Assembly (NCBI RefSeq): GCF_003725735.1
Contig: NZ_RJTM01000002.1
Coordinates: forward strand, 186,001 to 250,000
Direction: 5' to 3'
Length of the DNA: 64,000 bases
Origin: Sinomicrobium pectinilyticum
GTDB lineage: Bacteria > Bacteroidota > Bacteroidia > Flavobacteriales > Flavobacteriaceae
A program made the translations under genes and the position numbers. Below, in pieces: positions 1 through 64,000 of this stretch (position 1 is the first letter of the stretch; each line of letters opens with the position of its first letter). The notes under the pieces are model-generated. The model was not told the DNA's origin, made no database searches, and worked only from the letters and a program-made list of their open reading frames with translations.

Positions 1-1
1 T

Positions 2-1336
2 GCCGTTCCGGTGGATGAGAACAACCTGCCGGAATTCTTTTACATCCATAAGCCAAAAGGAAGCCCCGGTTTAAAATTCAAGGGAGTGGAGCCTACGGGA
101 AAATTGCCCGGATCCGTAGACTTCGCGTTGTATGCTGTTGAAGAACCACAGGAATTCACCACGCTGATATTCGGCGACCCCCAGCCTTACACTTCGGAAG
201 AAATGGAATATTTTGCCCGCGGTGTGGTCACCGAGGTAGAAGGTATAAAAAATGTTGCTTTCGGCCTGAGCCTGGGAGACCTGGTAGGAAACGACCTGAG
301 TTTGTTTAACCCGTATATAGCGGCTACGAAAAAAGCAGGCATCCCCTGGTATAATGTTATGGGGAACCATGATATGAATTTTGATGCGGAAGAAGACAAA
401 CTTTCCGATGAAACTTATGAGGCGCATTTCGGGCCTAATAATTATGCCTTTAACTATGGCAAGGTCCACTTTGTTATCCTGGATGATATTATTTATCCCG
501 ATCCGCGGGATGATAAAGGATATTGGGGCGGTTTCAGAAAAGATCAGCTTCAGTTCGTAGAAAATGATTTACGGCTGGTACCCAGGGATCATTTGATAGT
601 CCTGGCTTTTCACATACCGCTCAGCGAACCGGGAGAGGGCGATGCTTTTATAGATGAGGACAGGCAAAAACTGTTTGACTTATTGAAAGATTTTCCGAAT
701 ACCCTATCTCTTTCGGCACATACCCATATTCAGAAACAGGATTTCTTCACCGAAAAAGACGGCTGGAAAGGAGAGAACGCACATCATGAATATAATGTGG
801 GAACAACTTCGGGAGACTGGTATTCGGGAAAACTGAACGACCGGGGAATTCCGGTTTCTACGATGCGCGATGGGACTCCCAAGGGGTATGCCTTTATTCA
901 CTTCACCGGAAACACTTATGAAGTGGATTACAAAGTAGCCGGGAAGCCCAAAGACTATCAAATGGAAATTTTCGCTCCCAAAGTAGTGGCCAAAGGACGC
1001 AGGACCCAGGCCGGGATTTATGTGAATTTTTTTATGGGAAGCGCGGGTGATACCGTGGAGTACCGTATAGACAATGGTGACTGGAAACCGATGACCTATG
1101 TGGAAGAAGCCGATCCGTCATATGTAAAGCTGGTCTATGAATGGGATACCACCGATACCCTGTTCGCAGGAAGGCGATCTTCCAATCCTGTAAAATCCAC
1201 ACATCTGTGGAAAGGGAATATCCCCGTCAAACTGGAAACAGGCGAACATAAGATCGAAGTACGGGCTACGGATATGTTTGGCAAAAAGCATCTCGGAGAA
1301 AGTAGTTTTATGCTGGCATTGCCCATCACCAGATAG
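2..1336 (+). CDS. Calcineurin-like metallophosphoesterase, 5' truncated by window edge
   Basis: A binuclear-metal phosphoesterase of the calcineurin fold, probably exported. The reading frame is open to the first base (GCC GTT CCG precede the GTG at 11), so the true start and any signal peptide lie outside the window. Visible metal-binding blocks are GDPQPY, the GDLVGND block, the diagnostic GNHD, and AHTH near the end of the catalytic domain. About 130 residues follow as a beta-rich C-terminal domain, and the visible N-terminus looks like the end of an Ig-like domain, matching the MetallophosN/Metallophos/MetallophosC layout common in Bacteroidota. The substrate cannot be told from sequence. 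No operon partner is visible downstream. Confidence 0.85.
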   Translation, partial: AVPVDENNLPEFFYIHKPKGSPGLKFKGVEPTGKLPGSVDFALYAVEEPQEFTTLIFGDPQPYTSEEMEYFARGVVTEVEGIKNVAFGLSLGDLVGNDLSLFNPYIAATKKAGIPWYNVMGNHDMNFDAEEDKLSDETYEAHFGPNNYAFNYGKVHFVILDDIIYPDPRDDKGYWGGFRKDQLQFVENDLRLVPRDHLIVLAFHIPLSEPGEGDAFIDEDRQKLFDLLKDFPNTLSLSAHTHIQKQDFFTEKDGWKGENAHHEYNVGTTSGDWYSGKLNDRGIPVSTMRDGTPKGYAFIHFTGNTYEVDYKVAGKPKDYQMEIFAPKVVAKGRRTQAGIYVNFFMGSAGDTVEYRIDNGDWKPMTYVEEADPSYVKLVYEWDTTDTLFAGRRSSNPVKSTHLWKGNIPVKLETGEHKIEVRATDMFGKKHLGESSFMLALPITR

Positions 1337-1619
1337 TTTTGGTATAATCTGAAAGAATAAACCGGCATTCGGAGAGGCAACCCCTGTGATTGACAAACAG
1401 CAAAAAAGGGGTTGTCTTTCTTTTTCCTGTTGAAAAACTCATTTGTCAATATTTTAAAAATAGTTTTTACATCAATACAATATTTACAGGTCACAAAAAA
1501 AGTTTAAAACTATGTGCTTTAGTGCTTCTTTCTTTCAGTTCTAAAAAGTTATTCATGCCACGAAATCACGAATGAATATGGGATTGTACTTATAAAAATA
1601 TTGGTGAACCCGTGGCCAA

Positions 1620-1664
1620 ACAGACTTTCGGTCTGTCACAAACCTATGGACTTCAAGTCATAGG
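1620..1664. repeat. Pair of intergenic palindromes downstream of the phosphoesterase
   Basis: Two adjacent hairpins lie in the 519-base gap before the permease. The first is ACAGAC / GTCTGT with a 5-base loop (1620-1636). The second is CCTATG-g-ACTT / AAGT-CATAGG (1643-1664). They may end transcription of the phosphoesterase or belong to a dispersed palindromic repeat; no T-run follows directly. The rest of 1337-1855 shows no convincing gene. Confidence 0.45.
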
Positions 1665-1777
1665 AGTGGTTTAGTTTTTACCTCCTTAAAGTGTATTGCC
1701 AGCGAACACCAGGTGTACCGAAACCGTACAGGGAAGATAAACTGATTAAATTCAATGTGCTGATTCATTAATAGTTA

Positions 1778-1785
1778 TATGTTTG
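1778..1785 (+). promoter_or_regulatory. Putative Bacteroidota -7 box (TATGTTTG)
   Basis: TATGTTTG fits the TAnnTTTG consensus of the Bacteroidota housekeeping sigma factor and lies 70 bases before the permease start at 1856. No clear -33 TTG at the usual spacing was found, so the call is tentative. Confidence 0.3.
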
Positions 1786-1855
1786 GCATAATTGTTATTA
1801 CTATTAGCGCGCAGTATGAAGACCAGGAGTTATCTGTCTTTTTATCCACCGGATT

Positions 1856-4276
1856 ATGATCGGAAACTATATCAAAACATCGGGACGTAACCTAGTACGC
1901 AATAAACTCTTCTCATCGATCAATATTATTGGCCTTGCCATCAGTATGTCGGTGGGGTTACTGCTGATCGCGTTCATGTTAGACCTGTATTCGTACGATA
2001 AGTTCAACAGGAATGGTGAGCGGATTTACCGCATTACCAATATAACTACTTTTAACAGTGAACAAAACAGCAAGGTTGCAACTACGTCAATAAAGGCCGG
2101 AAAGCTTATCCGGGAGAAGGTGACCGGCATCGAAGAAGTAGCTATTTTGCGCAACGGTTTTGCGCAGGATGCGAAGGTTGCCGATAATATTCTTCCTATA
2201 GAGGGCTTTTGGGCGGAACCGTCGCTGTTCAGGATATTTACGTTCCCGATGCTGGAAGGCAATCCCGGCACGGCGCTGAAAGAACCTTACTCGATCGTTC
2301 TCACGGAGACGGCAGCCAAAAAACTGTTCGGCGACGAACCGGCACTTGGTAAGGCGATTGCATTCGATACGCTCAATTACAAGGTGACCGGTGTAATGAA
2401 GGACGTTCCCTTCTTTTCGCATATCAAATTTGAAGCACTGGTGTCGTTCTCCTCGGCCGAACAAATAAACAAAGATGATACTGATTTCGGGGCATGGACA
2501 AGCATGTCGTCGAACTACGTATACCTCCTGATGCCGGAAAATGCAGATATGCCTTCAATCCGCTCGCAACTTGATAAAATTGCAAAGGAAGAAAATCTCG
2601 CTGAAAAAAGTACCAAAATCCAACTCGAGCTTCTCCCTTTATACAAAATTGTGATCGGAGAAGATCTCGTATCCATGGGCCCGGTTGGTCCGCACATGCC
2701 CCCGGTTGTACTATGGATACTCGGCGGGCTCGCACTGGTTGTGATATTGTCGGCATGTTTCAACTATACCATTCTCACCATAGCACGTGCCATGCGGCGC
2801 TTTAAGGAAGTGGGTCTTCGCAAAGCTATCGGTGCGGGAAAAAGCCAGATACGGCAACAGTTCCTGGTGGAGGCGATCCTGATCTCCCTGGCAGCCCTTC
2901 TTCTCTCATTTTTTATATTTCTCATATTGCGGCCGCAGCTGATAAAGATGGCACCGGAGATGCAACACCTGGTGAAGCTCGAACTGTCTCCGTCCATGGT
3001 CATAGCTTTTATTATTTTTTCGGTTACCGTAGGTATTATTGCCGGATTTATGCCTGCACTGTTTTTTTCGAAAGTCAGTGCGATCAATGCGCTCAGAAAT
3101 GTGTCACCGGTGAAAGTACTCAAACACGTATCGCTCAGACGTGCCCTGGTGGTGATTCAATACACGATTACCCTTATCTTTATAACGGCAACCGCCATCG
3201 GCTATGTGCAGTACAAGAACATTCTGGCATTTGACCTGGGGTTCAAAACAGAAAATATCCTGAACATCGATATGCAGGGAAATAAAACTGCAGGGCTTCT
3301 CGACGAACTGGGTGAGATACCGGAAGTAACCGCCCTGTCCCGGTCAATGATTGTCACCAGCATCGGAAATGCATGGGGTACTTTTATGAAATACAGGGAT
3401 TCACGCGACTCCGCCATGGTCCTGACCAATCACGTGGACGAAAATTATCTGCCTCTGCACGAATACAGGTTCATTGCGGGAGGAAATTTCATTGGACGGC
3501 CCACTACAGCCAATGCCGCGAGGGAAGTCATCGTTAACCAGCAGGTCTTAAAACGGTTTAATATAGGTGCCGATGATCCGGAGAACGCGATCGGGGAGGA
3601 GATTGTGCTGTCATACCCCCCCGATTTCTCGGAGGAACGCAAAATGACCATTGTCGGGGTTATAAAAGATTTTCATTACGGTAAAGTCCAGGATCTCATT
3701 GAGCCGGTCGCATTCCAGTTCTGGACACCGGAAGACAGGGCTATTGTTAATGTCAGGATACGAAGTACAGACATGCCGACCACGATGGCCGGAATTGAGG
3801 CTGCATGGAAGAAGATCGATCCTGTTCACCCTTTTCAGGCTGAATTTTATGACGCGGCAATAGAAGATGCATACAGCGAACTTTCTGCCATGATGAAGAT
3901 TATTGGTTTCCTTTCATTCCTCGCTATCTCCATCGCCTCGATGGGGTTGTTCGGAATGGTGGCGTTCACTACCGAAACCAGGCTGAAGGAAATCAGTATC
4001 CGTAAAGTGCTGGGTGCAAGTTCCGGCAAGCTTGTCTACTTATTGAGCCGTGGTTTTATCGTACTGCTGTCGATATCGGCCATCATTGCGCTGCCCGTTA
4101 CTTATCTCTTTTTCGAAAACGTTGTGCTCACCAGGTTTCCGTATCATACGCCCGTTCATGCTGCCGAATTGTTTGTCGGTTTGCTGGTGGTATTATTTAT
4201 CGCATTTATTATGATCGGGTCCCAGACGATAAAGGCAGCGAAGAGTAATCCGGCAGAGGTCCTGAAGGGCGAATAG
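1856..4276 (+). CDS. ABC transporter permease, FtsX/MacB type (806 aa)
   Basis: An inner-membrane permease of the large Bacteroidota FtsX/MacB family, which works with a separate LolD-like ATPase in export or signalling across the envelope. The N-terminus (NLVRNKLFSSINIIGLAISM) is the conserved amphipathic start plus first membrane helix, followed by a periplasmic MacB-like core domain. A first FtsX block of three helices lies near residues 280-410; a second periplasmic domain and a second FtsX block (FLAISIASMGLFGMVAF, then EISIRKVLGAS) close the protein. The conserved EVGLRKAIGA and EISIRKVLGA motifs sit after each block. No ATPase gene is adjacent. Substrate unknown. Confidence 0.88.
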   Translation: MIGNYIKTSGRNLVRNKLFSSINIIGLAISMSVGLLLIAFMLDLYSYDKFNRNGERIYRITNITTFNSEQNSKVATTSIKAGKLIREKVTGIEEVAILRNGFAQDAKVADNILPIEGFWAEPSLFRIFTFPMLEGNPGTALKEPYSIVLTETAAKKLFGDEPALGKAIAFDTLNYKVTGVMKDVPFFSHIKFEALVSFSSAEQINKDDTDFGAWTSMSSNYVYLLMPENADMPSIRSQLDKIAKEENLAEKSTKIQLELLPLYKIVIGEDLVSMGPVGPHMPPVVLWILGGLALVVILSACFNYTILTIARAMRRFKEVGLRKAIGAGKSQIRQQFLVEAILISLAALLLSFFIFLILRPQLIKMAPEMQHLVKLELSPSMVIAFIIFSVTVGIIAGFMPALFFSKVSAINALRNVSPVKVLKHVSLRRALVVIQYTITLIFITATAIGYVQYKNILAFDLGFKTENILNIDMQGNKTAGLLDELGEIPEVTALSRSMIVTSIGNAWGTFMKYRDSRDSAMVLTNHVDENYLPLHEYRFIAGGNFIGRPTTANAAREVIVNQQVLKRFNIGADDPENAIGEEIVLSYPPDFSEERKMTIVGVIKDFHYGKVQDLIEPVAFQFWTPEDRAIVNVRIRSTDMPTTMAGIEAAWKKIDPVHPFQAEFYDAAIEDAYSELSAMMKIIGFLSFLAISIASMGLFGMVAFTTETRLKEISIRKVLGASSGKLVYLLSRGFIVLLSISAIIALPVTYLFFENVVLTRFPYHTPVHAAELFVGLLVVLFIAFIMIGSQTIKAAKSNPAEVLKGE

Positions 4277-4832
4277 AGTGTGCTTATTTAGCTTATTGAT
4301 AGAGGTTTAAAGTGTTCTGATATTTGCGTCAGAATGTTTTATCCGGTCTTCCGGTGTATGTCTTGCAAACTTGTTCCGGGATTGCCGGTTTTTTTACGGT
4401 TTTATAAAATCGTCATGGGAAAGCCGGATAAATTCACGAGGAATGAGGTATCTTTCCAAACTAAAGACTATGGACAGACACTAACTTAACCTACACAATG
4501 TCTCATGAAATACCTGATGAATTTAAAACCGGGGAAAAGCTTACTGATAGTCCGACATTTTTTGCTTAGTCTGCAACTTCAAAGGGAAGACCTGTAATCT
4601 TCTATACGAAACGACATCTGCCGCAAGACCGGAAGAACTTTCAAACCCTCCGATCCCGATTGAAATCAGGATGACCTCCACTTCGGCTGGTTCAGCACAG
4701 GCCTTGATCTCAAGAGAGGAGCTTTTTAAAAGCCTTAAAATAAACAAATAGAACACTAGTAGTCCATAAGTTTAACATTATTCACCTTAATTGAAACCAC
4801 TGCTTAACAGAAAGAAAATAACTTTAGATACA
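4277..4832. other. Gene-free interval between convergent permease and regulator
   Basis: About 550 bases with no credible gene. A weak terminator-like CCGG-gattg-CCGG hairpin followed by a run of seven T lies at 4376-4395, suitable for the permease. Near 4681-4703 is a cttcggctggttcagcacag stretch that resembles an intergenic repeat I remember from many Bacteroidota genomes; the short minus-strand frame across it is probably not a gene. Confidence 0.4.
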
Positions 4833-5858
4833 TTATAATGAGTTGCGAATAATAACTTTAGCCGGGTCGCGAAGCGTTACGGTTGTACGGTTTAATATTG
4901 CTTTGGCCGCCTCTTCTCCCATTTTCCGGAAATCAGAACTGATTACTGTGATCCCATTTTCCAGGACCTCTTTGACAGCAGTATCATTATAGGAGATCAG
5001 GCCGATGTCTTTGCCGAGTTTCCAGTTCTTTTTCCGGGTAATCTTTATAATATCCACATCATCCTTGTCATAACGGTTGAAAGTGATGTAGGCATCGCCT
5101 TTTTGGGTTGTTTTTTCATTTATGCCGTGAATGATCCGGTACTCTTTGTTGTACTGCGCGGCAAAGGATTCGAAACCTTCTATAAGGTCGCTGGCATGAA
5201 AAGCTTCCGGCGGAACCACCAGCACCAGTCGCCTATATTTTTCCAGTTGCGGTAATAATGTGGTCAGGGAATCCCGGATGTCCGATTTGTGATCCTGGTA
5301 GATACAGGTATGTTCATCTTCCAGCGTGTTTTCCCGGTGATCTATAATCACCCGTTTATGCGGAGGTATTTTGCTTAGTACTGTTGCCGGGTCTTCCTTA
5401 AAATATGTTACTATGACAAAATGCGTATAGTTGTTCAGGTTTTCTTCGACCAGTTTTTCAAATACCTTAAAATTATGATGGTGAAAGAATACATCCACAT
5501 CGGCGTGATCTTTTATGGTTTCCAGAAAAGATTGATAAACCTGGTCGCGGAGGATATTCATCTTATCCAGGATAAGGCACACCCGGTAGGGCAAATGCTG
5601 TTTGATACGCTTTAAATAGTAGCCTTTGCGGTATTCCGATTCTATAATTCCCTTCTCCGAGAGGTAATTCAAACCTTTTAAAGCAGTTTCCTTACTTATT
5701 TTGAGCCGGCTGGTGAGTTGGGCAAGAGAAGGAAGCCGGTCATTGATGCTTAATTTTTCCTCTTCTACCAGCGACATGATATAATCAACCAGCTGCAGGT
5801 ACTTTAAGCGGTGCATGTTACCGGTATTGTTCGGCGTAGATTCAGGAGCCTTTTCCAA
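4833..5858 (-). CDS. GntR-type regulator with LacI-like sensor domain (341 aa)
   Basis: A DNA-binding regulator, probably of the adjacent PUL. Residues ~15-85 form a GntR winged helix (YIMSLVEEEKLSINDRLPSL, then LKISKETALKGLNYLSEKGI). Residues ~95-335 look like a periplasmic-binding-protein fold as in LacI (VISSDFRKMGEEAAKAI near the end), which would bind a sugar signal. It is divergent from the GH16 gene with ~190 bases between, the expected place for its operator. The ORF could start at the Met of MHRLKYLQ, 14 residues later, without losing the domain. This PUL has no SusR, hybrid two-component or sigma/anti-sigma regulator in view, so this gene is the best candidate controller. Confidence 0.85.
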   Translation of the reverse strand: MEKAPESTPNNTGNMHRLKYLQLVDYIMSLVEEEKLSINDRLPSLAQLTSRLKISKETALKGLNYLSEKGIIESEYRKGYYLKRIKQHLPYRVCLILDKMNILRDQVYQSFLETIKDHADVDVFFHHHNFKVFEKLVEENLNNYTHFVIVTYFKEDPATVLSKIPPHKRVIIDHRENTLEDEHTCIYQDHKSDIRDSLTTLLPQLEKYRRLVLVVPPEAFHASDLIEGFESFAAQYNKEYRIIHGINEKTTQKGDAYITFNRYDKDDVDIIKITRKKNWKLGKDIGLISYNDTAVKEVLENGITVISSDFRKMGEEAAKAILNRTTVTLRDPAKVIIRNSL

Positions 5859-5931
5859 CTATATGTTATTATAGTGTTTATTAATAAATGACAAATTTAC
5901 CCTTTTTGTGTGTCTAAAACAAGAAAAAGAG

Positions 5932-6040
5932 CAGACCAAACCAGGATAATTGAAGATATGATAATTTTTTACATAAATAATTTGGTGTTTTGATTTTATT
6001 CCGCTATCATTGCCATTAAAACAGACCACACCAAACCAGA
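5932..6040. promoter_or_regulatory. Candidate operator repeats in the divergent PUL control region
   Basis: ACCAAACCAG occurs at 5935-5944 and again at 6030-6039, each preceded by CAGACC or CAGACCAC. TTTGGTGT at 5981-5988 is the exact reverse complement of ACACCAAA at 6028-6035. Repeats in both orientations between a GntR-type regulator and the first PUL gene suggest its binding sites. This is inference from position and symmetry. Confidence 0.45.
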
Positions 6041-6048
6041 CTAAAATT

Positions 6049-7488
6049 ATGAAAACAATTACAAATCTTTGGTACGGATGTATTGATCCGTACAGGTCAA
6101 TCAGACTAAAACCGTTGTTGAAACGGGTTTTCTGCTCCGGGGAAAAAGCATCGGTTAACTTTTTAATGATAGCTGTCATTTTACTGGCAGGTTGTGAGAA
6201 ACAGTCGTTTGAGACATCCGATGTGATTACAGGGGAAGATGCGATGACTTACACTGCAACGCTACCCGGCTACACGTTGGTATGGGAAGATAATTTTTGC
6301 GGTAAAACTCTCGACAGTACAAGATGGAAGTACCGTACGGACTGCAAATTTCAGAGTTGTCAGCGGCCGGATAATGTGGTGGTTAATGACGATACCCTGA
6401 AAATTCTCCTTGAGGAAGAAAATTACCAGGGCAAACCTTTCACCGGAGGAGGAATTATCACCAAACAACCGAATAGTTACGGCTATTATGAGATCAGTGC
6501 AAAGCTGGATGACGGGTATGGCTGGCACCAATCTTTCTGGGCCATCGGAAAAAGCGGGTTTGATGATCCCGATCCGATATATGCCGACAGTACGGGTGCA
6601 CGTATAGAAATAGACTGTTTTGAACACTATGGCGATTTTCCCAATACTAAGTTTCGCTACGGGGCCATAGACTGGTCAACGCTCAGAGGGTCTTCGGTCT
6701 ATATGGGGTCGATTGGCGAAGGCACATATGAGGCTACCTCCGATTTGTCACAGGATTTTCATACCTATGGTTTTGAGTATAGCCCGGATTATATTAACTA
6801 CTTTCTTGACGGGGAATTATTAAAGACCATAGATATCCGTGATGCACCCCAGCACGATGTCTACTTGTGGATTACTTCCATAGCTTCTGAAACAAATGCC
6901 ACAGGAGACGGAGCCATGTATGTAGATTACATTCGGGCTTATGAGATAAGCCCGTCTCAATATCATGTTAGAAAAGTTGAGTTCCTTCAGTATCTGGATT
7001 CACTTCGGGGGCCCCAGCAGTCAAACGGGACAGACCTGTGGATGGAAGCCGAGGACTTTGCGGATATCAATAACTGGAAGGTGGAAAAAGATATAGATCG
7101 CACCGTGGTATTGAAAGGATTTACAGGTTTTGACGCTACACGGAATTCTACTGATCTCAAAGCCACTACAGGAGTTGTGGTTGACGAACCCGGTGTGTAC
7201 AGGTTATGGGTAAGGTCCAGGGACTTTGATACACAACAGGGAGCACGAAAATTTAAAATGATCGTAAACGGAGAAGTATCCCCTGTTGAATTTGGCACAC
7301 ACGGAGAAGTGGGGTACGAATGGCAATCGGGAGGAGAATTTACTCTGGATGCGGGGGTGAATGTCCTGGAGATTTATGACAGTTCACAATATTTTGCAAG
7401 ATGCGACAGAATCTTGCTGACTACGGATACCTCTTTCGAACCGGAAAGAATCGGCGGGTTTGCAAACACGTCACATGTAGATCCGTAA
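6049..7488 (+). CDS. GH16-family endo-glycanase lipoprotein with C-terminal carbohydrate-binding-like module (479 aa)
   Basis: A retaining endo-beta-glycanase likely anchored on the cell surface, making the first cuts in the polysaccharide. ATG at 6049 is preferred over the ATG-less extension to 6010. The lipobox LLAGC puts the acylated Cys at residue 49, after an unusually long n-region. The GH16 jelly-roll spans ~75-320, with the catalytic ExDxxE motif as E187-I-D189-C-F-E192 (nucleophile and acid/base Glu). Residues ~345-475 form a beta-sandwich module starting LWMEAEDFADINNW, resembling sugar-binding domains. GH16 covers laminarinases, agarases, porphyranases and kappa-carrageenases; the sulfatase downstream argues for a sulfated galactan, but the subfamily cannot be fixed by eye. 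Confidence 0.88.
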   Translation: MKTITNLWYGCIDPYRSIRLKPLLKRVFCSGEKASVNFLMIAVILLAGCEKQSFETSDVITGEDAMTYTATLPGYTLVWEDNFCGKTLDSTRWKYRTDCKFQSCQRPDNVVVNDDTLKILLEEENYQGKPFTGGGIITKQPNSYGYYEISAKLDDGYGWHQSFWAIGKSGFDDPDPIYADSTGARIEIDCFEHYGDFPNTKFRYGAIDWSTLRGSSVYMGSIGEGTYEATSDLSQDFHTYGFEYSPDYINYFLDGELLKTIDIRDAPQHDVYLWITSIASETNATGDGAMYVDYIRAYEISPSQYHVRKVEFLQYLDSLRGPQQSNGTDLWMEAEDFADINNWKVEKDIDRTVVLKGFTGFDATRNSTDLKATTGVVVDEPGVYRLWVRSRDFDTQQGARKFKMIVNGEVSPVEFGTHGEVGYEWQSGGEFTLDAGVNVLEIYDSSQYFARCDRILLTTDTSFEPERIGGFANTSHVDP

Positions 7489-7521
7489 TTAATCAATCGC
7501 TATAAATTAAAAAACCATAAG

Positions 7522-10500
7522 ATGAGAGAAAATCTATTATTGGTACTATTGGCCGGTCTGTGTATTAATTGTGCATGGGGCCAGGAACTTACGGTTTCCG
7601 GTACAATTACTACGGCAGATGGTGAACCTATACCTTTTGCCAATATAGTAGTAGAGGGAACCGCCACCGGGACAGTGGCAAATATGGATGGAGCGTACTC
7701 CATTACTGCCGCTCCCGATGCCGTATTGGTGTTCAGCTATGTCGGTTACAGTAAACAGAAAGTCAATGTCGATAGTCGTACCGAAATCAACATACAACTC
7801 GAAGAGGATGTGGCCGCTCTCGATGAAGTGGTGGTCATAGGGTACGGTACACAGAAAAAGGCCAACCTTACGGGAGCGGTAACGTCAGTATCGGTAGACG
7901 AGGTAGAAGGCAGGGCATTGAGTTCGGTAGACCAGTTGTTACAGGGAAAAGTTGCCGGTATGGGAGTTGTACAGAATTCGGGACGACCGGGTGATGATAT
8001 GGCCGAGATACGTATACGGGGAGTGTCATCGATAGACAATAACAACCAGCCACTGGTTATTATAGATGGTGTACAGGGAAGCCTGAATGATGTAAGTCCT
8101 AATGATATAGCTTCTGTTTCCATATTAAAGGATGCCGCATCTGCCGCAATTTACGGTTCAAGGGCGTCTGCCGGCGTCATATTGATCGAGACAAAAAAAG
8201 GAAATGGCGGAAGCGGTGAATTGAAGGTGGAATATAAGGGAACGTTTTCCGTTAGTCAGGCTACACGTCTGCCCGGGATCGTCGATTCGTGGACCTATGC
8301 TACATTAATGAACGAGGCCCGGCAGAATGTAGGCCAACCTGCCGCTTTTACAGAAGAAAGTATTGAAAAATACCGGAGCCAGACAGATCCCCAATATCCT
8401 AATACCGATTGGTACGATGTGTATTTCCAACAAGGAACTATGCAGGATCATTATGTTGCTTTACGTGCCAGGGGAAAAAACTATGGGATCTCAAATTCCA
8501 TATCCTATAAAGATCAGGAAGGAGTACTGATCGGAACCGGGGCAAACCGTTTGTCCTTTAACAGTAATCTTTGGGGAAACTTTTTTAATAATAAGGTAAC
8601 CGTATCCATAGGGGCAAACGGTTACCGGGATCGTGTAGATGAATTGACCGACAGGACCAATACGGTGATGGCACAGATCGCCGGAATGATACCGACCACT
8701 TTTGTCCGCTCCAATGATCCGGAGACAGGAGAAGCGAATTTATACGGTTACCCCGCCCGGTACCTGGCCGGGAAAGAACTTGGCGGGGGAACAAAAACAT
8801 TGGGGAATCAACTCAATACAAGAGCTTCCGTAGAAATTACCCCTGTTAAAAACCTGAAGGGAAAAGTACTGATGGCCAATAACAAGCTGATAAGCCATTA
8901 CGAAAATTATTCCCCGGAGTTCTACACGGCCGGAGATTTCCTGGAGAGCAGTACCAACAAACGATTATCATCACTGGAAAAACAGTCGTTGCAAAGAGAC
9001 CGGAATACCCTGTTGTTGTCTTTGGAGTATGCCTTGTCCATCGGGAAACACGACATGCAGTTCTTTGCGGCCCATGAAAAACTGGAAACCATCTACAAAA
9101 GAGACGACGGCTCCGTACGCGAATTGTCCAGCAATGCCCCGATCTTTAATTTCGGTGACCCCAATACGTTTTACTTAAACAGTGTGGCTAATGAATTTGC
9201 CACGGCTTCCTATTTCGGAAGGTTTAACTACGCTTTCGATGGCAAGTACCTGCTGGAATTTAATTTCCGGAGGGATGGTTCTTCTCGTTTTGCCGAAGGT
9301 AATAAATGGGGGAATTTTCCATCGCTCTCACTGGCCTGGCGTGTAAGTGAAGAGAAATTCATGGAAAAACTTGATTTTATGAGCCTGAAGCTACGCGGAT
9401 CATGGGGCCGCCTGGGGAACCAGAATATCTGGACCCCGTATGCCTTTGCAGATGAAATGAGCGGACAGGAGTACTATGCCTTCGGAAACACCATTGTTCC
9501 CGGCAGGGGAACAAACCTGCTGGCCAACAGGTCGGTGCGTTGGGAAACCACCGAGCAGGTCAATATCGGGTTCGATCTCTCCCTCTGGAACAGGCTGAGC
9601 CTGGAAGCTGATGTGTTCCGGAAAAAGACCTATGATATTCTGGCAAGGGTCACAGTACCGCCTTCATTGGGTGTAAGTACACTTCCATACCAGAACATTG
9701 GCACCATGATCAATAAAGGAGTGGAAGTAAGTGTAAATTACAAGTCTCCCTATCTTGCAGATGGTTTTAATTATGCTGTTTCTGCTAACTTTACCTACCT
9801 CAATAACAAACTCACCGACCTGGGCGGATTGCCTTTCGTAGACCATACGGCCAATACCCGGAGCGTAGTGGGGCATCCTTTCTCATCGTTTTACGGTTAT
9901 AAAACAGAGGGAATATACCAGGTTTCCGATTTCATATGGCAAAGCGATAGTGACCCGGCTATTCCGCATGCCGAGCGTGAGTATATATTAAAAGATGGTT
10001 ACGCCGACCAATCCGGACTAATGGATAATCCGGCTCCGGGAGATATAAAACTTGCCGATACCAACGGTGATAAGGCCATTACCCCGGATGACCGGACTCT
10101 GATCGGTAACCCGCTGCCCAAATATCAGTATGGGTTCGGGATAGACCTTTCCTATAAACGGTTCGGTCTGAATATTATCGGCCAGGGAGTTGTCGGGGCA
10201 GATGCATATATGAATGGTAATGTAATAGCTCCGTTCTTTAATACGCAGGGCCCGTTGAGCAAGGAAATAGCAAATCATCACTGGACCTATGAAAACCCTT
10301 CAAATAAATACCAGCGATTATACGTGGATAAGACCCGCGATGCCCTGGTTACCAGTTATAACATTTACGACGCATCCTATTTTCGTCTCAAAAGCGTACA
10401 GTTCAGTTATGACCTTCCCGATAAATTTATTCAGTTGTATAAGGTAGATCGCTGCAGGATATTTTTCAATGCGGAAAACCTGTTGCTCCTGACGCCTTTT

Positions 10501-10599
10501 GTTGACGGATTTGATCCCGAACGCAGTTATAATAATGTTACCGCGGCGTTTCACCCGCAGGTTTCGAGTTACACTATAGGGCTAAACTTAAATTTTTAA
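7522..10599 (+). CDS. SusC-like TonB-dependent outer-membrane transporter (1025 aa)
   Basis: Outer-membrane importer for oligosaccharides, paired with the SusD that follows 4 bases later. A signal peptide ends near AWGQ. Residues ~22-100 are the carboxypeptidase-regulatory-like domain (VSGTITTADGEPIPFANIVV). The TonB box region DEVVVIGYGTQKKANLTGAV comes next, then the plug (IRIRGVSSIDNNNQPLVIID, ILKDAASAAIYGSRASAGVI) and a ~780-residue beta-barrel ending in aromatic F. Length and order are typical. There is no N-terminal STN domain, so it is not expected to signal through an anti-sigma factor, in keeping with the GntR-type regulator upstream. Confidence 0.96.
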   Translation: MRENLLLVLLAGLCINCAWGQELTVSGTITTADGEPIPFANIVVEGTATGTVANMDGAYSITAAPDAVLVFSYVGYSKQKVNVDSRTEINIQLEEDVAALDEVVVIGYGTQKKANLTGAVTSVSVDEVEGRALSSVDQLLQGKVAGMGVVQNSGRPGDDMAEIRIRGVSSIDNNNQPLVIIDGVQGSLNDVSPNDIASVSILKDAASAAIYGSRASAGVILIETKKGNGGSGELKVEYKGTFSVSQATRLPGIVDSWTYATLMNEARQNVGQPAAFTEESIEKYRSQTDPQYPNTDWYDVYFQQGTMQDHYVALRARGKNYGISNSISYKDQEGVLIGTGANRLSFNSNLWGNFFNNKVTVSIGANGYRDRVDELTDRTNTVMAQIAGMIPTTFVRSNDPETGEANLYGYPARYLAGKELGGGTKTLGNQLNTRASVEITPVKNLKGKVLMANNKLISHYENYSPEFYTAGDFLESSTNKRLSSLEKQSLQRDRNTLLLSLEYALSIGKHDMQFFAAHEKLETIYKRDDGSVRELSSNAPIFNFGDPNTFYLNSVANEFATASYFGRFNYAFDGKYLLEFNFRRDGSSRFAEGNKWGNFPSLSLAWRVSEEKFMEKLDFMSLKLRGSWGRLGNQNIWTPYAFADEMSGQEYYAFGNTIVPGRGTNLLANRSVRWETTEQVNIGFDLSLWNRLSLEADVFRKKTYDILARVTVPPSLGVSTLPYQNIGTMINKGVEVSVNYKSPYLADGFNYAVSANFTYLNNKLTDLGGLPFVDHTANTRSVVGHPFSSFYGYKTEGIYQVSDFIWQSDSDPAIPHAEREYILKDGYADQSGLMDNPAPGDIKLADTNGDKAITPDDRTLIGNPLPKYQYGFGIDLSYKRFGLNIIGQGVVGADAYMNGNVIAPFFNTQGPLSKEIANHHWTYENPSNKYQRLYVDKTRDALVTSYNIYDASYFRLKSVQFSYDLPDKFIQLYKVDRCRIFFNAENLLLLTPFVDGFDPERSYNNVTAAFHPQVSSYTIGLNLNF

Positions 10600-10603
10600 A
10601 CTC

Positions 10604-12232
10604 ATGGAAAAGAAAAACATCATATGGTTCGTTTTTACAGGCCTTTTATTTTTAACCTTTTCCTGCGACGACGAATATTTGGATCGCAACCCCATAGACT
10701 TTCTGTCGCCGGACAATTTTAATAATGAGAAGGACATCAGGGAAGCCGTAAATGGTATTTATAAGGCCTATATTTCCGATATTTACGAACCCCTGTTTAC
10801 CGATTTTATCGTAGACGACGGTTATTTTGTGGATTATCAGTTATTGTGGACGAGAAACTATAACAATGAAACCCCCCAGATAGGCAATAAGTGGTCGAGA
10901 GATTATAAGGTGATCCTGAGGGCTAATACCGTATTACATTATATAGATGATGTGGAGATGCCACAGAGCAGCTATGACCAATACAAGGGGGAAGCCCTGT
11001 TTCTGCGCGCCCTGGCTTATTTTGATCTGTCATTCTTTTTTGGCGATGTTCCCCTGCGTACGAAGCCCGAGGGACTGGAAGGAAGCAATAAACCGCTGAC
11101 TCCCAAACCGGAAATTTTAGAAATGGTATTGAACGACCTGGAAACAGCAGCCGGATTGCTGCCTGTTACCTATTCGGATGATAACAGGGGGAGGGCAACC
11201 AGGGGGGCAGCTTTGGCCATAAAGGCCCGGGCATTGCTGTTTAACCAGCGTTATGCGGAAGCCGCAGATTATTGTAAGAAAGTAAGGGAGTTGGGCGTAT
11301 ACCAGATTATGCCGGAATACAAGCTGTTGTTCCTGCCCGAAGGAGAGGCTGCTAATAAGGAAGTCATATTTGATATGCAGTTCGAAAAAGACTCAAGGGA
11401 TTTCGGGTTGTCTAACCAGTGGTATACCCGTTTCCGTTCCTGGAGCGGCTATATGGTGGGACATGACCTGTATGAACAGTTTTATTCCACGAACGGTTTG
11501 TCTATCAACGATCCGGATAATACATTATATGATCCTACGGTGAGATCAAGCGGACTGGCAGCACCTTCCGAATATATAAAAGAAGGAGGATATGACAATC
11601 GTTTTCAGGATCGTGACCCCCGCCTGCATTATTCGCTTGTAGTGCCTTATTCCATAAGAGATTACAACCCGCAGACGGGAGAACCCGTAGTGTATTATCC
11701 CATACAACAGCAAAATGCTAATTTTACCGGTTTCAAGGTAAGGAAATACGTGGATTATTCTGATAACGGTGTTCAGAACGCCTCCGGAGTTAATCCCGTC
11801 ATTATCCGCTATGCCGATATATTGCTCATGGAAGCAGAAGCCCTGGTGGAGCAGGGAAGCTATAATGAAGCAGAGGTGTATGCCCTGATCAACCAGGTCC
11901 GTCAAAGGGAAAGCGTGATGATGCCCAAGGTTGAAGATGTGGAAGGTACCGGACTTTCGCCGGAAGAACTGATGGCGGTCATCCGTCACGAAAGAAGAGT
12001 GGAATTTGCCTTTGAAGGGCTGCGGATATTTGATGTAATGCGCTGGGATATAGGGGAAGAAGTCTACAATGCCGATCTGCGTGGTTTCAGGCCTGACAAA
12101 CTTTCCCCGAAAGCCAATAATATTTCATACGAAGTCTATTCGGTATTCTCGCGTTCTTACGACCCGTCCAAAGGATACCAGTGGCCCGTTCCCAAGGCAG
12201 AACTGGACGCCAATAAAGCACTTACACCATGA
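10604..12232 (+). CDS. SusD-like surface glycan-binding lipoprotein (542 aa)
   Basis: Cell-surface lipoprotein that forms the lid of the SusC channel and captures glycan. The signal peptide ends with lipobox TFSC, followed by an acidic CDDEYLDRNP stretch typical of surface-exposed lipoproteins. The SusD/RagB N-terminal TPR-rich region is visible (YKGEALFLRALAYFDLSFFF) and the C-terminal RagB region includes VIRHERRVEFAFEGLRIFDV, a family signature. It starts 4 bases after the SusC stop, so the two are co-transcribed and probably translationally coupled. Confidence 0.95.
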   Translation: MEKKNIIWFVFTGLLFLTFSCDDEYLDRNPIDFLSPDNFNNEKDIREAVNGIYKAYISDIYEPLFTDFIVDDGYFVDYQLLWTRNYNNETPQIGNKWSRDYKVILRANTVLHYIDDVEMPQSSYDQYKGEALFLRALAYFDLSFFFGDVPLRTKPEGLEGSNKPLTPKPEILEMVLNDLETAAGLLPVTYSDDNRGRATRGAALAIKARALLFNQRYAEAADYCKKVRELGVYQIMPEYKLLFLPEGEAANKEVIFDMQFEKDSRDFGLSNQWYTRFRSWSGYMVGHDLYEQFYSTNGLSINDPDNTLYDPTVRSSGLAAPSEYIKEGGYDNRFQDRDPRLHYSLVVPYSIRDYNPQTGEPVVYYPIQQQNANFTGFKVRKYVDYSDNGVQNASGVNPVIIRYADILLMEAEALVEQGSYNEAEVYALINQVRQRESVMMPKVEDVEGTGLSPEELMAVIRHERRVEFAFEGLRIFDVMRWDIGEEVYNADLRGFRPDKLSPKANNISYEVYSVFSRSYDPSKGYQWPVPKAELDANKALTP

Positions 12233-12302
12233 GAAACGGGTTTTTAACCGCAGAAATGATTACATACGGAAATACATTTGTTAAAAAAGAAGGGCATTCC
12301 TT

Positions 12303-14909
12303 ATGGGGGCGTCTGGGAAAAGCAGGTTTGTAATGGCTGATGCATTTAAATTCAGTATTGTTATATGGATAGCGGTCCTGTTTATATATCCGGCAGGATT
12401 AAAGGCAACGAATGGAGAAGAGCGCCTTTCCCTGAATGGTTACTGGGCGTTTAAAACCGTACACCGTATGGAAGAAGCCATACCCCTGGTACACCCCCGT
12501 TCCGTATGGAAGGAAAAAGATTCTTTATGGATACCCGGCAACTGGGATACGGAATCCGGGTATGCCCTGTACAAAGGTATGGGAGTCTATAAAAAAGAGA
12601 TCCGTATTCCCCCGGAATGGAAAAACGGTTTTATTCGTATCCGTTTCGGCGCAGTTTACGAAAAAGCCTATGTCTATGTCAACGGGCATTATGTGGGGAG
12701 CCATAAAGGCGGGTACACTCCCTTCGAATTCAGGGTGGAGGACCTGCTTTCTGCGGGGGAAACCAATACCATAGTGGTGATGGCCGATAACTCCTATGCC
12801 AGGGGAGCCTGGTGGGCCTGGGGCGGGATCAGCAGGGATGTGACCCTGGTCCGGAATACTTCGGTAAGGATCAACCAGTTGAAGGTGACACCGGAAGTGG
12901 ACCTGCAAACCGGGAAAGGCATGGTAAATATTGATTACGGTCTGGAAAATAACGGGAGAAAACAGGAAGATATGACTGTTTCCGTTAAAGTTTTTGCCGA
13001 TAAGGAATTCCATTCGGTGATCCGGGATACTACCTATAAGGTTACGATCAATAGCGAAACATCCGTGATAAAAAACCTGTCCCTCAAGTTGCAGGGAACA
13101 GTTAAGCTCTGGCATTTCGATCATCCTGGTCTTTATGGCTGTGAAGTGACGGTCCGGGAAAACGGAAAAATAATACATCACAAAAAAACACATTTCGGTT
13201 TTCGTAAAGTGGAGGTCCGGGAAAATCGCCTGCTGCTGAACGGGGAACCGGTCAGGCTGGTCGGGTTTAACCGGGTACACGATCACAGGGCTACGGGCAA
13301 TACAGAACCTTTGTGGCTGATAAAGAAAGACCTGGACCATATGAAGAGTCTGGGATGCAACATGACAAGGATGATGCACGCCCCCCTGTCGCCGGAGCTG
13401 CTGGCATATGCAGACGAAATAGGGATGCTTATCATCCAGGAAATACCCGTATGGGGGAGGAATGACCCTCAGGCCTTCGAAAATAACCCGGTGACCAGGC
13501 AGTGGCTGCAAGTGATGATAGGACGCGACTATAATCATCCGTCGGTCATAGGATGGAGTGTTGGGAACGAACTGTCCCTGGATATCAAAGACTGGAAAAC
13601 ACTTCATATGAGTCGTGAGCAATACCAATATATAGTGTCTATGATAAAGTATGTGAAAAAGGAACTGGATACCGGCAGGCTGGTAACCTATGTGAGCCAC
13701 ACCGCTTTCCGGGAAGGCATAGACATTAACATGGAACCTGCCCGGCATGCCGACCTGATCTGTTTTAACAACTATGGAGATTTTGTGAAGTCTGCCCGCA
13801 CCATTCATCAGCGCTGGCCGGATAAACCGGTCTTTATTACCGAATTCGGACAAAAACAGATAGGGTACAGCCGCGATGACAGCCTGGATCAAAACGTTAC
13901 AGCCGGGTTAGCCGAGATAGGAAAACTTCCGTATATCGCCGGAGCGTCACTGTGGACGTATAATGATTACCGGAGCGATTTCAAGGGCACACCTTTGGGA
14001 GGCGACCGTACCTGGGGAGTTGTTGATGTGTGGCGTAAACCCAAACGTGCAGCCCGGCAGATACGAAAAGCCTTCGCCCCGGTTTCGGACTTAGATGTGC
14101 AATGGGACGATAAAAATCACACCGTTCAGGTACGCATCAGCCCCAGAGCTGAGAACGAGTTGCCTACCTATACATTGAGCGGGTATAAACTTCGATTGTC
14201 CTTACACGATAAAACGGGAAAAATGCTATCCGAAAAGGAGACGGGACTAAAGGACATCACCCCGGGTGATCCTGACTTAACACATGCGTTTTCTTATGCC
14301 AGAGAAAGCCCGGGTGAATGGATATATGCAAAGGTGAATCTGGTCAGCCGAACAGGACATACTGTTTATGACCGGGTTTTATACAGAAAAGTCCCGGACC
14401 AGCCAAAGGTGTTACACACTATATCGGGAGATACCGAAGCAAGGCTGTATTTCGGTACGGCATTGCCCGGTACGGATATCCTTTTGGAATTTCCATCCGG
14501 GGAGACCATCACTACCCGGGAACAATGGGTGGATGTTCCGGAAGAAAACCTTCAGCCGGGAACAGAAGTAAAGATATATGCTGTCAATCATCTGGGGCGA
14601 AGCAAACCCCTGGTGCAGAAGATAAAATTTTCCGGAGGTTCCCTGCCTCCCGTGATAAGGGCTGCGATGCAACTGGAAGACGGGATAGTGGTGGGATACA
14701 GCGTACGGTCGGGAGAAAGCCGTTACAGGATACAGTACAGACCATTGGGAGAAGAAAAACACATCCGGGAACGGGTTACCCCGCTCGAAGGGTCTGTTAA
14801 AATAAGGGTGAATCCCGGAGAGGGCTTTGAAGTTCGGATCAGGGAAGAAAAAGAAGGAGTAAAAAGTCAATGGTCTCCCTGGAAAAAAACGGAGAGCCCG
14901 GATCTTTAA
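12303..14909 (+). CDS. Glycoside hydrolase family 2 (beta-galactosidase/beta-glucuronidase-like, 868 aa)
   Basis: Exo-acting retaining beta-glycosidase, exported by an N-terminal signal (hydrophobic stretch ending PAGLKA). Order: sugar-binding jelly roll (LWIPGNWDTESGYALYKGMG; AYVYVNGHYVGSHKGGYTPF), Ig-like domain, then the TIM barrel with acid/base Glu in NHPSVIGWSVGNEL and nucleophile Glu in VFITEFGQ, and ~240 residues of C-terminal beta domains. WTYNDYRSDF matches the end of the GH2 barrel. A second Met at codon 11 also works as start. In the PUL it would trim beta-linked galactose or uronic acid from oligosaccharides in the periplasm; beta-galactosidase is my inference. Confidence 0.9.
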   Translation: MGASGKSRFVMADAFKFSIVIWIAVLFIYPAGLKATNGEERLSLNGYWAFKTVHRMEEAIPLVHPRSVWKEKDSLWIPGNWDTESGYALYKGMGVYKKEIRIPPEWKNGFIRIRFGAVYEKAYVYVNGHYVGSHKGGYTPFEFRVEDLLSAGETNTIVVMADNSYARGAWWAWGGISRDVTLVRNTSVRINQLKVTPEVDLQTGKGMVNIDYGLENNGRKQEDMTVSVKVFADKEFHSVIRDTTYKVTINSETSVIKNLSLKLQGTVKLWHFDHPGLYGCEVTVRENGKIIHHKKTHFGFRKVEVRENRLLLNGEPVRLVGFNRVHDHRATGNTEPLWLIKKDLDHMKSLGCNMTRMMHAPLSPELLAYADEIGMLIIQEIPVWGRNDPQAFENNPVTRQWLQVMIGRDYNHPSVIGWSVGNELSLDIKDWKTLHMSREQYQYIVSMIKYVKKELDTGRLVTYVSHTAFREGIDINMEPARHADLICFNNYGDFVKSARTIHQRWPDKPVFITEFGQKQIGYSRDDSLDQNVTAGLAEIGKLPYIAGASLWTYNDYRSDFKGTPLGGDRTWGVVDVWRKPKRAARQIRKAFAPVSDLDVQWDDKNHTVQVRISPRAENELPTYTLSGYKLRLSLHDKTGKMLSEKETGLKDITPGDPDLTHAFSYARESPGEWIYAKVNLVSRTGHTVYDRVLYRKVPDQPKVLHTISGDTEARLYFGTALPGTDILLEFPSGETITTREQWVDVPEENLQPGTEVKIYAVNHLGRSKPLVQKIKFSGGSLPPVIRAAMQLEDGIVVGYSVRSGESRYRIQYRPLGEEKHIRERVTPLEGSVKIRVNPGEGFEVRIREEKEGVKSQWSPWKKTESPDL

Positions 14910-14957
14910 GAATCCCCGGTGAGAAAAATATTAACGAATTGATCAGACCTATTTTAT

Positions 14958-16892
14958 ATGTATAATCGGATTATAGTTTGCCTGGCTTTATCGGGATATA
15001 TCTTTTTTTCATGTAACAGTGACAAAAAGAATATTGTATTGGTTAGCCCGGATATGGAAGTACGGGTGAACATCCGGAAAGACAGTACCGGGTACAACAT
15101 AAAAGCTGCAAAGCAGGACTTTGTTTTTATGGAAAAAGGATTCCTGGGGTTGAACATCCTGGAAAAGGAAAACCTTTTTTCTTCCCTGACCAGCCTGCAA
15201 GGGCCGTTTCCCAAGCAAGAAGTGGTCAGTGTAATGGGAATAACAGATACGGCTATAATCAAATGGAATGAATACCTGCTTGAATTCAGTAAGGGAGAAC
15301 AACTTGAATTCAGGGTCTTTGACCAGGGCACAGCATATAGGTATAAAGCAGGCGGGGGGAAAGAAATATATCGTGTTACCGGTGAAGAATCTTCATGGAC
15401 CATACCGGCTGATACTAAAGTCTGGTACTTTGAACGTAATAACAACTGGAAGCTGAAATCTTATGCAGGCGAGTGGATGTCAACAACCATAGAACAGCTT
15501 CCTGTGGTTTCCGGAACCGGTCCTGTACAGGGAAAACCACTGATTTTCGGGTATTCGAACGGAGGGTACGGCATCCTGGCAGAAGCCGGGTTGTTTAATT
15601 ACAGCGGCTTGCGTTATGAAGCACTTCCGGAGAACACCCTGAAAGCCGATTTTTTTGAAGGAAAGTCCGGGTTTGAGGTCCGCGGCAATGTTATTTCTCC
15701 CTGGAGAATAGCTTTAGTTGCGGAAGACCTCAATCAACTGGTCCATCAGCAAAGTGTCATTACGAGTCTCAACCCTGAAGCCGATCCCGCATTATTTGCT
15801 GACCGAAGCTGGATCAGGCCGGGAAGATCGGTCTGGCGATGGTGGTCAAACCTCACCGGCACACCCGAAGAGGAAAAAAAGATGATCGATGCTGCCGAAG
15901 CATTGGATTTCGAATACAACCTCATTGATGCCGGTTGGGAGAAATGGCCCGGTAAATGGCAGGCCTTAAAAGCCATATGCGATTACGGAAAAGAGAAGGA
16001 TGTAGGTATATGGGTATGGAAACACTCCAAAGAACTCAATTTCCCGGAAGGGGATTATCAACAGATGCAATCCTTTATGGACAGCCTTCATAATGCAGGT
16101 GTCAGCGGAATTAAAGTTGATTTCATGGATGGAGAGCGCAAAACGCTGATTGACTTTGACGAGGCCGTACTTCGCCATGCCGCAGCACGGAAACTGATGG
16201 TGAATTTTCACGGGTGCCAGGCCGCAACAGGAGAAATAAGGAGCTACCCCAATGAACTTACCCGTGAAGGAATAAGAGGGCTGGAACTGAACACACATCC
16301 CGAAGGACCGATAACGGCATCTCATAATGCGGCACTTCCTTTTACAAGGTTTGTTTCCGGGCATGGTGATTATACGCCGTTGGCATTTACAGCCACTGGC
16401 GAAACCACCTGGGCCCATCAGTTGGCTACATTGGTTTTGTTTACCTCTCCTTTGCAGGTCATAGCAGAGAACCCGGAAATATTGTTGCACCATCCGTCCG
16501 TGGCTGGAGCTTTGCCTCTCATTAAAGAGATGCCTACGGTATGGGATGAGACCTTGGTATTACCCGGAAGCCGGATCGGCGAATTAGCGATCATGGCCCG
16601 GCGTAAAGGGGATGACTGGTACATCGGTATAATCAACGGAGGAGAGAGAAAGACGTGTGAAATAGACCTTGCGGTGTTGAACTCCGCAGCTAAAGAAGCC
16701 ATTTTATATCACGATGCTTCCGAAAGTATTCCCAATCCCATAGCAAAAGGAACCAATGCCAGGAGCAGGTATTACAGCGAAATAATCACACCTTTTGTAA
16801 CAGATACAGTGCAGTTACCGGATGATGTATTATCCGTGGAGCTCGAAAAGAACGGAGGAGCGGTTTTGTGTCTTGGTAAAAGAGTTAAATAA
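14958..16892 (+). CDS. GH97 glycosidase, retaining alpha-galactosidase-like (644 aa)
   Basis: Exo-alpha-glycosidase of family GH97, probably periplasmic; lipobox FFSC suggests a lipoprotein. The N-terminal beta-sandwich (~25-275) leads into the TIM barrel beginning RSVWRWWSNLTGTPEEEKKM. The segment GVSGIKVDFMDGERK carries an Asp where retaining GH97 alpha-galactosidases have their nucleophile, whereas inverting SusB-type alpha-glucosidases use Glu elsewhere; NELTREGIRGLELN carries the conserved Glu region. This supports alpha-galactosidase over alpha-glucosidase, judged from remembered family features. The C-terminal beta domain includes MARRKGDDWYIGIINGGE. It follows GH2 by 48 bases in the same operon. 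Confidence 0.87.
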   Translation: MYNRIIVCLALSGYIFFSCNSDKKNIVLVSPDMEVRVNIRKDSTGYNIKAAKQDFVFMEKGFLGLNILEKENLFSSLTSLQGPFPKQEVVSVMGITDTAIIKWNEYLLEFSKGEQLEFRVFDQGTAYRYKAGGGKEIYRVTGEESSWTIPADTKVWYFERNNNWKLKSYAGEWMSTTIEQLPVVSGTGPVQGKPLIFGYSNGGYGILAEAGLFNYSGLRYEALPENTLKADFFEGKSGFEVRGNVISPWRIALVAEDLNQLVHQQSVITSLNPEADPALFADRSWIRPGRSVWRWWSNLTGTPEEEKKMIDAAEALDFEYNLIDAGWEKWPGKWQALKAICDYGKEKDVGIWVWKHSKELNFPEGDYQQMQSFMDSLHNAGVSGIKVDFMDGERKTLIDFDEAVLRHAAARKLMVNFHGCQAATGEIRSYPNELTREGIRGLELNTHPEGPITASHNAALPFTRFVSGHGDYTPLAFTATGETTWAHQLATLVLFTSPLQVIAENPEILLHHPSVAGALPLIKEMPTVWDETLVLPGSRIGELAIMARRKGDDWYIGIINGGERKTCEIDLAVLNSAAKEAILYHDASESIPNPIAKGTNARSRYYSEIITPFVTDTVQLPDDVLSVELEKNGGAVLCLGKRVK

Positions 16893-16925
16893 AGAGCCTT
16901 CAGGCAGAAAAACAAAAATTAGAAA

Positions 16926-18650
16926 ATGATCTACAAAGGATTTTTAGTAGTGATCGCCATGTGGATAACAGGCCATCATATGGGCCATGCCCGGGATAAA
17001 ATTGTGAATGTTACCGATTTCGGAGCATTTCCCGATGATTCGAAATGTGATATTAATGCGATTAAACAGGCTTTGGAACACGCAAAAACCGTAGGGGCCA
17101 AAGCATTGGTATTCGAGGCCGGTACGTACGACCTGTTTGTGGGAGATGTTACAAAGAATACTGCTATTGAAGTTACGAAGCTTCATGATTTTACCATGAG
17201 AGGCAGTAAGGATAGTGAAGGAAATCCCGCAACAACATTTCTCCGGCATTATGACTTCAGGAACGATATGTATGGAAAACCCATATTGTCTGTACGGGAA
17301 TGTAATAATTTCCGCCTGCAACATGTCATTTTCGATAATGCTCCGCGCTACTCGACCGCAGGAGAGGTCATTGCCAATGACGGGCAATCCGTTACCGTAA
17401 AAATATTCGAAGGAAACCCGGTGATTGACGGAACATTGTTTTTTACGAGTAATATTTGGGACCTTTCTACCAAAACCCTTAAAAAAGCAGAAAGTCCCAC
17501 CTATGGAGGCGATGTATATAAGAAGAAGGAAGAATATACATGGCATGTGGAAGGTGACCCGGCCGAACGTATCATGAAACTCAATTCACCCACAGTAGCT
17601 TCCGGGGTTGAGGTAGGCGAAGGCCTGAGCTGGCATTTTTCATATAAAGGCGTTCAGGTCAATTTTTATGGATGTCATGACCTCTTTGTAGAAAATGTAT
17701 GGACCTATAATGCCATCGGATTTTGTATGCAAGCTCAGGCGTGTGAAAATATCACTGCGGGAAAAATTAAGATCATGGCGCCGGATAATCAGCTGGCCGT
17801 CGGTTCCAGGGACGGGTGGAAGCTTTATGCTTGCCGGGGTAAAATTGTTATGGACGAATTATATATGGAAGGAGTGCGATGGGATGGGCAGAATGTCCAC
17901 GGCTCTTTTCTTTCACCATACCGGGTCATTAATAAAAACACAATATGGTTAAAGAAGAAAAAAGGAGCAATATTGCCTATTCCTGAAGGATCGAAGATCG
18001 GGTTCTGGAATGGCCGGGAAGAAGTTTTGTGTACCGTTCGTAAATCGGTTATAAGACCCATAGAAAACAAGGGAGGTTTTCTGCTGACTTTTGAAGAAAA
18101 TATACCGGATTTTGTTACCGATAAAACGCTGTGCCAAATCTACGGGTGGAATATAGACCATTATGCCCTGAGCAATTCCGAATTCAGAAATATTGCGGGA
18201 AGTGCCAGCCTGATCAGGAATACTGACGTAACGATCGTAAATAATACGTTCGATCATATCATGTACCCGGCCATCATGATCGGGGCCGCCATTAATGAAG
18301 GTGAAGGTGTGGTGCCGAAAAATGTAAGGATCGAAAACAACAGAATATCCCATTCCGGTTGGATGGCGCGTTACGGCATTACCGGGGCTATCGGTATCCG
18401 GAACCAGGAAAAAGGCGAAAAACTGGTCTTTTTTGATAAGGATAAGGCGGCTGCGAAACTGAAAAAAAAATCCCCTCCGCTAACCAATATTCAAATCATC
18501 GGAAATACGATAATGTACGGTGAAAAAGGTATCGTGGCTAGCGGGACACTCGACCTTCTCATCAAAGGAAATGTGTTCCGGCAGGTGGAAGAGACCATTG
18601 TTGCCGATCGGAAAAGCAACCCCGGGATGCTAGTAACAGGTAACGAGTAA
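16926..18650 (+). CDS. Right-handed beta-helix glycosidase, GH110-like (574 aa)
   Basis: Secreted parallel beta-helix protein. A signal peptide (~1-22) is followed by VNVTDFGAFPDDSKCDINAI, the start typical of GH28/GH110-type helices, then repeated helix coils (NFRLQHVIFDN, VTIVNNTFDHI, NVRIENNRI, IQIIGNTIM). The stretch RDGWKLYACRGKI ... RWDGQNVHGSF resembles the GH110 alpha-1,3-galactosidase region with DGIHF and DDAxNxHG, but one Asp of the DD pair is Trp here. GH110 enzymes remove alpha-1,3-galactose and occur in marine galactan PULs; with GH97 and GH2 beside it this fits. A polysaccharide lyase or galacturonidase with the same fold is the alternative. Confidence 0.7.
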   Translation: MIYKGFLVVIAMWITGHHMGHARDKIVNVTDFGAFPDDSKCDINAIKQALEHAKTVGAKALVFEAGTYDLFVGDVTKNTAIEVTKLHDFTMRGSKDSEGNPATTFLRHYDFRNDMYGKPILSVRECNNFRLQHVIFDNAPRYSTAGEVIANDGQSVTVKIFEGNPVIDGTLFFTSNIWDLSTKTLKKAESPTYGGDVYKKKEEYTWHVEGDPAERIMKLNSPTVASGVEVGEGLSWHFSYKGVQVNFYGCHDLFVENVWTYNAIGFCMQAQACENITAGKIKIMAPDNQLAVGSRDGWKLYACRGKIVMDELYMEGVRWDGQNVHGSFLSPYRVINKNTIWLKKKKGAILPIPEGSKIGFWNGREEVLCTVRKSVIRPIENKGGFLLTFEENIPDFVTDKTLCQIYGWNIDHYALSNSEFRNIAGSASLIRNTDVTIVNNTFDHIMYPAIMIGAAINEGEGVVPKNVRIENNRISHSGWMARYGITGAIGIRNQEKGEKLVFFDKDKAAAKLKKKSPPLTNIQIIGNTIMYGEKGIVASGTLDLLIKGNVFRQVEETIVADRKSNPGMLVTGNE

Positions 18651-18708
18651 AGCGGTGTCAAGCTGTTAAGTAGTTTTCGAAACTCAGATAATGACCAGGA
18701 AATAAATA

Positions 18709-20286
18709 ATGTATCAAAAAATGAAAAAACAAACACATCAAATTACCGGCATACTGGCTGCGGGGATTGTACTATCCTTTCTCGGCAGTTGTAATTCACA
18801 ACAGAAAGAAACATCCGGCCCTGATCCTGTATTACCCAATATCGTAATTATAAATATGGACGACCTGGGGTATGGAGACCTTGGAGCTTACGGAGCAGAG
18901 GGAATACCTACGCCTAATATGGATTACCTTGTAGAAAACGGTATCCGTTTTACCGACGGGTATGCCGCCTCCTCGACCTGTACCCCGAGCAGGTATGCCC
19001 TGCTTACGGGTGTATATCCTTGGCGTAACAGCGATGCAAAGATCCTTCCCGGAACTGCCCCGCTTATTATTGATACGGCTCAGCAGACCCTGCCGAAGAT
19101 GTTGAAAAAGGCGGGTTATTACACAGGTATTGTGGGGAAATGGCATTTGGGTCTCGGAACAGGGCAGGTAGACTGGAATGAGCATATAAGCCCGGGTCCT
19201 AACGAAGTAGGTTTTGACGAAGCTTTTATCCTGGCCGCAACCCAGGATCGCGTCCCCACGGTATACATAGAAAATGGCAACGTGGCAGGGCTGGAAGCCG
19301 ATGACCCCATCCGGGTGAGTTACGAACATAATTTTGAGGGAGAACCCACAGGACTGGACAACCCCGAATTGCTGAAAATGAAGTGGCATCACGGGCATAA
19401 CCAGAGTATCGTAAATGGTATTCCCCGAATAGGTTACATGAAGGGCGGCGAGAATGCAAAATGGGTGGATGAGGACATGGCAGATACCTTTTTGGCCCGG
19501 GCACAGTCTTTTGTACGGGAGGAGCGATCATCGCCCTTCTTTCTCTATTATGCCATGCAGCAGCCTCATGTACCCCGTACACCGCATCCCAGGTTTGTGG
19601 GAAAAACGGATATGGGCCCCCGGGGGGATGTCATTGTTGAGGCCGATGCCTGTATAGGTGCATTTGTCAAAACACTGGAAGAAGAAGGTCTGCTGGAGAG
19701 TACATTGATCATTTTTACCAGTGACAATGGTCCGGTACTAAACGACGGGTACTATGACAACGCCGTGGAAAAGGTGGGCAATCATCGTCCGGGAGGTCCG
19801 CTGAGAGGTGGAAAATACAGCATATATGAGGCCGGGTTCCGGGTGCCGTTCGCCGTTTTCTGGAAAGGGAAAATCAAACCGCAGGTGTCCGATGCCATAG
19901 TGTGCCAGGTCGATTTACTGGCCTCACTGGCACAATTTACCGGTCAGCAAGTAACAGGAACGGACAGTGAGGATTACCTGGATGCTTTTCTGGGTAAAAG
20001 CAATAAAGGACGTGAAACCCTTATCCTGGAAGGTACATCGCGAACCATCCTCAGGGATGGGGATTGGGTCATGATCCCCCCGTATCCCGGGGCAGTAGTA
20101 CAGAAACAAGTGAATATTGAAATGGGGGCTGCGAAGACCTATCAGTTGTATAATCTTGCGGAAGACCCGGGCGAACAGCATAACCTGGCGGAAAAACAGC
20201 CGGATAAACTGGAGGATATGAAGAAAAAGTACAGGGAATTAAGAGGAAAAGCCGGAAGTGAAATACAGGAGCTGGAATTACATTGA
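18709..20286 (+). CDS. Family S1 sulfatase lipoprotein (525 aa)
   Basis: Formylglycine-dependent sulfatase that strips sulfate esters from sugars. Lipobox FLGSC predicts a lipoprotein; ATG at 18721 (MKKQTH...) is an equally good start. The metal site begins IVIINMDDLGYGDLGAYG and the modification motif is SSTCTPSRYALLTG, with C91 (counting from 18709) in the CxPSR context needed for formylglycine conversion. GKWHLG and FTSDNGP are the other conserved S1 blocks. Its presence inside the operon shows that the substrate is sulfated, and implies an anaerobic-type or FGE maturase elsewhere in the genome. The S1 subfamily cannot be assigned by eye. Confidence 0.93.
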   Translation: MYQKMKKQTHQITGILAAGIVLSFLGSCNSQQKETSGPDPVLPNIVIINMDDLGYGDLGAYGAEGIPTPNMDYLVENGIRFTDGYAASSTCTPSRYALLTGVYPWRNSDAKILPGTAPLIIDTAQQTLPKMLKKAGYYTGIVGKWHLGLGTGQVDWNEHISPGPNEVGFDEAFILAATQDRVPTVYIENGNVAGLEADDPIRVSYEHNFEGEPTGLDNPELLKMKWHHGHNQSIVNGIPRIGYMKGGENAKWVDEDMADTFLARAQSFVREERSSPFFLYYAMQQPHVPRTPHPRFVGKTDMGPRGDVIVEADACIGAFVKTLEEEGLLESTLIIFTSDNGPVLNDGYYDNAVEKVGNHRPGGPLRGGKYSIYEAGFRVPFAVFWKGKIKPQVSDAIVCQVDLLASLAQFTGQQVTGTDSEDYLDAFLGKSNKGRETLILEGTSRTILRDGDWVMIPPYPGAVVQKQVNIEMGAAKTYQLYNLAEDPGEQHNLAEKQPDKLEDMKKKYRELRGKAGSEIQELELH

Positions 20287-20390
20287 CCGGTACAGTTATA
20301 GTATTGAATAAAGAAAATAAAAAGAAATGCTATCCTGATGCTATCATAATTTATGTGGATCAGGGGTAAAAAGATAAAGAAACTTAAGCT

Positions 20391-22799
20391 ATGATAAAAA
20401 GGGACTGTGAAGCGAACAGGAAGTTAAATACCGAAATATATCACACGGAACTTGCTGTTGTAGGTGGTGGACTTTCGGGGGTATGCACCGCCATCACCGC
20501 AGCGAGGAAGGGAGTAAAGGTGGTATTGGTACAGGACAGGCCCGTATTGGGGGGAAATTCGTCTAGTGAAGTTCGCTTATGGATACTCGGCGCCACCTCT
20601 CACCTCGGCAATAACAACAGGTGGAGCCGTGAAGGTGGGGTGGTAGATGAACTGCTGGTAGAGAATATGTACAGGAACAGGGAAGGAAACCCGCTGATAT
20701 TCGATGCAATACTGCTTGATAAGGTAAAGGCAGAACCTAATATAACCTTACTGTTGAATACCGCTGTTTACGAAGTCCGGAAGCTGACTGATGACAGCAT
20801 AGGAGCAGTAAAAGGTTTTTGCAGCCAGAATTCGACCGATTACATTGTCCATGCACCATTATTCTGTGATGCTTCCGGTGACGGTATTGTCGGTTTTCTA
20901 TCGGGGGCAGCCTTTAGAATGGGGGCCGAGAGCAAAGAAGAGTTCGGAGAAAAATTTGCTCCTACCGAAGAATACGGGCAGCTTTTAGGGCACAGCCTGT
21001 ATTTTTACAGTAAGGATACGGGAAGGCCTGTAAAATTCAAGGCACCGGATTTTGCCATGGATGTCAGTAAGGAAATTCCCCGTTTCAGGAGTTTTAATGC
21101 CAAAGAGTATGGATGTAAGCTTTGGTGGCTGGAGTACGGGGGACGAATGGATACCGTATACGATACGGAAAAGATCAAATGGGAACTATGGAAGGTGGTG
21201 TATGGTGCCTGGGATTATATCAAGAACTCTGGTGAATTTCCGGAAGCCGAAAATATGACGTTGGAATGGGTGGGGACTATTCCCGGAAAACGGGAAAGCC
21301 GGCGGTTTGAAGGAGACTATATGCTTCGTCAACAGGATATTGTGGAGCAGAGAACCCATGAAGATGCTGTGGCTTACGGTGGATGGTCCATAGATTTGCA
21401 CCCGGCAGACGGGGTGTTCAGTGAAAAACCGGGGTGCAACCAATGGCATGCCAAAGGTATTTACCAGATTCCGTACAGGTGTTTATACAGCAGGAATATA
21501 AAGAACCTTTTCCTGGCTGGGAGAATCATCAGTGCAACACATGTAGCTTTTGCTTCGACCAGGGTTATGGCTACCGCAGCCTATATCGGACAGGCTGTAG
21601 GAATGGCTGCTTACATTGCCGGGACAAAAGGAGCCGTTGAAAATAAATTTGTAAAAACAAAGCGCGAACAGTCGTACGCGAATCATGGGGGGGCTGCTGA
21701 AGATATGACAGAAGACAAGGAAACGGGGCATACAGTTGTTACAGAAATATATCATAAGGGGTATCTGAACCCGCGGGATATCCTGGAGAAAGGCTTTATA
21801 ACCGATCTGCAACACGAGTTACTGAAAAGTGGTCAGCATATCCCCGAACTGGTATTACATGATGATACCGATCTGGTTCAACAGGGAAGTCTGACTGTGT
21901 CAAGTACTTTCGCATTGGGATGTTTAAGTGCCGATTTCGTACTTCCGCTGGATATTTCGGTTGCACAGATGCTCCCTTTACAGGAAGGAAAATTACCGGC
22001 GATAACTTTTGACCTCGAAGCGAAAAACGATACTGTTCTGGATGTTGAATTGCGGATCAGCGGGAAAACAGGAAACTTTACACCGGATGTTTCCCTGGAG
22101 AAGTTTGCCGTGGCAGTAAAAAAAGGCAGAGAAACTGTTCGGGTAGCGTTTTCAGCACATATAAAGGAGCGGGCTTATGCCTTTATCATTTTGCACAAAA
22201 ACCGGGATGTGGAACTTTACAGGTCCTCCCTTCGGGTTACCGGGATATTATCGACATTTAACCTGGTGAACAAAGCAGTATCCAACTATGGGAAGCAGGT
22301 TCCCCCGGAAGACATCGGGATGGACGAATTTGAGTTCTGGTGCCCTCAGCGGCGGCCCGGGGGACATAATGTGGCCATGAAGATCGATCCGCCGTTACAC
22401 CCTTTTGGTAAGGAACATATCAAAACAGGAGTCTACCGGCCTACTACAACCCCGAATGCATGGGTGGCCGATTTGAATGATGCGGAGCCATGCGTTAAAA
22501 TAAGCTGGGAAAAGCCCAGGGAGATCAGCAGGATTGAATTATTTTTTGATACGGATTACGACCACCCGATGGAAAGCGTTTTAATGGGACATCCGGAATC
22601 GGTGATGCCCTTCTGTGTGAGGAATTATAAGATATTGGATGATAAAGGAGAGGTCGTATTTGAAAAAACTGGCAACTATCAGACCATAAACAGAGTAGAT
22701 TTGAAAACTACGATAATCACCCGGGAATTAACTATTACAATGGAACATCCTTCAAGAGATGTCCCGGCCGCATTGTTTGCCGTTCGTTGTTATCGCTAA
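20391..22799 (+). CDS. FAD-dependent oxidoreductase with C-terminal beta-sandwich (802 aa)
   Basis: Flavoprotein of the FAD_oxidored (PF12831-like) group. Residues ~18-50 form the dinucleotide fold (ELAVVGGGLSGVCTAITAAR ... VLVQDRPVLGGNSSSEVR); GGNSSSE is typical of this group. Residues ~385-410 hold the closing flavin motif (NLFLAGRIISATHVAFASTR). About 350 C-terminal residues look like beta-sandwich domains of the kind found in PUL enzymes. No export signal is seen, so it probably acts in the cytoplasm on an imported sugar. Its reaction is unknown; such genes recur in PULs without a proven role. It ends 10 bases before the symporter start. Confidence 0.82.
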   Translation: MIKRDCEANRKLNTEIYHTELAVVGGGLSGVCTAITAARKGVKVVLVQDRPVLGGNSSSEVRLWILGATSHLGNNNRWSREGGVVDELLVENMYRNREGNPLIFDAILLDKVKAEPNITLLLNTAVYEVRKLTDDSIGAVKGFCSQNSTDYIVHAPLFCDASGDGIVGFLSGAAFRMGAESKEEFGEKFAPTEEYGQLLGHSLYFYSKDTGRPVKFKAPDFAMDVSKEIPRFRSFNAKEYGCKLWWLEYGGRMDTVYDTEKIKWELWKVVYGAWDYIKNSGEFPEAENMTLEWVGTIPGKRESRRFEGDYMLRQQDIVEQRTHEDAVAYGGWSIDLHPADGVFSEKPGCNQWHAKGIYQIPYRCLYSRNIKNLFLAGRIISATHVAFASTRVMATAAYIGQAVGMAAYIAGTKGAVENKFVKTKREQSYANHGGAAEDMTEDKETGHTVVTEIYHKGYLNPRDILEKGFITDLQHELLKSGQHIPELVLHDDTDLVQQGSLTVSSTFALGCLSADFVLPLDISVAQMLPLQEGKLPAITFDLEAKNDTVLDVELRISGKTGNFTPDVSLEKFAVAVKKGRETVRVAFSAHIKERAYAFIILHKNRDVELYRSSLRVTGILSTFNLVNKAVSNYGKQVPPEDIGMDEFEFWCPQRRPGGHNVAMKIDPPLHPFGKEHIKTGVYRPTTTPNAWVADLNDAEPCVKISWEKPREISRIELFFDTDYDHPMESVLMGHPESVMPFCVRNYKILDDKGEVVFEKTGNYQTINRVDLKTTIITRELTITMEHPSRDVPAALFAVRCYR

Positions 22800-22809
22800 A
22801 AGACAGAAC

Positions 22810-24489
22810 ATGGGAATTTTGGATTATATCGTGATGTTTGTTTTTACAGGCATTATTATTGCGGCGGGGCTGTCATTCGGAAAAACGGGGAATTCCATGA
22901 AGTCTTACTTCGCAGCGGGAGGAGCGGTACCGTGGCAGATCAGTTCACTGTCTTTGTTTATGAGTTTCTTTTCGGCAGGAACATTTGTAGTGTGGGGATC
23001 CATAGCCTACCAGTATGGTTTTGTTTCCATAGCCATTCAGCTTACCATGTGTCTCGGAGGGTTTTTCGTAGGTATGTTTATCGCCCCTGCATGGCAAAAA
23101 TCACGTGCATTGACGGCAGCGGAATTTGTGTCCAGACGGTTGGGACTGACCGTTCAGAAATTTTACAGTTATCTTATTCTGCTGATCTCTCTGATGTATA
23201 CCGGGGCCTTCCTTTACCCGGTGGCTAAAATTATAAATGTATCCACGGGATTTCCCATTGAAGCCTGTATCCTGGTACTGGGGATTTTAATTATTATCTA
23301 TACTGCTGTCGGAGGCCTTTGGGGGGTAATGATTACGGATGTTATTCAGTTTATAGTACTTACAGGAGCGGTGCTTATTGTCGTACCGCTGGCATTTGAT
23401 AAAATAGGGGGCGTAGAAGAATTGTTTACTCATACCCCTCCCGATTTCTTTATGCCGGTGAACGAAGAATATTCCTGGCTTTTTTTACTGGCATTCGGTA
23501 TTTATAACGGAATTTTTATCGGAGGGAATTGGGCTTATGTCCAGCGGTATACCAGTGTAGATAGTCCCAAGTCGGCCAGAAAGGTAGGATATCTGTTTGC
23601 GATACTGTATCTCATAAGTCCCTTTGTATGGATGTTGCCTCCCATGATCTACAGGGTGGTCAACCCGGATTTGTCCGGATTGGAAAATGAAGGAGCTTAC
23701 CTGATGATGTGTAAGGCCGTACTCCCCCGGGGACTGGTGGGATTGATGCTGGGAGGTATGGTGTTCGCTACGGCGAGTTCCGTAAATACGACCTTAAACC
23801 TGGCAGCGGCTGTGTTTACTAATGATTTATATAAGTCGGTCCGGCCTGATACCCAACCGAAGCATCTGATGCTTATAGCCAAACTTGCTGTTATTGTTTT
23901 TGGAATTATGACTATTGGTGTAGCACTGTTGGTGCCATCCGCCGGAGGTATAGTGGAAATAGTTTTAAGCGTAGGGGCAGTAACGGGATGCTCCTTGTAC
24001 GGTCCGCCTATATGGGCATTGTTCTCCCGGTATCATACGGGAAAATCAATCTTGTGGTGTACCCTCCTGGGCCTTTCCCTGAATCTCTACCTTAAATTTC
24101 TGCATCCCTTGTTAACCGGTATTTCATTAAACAGGGCAGAAGAAATGCTGGCAGGCTCCCTTATTCCCATTTTATTTTTATCGGGCTACGAAATATGGGC
24201 GAGAAGCTGGGGTAAAGTTTCTGAAGAGTACCGCCTGTATAAAAAGATCAAAGATACAGTCAGTCACGGGGAAAAAACAAAACCGGCAGATGAAAGCAGT
24301 AAGGCTCAGAATAGCTTTGGTTTAAAGATACTGGCAAGGACCATGGCAATAACCTCTATGATCTTTATCGGGCTGGCTTTGACAGCAGATCAGAAGGCGT
24401 TATGGACAACACTCTGTGTAGGAACAGTGATCGGTTTTATGTCGTGGTTTATACACAGGAAGTCGGGGAGGTACTCCCGGAATCAATAA
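22810..24489 (+). CDS. Sodium:solute symporter family transporter (559 aa)
   Basis: Inner-membrane Na+-coupled importer of the SSS family, presumably for the monosaccharide or sugar acid released by the PUL. ATG at 22810 (MGILDYIVMF) is chosen because it begins directly at the first membrane helix; longer frames overlap the upstream gene. About 14 hydrophobic helices are visible, with family-like segments such as AAGGAVPWQISSLSLFMSFF near the N-terminus and IYTAVGGLWGVMITDVIQF in the middle. Last gene of the operon, followed by two terminator hairpins. Confidence 0.92.
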   Translation: MGILDYIVMFVFTGIIIAAGLSFGKTGNSMKSYFAAGGAVPWQISSLSLFMSFFSAGTFVVWGSIAYQYGFVSIAIQLTMCLGGFFVGMFIAPAWQKSRALTAAEFVSRRLGLTVQKFYSYLILLISLMYTGAFLYPVAKIINVSTGFPIEACILVLGILIIIYTAVGGLWGVMITDVIQFIVLTGAVLIVVPLAFDKIGGVEELFTHTPPDFFMPVNEEYSWLFLLAFGIYNGIFIGGNWAYVQRYTSVDSPKSARKVGYLFAILYLISPFVWMLPPMIYRVVNPDLSGLENEGAYLMMCKAVLPRGLVGLMLGGMVFATASSVNTTLNLAAAVFTNDLYKSVRPDTQPKHLMLIAKLAVIVFGIMTIGVALLVPSAGGIVEIVLSVGAVTGCSLYGPPIWALFSRYHTGKSILWCTLLGLSLNLYLKFLHPLLTGISLNRAEEMLAGSLIPILFLSGYEIWARSWGKVSEEYRLYKKIKDTVSHGEKTKPADESSKAQNSFGLKILARTMAITSMIFIGLALTADQKALWTTLCVGTVIGFMSWFIHRKSGRYSRNQ

Positions 24490-24524
24490 TTTCACGGTTT
24501 TGGTTCTGACTAAAATTGAATAAC

Positions 24525-24556
24525 AAAGTCTAGAGAGGGGAGTTTTAGACTTTTTT
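24525..24556 (+). terminator. Intrinsic terminator of the PUL operon
   Basis: AAAGTCTA (24525-24532) pairs perfectly with TAGACTTT (24546-24553), followed by a T-run to 24556, 36 bases after the symporter stop. Confidence 0.75.
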
Positions 24557-24560
24557 GTTC

Positions 24561-24600
24561 TTCAGGATGCAGGAGAGTGCTGCATCTTTTGTTTCCTGAA
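24561..24600. terminator. Second hairpin, possible bidirectional terminator
   Basis: Inner arms GATGCAG (24566-24572) and CTGCATC (24580-24586) are followed by TTTT; outer arms TTCAGGA (24561-24567) and TCCTGAA (24594-24600) extend it. Before island insertion it would have separated the convergent PUL and mnmE transcripts. Confidence 0.55.
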
Positions 24601-24681
24601 AAAAGCCTTAGGCCAAAATATTTTTTGTAATGTATTGATTTTGTTTGTGTTGGTTGGGTGTTTTTTGGTGTTGTTTGATGA

Positions 24682-24699
24682 ATTTATTTACCGATACAA
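24682..24699. other. Left attachment site (attL), mnmE-end copy
   Basis: Read on the minus strand this site with its flank says TAT TGT ATC GGT AAA TAA, i.e. YCIGK-stop, against FCIGK-stop in mnmE. It matches 48446-48463 at 16 of 18 bases; the differences are silent third positions, as expected for an mnmE end picked up from another strain. Confidence 0.78.
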
Positions 24700-24738
24700 T
24701 ATTTTTTATCCCTTTTATTCACAAGAGTTGGAACAGGG

Positions 24739-24757
24739 GAGGTGTAATTTTGGTGTA
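24739..24757. other. GGTGTA motif pair near the left end
   Basis: GAGGTGTAATTT (24739-24750) is identical to 48288-48299 near the right end and is followed by a second GGTGTA at 24752-24757. Candidate integrase arm-type binding sites; inference from recurrence at both ends. Confidence 0.4.
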
Positions 24758-24816
24758 AGACTTTAGTTGCCTTTTTTGACGATTTATTTGGAAAGAAGTA
24801 AAGGTAATAAAATTGA

Positions 24817-26826
24817 CTAATTAGACTGAGTTCTATATGTTAATAGGTCAGATGCCTCTTTATCTAATGAAACCCCTGCATCCTTGAGTTCTTCAAGTAC
24901 AGTATCTTTAAATTTAAGCTTGTCTACCATATGTTTATTTTTTAAACGGTAGTCTGTAAATACATCATCCCAAGTCATTGCATAAAATTCATAATTTCTG
25001 ATTGATTGCACTAGGAATTTTTTGCCCTTATTCTTCTGATTATCGTATTGATCTTTTATGTAATCATCAACTTTTTTACCAACTAACAAAAATTTCCATT
25101 TTCGATGCTGACTATTAAATTGTTCCTCTTCAACTATAAACCTCATATAATTCTCAATCTGCCTAAATTGATCTATGCCAATGATTACAGAAGGTCTTTT
25201 AAGCTCTACAATTATATTTTCTTCTATAATATCACTTTCTGTAAGAGGATCTGGATAGAAGTTTTGTCGACAAATAAATATATCTGGTCGCTTTAGCTTG
25301 TTCTTTTTATTAAGTGAGCTAATATTAGGCTTTTTATTTTCTGCTTCTACAAAATGAAGATAATTATGTAATAAGATCTCAAAATTGTCGTCTGCTGAAA
25401 TTAAGTGATATTGTTCTCCAAACAACCAATAATTTGATTCAATAACTTTTTGAATATGTTCCCTTTCGTTGGTATATTTTTCGAGGTCAAAAACTAAAGC
25501 TTTCAGGGAATTGATAACCTTAAACCTGTTTTCTAAAAATCTAACTAATGAGACAATATGTTTAAGTTCTGTATTTTTAAGTGCCTTTGCCAATTCTTCT
25601 CTTTCTTCTTCATCCAATTTTGTAACACTCTCCAGTATAGTCAGTATATTTTCTCTTTCTTCAGAATCTAATAAAAGATTTAAAAAGCCTACTAAAGTTT
25701 TGCTTTGTTCCTTATTTAGTTTTAAGAAGATTTTTGGCTCAGCACAATATATTTCTTTTACTACATTTTCTAAATCTTGTTTTCTTAACCTCTCATAAGC
25801 ATTGGACTTAAATTTTGGAAATACTCTATCTTTGTTATACCTCTTAATTAGTTCATCTGCCTTATTTTCTTTTATGAAGTACTTTTCTTTCTCTTTGAGG
25901 AATACATTTAAATGACTTATTAATGCTTTGTACGTATCATCTGCTTGATTTTGAAAGAAGCCTAATGTAGGCTCGTTTTCCTTAGTTTCTTCAAAATCAT
26001 CAAAATATAGGGACTCAACATATAAAGAGTGGTGAAATTCAATTGCTTTATTATTAAATGATGTATGCTTTCTACCTATTTCAAGCTGTTTAGAGTTCAA
26101 GAAATAATAAAAATACTTATCACCAATTTTCTTTGACCACCTTATGTAGGTGATTTTAAAATTGTTCTTCCCTATTTGTAAATCAAAACTATCAGTATCG
26201 GCTATAATAGACTGATAATTTATTTCACCACCATTTAAAACTAATTTATAACCTTTATCCTTATTTAAATAGAGAAACCAGCCAAATTCTTGGGCTATAA
26301 ATTGTTGAAAATCATCTGATTCTAATAAATCTCCTGTTAAGTTAAAGAACTTTTCAAATGAAACTATAGTTCCAGTATTTTGTCCTTTTTTAATGGTCTT
26401 TTCATTTGATACTGCATAATTTACACTATCAGATTTTTCAATTGAAATAGTAAAATTTAAAAGTTTGTTTGCATTGTTAAATGTTGTATTCCAAATTGCT
26501 TTGTGACAAAAATTTGTAAATGAATAACGTCCTTTTCCTTTTTTCCCTTTTACAAACCCTGTTGCAGAGAAGGATTGTTCTTTTTGAGAATCTAAAAAGT
26601 TTCCAAAAGTATCGTCTAAAGTACTTATGTCTATTCCTGTGCCATTATCTACTATGGAAAGATGATTAATAAAACCAACTTCATTAGCATCAAAATTAAT
26701 ATCTATTCTTGAGGCATTGGCATCAAAACCGTTCCAGATATATTCAGCAATAGCTTTTCTATAATCTGTAGGTAAGCCACTTTGCTCTATACTTTTTGAT
26801 GTTATTTTAGCTGTATGTTTTTGCAT
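24817..26826 (-). CDS. HSP90-like ATPase fused to PD-(D/E)xK (Shedu-like) nuclease (669 aa)
   Basis: Probable anti-phage effector. Residues ~20-130 form a GHKL/HSP90-type ATP site: AEYIWNGFDANA, DNGTGI, and the glycine-rich GKGRYSF. A long middle region (~130-460) is unassigned. Residues ~465-600 look like a Shedu-type nuclease: ESNYWLFGEQYHLI, then RPDIFIC and IIVELKRP supplying the D...ExK pattern. It lies 10 bases downstream of hsdR on the same strand and is AT-rich like the restriction genes. MutL-like repair is an unlikely alternative because MutL's dimerisation layout is absent. The domain reading is by eye; the defence role is inferred from location. Confidence 0.75.
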   Translation of the reverse strand: MQKHTAKITSKSIEQSGLPTDYRKAIAEYIWNGFDANASRIDINFDANEVGFINHLSIVDNGTGIDISTLDDTFGNFLDSQKEQSFSATGFVKGKKGKGRYSFTNFCHKAIWNTTFNNANKLLNFTISIEKSDSVNYAVSNEKTIKKGQNTGTIVSFEKFFNLTGDLLESDDFQQFIAQEFGWFLYLNKDKGYKLVLNGGEINYQSIIADTDSFDLQIGKNNFKITYIRWSKKIGDKYFYYFLNSKQLEIGRKHTSFNNKAIEFHHSLYVESLYFDDFEETKENEPTLGFFQNQADDTYKALISHLNVFLKEKEKYFIKENKADELIKRYNKDRVFPKFKSNAYERLRKQDLENVVKEIYCAEPKIFLKLNKEQSKTLVGFLNLLLDSEERENILTILESVTKLDEEEREELAKALKNTELKHIVSLVRFLENRFKVINSLKALVFDLEKYTNEREHIQKVIESNYWLFGEQYHLISADDNFEILLHNYLHFVEAENKKPNISSLNKKNKLKRPDIFICRQNFYPDPLTESDIIEENIIVELKRPSVIIGIDQFRQIENYMRFIVEEEQFNSQHRKWKFLLVGKKVDDYIKDQYDNQKNKGKKFLVQSIRNYEFYAMTWDDVFTDYRLKNKHMVDKLKFKDTVLEELKDAGVSLDKEASDLLTYRTQSN

Positions 26827-26836
26827 TGATTTTTAA

Positions 26837-29689
26837 TTAATTATCCATTCCATTGATAAAGGTATCTACAAAGTTAATCACTTTACTCAAAATTCTGTCA
26901 CCTATTGTTTTACGTTTTAAAACTGAGGGTTTATCGCCTTCAATCAGGCCTAATAGTTCGTCACGTAATGGCTCTCTTTCGGCATAAAGGTAATCTTCAA
27001 TAAGTTTCTGGGTTTTTTGGGATGATAGGTTTTCTTCTTTTACAAACTTATCGAATGCCATTTTTTGTTCTTCTGTCCAGAATTTTTCAAATTCTTGAGG
27101 AATCTCGTCAGAATCTTCAATTACAGGTAAATTTTCTTGAATGAATTTTTCAATCAATTCACGCTTACTACGCAAATTGGCTTCACCAGAAAGGATATCG
27201 ACAATTTCTTTTTTCTTAGCTTCTTGTTCTGATTCTTTAGCATCTTTCAATGCAGCTAAGAGCTTTAATATGTAAGTAACGTTAATTTCATCTCTATGAA
27301 TCAGTTCCAACTCAAAATCTACATCATTAAGAATTGACACTTTTTCTTTAGCAGAATCATGTTTGGTTTTTTGCCATAAATCTAAATATTTACTTCTGTA
27401 ATCATTAAACAATTGCTCATGCATGGCTAAATCTTCCCAGTCGAAATTGGCAAAGGTTGTTAGTATGTTTTTGAGACGCATCAATTCCCTAAATGCCTTG
27501 ATAAATTCTAATTCGTCTTCTTCACTTACTAAATCATTAACACTATTGACTGTTGGCGTTATTTTGAGTAAATTGATAAATGCTTCATTGAATTTCTGCA
27601 CATACTCTTCATAGGGCTGCATTATAATAACCTCTATGGCTTCCTTATTACTAAATAGCGTTATGGCTTGGTCTGTAGCTTTTTTAAGGTTTCGGAACAC
27701 AACAATGTTTCCTTGTGACTTCTGCTCGTTTATTATTCTGTTGGTACGTGAATAGGCTTGTATTAATCCGTGGTACTTTAAATTTTTATCTACATATAAA
27801 GTGTTTAAAGTAGGACTATCAAAGCCTGTTAGGAACATATTTACGACTAACAGTACGTCAATCTTTTGTTCTTTTACTTTCTTGGAGATATCGTTGTAAT
27901 AGTTGTAAAAGGATTGGCTATCTTTGGTAGAGAAGTTAGAACCAAACATTTCGTTATAATGTCCTATATAACTTTCCAATTTGTCCCGTTTGTGGGCATT
28001 CATACCGTATAGGACAGCAGCTTCCTCAACTACAGAAACTTCTTCAGGAATATAGCCATTGGCATCCGCATCATCTTCGTTTGCGACATAGCTGAATATG
28101 GTTGCTATTTTTAGGTTGTGTTTACCTTCTTCTTTTTTACGCTGAAGTATATCATAATAATTTACTATCATGTCAGTGCTCCCAACACAAAACATAGCCG
28201 TAAATTCTTTACTATGTGTTTTTCGGTTGTGATTAGCAATGATATAATCAGCAATTTTTTCCAATCGCTTAGGGGATTCCATTAATTCTTTGCGGTCAAT
28301 GTCTTCTACTTCAATATCTATTTCGGTAGCAGATTCTTTTTGCTTATACTTGCCTACATATTCTACAGAAAACTTTAACACATTTTCGTCCTTAATAGCA
28401 TCTGTAATCACATATTTGTGTAAACATTTACCAAATAATTCTTTGGTAGTGCGTTTTCCTAATTCGTTTTTAACGGCATTATCTGCAAAAATTGGCGTGC
28501 CTGTAAAACCAAACATTTGATGGTTGTTAAAAAACGACTTAATGCGGTTATGGGTTTCTCCAAATTGACTACGGTGGCACTCATCAAAAATAAAGACAAT
28601 CCGTTCGTCTTTAAGTTGTTCCATTTTTGCCAAGTAGCTCTTTCTGCTGATGGCTGTATTTAGTTTCTGAATGGTGGTTACAATGATTCTGGTATCATCG
28701 CTGAACTGCTTTACCAATGCCCTTGTATTATCTGTACCATCAATACTACCTTTAGAAAAACTATTGAATTCTTTGGTAGTTTGGTAATCCAAATCTTTTC
28801 TATCTACCACAAACACCACTTTTTTAACTTGTGGCATTTTCATAATGATCTGGCTTGCCTTAAATGAGGTTAAAGTCTTTCCTGAGCCTGTGGTATGCCA
28901 TATATAACCATTTTTGGTTGAGTTCTTTACTCTGTCTATTAAAGCCTCTACAGCATAGAATTGATAAGGGCGCAATACCATTAAAACTTTATGGGTTTCA
29001 TTTAGCACAATGTACTTGCATATCATTTTTGAGATATGACAAGGCTCTAAAAACTCGGAGGTAAACCCATTAAGAATGTTGGTTAAGCGTTTGTTTTCTT
29101 TATTGGTCCAATAAAAGGTTTGTTTAAAGGATTGATGCCTGTTGTTAGCGTAATATTTTGTATTAACCCCATTACTAATTACAAATATCTGTACGTATTG
29201 AAATAAAGCAGATTTAGCACCAAATGAATGTCGTTGATAGCGGTTTATTTGGTTAAAGGCTTCTTTCATTTCCAAACCTCTACGCTTCAATTCTATCTGC
29301 ACCAATGGCAATCCATTGATTAACAAGGTAACGTCATAACGGTTTTTGTATGAACCCTCCATAGTAACCTGGTGGGTAACCTGGTACTGGTTTTGACACC
29401 AATGCTCTGTATTTAAAAACTCGAAATATAAATTTTCTCCATTATCCCTTACAATATGCTGTTTTTCTCGTAGGGTTTTGGCCTTTTCAAAAACAGAACC
29501 TTTGCTTAGTATATTGAGAACTCGTTCAAACTCTTTTTCTGTAAAGGTTATATCATTATGTTTTTCTAACTGAGTCTTCAGATTGGTTAATAAAGCAGCT
29601 TCATCCGGAATATTAACTTTAGTATATCCTATAGTTGAAAGCTGCTCTATTAATTGTTTTTCTAATACCTGTTCTGGTTGAGTTGACAT
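26837..29689 (-). CDS. hsdR: Type I restriction enzyme R subunit (950 aa)
   Basis: Motor and nuclease subunit of the type I restriction-modification complex. The N-terminal PD-(D/E)xK nuclease is visible as NRYDVTLLINGLPLVQIELK (D...ExK). The SF2 translocase follows with Walker A HTTGSGKTLTSF near residue 270, motif II DECH in FIFDECHRSQFG, motif III FGFTGTP and motif VI region YSRTNRII. A helical C-terminal domain (~650-950) would contact HsdM/HsdS. Complete length for a HsdR of this lineage. Located downstream of the integrase and separated from hsdM by the invertible hsdS locus, but on the same strand. Confidence 0.95.
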   Translation of the reverse strand: MSTQPEQVLEKQLIEQLSTIGYTKVNIPDEAALLTNLKTQLEKHNDITFTEKEFERVLNILSKGSVFEKAKTLREKQHIVRDNGENLYFEFLNTEHWCQNQYQVTHQVTMEGSYKNRYDVTLLINGLPLVQIELKRRGLEMKEAFNQINRYQRHSFGAKSALFQYVQIFVISNGVNTKYYANNRHQSFKQTFYWTNKENKRLTNILNGFTSEFLEPCHISKMICKYIVLNETHKVLMVLRPYQFYAVEALIDRVKNSTKNGYIWHTTGSGKTLTSFKASQIIMKMPQVKKVVFVVDRKDLDYQTTKEFNSFSKGSIDGTDNTRALVKQFSDDTRIIVTTIQKLNTAISRKSYLAKMEQLKDERIVFIFDECHRSQFGETHNRIKSFFNNHQMFGFTGTPIFADNAVKNELGKRTTKELFGKCLHKYVITDAIKDENVLKFSVEYVGKYKQKESATEIDIEVEDIDRKELMESPKRLEKIADYIIANHNRKTHSKEFTAMFCVGSTDMIVNYYDILQRKKEEGKHNLKIATIFSYVANEDDADANGYIPEEVSVVEEAAVLYGMNAHKRDKLESYIGHYNEMFGSNFSTKDSQSFYNYYNDISKKVKEQKIDVLLVVNMFLTGFDSPTLNTLYVDKNLKYHGLIQAYSRTNRIINEQKSQGNIVVFRNLKKATDQAITLFSNKEAIEVIIMQPYEEYVQKFNEAFINLLKITPTVNSVNDLVSEEDELEFIKAFRELMRLKNILTTFANFDWEDLAMHEQLFNDYRSKYLDLWQKTKHDSAKEKVSILNDVDFELELIHRDEINVTYILKLLAALKDAKESEQEAKKKEIVDILSGEANLRSKRELIEKFIQENLPVIEDSDEIPQEFEKFWTEEQKMAFDKFVKEENLSSQKTQKLIEDYLYAEREPLRDELLGLIEGDKPSVLKRKTIGDRILSKVINFVDTFINGMDN

Positions 29690-29723
29690 TCTTGGTTGTT
29701 TAAAAAGCTAAAAATAGTAAATA

Positions 29724-30650
29724 TCATTTCAACGAACGATACATTTGATCAATAGCTTTTTTCTTTTGTTCTATGTTTGGGTGAACATATAAGTTTAATG
29801 TTGTACTGATGTTAGAATGCCCTAATAATACACTTACGGTTTTGTAATCGCATTTGCTTTCAATACACCTGGTAGCGAAGCTATGCCTAAGACCATGAAA
29901 TTTAAGATCCGGCATTTCTAATTCCTGCATAAACTTTTTATAATAACTTCTGTATGTTCTTGGTTCTGTAGGTTTGACTTCGTTAGTTAATACGAAAAAA
30001 TTAGGATTCATTACTTTTTTAATAGGTTTTAACATACGTAACAAATCCCGATTCATGGGCACTTCCCTGATGGAGTTTTTGGTTTTTGGAGTGTCCAGAA
30101 TCAATTCTGTTTTACGAATACCTGATTCAATAGTGTAAATACGCTGTATGGTTTTATTGATGTTAATGATGCCATTTTCTGTATCAATATCTTCCCAGGT
30201 TAGGGCACATACCTCACCAATACGCATACCGGTACTTAAACATAAATAAACTCCCAGATTTCGAAAGGTGAAATGTTGCTGTACATGCTGCATAATCTTT
30301 TTTTGGTGGGTGCGACTTAAAATTTCAACCGTTTGATTCTCTCTTACCGTTGGGAACTGAATATCAAACTCTTTGTAGTCCAACCAATTGTTCTTAGCAC
30401 CAAATTTAAGTGTCATCTTTAGAACAATTAAAATATCTTTTATGGTTTTCTGGCAGAGACCTTGCTCTAATTTCCGGAAAACAAAGGCCTGTACTTCTGC
30501 TTCATTAATGTTATAATGGTTGCCAAAAGAGGGGAGTATGTGGTTCTCGACCAATAATGCATAAGCCGAAAAACTTGATTTTTTAACATATTGCTTTTTG
30601 TCAGCTTGCCATAAGGTAGTAATTTCTGAAATGGTCTTTTGTTTGGTCAT
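29724..30650 (-). CDS. Tyrosine recombinase, likely hsdS invertase (308 aa)
   Basis: Site-specific recombinase with an N-terminal SAM-like DNA-binding domain (~1-105) and a full catalytic set: R143 in STGMRIGEV, H252-x-x-R255 in FHGLRHSFA, H278 in LLGHSN and nucleophile Y288 in NLYVHP. It sits between hsdR and the silent hsdS gene, directly beside one 22-bp inverted repeat copy (30727-30748), the arrangement known for phase-variable type I loci in Bacteroidota and Firmicutes. I infer that it flips the hsdS segment rather than the whole island, since a different integrase is at the island end. Confidence 0.88.
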   Translation of the reverse strand: MTKQKTISEITTLWQADKKQYVKKSSFSAYALLVENHILPSFGNHYNINEAEVQAFVFRKLEQGLCQKTIKDILIVLKMTLKFGAKNNWLDYKEFDIQFPTVRENQTVEILSRTHQKKIMQHVQQHFTFRNLGVYLCLSTGMRIGEVCALTWEDIDTENGIININKTIQRIYTIESGIRKTELILDTPKTKNSIREVPMNRDLLRMLKPIKKVMNPNFFVLTNEVKPTEPRTYRSYYKKFMQELEMPDLKFHGLRHSFATRCIESKCDYKTVSVLLGHSNISTTLNLYVHPNIEQKKKAIDQMYRSLK

Positions 30651-30726
30651 TTTTTGAATTTTAAGATTTAAAACTCAAAGGAAAATAAAAGAGATTTTAT
30701 AACCTTAAGGATTAAGATTCGGAAAT

Positions 30727-30748
30727 GTCCCCAATTTGAGATTTCCGG
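30727..30748 (+). repeat. hsdS inverted repeat, copy 1
   Basis: A 22-bp sequence encoding VPNLRFP at the start of the silent hsdS. It is the exact inverted copy of 33270-33291; recombination would invert about 2.5 kb and place the silent first recognition domain behind the expressed start. Confidence 0.85.
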
Positions 30749-31974
30749 ATTATAAAGATGATTGGTGTAAAGAGAAGCTGGGAAGGCTAATGGATTTTAA
30801 GGTGACGAATTCCTTTTCAAGAAATGATTTAAATTATGATAATGGAGCAGTTAAAAATATACATTACGGTGATATTCATACTAAATTTCAAACCCTATTA
30901 GATATTACCAGAGAAGAGGTGCCCTATGTGAACAAGAATATCTCACTAGATCGAATTTCTGATGATTATTATTGTAAAGAAGGAGATCTTGTTTTTGCTG
31001 ATGCTTCCGAAGATTTGATTGATGTTGGGAAAAGTATTGAAATATTAAATTTAAATAATGAAAAATTGCTTTCAGGACTGCATACTCTTCTCGCAAGACC
31101 AAAGCAAGGATTGTTTTTTAAAGGGTTTAATGGATATCTATTCAAATCAAAAAACGTTAGATTACAAATCCAGAAAGAGGCACAAGGAACAAAAGTGTTG
31201 AGTATAAGTGCTAGACGAATTTCTAATATAAAACTCTCTTTCCCTTCAGAAAAAGAACAGGAAAAAATCACCTCCTTCCTTTCAAGGTTAGACCAACGCA
31301 TTCAAACCCAAAGCAAAATAATTGAAAATTTTGAGTCCTTAATGATTGGTTTAAGGCAAAAGATTTTTTTACAAAAAATAAGATTCAAAAGTAATAATGG
31401 AAATAAATTTCCTGAGTGGACAAAAATTCAATTAGGTAAATTAATTACGAAAACAGGTAACAAGAATAAAAAAAATATTCAATACCCAATATATTCAATT
31501 AATAATAAAGAAGGCTTTTTACCCCAAAATGAGCAATTTGAAGGAATGAATAGTAATGATAGAGGTTATGATATTAGCCTTTATAAGTTAATCAAAAAAA
31601 ATACTTTTGCATACAATCCAGCTCGTATAAATGTAGGTTCCATTGGTTATAGCAGAGATTTAGAGGACGTCATTGTTAGCTCACTATATGTCTGTTTTAA
31701 AACCAAAGAAGAGCTACAAGATGAGTATTTATATCAGTACTTAGAAACTTTTCCATTCAAAAAAGACGTATTAAGATATAGTGAAGGAGGTGTAAGACAA
31801 TATTTATTTTTTGAAAATTTTTCAAAAATAAAAATCCCTTTACCTTGTATTGATGAGCAAATCAGAATCGCCAATTTCCTTTCGTCCATTGATGAAAAAA
31901 TAGAAAAAGAGAAATACATTTTAGAGCAATATCAACAACAAAAAAAGTATCTGCTACAAAACCTGTTTATTTAA
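30736..31974 (+). CDS. hsdS: Silent type I specificity subunit cassette (412 codons, no normal start)
   Basis: A full two-domain HsdS on the opposite strand to the rest of the restriction operon. TRD1 covers ~1-175, a central conserved helix ~175-215 (QKIFLQKIRFK), TRD2 ~215-370 and a distal helix ending KKYLLQNLFI, the same ending as the expressed copy. There is no ATG in frame: the frame is closed by TAA at 30706-30708 and only a TTG (30736) inside the inverted repeat could serve. No promoter was seen. So it reads as a storage cassette expressed only after inversion. Its recognition domains differ widely from those of the expressed gene, so inversion would change target specificity. Confidence 0.85.
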   Translation: MRFPDYKDDWCKEKLGRLMDFKVTNSFSRNDLNYDNGAVKNIHYGDIHTKFQTLLDITREEVPYVNKNISLDRISDDYYCKEGDLVFADASEDLIDVGKSIEILNLNNEKLLSGLHTLLARPKQGLFFKGFNGYLFKSKNVRLQIQKEAQGTKVLSISARRISNIKLSFPSEKEQEKITSFLSRLDQRIQTQSKIIENFESLMIGLRQKIFLQKIRFKSNNGNKFPEWTKIQLGKLITKTGNKNKKNIQYPIYSINNKEGFLPQNEQFEGMNSNDRGYDISLYKLIKKNTFAYNPARINVGSIGYSRDLEDVIVSSLYVCFKTKEELQDEYLYQYLETFPFKKDVLRYSEGGVRQYLFFENFSKIKIPLPCIDEQIRIANFLSSIDEKIEKEKYILEQYQQQKKYLLQNLFI

Positions 31975-31977
31975 TAC

Positions 31978-32075
31978 ATAAAGACAAACAGGAATGATGT
32001 TTCCAAAACTTATTTCTATATCGTCTTTTACCACGTAGGCATTTTCCACTCCTGCTACTTGCTTTTTACTAAAAG
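31978..32075 (-). pseudogene. Short coding-like relic behind the expressed hsdS
   Basis: In frame after the hsdS stop at 32080, the minus strand continues FSKKQVAGVENAYVVKDD IEISFGNIIP with no stop for about 35 codons. It reads like the tail of another protein joined by recombination. I do not recognise the family with certainty. Confidence 0.3.
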
Positions 32076-32079
32076 CAAT

Positions 32080-33321
32080 TTAAATGAATAGGTTTTGTAA
32101 AAAGTATTGCTTTTGAGTCTTAAATTGCTCTAGTAGTTTAGTCTCAAGCTCTATTTTGTCGTCAATAGCAGATAATGTTGATGCTATTTTTTGTTGTTCT
32201 TGTTTTGAAGGCAGTAACAGTTTAGTGGCAAAAAAATCTCCAACAGCAATATTTAGTAAACCGTGGTTTCTAGCACCTTCTTGTGCTACTTTTGATAATT
32301 CGTGATTGTGAAATCCAGATTCAAAATACTGCTCCATAAATTCTAAACTTACTTCAGCGTTAAATTCGAAGCATATATATAGTGTTGAAACAACACCTTT
32401 CTCATACTTTTTAAGCCTTTTAACGGCACCCATTGGATAACCTTTAGAGTAACTTTTGTTATAAGCAAACTCATTTTTCTCTAAAAGATAATATCCAGTC
32501 ACATTTTTAGCTGAAACAGATGTGTTAAAATATTCTTCTTGGTTAATTAAACCAAGTTGAGCAGATATAGTAAGTACATTTTTATTATCCTCTTTATTCT
32601 TTCTACTTACACGTTCACAAAGATTTGACAGTTTCTTTATTTCCCACTCATGCAACTCTTGTCCATCCTTATCTTTAAACCGTATTTTTTGTTTGAAGAT
32701 TTTCTGCATTAACCCTTTTTTTAGCAATTTATAATCTTCAATTATTTTGCTTTGGGCTTCAATTCTCTTGTCAATTATTGTGAAGAAAGAGGCTATTTTA
32801 TCTTGTTCAGATTTTGATGGAACCCAAAATTTGAAACTTGCATATTCTTTTGAATTAATTCCAGGCTGACCTGACCTCATAGACATTACAGTAACCCATC
32901 TTTGATAGTGATCTGTTTTGGTTTGATTAAAAATGAAATTTGCATTATTTAAATGATTTACTTTCACTTTTATTAAAAATCCGGCGAAATATAGTTTACC
33001 ATCATTAATATTGTATAAGTAACTCTTGCCTGTACTTGCACCTGTTCTAGCAAATAGAATGTCATTTTCCTTCACAAGATATTTATCTTCCAAATCGCCT
33101 TCAGGAGAAACAGGAACATCAGGATTGTATTTTGATGAAGCTTCGTCTATATCTGTAATTCTAATATATTTATTTTTTCCATCAAATGTCATAGCAGCAG
33201 AATTCATTCCATATTCCAAAGATTCTGAGCATGCTTCGAGAGTTGTTTGTGTCCATTCATAGCCAAACCCCGGAAATCTCAAATTGGGGACGTTACGACC
33301 TTCTTTACTTTTTTGTGTCAT
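32080..33321 (-). CDS. hsdS: Expressed type I specificity subunit (413 aa)
   Basis: DNA-recognition subunit that fixes the target of the HsdM/HsdR complex. ATG at 33321 gives MTQKSKEGRNVPNLRFPGFG, with the inverted repeat encoding VPNLRFP. TRD1 ~10-180, central helical spacer ~180-220 (QKIFKQKIRFKD), TRD2 ~220-375, distal helix ending KQYFLQNLFI. It starts 46 bases after the hsdM stop on the same strand, so it is in expression position. Repeat-mediated inversion would swap its recognition domains with the cassette at 30736-31974. Confidence 0.93.
   Translation of the reverse strand: MTQKSKEGRNVPNLRFPGFGYEWTQTTLEACSESLEYGMNSAAMTFDGKNKYIRITDIDEASSKYNPDVPVSPEGDLEDKYLVKENDILFARTGASTGKSYLYNINDGKLYFAGFLIKVKVNHLNNANFIFNQTKTDHYQRWVTVMSMRSGQPGINSKEYASFKFWVPSKSEQDKIASFFTIIDKRIEAQSKIIEDYKLLKKGLMQKIFKQKIRFKDKDGQELHEWEIKKLSNLCERVSRKNKEDNKNVLTISAQLGLINQEEYFNTSVSAKNVTGYYLLEKNEFAYNKSYSKGYPMGAVKRLKKYEKGVVSTLYICFEFNAEVSLEFMEQYFESGFHNHELSKVAQEGARNHGLLNIAVGDFFATKLLLPSKQEQQKIASTLSAIDDKIELETKLLEQFKTQKQYFLQNLFI
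33270..33291 (-). repeat. hsdS inverted repeat, copy 2
   Basis: Exact 22-bp inverted match to 30727-30748, located near the 5' end of the expressed hsdS. Confidence 0.85.
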
Positions 33322-33367
33322 TATATAAAATAAATTTCTTTGCTATAAACATTAAGGATTTTAAAAG

Positions 33368-34978
33368 TTAAAAACTTAATCCCAATTCCTGAAAATACCC
33401 TGCAATTTCCATGTCCAACTCTGCACGTTGGGTCTCCAAGTTTTTTATCTCTGCCATTACTGTATCAATGTCAACTGGCTCTTCTTCCTCAAAAGTATCT
33501 ACATATCGAGGGATATTAAGGTTATAGTCATTTTCTTCAATTTCGGAAAGGTTCGCAACATAACTGTATTTATCTTCAGTTTTACGTTCTATATAAGTTT
33601 CAATAATTTTATCAATATCTTCTTGACGCAGTACATTTTGGGTTTTTACTTTTTCATAATGTTCACTGGCATCAATGAATAAAATATCATCCGGGTTTTC
33701 CCTACATTTTTTGAATACTAAAATGCAGGTGGGTATTCCCGTTCCATAAAAGATATTTGCAGGTAATCCAATTACAGCATCCAAATAGTTCTTCTCCTTA
33801 ATCAGATATTCTCTTATGTGTCCTTCGGCACTTCCTCTAAATAACACACCATGTGGTAAAACAATAGCCATAGTACCGTTTTCGTCAAGCTGATAGATCA
33901 TGTGCTGGACGAAAGCAAAATCCGCTTTACTTTTTGGTGCCAATTTCCCATATTGACTAAAGCGGTCATCACTCATAAAAAGTTGGTTGGCACTCCACTT
34001 GGCAGAAAATGGTGGATTGGCAACAATAGCTTCGAATCGGTGTTCTAAGTGTTGTGGATGTTCTAGGGTGTCTTCTTGTTTAATGTCAAACTTACGGTAA
34101 TGCACATCATGTAAAATCATATTCATACGTGCCAGATTGTAAGTAGTACGATTTAATTCCTGACCGTAAAAATTGTTGACTTCTTCTACTTCTTTGGCTA
34201 CACGTAACAATAAGGACCCACTACCACAAGTTGGGTCATATGCCGATTTCAGTTTCTTTTTACCGGCCGTTACCAATTTGGCTAAAACCATACTTACTTC
34301 CTGGGGTGTATAGAATTCTCCGGCTTTTTTACCGGCTCCACTTGCAAACTTTCCTATCAGGTATTCGTAAGCATCACCCAATACATCTAATTCTGTTTGC
34401 TCTAATTCAAAATCTATTTTATCTAGGTGTGCCAATACTTTGGCTATAATTCCGTTACGTGCCTCCGGTGTCTTTCCTAATTTGGTAGAGTTAAGATCCA
34501 TGTCCTCAAAGAGATTGTCAAAATCCTCCTCACTCTCAGTACCCATGGTGCTGTTTTGTACATTATTTAGGATTTTCTGTAGATCTTCTAAGATGAAATT
34601 GTGCTTGGTGTTATAGGTTTCTGTAGGTTCTGCTGCCTGACTTAAAGATTTTTCTTCTGTATTGTGATTCCCTCTTTTTGCAATGGCAGAAAACAATTCG
34701 GAAGGTTTTAAGAAGTAGCCCAATTTTTCTAAGGCCTCTTCTCTTATCGCTTGTATATAAGCCTGACCTTCCTCTGTGTTTTCGTCAATATCTGTAAATT
34801 TTATGCCATCCGGTTTTAAAATGGAATCGGCATATATTTCCATTTTCTCGGCCAAGTATTTATAGAAAATAAAGCCTAATATGTAATCGCGAAACTCATC
34901 GGCATTCATTTTGCCTCTGAGAGTATTCGCTATATTCCAGAGCTGCTGTTCGAGTTGTTTTTTGTGTTCTTCTGACAT
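33368..34978 (-). CDS. hsdM: Type I DNA methyltransferase subunit (536 aa)
   Basis: N6-adenine methylase subunit using S-adenosylmethionine. The N-terminal helical domain (LWNIANTLRGKMNADEFRDY) is followed by GEFYTPQEVS, SAM-binding motif I DPTCGSGSLLLRV near residue 245 and catalytic motif IV NPPF near 316 (VANPPFSAKWS). A long acidic C-terminus carries the coiled region that contacts HsdS. Full family length. Lies 7 bases downstream of abiEii, so the AbiE pair and the restriction genes appear to form one transcript. Confidence 0.96.
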   Translation of the reverse strand: MSEEHKKQLEQQLWNIANTLRGKMNADEFRDYILGFIFYKYLAEKMEIYADSILKPDGIKFTDIDENTEEGQAYIQAIREEALEKLGYFLKPSELFSAIAKRGNHNTEEKSLSQAAEPTETYNTKHNFILEDLQKILNNVQNSTMGTESEEDFDNLFEDMDLNSTKLGKTPEARNGIIAKVLAHLDKIDFELEQTELDVLGDAYEYLIGKFASGAGKKAGEFYTPQEVSMVLAKLVTAGKKKLKSAYDPTCGSGSLLLRVAKEVEEVNNFYGQELNRTTYNLARMNMILHDVHYRKFDIKQEDTLEHPQHLEHRFEAIVANPPFSAKWSANQLFMSDDRFSQYGKLAPKSKADFAFVQHMIYQLDENGTMAIVLPHGVLFRGSAEGHIREYLIKEKNYLDAVIGLPANIFYGTGIPTCILVFKKCRENPDDILFIDASEHYEKVKTQNVLRQEDIDKIIETYIERKTEDKYSYVANLSEIEENDYNLNIPRYVDTFEEEEPVDIDTVMAEIKNLETQRAELDMEIAGYFQELGLSF

Positions 34979-34985
34979 AAGTAGT

Positions 34986-35774
34986 TTATATTTTATCGAC
35001 TAATTCTTTTTTTATCCAGTCAAAAGCTGCCGACTGATCGTACTTTATTTCCGGTCGTAGTAAGGCCTCCATGTCTCCTTTAAAATCAGGGTCATTTTCT
35101 TTTTCTTCTAAATTCATTAGAAATTCTTTACTACTGGGAGATCTTCCAACAGCAAATTTCATATACTCTTTAAAGCAATTTAGAATCAAAGGATAATCAA
35201 GTTCTTTCTTTAACCTGGAATAGTCCAAATCAAAAAGATCCCTCCCTTTGTTGCGTTGGTATAATGCCCTGAGTTTGGTGCCTAACAGTTCTTGTATGTC
35301 ATAGGTGCGAATATTGGTCTTACCTTTAAACCAGTTACTATCCACTTCATAGGGAAATTCTACCCAGGGTAATATATTGAAGTGCTCTTTACAATTTATT
35401 TCAAGTTTTAATCGGAGTCTGATATTTTCATATTCCGAAGTAAACCTGTAGAATGCTTTTGCTCCATGTCCCCCTATTTTAGTGCTTCTTTTTTCCTCAA
35501 AAAAAGTGATTACTTCTCCCAAACGTTGCATTATTGGTTTTATAGGACCCGGTTTGATCTGAACGAGGTCTATATCTTCCGAATATCTGGGAGCAGGATT
35601 GAGATATAGTTTATGAAGAGCCGTACCTCCACGAAAGGCCAGATTCTCCCTAAGAAAATCATCAGAGAAAATTTCAATTAAGGTTCTACTTATTATAAGA
35701 TCTTGCTCAACTTGGGAAAATTCTTTCCAGGGGGCATTTATTTGCCATTTGGCTATTTCCGGTCTTGGAATCAT
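34986..35774 (-). CDS. abiEii: AbiEii-type nucleotidyltransferase toxin (262 aa)
   Basis: Toxin half of an AbiE (type IV-style) abortive-infection pair. The nucleotidyltransferase signature is complete: FRGGTALHKLY followed by RYSEDIDLVQ, giving the GG(x)L and DxD metal motifs near residues 47-70. Related enzymes modify tRNA or other targets with nucleotides to arrest growth during phage infection. The start codon overlaps the antitoxin stop by 4 bases (ATGA), a sign of translational coupling. Confidence 0.9.
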   Translation of the reverse strand: MIPRPEIAKWQINAPWKEFSQVEQDLIISRTLIEIFSDDFLRENLAFRGGTALHKLYLNPAPRYSEDIDLVQIKPGPIKPIMQRLGEVITFFEEKRSTKIGGHGAKAFYRFTSEYENIRLRLKLEINCKEHFNILPWVEFPYEVDSNWFKGKTNIRTYDIQELLGTKLRALYQRNKGRDLFDLDYSRLKKELDYPLILNCFKEYMKFAVGRSPSSKEFLMNLEEKENDPDFKGDMEALLRPEIKYDQSAAFDWIKKELVDKI

Positions 35775-36565
35775 AAGTCACTTTCAATTTTAATATTTAC
35801 ATCTACTCTCCATCTGTTATTTACTGCGCCTGCTTTTTGTTTGGGTTTGGGAGTTAATAATACCGGGTAAAATTTTTGATGTTTCAGATGTTCATAAATA
35901 AGTTCTGCTGACTCAGAATTGGGAGATAGTTCATCTAATAAAAATCCCAATCGTTGTAGTACACTTTTATGTGGATACCAGGACAATAGATCTTTTATAT
36001 CTGAAAGGGATATTTCTTCAATTAATTCTTCTATGACAGAAACCATTCTGTTTAATCCTCCTATTTTGGTTTGGTGATGGAGCAAATCAACGGCTGTGAG
36101 TCCAGGGCTGGATATTTTAAACATTCCAGCATCTCCTTTTCTTGACAAGATATTTTTTTGTGGCCAATTGGAAACAGTGAAAAAATCCAACTTTATTGTA
36201 TCTTTAGAAATAGATAATAGGGGAGATTTGTCATGCAATATATAATCTTTTTGAATCTGTTGATGGCTGGCTCCATAAAATTTAGCAGCAGAATATAAGC
36301 CTAAATAGTAATGTCTGTTTAGATAAGTAAATAATTTATCAATATAGAGTTCTATAGGTAATTTTCCAAGACGAGAGTATCGGGGAGGGATTATTAAATA
36401 AAAATGCTGCCTTAGAGGAATTATGTCTCCTTTGTTTATAGCATAAGACAATTCGCTCCTAATTGAAACGTCCGACTTATTTGTTTTGGCCTGAAGTAAT
36501 TCGTTCCAAGTAAAAGCGTATTCTTCAAAGGATAACCGCTCTTTTATAAAATCAGTGAAATTCAA
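35771..36565 (-). CDS. abiEi: AbiEi-type antitoxin/regulator (264 aa)
   Basis: Antitoxin partner. The N-terminus looks like a winged-helix region (FTWNELLQAKTNKSDVSIRSEL, then INKGDIIPLRQHFYLIIPPRY), followed by the AbiEi core (YYLGLYSAAKFYGASHQQIQ; ISSPGLTAVDLLHHQTKIGGLNR). Family members bind and repress their own promoter, expected just upstream around 36570-36650. First gene of the leftward run abiEi-abiEii-hsdM-hsdS. Confidence 0.87.
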   Translation of the reverse strand: MNFTDFIKERLSFEEYAFTWNELLQAKTNKSDVSIRSELSYAINKGDIIPLRQHFYLIIPPRYSRLGKLPIELYIDKLFTYLNRHYYLGLYSAAKFYGASHQQIQKDYILHDKSPLLSISKDTIKLDFFTVSNWPQKNILSRKGDAGMFKISSPGLTAVDLLHHQTKIGGLNRMVSVIEELIEEISLSDIKDLLSWYPHKSVLQRLGFLLDELSPNSESAELIYEHLKHQKFYPVLLTPKPKQKAGAVNNRWRVDVNIKIESDL

Positions 36566-36647
36566 CTTTAGTAAAATTTCGAGTAATATAGTGATTTTTG
36601 CTTAATTACTCGAAAAAATACTATACATTTCAATTTTATTCATGAAA

Positions 36648-36782
36648 TTAATATCTGTACCATTCCCACCTTTTAGGTTTTAATGTATCCTTGTCTACAT
36701 CTTTTAACAGTTCATCTTCTTTTTCTATTAATGGGTCATACTAATCAGCTATATCTTTCGCCCATTGAATGGAATTTTTCAT
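36648..36782 (-). pseudogene. Decayed 44-codon gene fragment with an internal stop
   Basis: ATG at 36782 opens a frame MKNSIQWAKDIAD-stop-YDPLIEKEDELL..., ending WEWYRY at 36648. The only interruption is a TAG at 36741-36743. The high charge and Trp-rich end look like real protein. Family not recognised. The remainder of 36783-37066 shows no credible gene. Confidence 0.4.
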
Positions 36783-37066
36783 GTCTAAACCGAGAAAATG
36801 TAAAGTAATATTCTGAGATTCCATTTTGTTGATGGATTTTCGTAGATAATTGGCTTTATGTCAACGTGTGGCCGCATCGAGTAGTTAAACGAAATTTGAA
36901 AGCTCCTGTTGCTGAAGTTTCCTCTTTCTCCGAGGTGGACTTGTAGTTGGAGATAAAAGAAGATTAATTTTGAAAATTCAGAACTTGAGATCAACGGAAA
37001 ATGTTATAAACGCGTTTTTACGGAAGATACTTGTTTTCGTTTTACTTAAACGAGCGTCAGCGAGGT

Positions 37067-37342
37067 TTATTTCTTCTCTAATTCTTTGATGTACTTATCT
37101 ACATTAATTTCTAACTCAAGTAGAGTTATTGTCTTTAAATCCAATGCCTTGGCTAAAAGAATCAATTTATCTAAGGTAGGATTAGCTTCTCCTCTTTCAA
37201 CAGTCCCTATGAAGAATTTGGTTAAACCGGTATTACTGTCAGCGAGTTCTTGTTGGGAAATATGTTCTTTATCATACTCTTTACTTGGAATTCTTTCCCT
37301 AAGTTTTAATAAATACTTCCCAAGTTTTTCCTTTTCTGTCAC
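37067..37342 (-). CDS. XRE-family helix-turn-helix protein (91 aa)
   Basis: Small Cro/CI-type DNA-binding protein. The helix-turn-helix covers ~8-70: LRERIPSKEYDKEHISQQELADSN as the first part (shown here only by its ends LRERIPS and QQELADS), then FFIGTVERGEANPTLDKLIL, the recognition helix and turn typical of XRE. It stands alone, divergent from the leader of the sigma-dCas12f operon 84 bases away, so it might regulate that promoter. An orphan antitoxin is the alternative. Confidence 0.85.
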   Translation of the reverse strand: MTEKEKLGKYLLKLRERIPSKEYDKEHISQQELADSNTGLTKFFIGTVERGEANPTLDKLILLAKALDLKTITLLELEINVDKYIKELEKK

Positions 37343-37425
37343 TCTTATTTTATTTTAATCAATAAATTTCTTACTTATCCTAAAAAATAATGGTATGATA
37401 TATCTTACCGTTTATAGTTTTTTAT

Positions 37426-37433
37426 TATATTTG
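37426..37433 (+). promoter_or_regulatory. Putative -7 box upstream of the sigma-dCas12f leader (TATATTTG)
   Basis: TATATTTG matches TAnnTTTG and points rightward, giving a start near 37440 and a ~330-base leader that contains the structured RNA at 37497-37607 before the sigma gene. No clear -33 TTG at ideal spacing. Confidence 0.45.
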
Positions 37434-37496
37434 TATGGATTAACATAAATTTGCAATTCTTCAAATAGAAAATATTGGAAGCAATTGCTTTGAATC

Positions 37497-37626
37497 TCGA
37501 ACGGAAAACTGGCACTTTTCATTTACAGCGAGAGGATAAGTAAGATTGCTCACGACCCGGGCGTGGGCTCTTTTATCGCTGTAAGGTATGCCAGTACCCC
37601 TGTTCGATAAGTAGAGTTCCACGCCC
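37497..37626 (+). ncRNA. Structured leader RNA, candidate guide RNA of the dCas12f system (copy A)
   Basis: Three nested helices: TCGAAC/GTTCGA (37497-37502/37602-37607), ACTGGCA/TGCCAGT (37508-37514/37589-37595) and TTACAGCGA/TCGCTGTAA (37523-37531/37576-37584). Inside are AGAG/CTCT (37531-37534/37568-37571) and a GCTCACG/CGTGGGC hairpin. A competing fold pairs GGGCGTGG (37559-37566) with CCACGCCC (37619-37626) and TTATCG with CGATAA. The core AGAGG ... GCGTGGGCTCTTTTAT recurs in copy B after dCas12f with a wholly different closing stem. Function is inferred; a riboswitch-like leader is the alternative. The rest of 37343-37770 has no gene. Confidence 0.5.
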
Positions 37627-37770
37627 ATCCATTTTCTATCATGGGCTTTCTCAATAACTCTTCTTCTCCAAAGCAAAGGTTTCTGCATATGATCACTATG
37701 AAGTCTTGCAAGGGAATTCTTTTGCCCTAAGTATTCCCAAAAAAAAACTATTTGCAAAACTTTATACCCT

Positions 37771-38577
37771 ATGAAAAGTATAAACAATCCCCTTCCAAAG
37801 TATTTTGAATTATTAAAAAATGGCGACCCTGCCGCTTTAGAACAAATTTATGCGCAATATCGCGGAATCATCTTTTGGATCGGTAATCGAATGCTAAAGG
37901 ACCATTTCGTAGTAGAATCCCTGGTCCAGGATACTTTTTTAAAGTTATGGGTGCTCAGGGACAGGATAGAAAGACCTGAGCATATTCTCTATTTCTTAAA
38001 GTTTGTGATGAGAAGGGAATGTATTTCGTACTACACCAAACCCAGGAATAAGTTTTTCAGGAAAGTCAATTCGTTAGAGGACTACGACAATTACCAGGAC
38101 TATATGGCGGGGTACGATCCTGCAAGTGTGTCTGAAAACCTGGAAGACCAGGAGTCTAAGCAAACGGCCTTCGACCGGGTCAAAAGCATATTGCCCCTGC
38201 TTAATGCAGAAAGAAGGCATTTAATTGAACTCTGCTTAAAATACGGCTTTCGGTATAAAGCCATAGCCAAAGCTATGGGAAAAGGGATCACCGAAACCAG
38301 CAACGAGGTAAAGCGGGCTATCCAGGACATTAAAACCATCGTCCATCACGGAAGTACACATGCGAATGAGCAAAAATCCCCTGTTAATGCTGTAAAGGCT
38401 CCGAATGTAATGTCCCAGGAACAGGAAATGGTATTGGAACTCAGATGCAACAAGAAGTATTCCTTTGCATTGATTGCCGAAGAGTTGAACTTGTCCCAAA
38501 AAGAAGTTCACAAAGAATTTGTAGCCGCATATAAACTCATGCAAGAGAAGCATAATCTACAATTAGAATCTGCTTAG
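37771..38577 (+). CDS. ECF-type RNA polymerase sigma factor linked to dCas12f (268 aa)
   Basis: Sigma-70 family factor of the extracytoplasmic-function group. Region 2 spans ~15-90 ([34 protein letters not shown]), region 4 spans ~133-190 ([39 protein letters not shown]). Unlike ordinary ECF factors it has ~75 extra residues with a second helix-turn-helix-like segment ([20 protein letters not shown], ~230-250), perhaps the contact to its partner. No anti-sigma gene is adjacent. Its stop is one base before the ATG of the dCas12f gene, so the two are co-translated. I infer recruitment of RNA polymerase to RNA-specified sites. Confidence 0.88.
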
Positions 38578-38578
38578 T

Positions 38579-39676
38579 ATGGAAAAGTCTACCCTGAAAC
38601 TCACCCGAAAGATCCAGTTACTGGTTGATCTACCTACTAAAGAAGAACGGAAGGAAAAACTGGATAAGCTCTACCAGTGGCAGAACCGATGTTTTAGAGC
38701 GGCTAACCTTATTGTTTCCCATTTGTATGTACAGGAAATGATCAAGGAGTTCTTTTATTTGTCCGATGGCATAAAGTACAAACTGTCCGACGAAAAAAAA
38801 GACGAGCAAGGAATCTTGCAACGCTCCCGTATCAATACGACCTATCGCGTGGTATCAGATCGCTTTAAAGGGGACATCCCTACGAACATATTGTCCAACC
38901 TGAATAGGACCTTGATCGCCTCCTTTAACAAAAACAAGCCCGAATACTGGAAAGGCGAACGCTCGCTAAAGAACTTTAGAAAGGACATGGCTTTTCCCTT
39001 TGGCCCCGAGTGCCTTAGCGGATTATCCTTTAAAACGGAGAAACAGGTCTTTTGCTTTCGTTTGTTCCAAATTCCCTTTCGTACTTACCTGAGAAAAGAT
39101 TACACCGACAAACGAAGACTATTGGAGCGGGTGATAAAAGGGGAGACCAAACTTTGTACTTCCCATATCAAACTAAAGGATGGCAAAATCTTCTGGCTGC
39201 CTGTTTTTGAAATTGAAAAAGAAAAACATGGCCTAAGACCGGAAGTGATAGCGGAGGCTTCTTTGTCCCTTGAATATCCCATTGTAGTGAAGACTGCTAA
39301 CACCAGGCTTACCATTGGCACCAAGGAAGAGTTCCTGTACAGAAGATTGGCCATACAGGCGGCCCTGAAAAGGGCACAGATCGGGGCGACCCATTCCAGA
39401 TCGGGCAAAGGGGCAGAAAGAAAATTAAAGGCCGTGAACAAACTCCGCAGTGCAGAAAGTAATTATGTGCATCATCGTATACACATATACAGCAGGAGAT
39501 TGATCGATTTTTGTATTAAACATCAGGCAGGAACGCTCATTTTATTAAATCAGGAGGACAAGATCGGGATCGCTAAGGAGGAAGAATTTGTATTGCGAAA
39601 CTGGAGTTATTATGAACTCATGGCAAAAATAAAGTACAAAGCCGAGAAAGCTGGTATTGAACTCATCACAGACTAA
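38579..39676 (+). CDS. Nuclease-dead Cas12f/TnpB-like protein (365 aa)
   Basis: RNA-guided DNA-binding protein that seems to have lost cleavage. The C-terminal half aligns by eye with TnpB/Cas12f: beta-strand block ASLSLEYPIVV (~227-237) where RuvC-I has GIDLG, a basic helix pair (~255-300), QAGTLILLNQED (~316-327) where RuvC-II has TIVIEDL, and WSYYELMAKIKYKAEKAGIE (342-361), the hallmark helix before the zinc ribbon. The first Asp reads Ser, the second-site Glu reads Leu (L323), and the protein stops at ELITD, so the zinc ribbon and third acidic residue are missing. The N-terminal ~210 residues would be wedge/REC. No TnpA transposase is nearby. Confidence 0.85.
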   Translation: MEKSTLKLTRKIQLLVDLPTKEERKEKLDKLYQWQNRCFRAANLIVSHLYVQEMIKEFFYLSDGIKYKLSDEKKDEQGILQRSRINTTYRVVSDRFKGDIPTNILSNLNRTLIASFNKNKPEYWKGERSLKNFRKDMAFPFGPECLSGLSFKTEKQVFCFRLFQIPFRTYLRKDYTDKRRLLERVIKGETKLCTSHIKLKDGKIFWLPVFEIEKEKHGLRPEVIAEASLSLEYPIVVKTANTRLTIGTKEEFLYRRLAIQAALKRAQIGATHSRSGKGAERKLKAVNKLRSAESNYVHHRIHIYSRRLIDFCIKHQAGTLILLNQEDKIGIAKEEEFVLRNWSYYELMAKIKYKAEKAGIELITD

Positions 39677-39677
39677 G

Positions 39678-39800
39678 AGGTCTATAGAGGGTGCTTGTAC
39701 ACCCGTAAGGTGAGGTCAATGACACTCACTAAATACGAACAGTATATACAACGCGTGGGCTCTCTTATTTTATAGACCTAAATTTCCAGATAAAACAAAG
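39678..39800 (+). ncRNA. Structured RNA directly after dCas12f, candidate guide RNA (copy B)
   Basis: The closing stem AGGTCTATA/TATAGACCT (39678-39686/39771-39779) starts one base after the dCas12f stop, as omega RNAs do at tnpB ends. Inside are AGAG/CTCT, hairpins GGGTG/CACCC (39690-39704) and GTGAG/CTCAC (39710-39729), and GCGTGGGCTCTCTTAT (39753-39768), matching copy A at 37561-37576 apart from one base. Sequence after the stem (39780 on) is unlike copy A and could be the guide. A further hairpin TGGCC/GGCCA lies at 39804-39846. Role inferred. Confidence 0.5.
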
Positions 39801-39882
39801 GGATGGCCCATAGATAGCTTTTTTGCCCAGGTCATAGGGAAGGCCATACCCAAAAGGCCCCCAAATCCTTACCGAACTAATA

Positions 39883-40329
39883 CTATTTTGCGCGGTTTTT
39901 TTCCTTGTCTGTCCATTCTTGGTATAGCTTTTTAGCTTCCGGGGTATCCTTAAAAAAACTGTTATAGTGCCGGATATACTGGGTCATCGTTTCCTTGGTA
40001 TTATCATTTTTTTGGTAATAAAAAATAGCAGCACCTACCGAAAGAAAAGTTACTCCAACACATACAAAAAATAGAATGACAATCCATCGCGGAAGAAGAT
40101 AGGTGTCTTCCATCGTTTCATAAACTTTATCCAGTTTACTGCTCTGCCCCGATAGGTTTTCCTCTTGCTTGTGGAAGTGTTTTTGTAACAGTTGTTCAAT
40201 ATTAGTGGCGTCTGCCCTGACTTTTATATCCCCAAGGTATTCCGACAACTCTTCCAATCGGTCAATGGATTTATTAAACCCGTAGATTTCTTCGGTGAGC
40301 AGTTCTGCGATTTCTTCTAATTTAGCCAT
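39883..40329 (-). CDS. Mob-operon membrane protein, function unknown (148 aa)
   Basis: A soluble, coiled-coil-prone N-terminus (~1-75, e.g. ELLTEEIYGFNKSIDRLEEL) is followed by one membrane helix (~82-104, WIVILFFVCVGVTFLSVGAA) and a charged C-terminal tail. It lies 13 bases downstream of the relaxase on the same strand and has the layout of the small membrane protein that often accompanies Bacteroidota mob genes. A role in mobilization is inferred only from position. Confidence 0.75.
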   Translation of the reverse strand: MAKLEEIAELLTEEIYGFNKSIDRLEELSEYLGDIKVRADATNIEQLLQKHFHKQEENLSGQSSKLDKVYETMEDTYLLPRWIVILFFVCVGVTFLSVGAAIFYYQKNDNTKETMTQYIRHYNSFFKDTPEAKKLYQEWTDKEKNRAK

Positions 40330-40342
40330 AACATTACTGTTT

Positions 40343-41218
40343 TTAATATCCTATTTCAAAGCCTGTGTCTCTTACTCTTTTAGCTACTTGTTTGGCCAAT
40401 TCTTTGGTTACTTTTGCTGCCATATTTCCGCTAATCTCCACGGCTTTTCCCATCAGGCTTACCTGATTGTTTTGCATTAGCTTCTGTCCGAACCGTTGAT
40501 TACGGGATAAGGCCAGGCCTAACTTTGCCCCGGACATCTCCCGGTGTACTTCGCTACCTTTCAGGTTATGGTTCTTGTACTGAAACCGGAAACCCTGTAA
40601 CTGGTTTTGCTTATTGATAGTTGGGATTACTGAAACCCGTTGCCGTTTCATCAGGGTGATGTACTCATCAAAACTTTTCGGTCTGTGTTGCTGTATGATC
40701 CGGTCGTGTATCTGTTTAATCTCTCTCCGGATGTGTTTCAGGGATTGAGTCTTGCTCTGCTGTACCTCTTTAACTGTGGTAAGTTGTAATTGCTGTGCAG
40801 TTCTTTCGGCAGCCCTCTGGCTGCGTTTGCCAATATAGTTGTCTTTATAGGCCTTCCCCTGAAAATCAATCCGGTTCACATACAGATGAATATGGGTGTG
40901 TGCCTTATTTCGGTGCACAAAGGCAATGGCTTGTCGCTCCCCCAATTCCATTTCTTTCATAAAGGTATCGGTGAGTTCCTCCAGGTCTTCCCGGCTTAGG
41001 GTCCTGCCGTCTTCGATAGTGGGACTAAGCACAAAACTTAAAGTATTCTTTTCACAACGAACATTCATTTGCTGTATCATTTGAAATTCTTTAGTGACTT
41101 CTTTCGGGTTCTCTCCGCAGAGGTTTTGGGTATAGACAATTTCGGCATTCTTTTCCTGGTTCCATCCGTATTGCATGGAAGCCCGGGTATGTGCTATGGA
41201 TTTGCCTTTACCTATCAT
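40343..41218 (-). CDS. Relaxase/mobilization nuclease (291 aa)
   Basis: DNA-nicking relaxase that would cut at oriT and lead the strand into a recipient. The MOB family metal motif is the three-histidine HTHIH (H107, H109, H111) in KAHTHIHLYVNRID. The N-terminal MIGKGKSIAHTRASMQYGWN region is typical of the Bacteroidota MobA/MobB relaxases and probably holds the early catalytic residues. The C-terminal ~110 residues are basic and DNA-binding-like. Its start overlaps the mobC stop by 4 bases. With no type IV secretion genes in the island, transfer would need a helper element. Confidence 0.9.
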   Translation of the reverse strand: MIGKGKSIAHTRASMQYGWNQEKNAEIVYTQNLCGENPKEVTKEFQMIQQMNVRCEKNTLSFVLSPTIEDGRTLSREDLEELTDTFMKEMELGERQAIAFVHRNKAHTHIHLYVNRIDFQGKAYKDNYIGKRSQRAAERTAQQLQLTTVKEVQQSKTQSLKHIRREIKQIHDRIIQQHRPKSFDEYITLMKRQRVSVIPTINKQNQLQGFRFQYKNHNLKGSEVHREMSGAKLGLALSRNQRFGQKLMQNNQVSLMGKAVEISGNMAAKVTKELAKQVAKRVRDTGFEIGY

Positions 41219-41532
41219 TTTTTAAAATTATACAGGTGTGTTTTTATCTCACGGGCTAATTGTATGACTTCATCGGACAGTTTTGGGTTTTGTTTGCGGA
41301 ACATATTGGCAATACGTTTAAAGTTGTTGTGATACCGCACCAGCATTTTATAGGCATCCAGTTGTTCTTCGGTTAACCGTTCTACGATTCGGTCTTCCAT
41401 AACAGCCCTCCGACAATAAGCACTTATACTCAAACCGGCTCTTTTGGCTTTGACATACAGCAACTTTTTTTCGTACTGTGTGCAGCGAAATTTGATATAC
41501 GTGCTTTTGTTATGTTTGCTTTTTCGTACCAA
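41215..41532 (-). CDS. mobC: MobC-like relaxosome accessory protein (105 aa)
   Basis: Ribbon-helix-helix-type accessory factor that binds oriT beside the relaxase. YIKFRCTQYEKKLLYVKAKR followed by AGLSISAYCRRAVM is the typical RHH portion of plasmid MobC proteins, and the rest is helical (YHNNFKRIANMFRKQNPKLS). No ATG is available; TTG at 41532 (reading MVRKSKHNKS) is the only early start because a stop lies seven codons upstream. It overlaps the relaxase start by 4 bases. Confidence 0.86.
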   Translation of the reverse strand: MVRKSKHNKSTYIKFRCTQYEKKLLYVKAKRAGLSISAYCRRAVMEDRIVERLTEEQLDAYKMLVRYHNNFKRIANMFRKQNPKLSDEVIQLAREIKTHLYNFKK

Positions 41533-41611
41533 CGGAATATGAAATAAATAGATTCAGCATGTATTCTTGTACTATCTAAAATTTTTCTTTTGCGACCTCC
41601 GGGAGCAAAAG

Positions 41612-41800
41612 CGAGATTGTTTTTGTGGCAACAAAAACACATCTCGAAATTCTTACTCAGCCGGATAATTTTTTTTGGTTGTCTGCTTTCGTTTATGTCT
41701 CAGTTTCGATATAGAGCAATGTAATCTGCTGGGAGTAAAAGCAGATTAGGAGAAACATATCAAACAAACCTGTGAATTGGTAAAGATCTGTTTGATATGT
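41612..41800. other. Candidate oriT: cluster of three inverted repeats upstream of mobC
   Basis: Three palindromes: CGAGAT-TGTTTTTGT / ACAAAAACA-c-ATCTCG (41612-41646), TAATCTGCT/AGCAGATTA (41722-41748) and a perfect 12-bp ACATATCAAACA/TGTTTGATATGT (41755-41800). GGGAGCAAAAGC and GGGAGTAAAAGC repeat at 41601 and 41731. Such clusters upstream of mob genes usually mark the transfer origin and relaxosome binding sites. Confidence 0.5.
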
Positions 41801-41854
41801 CTGGCCAAACGATGGTAATATTGTGATCGGAATTTTAAAGCAATAGGAAAGTAA

Positions 41855-42139
41855 CTATCGCTTATTTCTAAGCGTATAGCCCAAAGCCTCTTCCTGGATA
41901 TCTTTTTCCGATTTTTTGTGATTACGCAATAGCCATTTATCCAGCTTCTCCTTGTCGAAAAATATCATCTTATTATTCGGTTTGGAGTGCGGAATATTTC
42001 CGGTAGAGGTCAGTTTGTACATATAGCTTCTGGATATACCTGTGTAATCACAAGCCTCTGTGAAGGTTAGTACGCTCTTGCTTGCTGAAAGAAGTTTTTC
42101 AATTCTTTCAAGTCGTTCTGATAATTCCAAATTGTCCAT
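41855..42139 (-). CDS. Excisionase-like helix-turn-helix protein (94 aa)
   Basis: Small winged-helix DNA-binding protein of the MerR/excisionase (HTH_17) type: LTFTEACDYTGISRSYMYKL is the helix-turn-helix and NIPHSKPNNKMIFFDKEKLDKWL the wing and last helix. Proteins like this accompany Bacteroidota integrative elements as excision or mob regulators. Upstream lies copy 1 of the 88-bp repeat (42189-42276). It precedes mobC across the oriT candidate, all on the minus strand. Confidence 0.87.
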   Translation of the reverse strand: MDNLELSERLERIEKLLSASKSVLTFTEACDYTGISRSYMYKLTSTGNIPHSKPNNKMIFFDKEKLDKWLLRNHKKSEKDIQEEALGYTLRNKR

Positions 42140-42188
42140 TAGTCATAACTTTTAGATTAGTAATGAACAAAGGCCTTTGTTTTCTTTT

Positions 42189-42276
42189 TGTAAAATTCCT
42201 GAAAACAAAATTATAGCATGAAATAACAGGGAGGATTAAAAACCGAAATAAACAAGTAAAAACAATTAGATCAAAG
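42189..42276. repeat. 88-bp direct repeat, copy 1 (cargo boundary)
   Basis: Matches 46396-46483 at 82 of 88 positions in the same orientation without gaps. The two copies bracket the desaturase-to-AraC cargo block. Confidence 0.88.
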
Positions 42277-42366
42277 AGACTTATTGATAGTTGTCGGCGA
42301 GCAGGTAATTTTCCATGTCATGTCTTAGCAATACATTTCTTTTTTATAATACAATGATTTAACGGA

Positions 42367-42541
42367 TTAGTTAATAAATGTATAGGCCATTCCTCGCTTT
42401 CTTGTTCTACCTGTTCTTCCTATACGGTGAATGTAACTGCAAAGGGTTCGTGGTGTCTGGAATTAATCACATGAGTGACATTGTCTATATCGATCCCCAC
42501 AAGGCTATATCCGTTGTGACAAGCACTTTTATTTTGCCGGA
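42367..42541 (-). pseudogene. Relic of a DEAD-box RNA helicase C-terminus
   Basis: Reading the minus strand across two single-base frame changes gives GKIKVLVTTDIALWGIDID, then NVTHVIN, then TPRTLCSYIHRIGRTGRTRK and GMAYTFIN-stop at 42367. VTTDIA, GIDIDNVTHVIN and YIHRIGRTGR are motifs V and VI of DEAD-box helicases. No in-frame N-terminal part is present, so this is a truncated, frameshifted remnant. The remaining parts of 42140-42739 hold the 88-bp repeat and a terminator hairpin. Confidence 0.75.
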
Positions 42542-42615
42542 CTATCACAGTTACTGAATTTAAAATTGCTGAATTTCAATTGGAAACAACAATGGTGTGG
42601 ATGGGAATAAAAAGA

Positions 42616-42635
42616 CCACCCTGCTTACCGGGTGG
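42616..42635 (-). terminator. Terminator-like hairpin downstream of the desaturase
   Basis: CCACCC / GGGTGG with an 8-base loop; on the minus strand it is followed by TCTTTTTATT. About 105 bases after the desaturase stop. Confidence 0.55.
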
Positions 42636-42739
42636 CCTGACAATAATATGACAAGGACAATTTAAACCGTTGTGACATTTATTGCAGTATGCCCCTTCCA
42701 ACGATTGGATTTGATGGTTTGAAAGGATAAACAAACAGA

Positions 42740-43840
42740 TCAGGACGATACCATCGTCATTTCTATTTTTCCCAACCGCCGGAGCATTCTTACGTGATCT
42801 GCAATAGCAGAGACAAAAGTCTTTTTTATGTGGTAGGGAAGGCCGTATTCATGTGCCGTTTTCGCAACGATATGAGATATTTTCCTGTAGTGAACATGGC
42901 ATATATTAGGCAGTAGATGATGCTCTACCTGGTAGTTCAGGCCTCCTATGAGCCAGGAGAAGAACCGGCTTCGGGGCGAAAAATTACTGGTCGTTTCCAG
43001 TTGATGGAGAAACCAGTCATTTTCTATAACGCCGTCCTTGTCGGCCAGCGGATATTCGTTGGCGGGCATGATATGGGCCACCTGGAAAATACTGCTTATC
43101 CACAGGCCGGTGACCACGTGCATGCACAAAAAAGCCAGTATAACGATCCAGGGCGACAGGGGAACCATAATAAGCGGCAGGACCAGTGCATAGGAATAAT
43201 AAAGCAGTTTCCACCCAATCAGTTTAAAGAGTTCCTTTTTATATTTCTGTTCCCGGTTCAGCAGCCCCATGTTTTTATACCGGGTAAGCCTTACAAAATC
43301 TTTGGCAGTGATCCACATCAGGGTGGAAATTCCGTAAAAGAACCATACATAGACATGCTGAAACCTGTGGAGCCAGTGCTTCCTGGCATGCGGTGAGAAC
43401 CTCAGGAAGAACGGAACATTGATGTCATCGTCCGCCTGCTGAATGTTGGTGTAGGTATGGTGTAACACATTGTGCTGTATTTTCCATACCGTGGCATTGG
43501 CGCCTATGAGATTCATGGTATAACCCAGGCACTTGTTTACTTTCCGGTGTTTGGAGTAAGAACCGTGAATGGCATCGTGCATGACGCCCATTCCTATCCC
43601 TGCCATGCCCAATCCGCTGATTACATACAGGACAAAGAGCAGAAATGCATGATGAATGATGCCGGTGTTTATAAGGACCAGGGGAGCAAAGAAAGCTAAA
43701 AGCATGATCGCCGTTTTGCTAACCATGCTTTTGTTGGCATGTTTGCTGATGTTGTGGGTTTTAAAGTAAGCGTTTACCCTCTTCCTCAATGTTCTGGAGA
43801 AGTCCGAACGTTTGTTTGCTGAAAATTTCAAGGTATTCAT
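42740..43840 (-). CDS. Membrane fatty acid desaturase (366 aa)
   Basis: Integral di-iron desaturase that introduces double bonds in acyl chains, typically in response to cold. The three histidine boxes are complete: HDAIH (88-92), HNVLHH (123-128) and QVEHH (304-308). Hydrophobic helices flank them (~42-85, ~212-250). The QxxHH form is usual for the acyl-CoA/linoleoyl-type desaturases of Bacteroidota. It is the largest gene of the cargo block and is more GC-rich than the restriction genes. Regiospecificity cannot be read from sequence. A helicase relic of the cold-shock type lies just downstream, which may be a shared origin. Confidence 0.92.
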   Translation of the reverse strand: MNTLKFSANKRSDFSRTLRKRVNAYFKTHNISKHANKSMVSKTAIMLLAFFAPLVLINTGIIHHAFLLFVLYVISGLGMAGIGMGVMHDAIHGSYSKHRKVNKCLGYTMNLIGANATVWKIQHNVLHHTYTNIQQADDDINVPFFLRFSPHARKHWLHRFQHVYVWFFYGISTLMWITAKDFVRLTRYKNMGLLNREQKYKKELFKLIGWKLLYYSYALVLPLIMVPLSPWIVILAFLCMHVVTGLWISSIFQVAHIMPANEYPLADKDGVIENDWFLHQLETTSNFSPRSRFFSWLIGGLNYQVEHHLLPNICHVHYRKISHIVAKTAHEYGLPYHIKKTFVSAIADHVRMLRRLGKIEMTMVSS

Positions 43841-44382
43841 AATATGGTATTTTTAAGCCGCAGCCTTTTTTGTAGCTTGTTGTCATTAACCGGAAGACGG
43901 AGCTAAAACTTTTTTAGCCCTGTCGCAGGAAAAGACGGAAAGTCCGGGAAAAAGTAGGGAAATTAATATTTGTTTCATCCTGAATTCCTACGAAGACATA
44001 AGAAAACATCACCTGTCCTATGTCCGGGATCTTTTAAATTCAGCTTGTAAATGTTTAGTGCACTATCGCTATGTAAAATACAGAAGAGAGAAGCATTCAA
44101 TAAAAGAGCAGAAAACGCTGACCGCAGAACTATATTTTATATAAGATACAAGGTAAGCATAATTTTTTGCTATTCCTAATTAAAACCTTAAGAATATCTT
44201 GTATTACGGGGCGGCATGAATTGTCTCCTGAGTTTTTTGCTACCTGTTTAAGGATGGAAAGGAAAAAAACCATTGAATTAGGAATTTTCCATTTATTGAC
44301 TTTAATGGTTGTAGGTTCTGAAGACAGATAATTATTGAACTTGCGTAGTACATGCAGAGGTTTCGAAATTACATGATTACGT
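43841..44382. other. Gene-free interval in the cargo block
   Basis: About 540 bases upstream of the desaturase. A GCTAAAA/TTTTAGC hairpin with a 3-base loop is at 43902-43918. No coding signal, RNA gene or clear -7 box was found; it likely holds the desaturase control region. Confidence 0.4.
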
Positions 44383-44565
44383 TTATAAAGTCTGTGATTC
44401 GCTGAAAACCTTTATTTCCCTTTCGAAATAAACCTGTTCTTTCTCTTCAGGATGGTTTTTTACATCGCAATAGTAAACCCCTCTTGCAAAAACCCTGACT
44501 ACCAGAGGCTGCGTTGGGTTTATTTTGGCACAGACTACATCTCCTGTTTTAAATAAATTATTCAT
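44383..44565 (-). CDS. Small hypothetical protein, SH3-like (60 aa)
   Basis: MNNLFKTGDVVCAKINPTQP begins a compact beta-rich protein (VVRVFARGVYYCDVKN), with FxxGDVVxxK reminiscent of small YodC-like proteins. ATG at 44565 is the only reasonable start. It is in the same direction as its neighbours and 26 bases after the cupin gene, so probably co-transcribed with it. No function can be assigned. Confidence 0.65.
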   Translation of the reverse strand: MNNLFKTGDVVCAKINPTQPLVVRVFARGVYYCDVKNHPEEKEQVYFEREIKVFSESQTL

Positions 44566-44591
44566 GGCTTTTTTGTCTTTGGATTATACTT

Positions 44592-44933
44592 CTATTCATC
44601 ATAACCACTTTTTAGAATGACCGAAAGCATTTTAAACCTTTGATTGGCTTCTATGGTGTGGGGGGTGCTTCCCGGAATAATCATACAATCGCCATTTTGT
44701 AAATAGATCGATTGTTCATTAATAACAACTTCGGCTTCTCCTTCAATAACCTGTACGAATGTTGAAAAAGGTGTTGTCTTAGGAATATAAACTTTACCAT
44801 AGTCTATGGCCATGACCATGATATTTCCGGTCTTTTCATTCAGAATATATTTTGTGACTATGGTATTTGATATATAATTGAGCTTGTCCTTAATTCTGAA
44901 AGCAATTGATTTTTTGAATTCTGGATTTTCCAT
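44592..44933 (-). CDS. Cupin-domain protein (113 aa)
   Basis: Single-domain cupin, a small beta-barrel. The pattern PFSTFVQVIEGEAEVVINEQ followed by YLQNGDCMIIPGSTPHTIEA matches cupin motifs 1 and 2, with His in TPHTI and the motif-1 histidines replaced (P/S), so metal binding may be weak or absent. It may act as a sensor or a small-molecule binding protein in the stress cargo. Role unknown; the domain call is clear. Confidence 0.82.
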   Translation of the reverse strand: MENPEFKKSIAFRIKDKLNYISNTIVTKYILNEKTGNIMVMAIDYGKVYIPKTTPFSTFVQVIEGEAEVVINEQSIYLQNGDCMIIPGSTPHTIEANQRFKMLSVILKSGYDE

Positions 44934-44968
44934 GGTCTGGTACTTTTTGTTGCATGTGGCTATTCGTA

Positions 44969-45073
44969 CTATTTAGCTCTTTTTTTCTCCGCCTTGGCCT
45001 GTTTTTTTTCTTTTGCTGTTTTCGATGCCGGGGTCTTACTGTTTTTTTGTTTGTCTTTTTTTTCTTTTGACAT
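44969..45073 (-). CDS. Lysine-rich 34-residue small protein
   Basis: ATG at 45073 opens MSKEKKDKQKNSKTPASKTA and continues KEKKQAKAEKKRAK to a TAG at 44969. About 40% of residues are Lys, with no hydrophobic residues apart from Ala, so it is intrinsically disordered and could bind nucleic acid. It is shorter than common gene-finder limits. Lys-rich peptides like this recur near stress genes in Bacteroidota (from memory). Orientation and spacing agree with the surrounding minus-strand cargo genes. Confidence 0.55.
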   Translation of the reverse strand: MSKEKKDKQKNSKTPASKTAKEKKQAKAEKKRAK

Positions 45074-45246
45074 GATCCTAACTTGTTAAATTGTTAATAT
45101 ATCTTTTCCGGAAAAATTAAGGAAAGTAACATGGCTTGTGTTACAGAACTGCCTATATTATTACAGTTTTGGGAAACAAGAAAAGAACAGCTTCCTCAAG
45201 GACTGCTCTTTTCAGGTGAGTCAGATTTTAACTGACCCTGGTACTA

Positions 45247-45471
45247 TTAAGAACAAGCCTGATGGGTTGTTTTTAAAATGCTAATAACCTCATTGCGGTT
45301 TTTTTCTAACCGGGTTTCAAGTCTTTTGAACAAATCCGCCTCTTTACCGGTTTCAAACTTTACATCTTCGCTGGTAAGACTAGGATATTTTTCTTGTAAG
45401 GCCTTGGATTGTTTTCCCCAATCACCTTGAACTTTAAAAAGTTCACTTGCTTGTTTATTCCTGTTTTCCAT
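45247..45471 (-). CDS. CsbD-like general stress protein (74 aa)
   Basis: Small hydrophilic helical protein. VQGDWGKQSKALQEKYPSLT followed by SEDVKFETGKEADLFKRLET parallels the CsbD pattern (W..xKGKxKEKWGxLTDDDL...GKxDxLxGxxQ). CsbD proteins accumulate under osmotic, heat or stationary-phase stress; biochemical role unknown. It stands between the Lys-rich peptide and the AraC regulator in a block of similar small stress genes. Confidence 0.68.
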   Translation of the reverse strand: MENRNKQASELFKVQGDWGKQSKALQEKYPSLTSEDVKFETGKEADLFKRLETRLEKNRNEVISILKTTHQACS

Positions 45472-45568
45472 GATACTGTAATTTTAGTGAGTACTTCATT
45501 GTACTGATACAAAGATGACACTAATACAATATAATATGTTACACAACTAAAACAGAAAGTTATAGATG

Positions 45569-46135
45569 TCACAGGTTTTCCAGTGTATCCTTTCTTTTTT
45601 TTCCCAGTTTTTTATAAAATGAGGGAGAATGTCCGGTAATTTTCTTGAATTGGTTAGACAGGTGGGCAACACTACTGTAATGCAGTCTATACGAGATTTC
45701 GGTAAGGTTTAATTCGTCGTAAAGTATAAGTTCTTTTGCTTTTTCTATTTTGTGCTTGATAATAAAATGCTGTATGGTAATGCCTTTGACCTCTGAAAAC
45801 AGATTGGATAAATAAATGTAATTATAACCGAGTTTTTCACTAATGTAATCAGAATAATTTCCTTTGGGGATTTCTTCGGCGTAGTGTATCATTTCTATAA
45901 TGACACTCTTTATTTTATCGACCAGAATACTTTTTTTGTCATCCAGCAATTCCAGGCCCGATGCGGCCAGGTTTGATTTCAGTCCCTGTTTTTGCTCTTC
46001 GGTGATCTCCTCTTTAATTTCAACCATGCCAAGTTCAATACTGATATGATGTAGGCCTAGTTTTTCCAACTCCTGTCTGACAAGGAGTTTACATCTTAAA
46101 CTTACCATGTATTTGATGTATAACTTCATGAACAA
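45569..46135 (-). CDS. AraC-family regulator with small N-terminal HMA-like domain (188 aa)
   Basis: Transcription regulator. The C-terminal ~95 residues form the double helix-turn-helix: GYNYIYLSNLFSEVKGITIQ, then IEKAKELILYDELNLTEISY and VAHLSNQFKKITGHSPSFYK. The N-terminal ~70 residues (SLRCKLLVRQELEKLGLHHI, ELGMVEIKEEITEEQ) resemble a ferredoxin-like HMA fold without a CxxC metal site. A start at Met3 (MKLYIKYM) is also possible. It is the first gene of the leftward cargo block and may control the stress genes. Confidence 0.87.
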   Translation of the reverse strand: MFMKLYIKYMVSLRCKLLVRQELEKLGLHHISIELGMVEIKEEITEEQKQGLKSNLAASGLELLDDKKSILVDKIKSVIIEMIHYAEEIPKGNYSDYISEKLGYNYIYLSNLFSEVKGITIQHFIIKHKIEKAKELILYDELNLTEISYRLHYSSVAHLSNQFKKITGHSPSFYKKLGKKRKDTLENL

Positions 46136-46395
46136 ATGTGGATTGAACTACCGACTTTAACCGGGATTCACCCGGTTGTACATAATTTTAGGATACTACT
46201 GTGCTGATTCTTAAAAAACTGTACAATATAAAACTACGATAATTATTGGATTTCGTATAAGGAGGTGTATGAAAGGTCCTGATAATCATAATTATTTGGC
46301 GAATTATTTGAGTTGTTATGTTTACTAGCATTAACTGAGAAATTAATTCGTTCATAAAGAACTGCGTATAAGGTATTTTATCCATATTGGCAGCT

Positions 46396-46483
46396 TGTAG
46401 AATTCCTGAAAACAAAATTATAGTATAATATAACATGGAGGATTAAAAACCAAAATAAACAAGTAAAAACAATTAGATCAAAG
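46396..46483. repeat. 88-bp direct repeat, copy 2 (cargo boundary)
   Basis: Second copy (82/88) of 42189-42276. Its end supplies the stop codon (46478-46480) of the upstream membrane protein gene. The 46136-46395 stretch before it shows no gene. Confidence 0.88.
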
Positions 46484-47152
46484 GGGAGGTCTCTTAATAC
46501 CTAATATTTTGGGGATATCAATACTATCTTTGATATAGAGCTTTTTCTTCTCTTTTAAGCTGTTTTTGTGATCGTTGAAAGTATTGTCCTTAAAAGCGTT
46601 GATGCTCCGGTTATGGGAAATGATACTCTTGCCGTAAATCTTTTTTACATCCTCTTCGTCCCAAATTCCGATATGAGCGATTTGAAAAAGAATCCTTCCA
46701 ATGTCTATTTTTTTATTGGCCTCGGAGATCAGGCCACCATCTTCTATGTTTGCCAGATTTAATCCCAAAAGATTTTTCAGGTCATTTTCCAGGGCATCAG
46801 AACCCTTTGGTGAGCTAAACCATTTTTTCAGGAAGTTTATCAGGATCTCCGTTTGGTTTATATTCAAAACGGAATCGGAGGTATTGGGGAGGTTTATAGC
46901 TTCTTTAGTGTGCTTCCTTTTGTATTGTTTATAGCCTAATATGATAAAATAGCTAAAGAGAAAAAGTAGTAAAGCGAGTAACAGAATGGTTCTCCACCAA
47001 ACAGACATAAAGTCAAGATTAAAAACACTATACCCCAGAAGAATCAGGGTTGATATAATCCAAATAACTATGAACTTTTCAACCCTTTTGCTTGAAACAG
47101 AATTAATCCTTTTCTCTATCCGGTGTATTTTTTCATAAAAGGAATTGAACAC
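46478..47152 (-). CDS. Two-helix membrane protein of unknown function (224 aa)
   Basis: A basic N-terminus is followed by two membrane helices (~27-45, IVIWIISTLILLGYSVFN; ~53-74, RTILLLALLLFLFSYFIILG) and a ~145-residue soluble domain with no motif that I recognise (NQTEILINFLKKWFSSPKGS). It lies 4 bases from the integrase stop on the same strand, so it belongs to the integration module. The last codons and stop lie in the 88-bp repeat. Function unknown. Confidence 0.75.
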   Translation of the reverse strand: MFNSFYEKIHRIEKRINSVSSKRVEKFIVIWIISTLILLGYSVFNLDFMSVWWRTILLLALLLFLFSYFIILGYKQYKRKHTKEAINLPNTSDSVLNINQTEILINFLKKWFSSPKGSDALENDLKNLLGLNLANIEDGGLISEANKKIDIGRILFQIAHIGIWDEEDVKKIYGKSIISHNRSINAFKDNTFNDHKNSLKEKKKLYIKDSIDIPKILGIKRPPL

Positions 47153-47156
47153 ATTA

Positions 47157-48284
47157 TTAAATTTTAAGTTCAGGTATAATATTAGCCGCCTCTTTCATTT
47201 TAGTATCAACAATCTTGGCGTAGATTTCAGTAGTTCTCAATTCCCGGTGACCGAGAATTTTGGATACGGTGTATATGTCCGCACCGTGTTCCAGGAGCAG
47301 GACCGCACACGTATGCCGGGCGCTATGGAAAGTAATGTGTTTGGTGATACCGGCTCGCATGCACCATCTTAATATTTCCGCATTAAAATGAGCACCGTAT
47401 TTAAGTCCTGTAAATACCCGCTCACTTCCATTTCCACGTTTACCAAGCAGGTCTCTTGCCTGGTTGGAGATATAAAGATACTCCAAACCTTCGGTTTTTT
47501 TCTGCCTGAACACAATTCGGGAGCTGTCATCTTCATCCCGGATTTCGGACCAGGTTAGTTTATTGATGTCACTCCACCTTAGCCCGGTAAGGCAGCTAAA
47601 AATAAATGCTGATTTCAAAACAGGGTATTTACATTTTGCCCTGGTTAAAGCCTGTAATTCGGAATAGGTAAGGTATTCCCTTTGAGATTCCCCCTGCTCG
47701 AAACCTTTAACGCTTTTGATGATATTTTTATCGAGATAATCTTCTTCAAAAGCAGTGCGCAGGCAGGCTTTGAATTTATTGAAATAGGTGTATTTTGAGT
47801 TTTGCGATAGGGGAGTACCCCCTTTTGTTTTGGCTTTGGTGTTCAAATATTTTTTAAAACCTTTGACGAAATTCTCATCTATATCCGCAAAGGTGATAGC
47901 TGGCGGGCAGTATTTTTCGATATGCTTTAGAGCTGCATCCCAATTATCGTAGTTGCCTTTGCTTTCATACCGCTCTTCTTTTAATTTGTCGTAGTATTCC
48001 AGAAAGTTAGTTTTAGCTTTTCTGTCATTTTTGATATTGTATTTTCCCTGGATATAATCCGCTTTGCGCAGGGTTAATATCTGTTCGGCCAATTCTAAGG
48101 CCTCTTTATTCTCTCTTTTTTCCTCAGCGGTTTTTGGGTCCTGGTGTAAATGTTGTTTCAGGTATTCGAATTCCCGCAAGTGTTTTTTTCTTCCGTCATT
48201 GTCAATATACGAGCCTTTATAATATTCAATATAAAGACTGATCTTGCCGCTATTGAGTTTTTTCCTTTTTAAACTTATTTTCAT
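47157..48284 (-). CDS. int: Island integrase, tyrosine recombinase (375 aa)
   Basis: Site-specific recombinase that would insert and excise the island at the mnmE end. Arm-type domain ~1-90, SAM-like core-binding domain ~90-195 (FLEYYDKLKEERYESKGNYD), catalytic domain ~205-375 with R236 in LTGLRWSDI, K262/K263, H320-x-x-R323 in FHSARHT, H346 in LGHREL and nucleophile Y355 in TTEIYAKIVD. This belongs to the long Bacteroidota type with an N-terminal Arm domain. The gene starts 163 bases from the mnmE stop and reads away from it. The cluster of GGTGTA motifs sits directly upstream and may serve as both promoter control and arm sites. Confidence 0.95.
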   Translation of the reverse strand: MKISLKRKKLNSGKISLYIEYYKGSYIDNDGRKKHLREFEYLKQHLHQDPKTAEEKRENKEALELAEQILTLRKADYIQGKYNIKNDRKAKTNFLEYYDKLKEERYESKGNYDNWDAALKHIEKYCPPAITFADIDENFVKGFKKYLNTKAKTKGGTPLSQNSKYTYFNKFKACLRTAFEEDYLDKNIIKSVKGFEQGESQREYLTYSELQALTRAKCKYPVLKSAFIFSCLTGLRWSDINKLTWSEIRDEDDSSRIVFRQKKTEGLEYLYISNQARDLLGKRGNGSERVFTGLKYGAHFNAEILRWCMRAGITKHITFHSARHTCAVLLLEHGADIYTVSKILGHRELRTTEIYAKIVDTKMKEAANIIPELKI

Positions 48285-48287
48285 TTC

Positions 48288-48348
48288 GAGGTGTAATTTG
48301 GTACACCTCGTTGTGAGTTTTATGCGATGAGGTGTACTGTAGGTGTAA
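48288..48348. other. GGTGTA motif cluster at the right end, upstream of int
   Basis: AGGTGTA at 48290-48296 is inverted as TACACCT at 48303-48309, with direct copies at 48330-48336 and 48341-48347. GAGGTGTAATTT (48288-48299) is identical to 24739-24750 near the left end. Probable integrase binding or autoregulatory sites. Confidence 0.45.
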
Positions 48349-48445
48349 CAAACATAGAAAAATGTATTGAGAAGTGAAAATAAAAATGGAGTTATTTATT
48401 TGATAATCAATTAATAATGTAGTAATAAAAACTAAAAGAAAGTAG

Positions 48446-48463
48446 ATTTACTTCCCGATACAA
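48446..48463. other. Right attachment site (attR) at the mnmE 3' end
   Basis: The last codons of mnmE (minus strand ...TGT ATC GGG AAG TAA AT). 16 of 18 bases match 24682-24699 in direct orientation. The FCIGK-stop end of mnmE/trmE is the known attB of SGI1-type islands. Confidence 0.78.
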
Positions 48464-49833
48464 AAATTAGCAAAAATATTTCCCAGCAACTCATCATTGG
48501 TTACCTGCCCCGTGATCTCCCCGAAATGATATAACGCCTCGCGGATATCAATAGCCAGAAGATCCCCGGACAGGCCGGACTGTAACCCGTGCTGTACTTT
48601 CTGGATATCTCCCAGTGCCTTGAGCAGGGCGTCATAGTGGCGGGAGTTGGTGACGATGGTTTCGTTATTGCGAAGTGCACCTGTATTTACAAATTCCAAC
48701 AGTTTGTCTTTAAGGCTGTCAATGCCGGTGTTTTCCCGGGCTGAAATGAGCAGCAGGTTTTCGTAGTCGAGGCTGTTTTTTATCTGATCCGCATCGGCCA
48801 AATCTATTTTGTTGGCCAGGATAAGGAGGGGCTTTTGCGGAAATTTGTTTTTGATCTTTTCGATCTCCACTATGATGGTCTTGCTGTTTTCAGCAAAATG
48901 AGAGGCATCGAAAAGATAAATGACCACCTGTGCCTGGGTGATCTTTTCAAAGGTCTTTTTAATGCCGATGCTTTCCACCACATCTTCGGTTTCCCGGATG
49001 CCGGCCGTGTCGATAAAACGGAAACCTATGCCGCTAATGACCATTTCGTCTTCGATGGTATCGCGGGTAGTTCCGGCGATATCGCTTACAATGGCGCGTT
49101 CCTCGTTGAGCAGGGCATTGAGCAGGGTAGATTTTCCTACGTTAGGGGCACCTACGATGGCGACGGGAATACCATTCTTGATCACATTTCCTACGGCAAA
49201 CGAGTCGATCAGCCGTTTCAGGACCAATTCTATACGTTGCAGTAACTCTTCAAACCGGCTACGATCCGCAAACTCTACGTCTTCTTCGGCAAAATCGAGT
49301 TCCAGTTCGATGAGGGAAGCGAAGTCCAGGAGTTCCTGTCGGAGTTTTTCGATTTCCCCGGAAAATCCACCGCGCATCTGCTGTATGGCAACCTGGTGTG
49401 AGGCTTCGTTGTCCGAAGCGATGAGGTCGGCCACGGCTTCGGCCTGGCTGAGGTCGAGTTTACCGTTGAGGAAGGCACGGAGGGTAAATTCGCCGGCATT
49501 GGCCATACGGCAGCCGTTTCGTAAAAAAAGCTGGATGATCTCCCTTTGGATATAAGGCGAACCGTGACAGGAGATCTCCACCACGTTTTCCCCGGTATAG
49601 GAGTGGGGGCCTTTGAAAATGCTGACTAATACTTCGTCCAGTACTTTAGGCCCGTCCGTAATATGCCCCAGGTGAATGGTATGACTCTTTTGTCCGGACA
49701 GTTTTTTTCCTTTTACTGACCGGAATTTTTCATCCGCGATACGGATGGCATCTTTTCCGGACAGCCGGAGGACCGCAATGGCTCCGGCACCGCTTGGGGT
49801 GGCTAAGGCTATGATCGTATCGTTTGGCAGCAT
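48448..49833 (-). CDS. mnmE: tRNA uridine-5-carboxymethylaminomethyl modification GTPase MnmE (461 aa)
   Basis: Works with MnmG to build cmnm5 at the wobble uridine of tRNAs. ATG at 49833 (MLPNDTIIALATPSGAGAIA) is chosen over the longer frame because this is the conserved start. The N-terminal tetrahydrofolate-binding domain (~1-120), helical domain, and inserted G domain (GAPNVGKSTLLNALL Walker A; DIAGTTRD; DTAGIRE; NKID) are all present, and the protein ends with the conserved FCIGK. The coding sequence is intact although the island has used its 3' end as insertion site. Confidence 0.97.
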   Translation of the reverse strand: MLPNDTIIALATPSGAGAIAVLRLSGKDAIRIADEKFRSVKGKKLSGQKSHTIHLGHITDGPKVLDEVLVSIFKGPHSYTGENVVEISCHGSPYIQREIIQLFLRNGCRMANAGEFTLRAFLNGKLDLSQAEAVADLIASDNEASHQVAIQQMRGGFSGEIEKLRQELLDFASLIELELDFAEEDVEFADRSRFEELLQRIELVLKRLIDSFAVGNVIKNGIPVAIVGAPNVGKSTLLNALLNEERAIVSDIAGTTRDTIEDEMVISGIGFRFIDTAGIRETEDVVESIGIKKTFEKITQAQVVIYLFDASHFAENSKTIIVEIEKIKNKFPQKPLLILANKIDLADADQIKNSLDYENLLLISARENTGIDSLKDKLLEFVNTGALRNNETIVTNSRHYDALLKALGDIQKVQHGLQSGLSGDLLAIDIREALYHFGEITGQVTNDELLGNIFANFCIGK

Positions 49834-49849
49834 GGCTTTTTCTTTGATG

Positions 49850-49857
49850 CAAAAGTA
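49850..49857 (-). promoter_or_regulatory. Putative -7 box for mnmE (TACTTTTG)
   Basis: On the minus strand TACTTTTG fits TAnnTTTG, 16 bases before the chosen ATG, which supports that start. The leader would be very short. No -33 TTG at normal spacing. Confidence 0.4.
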
Positions 49858-49948
49858 TTTAAAATTAGCCAATCTGCCGTGCTCCCCTTTTTCGATTTGA
49901 ACATCGTAAAAAAACGAAAAATCGGGTAGGTCATAAAAGAAGGGACTA

Positions 49949-49956
49949 TAAATTTG
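49949..49956 (+). promoter_or_regulatory. Putative -7 box for the MFS pump (TAAATTTG)
   Basis: TAAATTTG fits TAnnTTTG and lies 22 bases before the ATG at 49979, in the divergent gap to mnmE. Confidence 0.45.
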
Positions 49957-49978
49957 CTTTTTTAAATCTTAATCTGTT

Positions 49979-51199
49979 ATGTCTAAAAATGCTTCTGTTT
50001 ATTCCGGTTCGGATGCCGGAGTGGAAAAGACGGTTTTTCCCGTATTGTTCGCCCTGAGTTTTTCGCATATGATGAACGACACATTGCAATCGCTCATTCC
50101 TTCCATTTATCCGCTGGTAAAGGAATCTTTTAAACTGAGTTTTGCCCAGGTAGGACTTATTACGCTTACCTTTCAGTTAACCGCTTCACTTTTACAGCCT
50201 TTGGTGGGGCTATATACAGACAAATACCCCAAGCCGTATTCCCTGGCTATAGGAATGGGATTTACCCTGATAGGCCTGGTTGTCCTGTCTATGGCACCTA
50301 ATTTCGGTATGGTTCTGCTTGCCGTAGGACTGATAGGAATGGGATCGTCCGTATTTCACCCGGAGGCTTCGCGCATTGCCCATATGGCATCGGGGGGAAG
50401 GCATGGTATGGCCCAGTCCCTTTTCCAGGTAGGAGGAAATGCCGGAAGCTCCATGGGGCCTTTGCTGGCTGCGATGATCATTGTACCGTTCGGGCAGTTT
50501 TCAGTGATCTGGTTCTCCCTGGCGGCCCTGTTGGCTATTGTTGTACTGTCCCGCGTAGGGCAATGGTACAAGAACAACCTGCATCGTTCGCCGGCCAAAA
50601 AGAAAAAAACATACGATCATGCCCTGGGCCATCGCTTGTCCAGGACCCAGGTAACCTGGTCTATTGTGGTATTGCTGTTCCTTATTTTTTCGAAGTATAT
50701 TTACATGACCAGCCTTACCAGCTATTATACATTTTACCTGATGGATAAATTTGATGTATCCGTGCAGGCTTCACAAGTGTATTTGTTTGTCTTCCTGTTT
50801 GCCATAGCTGCCGGTACATTTTTCGGCGGGCCGCTGGGTGACCGTTTCGGGCGTAAGTATGTCATATGGTTCAGTATACTGGGAATAGCTCCCTTTACAC
50901 TTATGCTGCCCTATATGAACCTGTTCTGGACCGGAACGCTTACCGTACTTATAGGGCTGATATTGTCTTCGGCATTTTCTGCCATACTGGTCTATGCCCA
51001 GGAACTTATTCCGGGGAAAGTAGGGATGGTGTCCGGCCTGTTTTTCGGCTTTGCTTTCGGTATTGCCGGAATAGGATCGGCAGTTTTAGGCGATATTGCC
51101 GATGCTACCAGTATCGGATATGTGTTTAAGATGTGCTCCTTCCTGCCATTACTGGGATTACTGACTGTTTTTCTCCCTTCGGAAAGGAAAAAAGCATAA
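49979..51199 (+). CDS. MFS transporter, fosmidomycin-resistance (Fsr) like (406 aa)
   Basis: Inner-membrane proton-driven efflux pump of the major facilitator family. Twelve hydrophobic helices are visible. FALSFSHMMNDTLQSLIPSI at the start and VGLIGMGSSVFHPEASRIAH in the middle are strong marks of the Fsr subfamily (HFxND and FHPEA motifs). GGPLGDRFGRKYVIW is the second MFS loop motif. Drug range unknown; Fsr exports fosmidomycin in E. coli. It is divergent from mnmE and converges on purC across a shared hairpin. Confidence 0.92.
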   Translation: MSKNASVYSGSDAGVEKTVFPVLFALSFSHMMNDTLQSLIPSIYPLVKESFKLSFAQVGLITLTFQLTASLLQPLVGLYTDKYPKPYSLAIGMGFTLIGLVVLSMAPNFGMVLLAVGLIGMGSSVFHPEASRIAHMASGGRHGMAQSLFQVGGNAGSSMGPLLAAMIIVPFGQFSVIWFSLAALLAIVVLSRVGQWYKNNLHRSPAKKKKTYDHALGHRLSRTQVTWSIVVLLFLIFSKYIYMTSLTSYYTFYLMDKFDVSVQASQVYLFVFLFAIAAGTFFGGPLGDRFGRKYVIWFSILGIAPFTLMLPYMNLFWTGTLTVLIGLILSSAFSAILVYAQELIPGKVGMVSGLFFGFAFGIAGIGSAVLGDIADATSIGYVFKMCSFLPLLGLLTVFLPSERKKA

Positions 51200-51219
51200 C
51201 ACGCTCACACCTCCCAAAC

Positions 51220-51263
51220 GTGTCATTCTGAGCGAAGCGAAGAATCCCGTTACAGAATGACAC
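51220..51263. terminator. Bidirectional terminator made of a common Bacteroidota palindrome
   Basis: GTGTCATTCTG (51220-51230) pairs with CAGAATGACAC (51253-51263); the loop holds AGCGAAGCGAAGAATC. This looks like the widespread 'cattctgagcgaagcgaag' intergenic repeat. It lies between the convergent MFS and purC genes. Confidence 0.7.
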
Positions 51264-51281
51264 ATCTTTGGAAGTAAGAAC

Positions 51282-52241
51282 CTACGATTCCGAATTCAGG
51301 TAAGCCAGTACGTTTTTCTCAATACGCGCTTGTATATTGCTGATATCGGCACGTCGGAAAGTTTCCCCCGTAATCTGTTCGTACAGCTCTATGTACCGCT
51401 CGGACACAGAGTTGATGTATTCGTCCGTCATATCCGGTATTTGTTGCCCTTCCTTACCCTGGAAACCGTTTTCGATCAACCATTGGCGAACGAACTCCTT
51501 GGATAGCTGTTTTTGTTTTTCTCCCTTATCCTGGCGTTCCTGGTAACCATCGGCATAAAAGTAACGTGAAGAATCCGGCGTGTGTATTTCGTCGATAAGC
51601 ACGATTTTACCGTCTGAGGTCTTTCCGAATTCATATTTGGTATCGACGAGAATAAGTCCCTGTTTGGAAGCAATTTCGGTTCCGCGTTGAAAAAGTGCTT
51701 TGGTGTAAACTTCCAGTTGGGTGTAATCTTCTTCGGAAACAATATCTTTTTTCAGGATATCCTCACGGGAAATATCTTCGTCATGAGCACCGTTGTCTGC
51801 CTTGGTGGAAGGGGTAATAATAGGCTCCGGAAACTTGTCATTTTCCTTCATTCCCTCTGGCATGGGTACACCGCATAAAAGCCGTTTTCCGGCGTGGTAT
51901 TCCCTGGCAGCATGACCGGAAAGATAACCGCGGATCACCATTTCTACCTTAAACGGGGTACATTTATGGCCTACCGCTACATTCGGGTCGGGAGTGGCAA
52001 TAAGCCAGTTAGGCACGATGTCTTCTGTAGCCTTCATCATTTTGGTAGCGATCTGGTTCAGTATCTGTCCTTTGTAAGGGATTCCCCTGGGCATTACCAC
52101 ATCAAAGGCCGAAAGCCGGTCGGTGGCGATCATTACCAATAGGTCATTGTTTAAGGTATACACTTCGCGGACCTTGCCTTTATAGACATTTTTCTGTCCC
52201 GGAAAATTGTAGTCGGTAGCAGTTATGGTGTTGTTACTCAT
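51282..52241 (-). CDS. purC: Phosphoribosylaminoimidazole-succinocarboxamide synthase (319 aa)
   Basis: Purine biosynthesis enzyme joining aspartate to CAIR with ATP (EC 6.3.2.6). ATG at 52241 ([20 protein letters not shown]) is used; the frame runs open for 105 more codons upstream, but that part is translated from tandem REP-like repeats and is not protein. Family blocks: [68 protein letters not shown] and [12 protein letters not shown]. Length and C-terminus fit the long PurC form of Bacteroidota. Confidence 0.97.
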
Positions 52242-52329
52242 GTTATGACAATCGGATTTTGTCGCAAATATACGGGAAAAGTTGATAGTCCGGGGATTTT
52301 GGAATGCCGGAATTTGTAGTCGGGTAGTC

Positions 52330-52590
52330 GGTGGCTTCGGTACGGCAGCCTTCGGCTGCCACTCAGCCACCTTGGCTTTGGCTTTATCGGGATAGCATAT
52401 GCAAATTTTAATAGTCTGAGTGTTCCGGTGATTTCGATACAATAGTCTGCGGCTGCCACTCAGCCACCTTGGCTTTGGCTTTATCGGGGTAGCATATGCA
52501 AAATTCAATGTCCTGAATGTTCCGGTGGCTTCGGTACAACAGCCTGCGGTTGCCACTCAGCCACCTTGGCTTTGGTTTTTTCGGTTGAAT
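52330..52590. repeat. Tandem REP-like palindromes, 97-bp period
   Basis: Two full copies (52330-52426, 52427-52523) and one partial copy from 52524. Each holds outer arms GGTGGCT/AGCCACC (altered in copy 2) and inner arms like GGCAGCC/GGCTGCC, then CTTGGCTTTGGCTTTATC and GCATATGCAAA. They occupy most of the 445-base gap upstream of purC and create its false N-terminal extension. Confidence 0.85.
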
Positions 52591-52686
52591 TTATCAGAAA
52601 CGGGGGCTGTTTTCTCCCGGTATAAAAATCAACCGTTCTTCTTATGTTTTTGGGATAAGGTAACATACGTTGTTAACCTCATATCC

Positions 52687-53769
52687 CTATCGATTCCATA
52701 CACCTTTTCCCTTGTCTTGCCATTCCCATTTTGTACTGTCAAATTCGGAGTCAACGATCGATCCTTGTGTATATCGGTTATTATCACCCTTTGTATGCCA
52801 TGACCATACGCCTTGCAGCATGATGCCGAAATCCTTTGCGTATTCATAGGCAAGTTCCTGCCACGGACCAAAATCAGGCAGATTTTCCAGTAATATCATA
52901 AATTCGTCCAGCGTACTATCGTGGATTTCCATGGCTTTCATATAAGCATCTTCCAGGTTCAGATTGTATTCGTGCATGAGTACGGGCACAATGTTGATTA
53001 CATCACCTCGTCTGCATAACTCTTTAGGCAGGGAAATAATGTCGTTATGATATCCTATCAAACGGGATATTATGGTGTGAATGGCGAGTATATGAGGGTG
53101 GTCCAGCACTATATCCGGTAGCGAACGGTAATTTTTTTGCAGGCAGGCATATTTGGCATAAGGAATACCTCCCGCCGTCAGATCGCGAATAATGGTATAG
53201 ACAGCGAATGGTGGTGGTGTGTTGGCAAGCACATATTGCTTTTCGTTCTGATAACCGCAGATCAGGGCATCTATCTCTGAGGCAAATTTATTGAACTGCC
53301 GTATGGGCATACCGAGCCGGAGACATTCTTTTCTGATCAGGTAGGTTTGGTGGTACACTCCATGATCCTGTGGCTCCGCTTCTTCTTTACCTGTCAGTAT
53401 ATCCGCGATCCTTTCCCGCATTACATAAATTTCTTCCACAGTTGCCCGGCCTAGGTAATCATCGAGCATGGCAAAGGTGCCTGTAAACCTGCCTACGGGG
53501 ATCTGTTCTTCAAAGGTCAGGAAAGGCATGGCCCTGGCATTAATATCCGTAAAGTAATGCGTTTTATGCTTTTCCCTGGCGGCTTCCGAATGAAAGCCAA
53601 AGTCTTCGTCGATCCATTTACAGGATTCTTCCCGCAGTCTCTGAAAATAGGGAGGAGTAATATCCGGGAAAGGGTATCGGGGGCGGGGAAAGCCCCTTAA
53701 ACGTTCTACTACTTTGTATGCTTCTTCTTCGCTCAAAGTCTGTAAATCCAGGTAGGTTTCTTTTGTCAT
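52687..53769 (-). CDS. Class I terpene synthase (360 aa)
   Basis: Metal-dependent cyclase turning a prenyl diphosphate into a terpene. The aspartate-rich motif is AMLDDYLG near residue 102 (DDxxx form), and the second metal motif is complete as NDIISLPKE (NDxxSxxKE) near residue 242, with the closing RY pair in NNRYTQG near 337. Size and all-alpha character fit bacterial sesquiterpene-type cyclases. No prenyl-diphosphate synthase or P450 partner is adjacent, so the product cannot be guessed. It is a single-gene unit, divergent from the membrane protein at 54052. Confidence 0.9.
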   Translation of the reverse strand: MTKETYLDLQTLSEEEAYKVVERLRGFPRPRYPFPDITPPYFQRLREESCKWIDEDFGFHSEAAREKHKTHYFTDINARAMPFLTFEEQIPVGRFTGTFAMLDDYLGRATVEEIYVMRERIADILTGKEEAEPQDHGVYHQTYLIRKECLRLGMPIRQFNKFASEIDALICGYQNEKQYVLANTPPPFAVYTIIRDLTAGGIPYAKYACLQKNYRSLPDIVLDHPHILAIHTIISRLIGYHNDIISLPKELCRRGDVINIVPVLMHEYNLNLEDAYMKAMEIHDSTLDEFMILLENLPDFGPWQELAYEYAKDFGIMLQGVWSWHTKGDNNRYTQGSIVDSEFDSTKWEWQDKGKGVWNR

Positions 53770-54003
53770 AAGTAAGGGGCGGGGTAATGCCCATGATTTG
53801 GTTAATTACATGATTAATAAGGCTCTTTAAAAATATGAAGTAAAAGGGAGAGTTGCAAATGGATACAGGTAAATTTAGGGCTACGCTCCCGGTGCCTGTT
53901 TGATGGCAACAGAAATGAATGCCCATCTACCTTGCCGGGTGTTTGTGATGTCATAGGTTTGGGTGTATTCTTTTCGTGCGGATAAAGCATGCCGGGTAAA
54001 TGG

Positions 54004-54032
54004 TTGTGAAGAAAGGGAATTATGTATCTTTG
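54004..54032 (+). promoter_or_regulatory. Promoter with -33 TTG and -7 TATCTTTG
   Basis: TTG (54004-54006), an 18-base spacer and TATCTTTG (54025-54032) match the Bacteroidota housekeeping promoter. It lies 19 bases before the ATG at 54052, giving a short leader. Confidence 0.65.
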
Positions 54033-54051
54033 GGTAAAAGTGCGGTAAATA

Positions 54052-54663
54052 ATGAAGGAAGTCAGGTTTCCTGTATTTGAGAGGCAGCGAAAGTTGGTAT
54101 TATCGGCCAACCAGGTCGTATATACTCTCATTCTGGGGGCTTTACTGCTGCTTCACCTGGCTAAAAATTATGAGGCCGGGGAGAGAGTGGAGAAAGCAGG
54201 GAAATATATTTTTTTTGCCGGGTCTGCTTTAGGGGTGTTTTTTATGATAAAACAGTGGTCCGTACGTAAAACATTAATGGGCAGGTTTAACGGGACCATA
54301 GTTTTCAGTGAAGGGAGTATTGTGGTTCATGAAAAAGAGTACCCGCTACATCAAATCGAAAAGATGGAATTCTCGGTACGTGATTATGAGGATAAGGTGG
54401 AATACTCGTCAAGGGGTGATTTTAACCCGAGACGTTCAAACGGAACGGGCAATTATTGCAAGCTGAAATTAACATCCGGCGAAACTGTAAAAGTATATTT
54501 TCAGCTACTCTACGAGGGTGAATTTTCTAAAATGCGGAATGTCCTTACGGCATATTACCTGGACAAGAAAATATCACTTCTGAAACTTACGGAATATCTC
54601 GGCATAGAGGAATATGAAGATATCCAGAGGTTTAAAAAGACATTGCCCCCGACTATAGTATGA
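54052..54663 (+). CDS. Membrane protein with PH-like C-terminal domain, unknown function (203 aa)
   Basis: Two membrane helices (~21-36, QVVYTLILGALLLLH; ~50-66, YIFFAGSALGVFFMIKQ) are followed by a ~130-residue beta-rich domain (GTIVFSEGSIVVHEKEYPLH; KLKLTSGETVKVYFQLLYEG) that looks like the bacterial PH-like or YcxB-type fold. The last 35 residues are helical. Preceded by a well-matched promoter at 54004-54032, so probably expressed on its own. Function unknown. Confidence 0.78.
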   Translation: MKEVRFPVFERQRKLVLSANQVVYTLILGALLLLHLAKNYEAGERVEKAGKYIFFAGSALGVFFMIKQWSVRKTLMGRFNGTIVFSEGSIVVHEKEYPLHQIEKMEFSVRDYEDKVEYSSRGDFNPRRSNGTGNYCKLKLTSGETVKVYFQLLYEGEFSKMRNVLTAYYLDKKISLLKLTEYLGIEEYEDIQRFKKTLPPTIV

Positions 54664-54728
54664 TTCGAGTAGTCCCTCCAGGTTGTTGAGTGACGGCCTC
54701 CCGGTCATTATATCAAAACCGCCGGCCA

Positions 54729-55598
54729 TTACCCCAGGTATTTTAACAGAGATGTGGAAATGTCCGATGCTTTTAACTGCCGGATAGCGTGATTTTTTAT
54801 CTGTCGGACCCGTTCCCTTGTCAGGTTCATCCGGCTGCCGATATTCTCTAACCGCTCGGGTGCTTTTCCCTCGAGCCCGTAAAACTGTATCATAACTTCT
54901 CTCTCCCTTGCGGATAATGTTTTGAGTAAATTACCGATATCTGATCGCAGTGATGCATCCATCAGGTCCCCGTCAGGATCAGGGGAATCGGACGATTTTA
55001 TCACGGCATACAAGTTACCGTTGTCATTTTCTCCTTCGTCGAAAGGAGAATCCAGGGAAACGTTCCTCCCGGAGTTTTCAAGGCAGGTCTCAATTTCGGA
55101 AACGGAAATTTCCAGGAATTCGGATATTTCTTCGGAAGAAGGTTTTCGCTCGAAAGCCTGTTCGAGGAATGTGGTAGCCTGGTTGATTTTTCCGATGACC
55201 CCTATTTTATTTAACGGGAGCCTTACAATCCGGGAATTCTCGTTAATGGCCTGTATCATGGCCTGCCGGATCCACCACACCGCGTAGGAAATAAATTTGA
55301 ATCCCCGGGTTTCGTCAAACCGCATGGCGGCTTTAATGAGCCCCAGGTTTCCTTCGTTAATAAGGTCGGAAAGTGGTAATCCCTGGAATTGATATTGTTT
55401 GGCGACCGAAACCACAAATCTGAGGTTCGATCGGACCAGGGTATTTAAGGCCTGTTGGTCCCCTTGCCTTACCTTTACGGCCAGTTCCACTTCCTGCTCA
55501 CTTGTTATCAAAGCTATTTTGCCAATATCCTGCAGGTACTTGTCCAGTGTAGAATCTTTTCTGTTGGTGATTTGGCGGGATATTTTTAATTGTCTCAT
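54729..55598 (-). CDS. RpoD-like sigma-70 factor (289 aa)
   Basis: Sigma factor with the short Bacteroidota primary-sigma layout. ATG at 55598 (MRQLKISRQITNRKDSTLDK) is preferred because RpoD of this phylum starts MRQLKIT. Region 1.2 (LDKYLQDIGKIALITSEQEV), region 2 (RSNLRFVVSVAKQYQFQGLP; LIKAAMRFDETRGFKFISYA; WWIRQAMIQAI), region 3 and region 4 (LSAREREVMIQFYGLEGKAP; ENIGSRMNLTRERVRQIKNH) are intact. Many positions differ from the canonical primary RpoD as I remember it (LISRQ/ISVSEIET changes), so this is likely a second, alternative copy rather than the essential one. Confidence 0.9.
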   Translation of the reverse strand: MRQLKISRQITNRKDSTLDKYLQDIGKIALITSEQEVELAVKVRQGDQQALNTLVRSNLRFVVSVAKQYQFQGLPLSDLINEGNLGLIKAAMRFDETRGFKFISYAVWWIRQAMIQAINENSRIVRLPLNKIGVIGKINQATTFLEQAFERKPSSEEISEFLEISVSEIETCLENSGRNVSLDSPFDEGENDNGNLYAVIKSSDSPDPDGDLMDASLRSDIGNLLKTLSAREREVMIQFYGLEGKAPERLENIGSRMNLTRERVRQIKNHAIRQLKASDISTSLLKYLG

Positions 55599-56025
55599 AG
55601 ATGTCTCGGAATAGGTGAAAAAATTGTAATAGGTTATCATCCGGATTTTTTCAGGGGCCATTACTGCTTCCGGGGGGATTTATCACTGCAGGTAATGGTC
55701 TTTAAAATGCTTTTCTTCTTAAGAGGTAGTATTGCTTTTAAGTGATGATAGAAAAGGTTTCCGAATGGATTTTTTATATCCTTTAAAGGTACTCTTTAAA
55801 TTCCGTATAAACCTGTTTATTTCCGAATTACCTTTAAAACATTCTGATACGACCAAAGAATGGTCCTAATGTATTTACCCGTTTCAGCCACGGATACACG
55901 GATGTGGTGATAAGTTATTGTAGGATCATTAATATACCTATAGCAAACAGGTTAAACTTCGGGATATCTCATCCATAGTATTTTACAGGCTTAAAGCTGT
56001 AACATTTCCGGCTGTTTTCTGACTG
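55599..56025. other. Gene-free interval between divergent sigma factor and DUF2306 gene
   Basis: About 430 bases. A stretch near 55886-55904 (cagccacggatacacggat) looks like a common Bacteroidota intergenic repeat. No RNA gene or clear -7 box with -33 partner was found. Confidence 0.35.
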
Positions 56026-56655
56026 ATGCAGCAAATATCAACAAAGATGAAAAAAGCTGCCTGGGTCCTATTCGGTACATTATCTGTTCTTATAGGGATA
56101 TACCCCGTTGTTTATTTTATGAATGATAACCACTTCGGATTGTTAGGGTCAAAAGGCGAAGCACTTTTGGGTTCCGCTTTATATATCCTCGGTTTTTATG
56201 GTCATATAGCTTTTGGCGGCCTGGCTCTTCTGGTAGGGTGGTTACAGTTTGGAGAGAAATGGCGACTACACAATATGGGATTGCACAGGAATGTGGGGAA
56301 GATTTATGTAGTTTCGGTACTGATCAGTGGTATTTGCGGATTTTTCATCGGGTTCCATGCTACAGGAGGTATTATCCCGGTATCCGGGTTTATTTCGCTG
56401 AGCGTGGTCTGGTTAACCACCACGGTTCTGGGTTTTGATGCGGCGAGGAAAGGACAGATAGAAAAACACAGGAGGTTTATGGTATACAGTTATGCAAGCT
56501 GTTTTGCCGCGGTAACGTTGAGAATATGGCTGCCGTTATTGGAAATGTTGCTGGGCAATTTCCTGGATGCTTACCGTATTGTAGCGTGGCTGGCCTGGGT
56601 GCCGAATCTTATTGTGAATAATAAAAGCACGGTAAACGGAATGGGTCGAGGCTGA
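56026..56655 (+). CDS. DUF2306-type membrane protein (209 aa)
   Basis: Integral membrane protein with about six helices (AAWVLFGTLSVLIGIYPVVY; FYGHIAFGGLALLVGWLQF; VVSVLISGICGFFIGFHATG). The conserved histidines in FYGHIAFGG, LHRNVGKIYV and KHRRFMVYSYASCFAAVTLR fit the DUF2306 family, which resembles heme-binding or cytochrome-b561-like four-helix membrane proteins. ATG at 56047 (MKKAAWV) is an equally likely start. Stands alone, ending 31 bases from the convergent HxlR gene. Biological role unknown. Confidence 0.8.
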   Translation: MQQISTKMKKAAWVLFGTLSVLIGIYPVVYFMNDNHFGLLGSKGEALLGSALYILGFYGHIAFGGLALLVGWLQFGEKWRLHNMGLHRNVGKIYVVSVLISGICGFFIGFHATGGIIPVSGFISLSVVWLTTTVLGFDAARKGQIEKHRRFMVYSYASCFAAVTLRIWLPLLEMLLGNFLDAYRIVAWLAWVPNLIVNNKSTVNGMGRG

Positions 56656-56686
56656 AGGGAAGGCAAAAAACGGGGGGTGTAGGGGG

Positions 56687-57046
56687 CTAATTTTCAAAGC
56701 GCTTAAGGATCACCCTGCGCAATTTTTCTTCATTGTGATCTCCCCATTGTCCTAAAACGGCGATGACGGGGATGAGGGTTTCCCCGAAACCGGTCAGGCT
56801 GTATTCCACTTTTGGAGGTACTACCGGATAGACTTTTTTGCTCACCAGTTCGTGTTCTTCCAGTTCGTTTAGCTGCATATTCAGCACCCTCCGGGAAGCA
56901 TCAGGTATTTTGCGCTGTAGTTCACTGGGGCGTTTGCAACCTTCGCTGATAAACCAAAGCAATCGTATCTTCCACTTGCCGTAAAGTACTTCAGCGACGA
57001 GGTCCAGCCCGCAGTTAAGGTTGGGTGGAATTTTTCTTTCGTACAT
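56687..57046 (-). CDS. HxlR-family transcription regulator (119 aa)
   Basis: Winged-helix regulator: Cys in NLNCGLDLVAEVLYGKWKIR, the KW-(K/T)-x-x-(L/I) signature, SELQRKIPDASRRVLNMQLN as the helix-turn-helix and YPVVPPKVEYSLTGFGETLI as the wing. The N-terminal Cys is the residue used for redox or aldehyde sensing in HxlR relatives. It is divergent from the short-chain dehydrogenase gene, which it most likely controls. Confidence 0.93.
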   Translation of the reverse strand: MYERKIPPNLNCGLDLVAEVLYGKWKIRLLWFISEGCKRPSELQRKIPDASRRVLNMQLNELEEHELVSKKVYPVVPPKVEYSLTGFGETLIPVIAVLGQWGDHNEEKLRRVILKRFEN

Positions 57047-57182
57047 AAAACAAAATTAGTTTTAGGATGCAAGATAAACAATAGGGGATAAATTTCTCCC
57101 TATGCAATTCGTTTTTCCGTACTTGCGGAAAGTACTCGTACTCCGGAACTTTGTGGCATTGAAAAACAGTAAAAATAAACGG

Positions 57183-57980
57183 ATGAAAGACACTTCTCAT
57201 TTTAATAACGAATTATCCGGAAAGATCGCCCTGGTTACGGGCGGTACGCGGGGAACGGGAAAAGCCATAGCCGAACGCTTGCTCCGGGCAGGGGCAACAG
57301 TTATTGTCACAGCCAGGAATGAGCCGGAAGAGAATAAGGAAGAGCTGTATTTTATAGCTGCAGATCTGAGCCGCCCGGAAGGAACACAAAAAGTACTAAA
57401 CGAGGTGTTCCGGAACTATGGCAGGCTGGATATTCTGATAAACAACCTCGGTGGTTCGGAAACACCCGGCGGAGGATTTGCCGTATTGACCGATGCCGAT
57501 TGGGAGTCCACTATTCATACCAATTTACTGGCTCCGGTAAGACTGGACAGGGGCTTTCTGCCCCGGATGCTGGAACAAGGGAGCGGGGTTATTATTCACA
57601 TAGCCTCTATCCAGGCAAGACTGCCCCTATATGATTCCACCTTGCCCTATGCGGCGGCAAAAGCAGGGCTGGTTAATTACAGCAAAAGCCTTTCCAACGA
57701 AGTAGCTCCCAAAGGTGTCCGTGTATTGACGGTGTCTCCCGGGTGGATAATGACCGGTTCATCAATCAGGATGATGGAGCGAATTGCGGAAAGTTCCGGG
57801 ACAACTGTAGAAGAAGCAAAGCAAAGCGTTATGGACGGGCTGGGAGGGATACCCATGGGCCGGCCTGCGCAACCTGCAGAGGTAGCGGAGCTGGTCGGTT
57901 TTCTGGTGTCACCGGGAGCAGGCTATCTCACCGGCACGGAATATGTAATTGACGGGGGAACAATTCCTACTGTGGGATAA
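57183..57980 (+). CDS. Short-chain dehydrogenase/reductase (265 aa)
   Basis: NAD(P)-dependent oxidoreductase with Rossmann fold. ATG at 57183 (MKDTSHFNNELSGKIALVTG) gives the normal SDR length; the earlier start adds 27 unlikely residues. Cofactor motif TGGTRGTGKA, structural motif NNLGGS (NNAG form), catalytic Ser in IIHIASIQA, YxxxK in LPYAAAKAGL, then SPGWIMT and a C-terminal VIDGGTIPTV. Substrate unknown. Divergent from an HxlR regulator and followed 30 bases later by a SnoaL-like gene, a typical small detoxification unit. Confidence 0.93.
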   Translation: MKDTSHFNNELSGKIALVTGGTRGTGKAIAERLLRAGATVIVTARNEPEENKEELYFIAADLSRPEGTQKVLNEVFRNYGRLDILINNLGGSETPGGGFAVLTDADWESTIHTNLLAPVRLDRGFLPRMLEQGSGVIIHIASIQARLPLYDSTLPYAAAKAGLVNYSKSLSNEVAPKGVRVLTVSPGWIMTGSSIRMMERIAESSGTTVEEAKQSVMDGLGGIPMGRPAQPAEVAELVGFLVSPGAGYLTGTEYVIDGGTIPTVG

Positions 57981-58010
57981 TCTTATTCATTTCAACCTAA
58001 AAAAGATAGT

Positions 58011-58334
58011 ATGGATATACCGAACATTTTAAAAAGACTGCTCAAGGCACAACAGGAATCGGATAGTGTTGCCTATGCCGATTGTTTTTCGGAAACGGCC
58101 ATAGTGTATGATGAGGGACAGGTGCATCGCGGAAAATCTGAAATCCAGACATGGAACAGGAATACGAATGCAAAATACAAAACCGTCCTGGAACCCCTGG
58201 ACATAACTGCGGAAGATGATGTTTATGTACTGACTTCCAAGGTATCCGGGACCTTCGAAGGGAGCCCGGTAGTACTGAAGTTCCGATTTGGGATCAGGGA
58301 GGAACAAATACGGTCTCTGGAGATTACACCGTAA
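58011..58334 (+). CDS. SnoaL/NTF2-like protein (107 aa)
   Basis: Small alpha+beta cone-fold protein: helix LLKAQQESDSVAYADCFSET, then AIVYDEGQVHRGKSEIQTWN, and beta strands ending FRFGIREEQIRSLEITP. The YADCFSEDA-like motif and RGKxEIxxW are typical of the SnoaL-type NTF2 family, whose members range from ketosteroid isomerases to ligand-binding proteins. Same operon as the SDR gene; likely a partner in modifying a small molecule, but substrate unknown. Confidence 0.85.
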   Translation: MDIPNILKRLLKAQQESDSVAYADCFSETAIVYDEGQVHRGKSEIQTWNRNTNAKYKTVLEPLDITAEDDVYVLTSKVSGTFEGSPVVLKFRFGIREEQIRSLEITP

Positions 58335-58515
58335 AAAGGGTTTCCGGATTATATTTTTTTATCCCTGTTTAAGGCTGTGAGGGCATAGATTCCCGACCTG
58401 AAAAAGAACCGCAGAGTAACAGACACATACTTCCCGGCACCTTTTGAAACGGAGGTGCCTTTCCGGTTTTCTTTAGCCGGGCAAGACAATGGGTGTGATT
58501 TGGTGGCGGGTAACC

Positions 58516-58544
58516 TTGTATTCCGGCAGATATATGTACCTTTG
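58516..58544 (+). promoter_or_regulatory. Promoter with -33 TTG and -7 TACCTTTG
   Basis: TTG (58516-58518), an 18-base spacer and TACCTTTG (58537-58544) match the Bacteroidota consensus. Transcription would start near 58551 and lead to the MFS gene at 58707. The remainder of the 372-base gap 58335-58706 shows no gene. Confidence 0.6.
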
Positions 58545-58706
58545 CTATATATTTTATAAACCGGGTGTGGCCTGGTTTATTTCTTTTTCCGGATACTTTT
58601 TTCTGATATAATACACCCGGTTTGGAGTGCTACTCCTGAAAAACCGGAAAAGAGGAACATTCCGGAACAGTAATCAACCTTTTCCTTGCAAACAAGATAA
58701 GCAGGT

Positions 58707-59960
58707 ATGTCTTTTCCCTTTAAAAGCAGTACATTCAGGGCTTTCGGAAATCGTAACTACGCATTGTTTTTTACGGGGCAATCCATATCCAGGATGGGGA
58801 TGTGGATGCAGCGCACGGCCGTGATCTGGGTGGTGTACAGCATGACACATTCTCCCTTTATGCTGGGGCTGACCCTGTTTGCCGAGCAGTTCCCGTCGTT
58901 TCTCTTTTCGGCCCTTGGCGGTATCGTATCGGACCGTTACAACCGTTACAGGCTGATATTGCTTACGCAGTCTCTTTCCATGGTACAGGCAGTTATTCTT
59001 ACGGTAGTGACCTATACGGGGCACGATGCGGTATGGGTTCTGCTCGTGCTCAGTGCACTGCTGGGGACTATCAATGCCTTTGACGTTCCCGCACGGCAAC
59101 CCCTGGTACATGAAATGGTAAACGAACCGGAAGACCTGCCCAATGCACTTGCGCTGAACTCATCACTGACCAATCTCGCAAAAATGGTGGGCCCGGCATT
59201 GGCAGGGATTGTGTTGTCCGAATGGGGGGCAGGTACCTGTTTCTTAATAAATGCCGTAAGTTTTATAGCTATTATCGTATGTCTTTTACTGATGAAACTT
59301 CCGCCGCAACCGGCACCGCCACCGCAGCAGAAAGTAGGCAAGGAACTGAAAGACGGTTTTCAATACCTCTACAGGACTCCCGAAATAGGTATGCCGTTGC
59401 TTATGCTCACGCTGGTAAGCCTGTTTGTATTGCCCTATCGTACTCTGTTGCCTGTATTTGCAAAGGTGGTTTTTGAAGGCGATGCTACCACATACGGGTA
59501 TATCATGGGTTTTATAGGGTTGGGGGCAATTTCCGGGGCATTTTTTCTGGCTTCGTTGAAAGAGGGGAGCAGGTTAAAAAGAATACTTGCGATAAATACG
59601 GTAATTCTGGGCATCTCTTTATTGCTGTTTTCCCGGATACAAAACCTTCCCGTGGTGTTATTGTTTGCGGTACTTATCGGTTTCGGGGCCATGGCACAGA
59701 CCACTGTGTGCAATATACTGGTGCAGACAAAATCAAAACCGGAGATGCGGGGCAGGGCCATGAGCTACCAGGCCATGGCCGCTTTCGGGATGATGCCGCT
59801 CGGAGGGTTGCTCATAGGCGCCGTATCCGAACGGATAGGAGCCCCGGTAAGCCTGTTTGTCCAGGGGATTATCGCACTCTTCATCGCATTTGCCTTTTCC
59901 CGCTTTTCATGGAAGAAAGAAGAGGAAGAAGGTGCTTCCCGGGAGGAAGCGGCCAGGTGA
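58707..59960 (+). CDS. MFS exporter, EntS-like (417 aa)
   Basis: Major-facilitator exporter of the MFS_3 group, which includes the enterobactin exporter EntS. Twelve helices; FRNYALFFTGQSISRMGMWM (shown in part) is the typical first segment of this group, with the cytoplasmic motif GGIVSDRYNRYRLI between helices 2 and 3, and FDVPARQPLVHEMV as a family signature. KSKPEMRGRAMSYQ lies between later helices. The C-terminal tail is charged (EEEEGASREEAAR). Substrate unknown; no siderophore genes are adjacent. Confidence 0.92.
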   Translation: MSFPFKSSTFRAFGNRNYALFFTGQSISRMGMWMQRTAVIWVVYSMTHSPFMLGLTLFAEQFPSFLFSALGGIVSDRYNRYRLILLTQSLSMVQAVILTVVTYTGHDAVWVLLVLSALLGTINAFDVPARQPLVHEMVNEPEDLPNALALNSSLTNLAKMVGPALAGIVLSEWGAGTCFLINAVSFIAIIVCLLLMKLPPQPAPPPQQKVGKELKDGFQYLYRTPEIGMPLLMLTLVSLFVLPYRTLLPVFAKVVFEGDATTYGYIMGFIGLGAISGAFFLASLKEGSRLKRILAINTVILGISLLLFSRIQNLPVVLLFAVLIGFGAMAQTTVCNILVQTKSKPEMRGRAMSYQAMAAFGMMPLGGLLIGAVSERIGAPVSLFVQGIIALFIAFAFSRFSWKKEEEEGASREEAAR

Positions 59961-60021
59961 CATGACATATAATTAATATACCGATTTGCCACAGGCATAC
60001 CGGGACTTTGTCCGTAACTTA

Positions 60022-60029
60022 TATCTTTG
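60022..60029 (+). promoter_or_regulatory. Putative -7 box for the NIPSNAP gene (TATCTTTG)
   Basis: TATCTTTG fits TAnnTTTG and lies 70 bases before the ATG at 60100. No -33 TTG at the usual spacing. Confidence 0.4.
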
Positions 60030-60099
60030 CAGGGAGCTTCGGTTTTCCGGAAAATAAAAACTGTATTAAAGAAAGATATTTGTCAAAAAAACTAAAAAA

Positions 60100-60876
60100 A
60101 TGATACGATCACTTACCGCTCTTTTATTCGCCATAATATGTTTCGGGGTATTGCCCGCAGCATTGGCCAGGGACTTTTACCAGCTTACCATTTACGAATA
60201 TTCGACCAAAGAACAGGAAAAGCAACTAGATGCTTACCTCGAAAACACTTACCTGCCTGCCCTGCACCGTAACGGTATAGCAGATGTAGGAGTCTTTAAG
60301 CCCGTGGCTCCCGGAACTGAAAATGACAAAAACAAAATATATGTCTTTGTTCCTTTTAAGACCAGGCAGGAGTTTTTCAATCTGGAAGCACAACTGAATA
60401 AAGACGAAGCTTATCTTTCGTCCGGTACCGTGTATCTGAATGCCGCTTTTAACAATCCGCCTTATGACCGTAAGGAAGTTATTCTTTTGGATGCTTTTGA
60501 AAAACATCCTCATTATGAACTGCCGAAGCTGAATTCCCCGAAGGAAAGCCGGATATACGAGTTGCGGAGTTATGAGAGCCCCACGGAGAAATTGTACAGG
60601 AACAAGGTGAAGATGTTCAATGAGGGGGATGAAGTGGGACTTTTTAAAAAACTCGGCTTTAATGCGGTTTTTTACGGGGAGGTCATTTCCGGAAGCCATA
60701 TGCCCAACCTGATGTACCTGACTACTTTTGAAAACAAAGCGGCCCGTGACGATCACTGGGAAGCTTTCGGAAATGACCCGTACTGGAAAACACTTTCGGC
60801 AAAGCCGGAATACCAGAACAATGTGTCCAAAGCGGATATTCTGTTTTTATATCCGGTATCGTATTCGGATATCTGA
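60100..60876 (+). CDS. Exported NIPSNAP-family protein (258 aa)
   Basis: Two ferredoxin-like NIPSNAP domains. A signal peptide ends near ALARD (residue ~24). Domain 1 starts FYQLTIYEYSTKEQEKQLDA; domain 2 starts RIYELRSYESPTEKLYRNKV and ends in YLTTFENKAARDDHWEAFG, the family's clearest signature (ELRxY ... W..F). Function of the family is unsettled; exported forms are common in Bacteroidota. It stands alone with its own -7 box. Confidence 0.9.
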   Translation: MIRSLTALLFAIICFGVLPAALARDFYQLTIYEYSTKEQEKQLDAYLENTYLPALHRNGIADVGVFKPVAPGTENDKNKIYVFVPFKTRQEFFNLEAQLNKDEAYLSSGTVYLNAAFNNPPYDRKEVILLDAFEKHPHYELPKLNSPKESRIYELRSYESPTEKLYRNKVKMFNEGDEVGLFKKLGFNAVFYGEVISGSHMPNLMYLTTFENKAARDDHWEAFGNDPYWKTLSAKPEYQNNVSKADILFLYPVSYSDI

Positions 60877-60969
60877 CAGAGGTACAAAGCAGGAGGAATG
60901 ACCTGACAGTAACCCTTCAGTATATATGCCGCGACCTCCCGGGGGGAGGCCACGGCCGGCAGTACCATA

Positions 60970-61500
60970 TTATAGATTCCGGAGAAAGTCCATATATTCC
61001 AGTGTGCTTTCTTCTATTCTTTCCTGTGTGCCGTTGTGTTCCGTGCCATAGAATGCAAAGAGCGGGCGATAAGTTGCCCGGATATAGCCAAAAGTAATCT
61101 CGAACGGGGCAGTAAGCTGTGCCAGGGTATATTTGTACCTTCCTGAAGGCTTGTAATCTTCTTCGTTAATACCGGCAGATATGGCCAGGGCTACCTTTTT
61201 CCCGGCCAGTTTATACGGACTGCCTTTGCCGTAAGCCCATCCGTGGGTAAGCACCTCATCCTGCCACTGTTTGAAAAGGGGAGGGGCGCTGAACCAGTAA
61301 AAGGGAAACTGGAATACGATGGCGTCGAATCTTTCCAGTAACTGCTGTTCGCTTTCCACGTCGATCTTCCCATCGGGATACCGGGCATAGAGATCGTGTA
61401 TGGTATAAACCTCCGGGTATTTTTCCAGTTCGTTTACCCAACGTTTGTTCACCGCAGAATGTTCCGGATCGGGATGAATGACAATAACCAGTTTTTTCAT
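60970..61500 (-). CDS. NAD(P)H-dependent flavodoxin-fold oxidoreductase (176 aa)
   Basis: FMN or FAD-using quinone reductase of the MdaB/KefF type. LVIVIHPDPEHSAVNKRWVN is the phosphate-binding start, FDAIVFQFPFYWFSAPPLFK the central block (FPxxWxSxPxxLK form), and LAGKKVALAISAGINEEDYK plus ITFGYIRATYRPLFAFYGTE the later flavin-contact parts. It is divergent from an HxlR regulator, the usual pairing for quinone or aldehyde stress responses. Confidence 0.92.
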   Translation of the reverse strand: MKKLVIVIHPDPEHSAVNKRWVNELEKYPEVYTIHDLYARYPDGKIDVESEQQLLERFDAIVFQFPFYWFSAPPLFKQWQDEVLTHGWAYGKGSPYKLAGKKVALAISAGINEEDYKPSGRYKYTLAQLTAPFEITFGYIRATYRPLFAFYGTEHNGTQERIEESTLEYMDFLRNL

Positions 61501-61768
61501 GTTGTTTTTCTGAGTTTTTTAATTATACTTTTCTTTTGATTTCCCTGTGATGTTATGCCCGCTTCGGAGGCTTCCGAAGTCAAATAAGGCCGTAACCGGT
61601 GACAGGGAAACTACACCGGGGCCTCATGTTTATCTGTGAGCCTGATATGCATGGCATGCACGGATGGAACCCTCTTAAGCCTGGTTTTCCGTGGAAGTAA
61701 AAGTATAAATTAAGCTATATATTGCGTATATTAGCAACCTATTGTATGGTACAGACAAAAATGTAAGT

Positions 61769-62128
61769 ATGGGGAAAATAAAGAAAACTTCCACGAATTA
61801 TGAGAACAGGCAGATACTGGATGCGGAATGTGAGGAGGTTTACGCTGCCAATCTCATAGGCGGGCGATGGACCATAGCCATATGCTGTTACCTGGCGGGA
61901 GGAAAACTGCGCTTCAGCGAGCTTCGCCGGCGAATGCCGAATATTACGGAACGCATGCTCACCCTGCATTTAAGGAAAATGGAAGCTAACCGGTTAGTAA
62001 AGCGAACCGTATATGCTGAAGTGCCGCCACGGGTGGAATACGAACTTACGGATATCGGAGAGCAGCTCGTACCCATACTGGACATGCTAAAAAAATGGGG
62101 GACCAAACACAAGGAAACGATACAATAA
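61769..62128 (+). CDS. HxlR-family transcription regulator (119 aa)
   Basis: Winged-helix regulator. ATG at 61769 (MGKIKKTSTNYENRQILDAE) is chosen; the TTG at 61742 adds nine implausible residues. AECEEVYAANLIGGRWTIAI carries the conserved Cys and GRW motif, FSELRRRMPNITERMLTLHL the helix-turn-helix and YAEVPPRVEYELTDIGEQLV the wing. Divergent from the flavodoxin-like oxidoreductase, its probable target, with ~270 bases between. Confidence 0.93.
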   Translation: MGKIKKTSTNYENRQILDAECEEVYAANLIGGRWTIAICCYLAGGKLRFSELRRRMPNITERMLTLHLRKMEANRLVKRTVYAEVPPRVEYELTDIGEQLVPILDMLKKWGTKHKETIQ

Positions 62129-62156
62129 ACCGTTCCGTAATAAGCACATCCCCCTA

Positions 62157-63998
62157 TCAATAATTTGTACTGTAATAGTCAAAATACTTGCAATGTGTCT
62201 TTACTTCTTCATAGAATGCAGTGTGGCTGTATTCTTTGAGTAATTGGAAATAACGGCGGTATGCCGAGGTTTTTATTTCTATCCGGCGTGTTTGCCTGGC
62301 TTTGTAATCCAGGTTTTTGAGATTGTTCAGTTCCGGGTCATTTTGGGTACTGTAGAAAATTCCCTGTTCACATTTGGAGGCGGCAAAAAGTATTCTTGCC
62401 TTGAGTTCTTCATCACCGGTCTTATCGAGTGCAGTTGTCAGGTAAGCCAGCGGACGGTCAAAATTGTCTTTGAACCAGGGGCTCCATTCATAATCCTTGA
62501 AATAAAGCAGGTATTCAGGTGCTTTTTCTTCGAAATGACCGTTCCAGTCGGGATAATTATGGAATTTGGAATTATTGGCGTTGGAGCCACTGAAGGTAAG
62601 TATATTCCTGTAGTACCCGAGAAGTGAGGTATTGAAAAAGAAATTTCCCAGAAGGTAATTTGCCTTTGCCGCTTTCTCACCATTTCCTTCTCCTTCTTTT
62701 TTCAGCCGGATAAGTATCTCCGCGAGTTGCTTTTTATTTACGGAAGGGGGAATAAAGGTAAAATCATTCATATAATCCGTTTGCATTACCTGTTCTTCCG
62801 GGCATTCGAAGCACTCAATGCGGTTGTAACCGAATATACTGCCCGGAATGTCGGAAAAATTTTTATAGGAAGTATTATCCCCATTTGTTATTTTTCTGAA
62901 CTCGGAGAGGGCTTTTTCAGGTTCTCCTTTCCATAGGTATACATTGCCTTTCATATTGGCGGCATAACTGTCCAGGTCAAACCCGGTTTTCTGTATATAC
63001 TTCTTGGCCTGGTAATCGTATTCCACCGGGGGAATGCTCTTAACCAGCATCTCTTCAAAAGAATTTTTGTTCTTCTTGTGACAGAGTTCTTCTATGGCAG
63101 AGAGAATTTCCAGGTCAGGGTTGTATTCCAGTGCAGTAATGGGGTTTTGAAGTAAAAATGCTTTGGCGTAGTCCTTCTGTAAAAAAAAGCGATTGGCCAG
63201 CACATCGGTTATAAAACCACGTGTGCCGTGAGAATCCGGTGAATAGTAGACATTAGCCGGTGTTTTCGTATCCAGTACGTTCCCGTATTTTTTCATTAAG
63301 GTCTCTTCAAAACCTTCGGTGATCTCCGGTTGTTGCGTAATGTCGATCAACATAGCGAGTTTATCTTTTTGCCCGAGGATCTTTACATTTTTGCTATTCA
63401 CTTTTTCCAGGTGATCTTCGGCGGCCTTATAGTTCCCCCGGATAAAATACAGCCAGGCCGTGGTCAGTTGCCAGAATTCCTGCTCGCGGACCTTATTGTT
63501 CCCGGCCTGCTGTAATGCACTTTCAAGAGCCTGTTTCAGAAAAGATTCGGCATTGTTGTCCATATTCAGGGGGATACGGTAATCTTCGAGACCTTCCATG
63601 CAGGCGGGGTTCCGGTAGGAGCAGTAATAACGGGTAGGGAAAAAATTCCTTTCCAGCTGGTTAACTGCTCTTGCCATAAGTACTTTAGCCTGCGGAGCAT
63701 TGGGATCGTTCTGTATTATCTTCTCAAAAGGCGATAGCGGATTATTGAAATCCCGGTATCCCAGCAGCATATACAGGTCGTTTTTTGCCGTGATGGTTTC
63801 CGCTTCGGACAGAAGCGCTTCAAAATCGAGGTCGCGGGTAACGCGCATGGAAGCGTAAGCCTGTTCTTTCCGGTTTTTGGTATGGGTGAAAAACCGGGAG
63901 AAATCGTAATGTGCCTGCATATAATTTCCGAGCCCTCTTTCGGCACCTCCTTTCTGGTCCAGGGCATAATAATATATTACCGGTTTATAGTCCAGGCT
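62157..63998 (-). CDS. Large repeat-rich protein of unknown function, 5' truncated by window edge
   Basis: The frame stays open to the right edge (SLDYKPVIYYYALDQKGG precede the first Met at 63920), so the true start lies outside. At least 613 residues are visible. Several helical-hairpin, TPR-like stretches occur (AWLYFIRGNYKAAEDHLEKV; GNVYLWKGEPEKALSEFRKI; AKANYLLGNFFFNTSLLGYY), which suggests a scaffold. The conserved-looking C-terminus SHTAFYEEVKTHCKYFDYY is shared with Bacteroidota proteins I cannot name with certainty. It converges with the HxlR gene. Function unknown. Confidence 0.8.
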   Translation of the reverse strand, partial: SLDYKPVIYYYALDQKGGAERGLGNYMQAHYDFSRFFTHTKNRKEQAYASMRVTRDLDFEALLSEAETITAKNDLYMLLGYRDFNNPLSPFEKIIQNDPNAPQAKVLMARAVNQLERNFFPTRYYCSYRNPACMEGLEDYRIPLNMDNNAESFLKQALESALQQAGNNKVREQEFWQLTTAWLYFIRGNYKAAEDHLEKVNSKNVKILGQKDKLAMLIDITQQPEITEGFEETLMKKYGNVLDTKTPANVYYSPDSHGTRGFITDVLANRFFLQKDYAKAFLLQNPITALEYNPDLEILSAIEELCHKKNKNSFEEMLVKSIPPVEYDYQAKKYIQKTGFDLDSYAANMKGNVYLWKGEPEKALSEFRKITNGDNTSYKNFSDIPGSIFGYNRIECFECPEEQVMQTDYMNDFTFIPPSVNKKQLAEILIRLKKEGEGNGEKAAKANYLLGNFFFNTSLLGYYRNILTFSGSNANNSKFHNYPDWNGHFEEKAPEYLLYFKDYEWSPWFKDNFDRPLAYLTTALDKTGDEELKARILFAASKCEQGIFYSTQNDPELNNLKNLDYKARQTRRIEIKTSAYRRYFQLLKEYSHTAFYEEVKTHCKYFDYYSTNY

Positions 63999-64000
63999 TT

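Follow-up and report, generated by a model that had tools for sequence, protein, structure and literature searches.

The guide RNA that accompanies a sigma factor and a nuclease-dead Cas12f (dCas12f) in Sinomicrobium pectinilyticum appears, judging from the letters of guide and genome, to point at a widespread hairpin-forming leader, which stands before the pair's own genes and before nutrient-uptake genes. The genes lie in a stretch of 64,000 nucleotides that was analysed as a whole and is called the window here (Table 1). The protein pair is already known; the surprise lies in the target element and in its logic. No description of native targets, of self-targeting or of a link to leader RNA was found in the literature searched, the founding papers on such pairs being outside its reach, and novelty is unproven.

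Table 1. Features of the sigma-dCas12f locus and its surroundings (positions in the window)
Feature	Position	Strand	Basis
AbiE pair and HsdM	33368-36565		
91-aa divergent HTH_3 (Cro/CI-type) regulator	37067..37342	-	Pfam HTH_3 7.4e-6; start 149 nt from element
Imperfect palindrome GGTATGATATATCTTACC, candidate operator for the divergent HTH regulator	37392..37409	.	by eye
-7 promoter box TAAATTTG	37446..37453	+	45 nt 5' of element
Structured leader element	37491..37633	+	model R1, 151.9 bits (window copy part of the model's alignment)
5' arm of alternative terminator-like hairpin	37559..37577	+	second fold
5'-G target-adjacent base	37560	+	sequence, genome search
Guide target, 1 mismatch in 16	37561..37576	+	repeat and genome search
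3' arm of terminator-like hairpin	37606..37626	+	second fold; TTTT near end in relatives
ECF sigma factor, 268 aa, with extra region-4-like C-terminal HTH	37771..38577	+	ORF, domains, PDB 9n9q_C 9.3e-110
Nuclease-dead Cas12f, 365 aa	38579..39676	+	ORF, NCBIfam, PDB 9n9c 3e-193
Guide-RNA scaffold ending ATATACAAC	39687..39752	+	conserved in locus alignment; fold of 39660-39800
Guide GCGTGGGCTCTCTTAT	39753..39768	+	directly after scaffold, where loci diverge; 3' end judged from target match
MobA-type relaxase and NikA genes	40343-41532		

The protein pair

An earlier sequence-only reading of this DNA had described a sigma factor and a TnpB/Cas12f-like protein in two reading frames one base apart, and this arrangement is confirmed, with the sigma stop at 38577 and the dCas12f ATG at 38579. 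The sigma regions 2 and 4 that it had named are found as Sigma70_r2 (residues 27-90) and TIGR02937 (residues 22-189), and its extra C-terminal helix-turn-helix is a separate segment, residues 214-255, matching Sigma70_r4_2. For the 365-aa protein, the proposed likeness to TnpB/Cas12f is supported by the NCBIfam profile guided_TnpB, with an E-value of 2.8e-15 and a match that falls short of the curated cut-off and ends at profile position 338 of 389, and by Cas12f matches in the PDB; the Pfam profile search gave nothing above its cut-off for this protein. The PDB entry named "Nuclease-deactivated Cas12f", 9n9c, is matched over residues 1-363, and the same dCas12f occurs in 9n9m, 9n9o and 9n9q. 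The sigma factor in turn matches the "RpoE" chain 9n9q_C over residues 11-268. Since both proteins match one set of structures nearly over their full length, the pair is, by sequence, a member of the already known dCas12f-sigma-E family. Guide-RNA-dependent recruitment of RNA polymerase, with a start site set by distance, is a feature of dCas12f-sigma-E systems, and such pairs reportedly act as RNA-guided transcription systems with a 5'-G target motif. The earlier proposal of an RNA-guided transcription pair is supported by the PDB partner matches, together with the conserved scaffold and the 5'-G targets described below.

The protein resembles the Cas12f nucleases (9nzr, 9nzo) and TnpB over residues 85-362. 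In the alignment with the nuclease 9nzr (9.5e-38 among the PDB sequences), the D of VDLG is replaced by S and the E of QMER by L, positions which we take to be RuvC acids, and the alignment stops at residue 416 of 508. The loss of the RuvC site and the missing zinc ribbon and third RuvC motif had both been claimed before and are borne out by this alignment, the missing C-terminal end being presumably the zinc-ribbon and third-RuvC part. Unlike a CRISPR-Cas12f nuclease, the window protein therefore does not keep an intact RuvC site, its RuvC acids and C-terminal end being gone.

The guide RNA

A predicted guide-RNA gene adjoins the dCas12f gene, scaffold and guide following its stop codon. The scaffold, GAGGGTGCTTGTACACCC...ATATACAAC, is conserved 3' of the dCas12f stop codon, and the subsequent bases vary among loci (alignment A2, 31 rows, among which L078 does not align). 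The fold of 39660-39800 is better than those of all 200 shuffled sequences (z -3.14). A 94% repeat links position 39753 with position 37561, upstream of the sigma gene. A second guide-RNA gene at 37561 was considered and rejected, as the bases that the two places share in an 80-locus alignment are guide and not scaffold; the site at 37561 is therefore read as a target.

The arrangement of scaffolds varies among related loci. An extra scaffold copy is found between the sigma and dCas12f genes of Sinomicrobium sp. N-1-3-6 (L045:5892-5956), followed by bases unlike the element. Multiple scaffold-guide units, four and six as parsed, lie behind a single dCas12f gene downstream of 7092 in L085 and, likewise downstream of 7092, in L084. 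A pattern that looks by eye like a miniature array is seen in L068 (after 6722) and L057 (7170-7240), where only the 3' part of the scaffold is repeated, in short copies, ahead of a second guide.

Guide targets in the host genome

The host assembly (5.65 Mb, with the window on contig C32) was searched for G followed by the 16 guide letters. With up to three mismatches, 14 places were found vs 11 for the reversed control, so that three-mismatch matches are at chance level. The seven matches with zero to two mismatches are the guide-RNA gene, five copies of the leader element and one position inside a long ORF (C133:54517). All five copies of the element detected in this genome carry the 5'-G, four with zero or one mismatch to the guide and the fifth with two. 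A search with a 22-letter core of the element, allowing three mismatches, returned the same five sites, all without mismatch, and none in the control.

Regarding the genes that follow, the ATG of the sigma gene is located 211 nt past the 5'-G of the target in the pair's own operon. The target on contig C134 is exact; its element core stands about 520 nt ahead of a SusC ORF, which SusD follows, as confirmed by Pfam. The element on C133 is followed after 697 nt by the ORF of an ECF sigma factor and then by FecR and a TonB receptor, and the elements on C162 and C213, two of the five targets, run into contig ends. A 5'-G target site is accordingly found upstream of a gene, the 5'-G rule itself being the one reported for the family.

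The leader element

The element is about 142 nt long. In an alignment of 35 copies, five from the host genome and the others from dCas12f loci, 42 columns are invariant. Two folds were derived from this alignment, and their pairs were counted on the same alignment. The first, given by RNAalifold, is a single long nested hairpin with compensatory changes in 15 of 33 pairs; 94.3% of its cells are paired and two-sided changes number 112 vs 35 after shuffling, its pair types being no higher than in shuffled alignments (35 vs 35.5). The second fold, in which columns 76-95 pair with columns 130-150, is incompatible with the first; its paired cells amount to 99.2%, and its two-sided changes number 12 vs 2.6 after shuffling. 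Within the alignment from which they were derived, the element therefore has two mutually exclusive folds with compensatory changes, as an attenuator would. TTTT is found around the end of 97 of 103 elements, on account of which the second fold resembles an intrinsic terminator, and the guide corresponds to its 5' arm. The terminator tail of the window copy (CCATCC, then T-rich) is weaker than those of its relatives, and segment 37500-37620 taken alone folds modestly better than chance (z -2.12; 11 of 200 shuffles equally good). The element is similar to attenuators and riboswitch-like leaders in its -7 box, its two exclusive folds and its terminator-like end, and differs from them in the divergent small gene beside it, in the possible action of an RNA-guided factor on its DNA and in lacking any Rfam counterpart at E up to 1 over the stretches that were searched.

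The surroundings were read in 104 element records, two of which are one element and which form a subset of the rows of the family search. In 93 of the 104, the 450 nt upstream contain the start of an ORF that runs on the opposite strand and has at least 65 aa; one such ORF has 599 aa and the rest at most 175 aa. Three of the four divergent ORFs tested by Pfam are HTH_3, the remaining one, of 121 aa, giving no Pfam match. The lowest-scoring element records of the family are mostly without the divergent small ORF, and in one congener (L162:4386-5165) two units of divergent ORF plus element stand in tandem, 636 nt apart. The motif TAnnTTTG, the flavobacterial -7 box consensus according to PMC9723704, occurs within 160 nt upstream of 92 of the 104 elements vs a mean of 15 after mononucleotide shuffling, with a peak 45-46 nt before the element; it is a candidate for the leader's own promoter. 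In addition, exact palindromes with arms of at least 8 are present in 38 of 104 records vs 6.9 after mononucleotide shuffling, many of them centred near -88; the window palindrome lies outside the set of records with exact arms of at least 7. The genes behind the elements, judged by eye apart from those with a Pfam result, are sigma-dCas12f pairs, SusC-like receptors, proteins of about 110 aa and a HEPN-like protein. The family of about 110 aa stands behind the element in two genomes of a single genus (G019 and G248; loci include L168, L170, L171, L172 and L173), and its one tested member, of 111 aa, has no Pfam match.

Guides and elements across loci

The relation of guide and element was followed in 81 loci, 80 related ones and the window. 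The guide parser is lax and yields false guides, so that the 77 loci with a parsed guide are an upper figure. In 46 of the 81 the guide is within two mismatches in 12 of the element consensus (51 at three mismatches, 37 at one). Forty loci have both a parsed guide and an element nearby, and in 19 of them the two match at up to two mismatches in 14, all with the 5'-G; guides shuffled for the same 40 loci matched in 0.065 loci on average and in one at most over 200 rounds. In the other 21 loci the guide falls short of this threshold against the local element, and several of these guides are unrelated to it.

Guides fit their own elements no better than those of other loci. Two permutations, with guides picked solely by likeness to the element consensus, gave own-element totals of 51 vs a permuted mean of 55.2 (P 0.17, n=26) and of 125 vs 132.8 (P 0.09, n=40), neither of them a significant own-fit. 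A further permutation, 57 vs 73.8 with 0 of 1000 rounds as extreme, was withdrawn, guides and loci having been selected in it by their match to the own element. Because the permutations are not significant, the match is read as the encounter of a guide and an element that are each conserved, and not as pairwise co-variation. Nine genomes were comparable. In G254, G125, G063 and G094 one or more of the elements read differ from a guide in no more than one letter of 14, and no guide lies within one mismatch of any element read in G144 (four guides), G309, G301, G100 and G380; the comparison excludes G266, G370, G322, G257 and G031, which have no parsed guide, and the lines for G329, which set guides of L084 against elements of another genome. 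Elements with zero or one mismatch to the window guide make up 17 of 37 in genomes with dCas12f vs 47 of 66 in genomes without it. A sharpening of the element by dCas12f is not visible, the fit to the window guide being rarer in dCas12f genomes, and the 47 well-matching elements without dCas12f mean that ready-made targets exist.

A relative with a different guide

The closest comparison is the pair of Allomuricauda (Flagellimonas) taeanensis in PDB 9n9c, 9n9m, 9n9o and 9n9q, both proteins of which resemble those of the window nearly end to end. Over its first 102 residues the PDB dCas12f chain equals locus L049 from this species, and 282 of 365 aligned columns are identical between window dCas12f and L049. 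The pairs are also alike in the scaffold and in the presence of a SusC-like leader that carries a 5'-G site. Their guides differ, that of the window pointing to the leader element and its own operon and that of A. taeanensis to a second site, lower down in the leader. This latter guide, TTGTGGGATATACGC, is mismatched in 4 of 14 positions at best to the element of its own operon. Its best 5'-G site outside guide-RNA genes (G397:C14:11182) has one mismatch, lies about 186 nt after an R1 element and precedes by 263 nt a gene that is SusC-like by eye; A. abyssi has two exact sites, likewise before genes that are SusC-like by eye. A search with 19 letters of the guide returned mostly guide-RNA genes, and with 15 letters and two mismatches the totals were 13 vs 12 in the control for G397, 14 vs 12 for G398 and 17 vs 14 for G399. 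The totals being near the control, the sites in A. taeanensis and A. abyssi are identified by their position; in G398 the best site besides the guide-RNA gene is in a coding region. All three sites of this second type have an R1 element upstream in the same leader (131.6-146.3 bits). A complementary arm, TCCCACAA, is found 48-49 nt past the guide site in A. taeanensis and A. abyssi, and the hairpin that contains it is part of the best fold in two of the three sites, L248 being the exception. Two different guides would thus address one kind of leader.

Distribution and mobility

A dCas12f match at E up to 1e-40 is present in 19 of 397 genomes of the family, the host included; two of these matches are incomplete (G266 and G378), one with internal stops. 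The element, at E up to 1e-6, is present in 68 of the 397. Comparison of the two lists places it in 18 of the 19 dCas12f genomes, G378 being the exception. When the 50 further element genomes were searched again, with E up to 1e-5, 49 lacked dCas12f and the last had a 52-residue piece. In a sample of the class, 39 of 295 genomes have the element, counting the host and five other genomes of the family; matches outside the family (for example L280 and L282) are mostly lower-scoring distant relatives. The element is older or wider in spread than dCas12f, which seems to have joined a pre-existing element family. As it is found without dCas12f, the element has another primary use.

The sequence-only reading had placed the pair on a mobile island. 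The relaxase and NikA genes nearby agree with this, as does a matching relaxase, variably placed, in the flanks of about 6 kb of 12 of 64 related full-length dCas12f loci. In L024 the block 37045-39794 is kept as a unit, with the relaxase on the opposite side. On the other side of the locus in the window, an AbiEi/AbiEii toxin-antitoxin pair at 34986-36565 adjoins HsdM. The further idea, that a mobile copy could rewire host genes, finds some support in a congener in which dCas12f was undetected (G297), whose genome has five elements, three of them exact over 16 nt.

A proposed circuit at the leader

We favour, with modest confidence, the reading that the pair is an activator which, led by its guide RNA, initiates transcription beyond an attenuator and feeds back positively on itself. 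A complex of dCas12f, guide RNA and sigma factor, with a guide of about 16 nt, would act at the leader elements. It would open an R-loop next to the 5'-G on the 5' arm of the terminator, within a leader with a putative promoter of its own, and the sigma factor would bring RNA polymerase, so that transcription would start downstream of that arm. A transcript that starts past the 5' arm would therefore be unable to form the terminator. The targets would be the pair's own operon, giving the positive feedback, the SusC-SusD operon and the three other elements of the genome. We infer RNA and DNA binding, recruitment of sigma factor and RNA polymerase, and activation by analogy with the A. taeanensis pair, which is reportedly active in transcription. 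Activation by bypass of the attenuator is our own deduction for this locus, drawn because the sigma factor of that relative reportedly recruits RNA polymerase.

It is unlikely, on balance, that a known activator uses these sites as mere conserved intergenic DNA, the leader fold being irrelevant to the RNA-guided step. Such a reading would accommodate the 49 element genomes without detected dCas12f, the other guides at many dCas12f loci, the lack of detectable co-variation of guide and own element, and a relative in A. taeanensis that targets another leader sequence; against it, a complementary arm begins about 46-49 nt past the target in the window as in A. taeanensis, a regularity tempered by the absence of the L248 hairpin from the best fold. 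A role of the complex mainly as a roadblock, with the R-loop in the leader stopping polymerase from the upstream promoter and thus closing a negative feedback, we regard as improbable. The target does lie downstream of the conserved -7 box, within the presumed transcript, and according to PMC13418256 the TnpB-derived TldR proteins, which are likewise nuclease-dead RNA-guided regulators on mobile DNA, are repressors. The partner in the window is a sigma factor, encoded one base from dCas12f and co-deposited with it in one structure, which argues against a roadblock. TldR is not known to have a sigma partner, and the window system as proposed here would differ from TldR, which represses. Finally, that the likeness of guide-RNA 3' end and element reflects copying without a working guide, or that the element RNA is a sponge for the guide RNA, with which its 3' arm could pair to judge from the pairing of the arms, is very improbable, given that the bases after the scaffold vary among loci and that an unrelated guide also has 5'-G sites in leaders.

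Returning to activation past the attenuator, we tentatively propose a wider picture, which may prove to go too far. The pair would be a mobilisable sigma module with a near-universal guide for pre-existing attenuator leaders, most of them accompanied by a divergent small gene. On entering a new flavobacterium it would find ready targets, initiate transcription beyond the first arm of the terminator and in this way override attenuation at SusCD operons, and sustain itself through its own leader. The five sites within one genome are concrete candidate targets. If the proposal is true, RNA-guided transcription and transcription attenuation would be joined in one circuit, and a single small module, once acquired, would rewire the genes of nutrient uptake.
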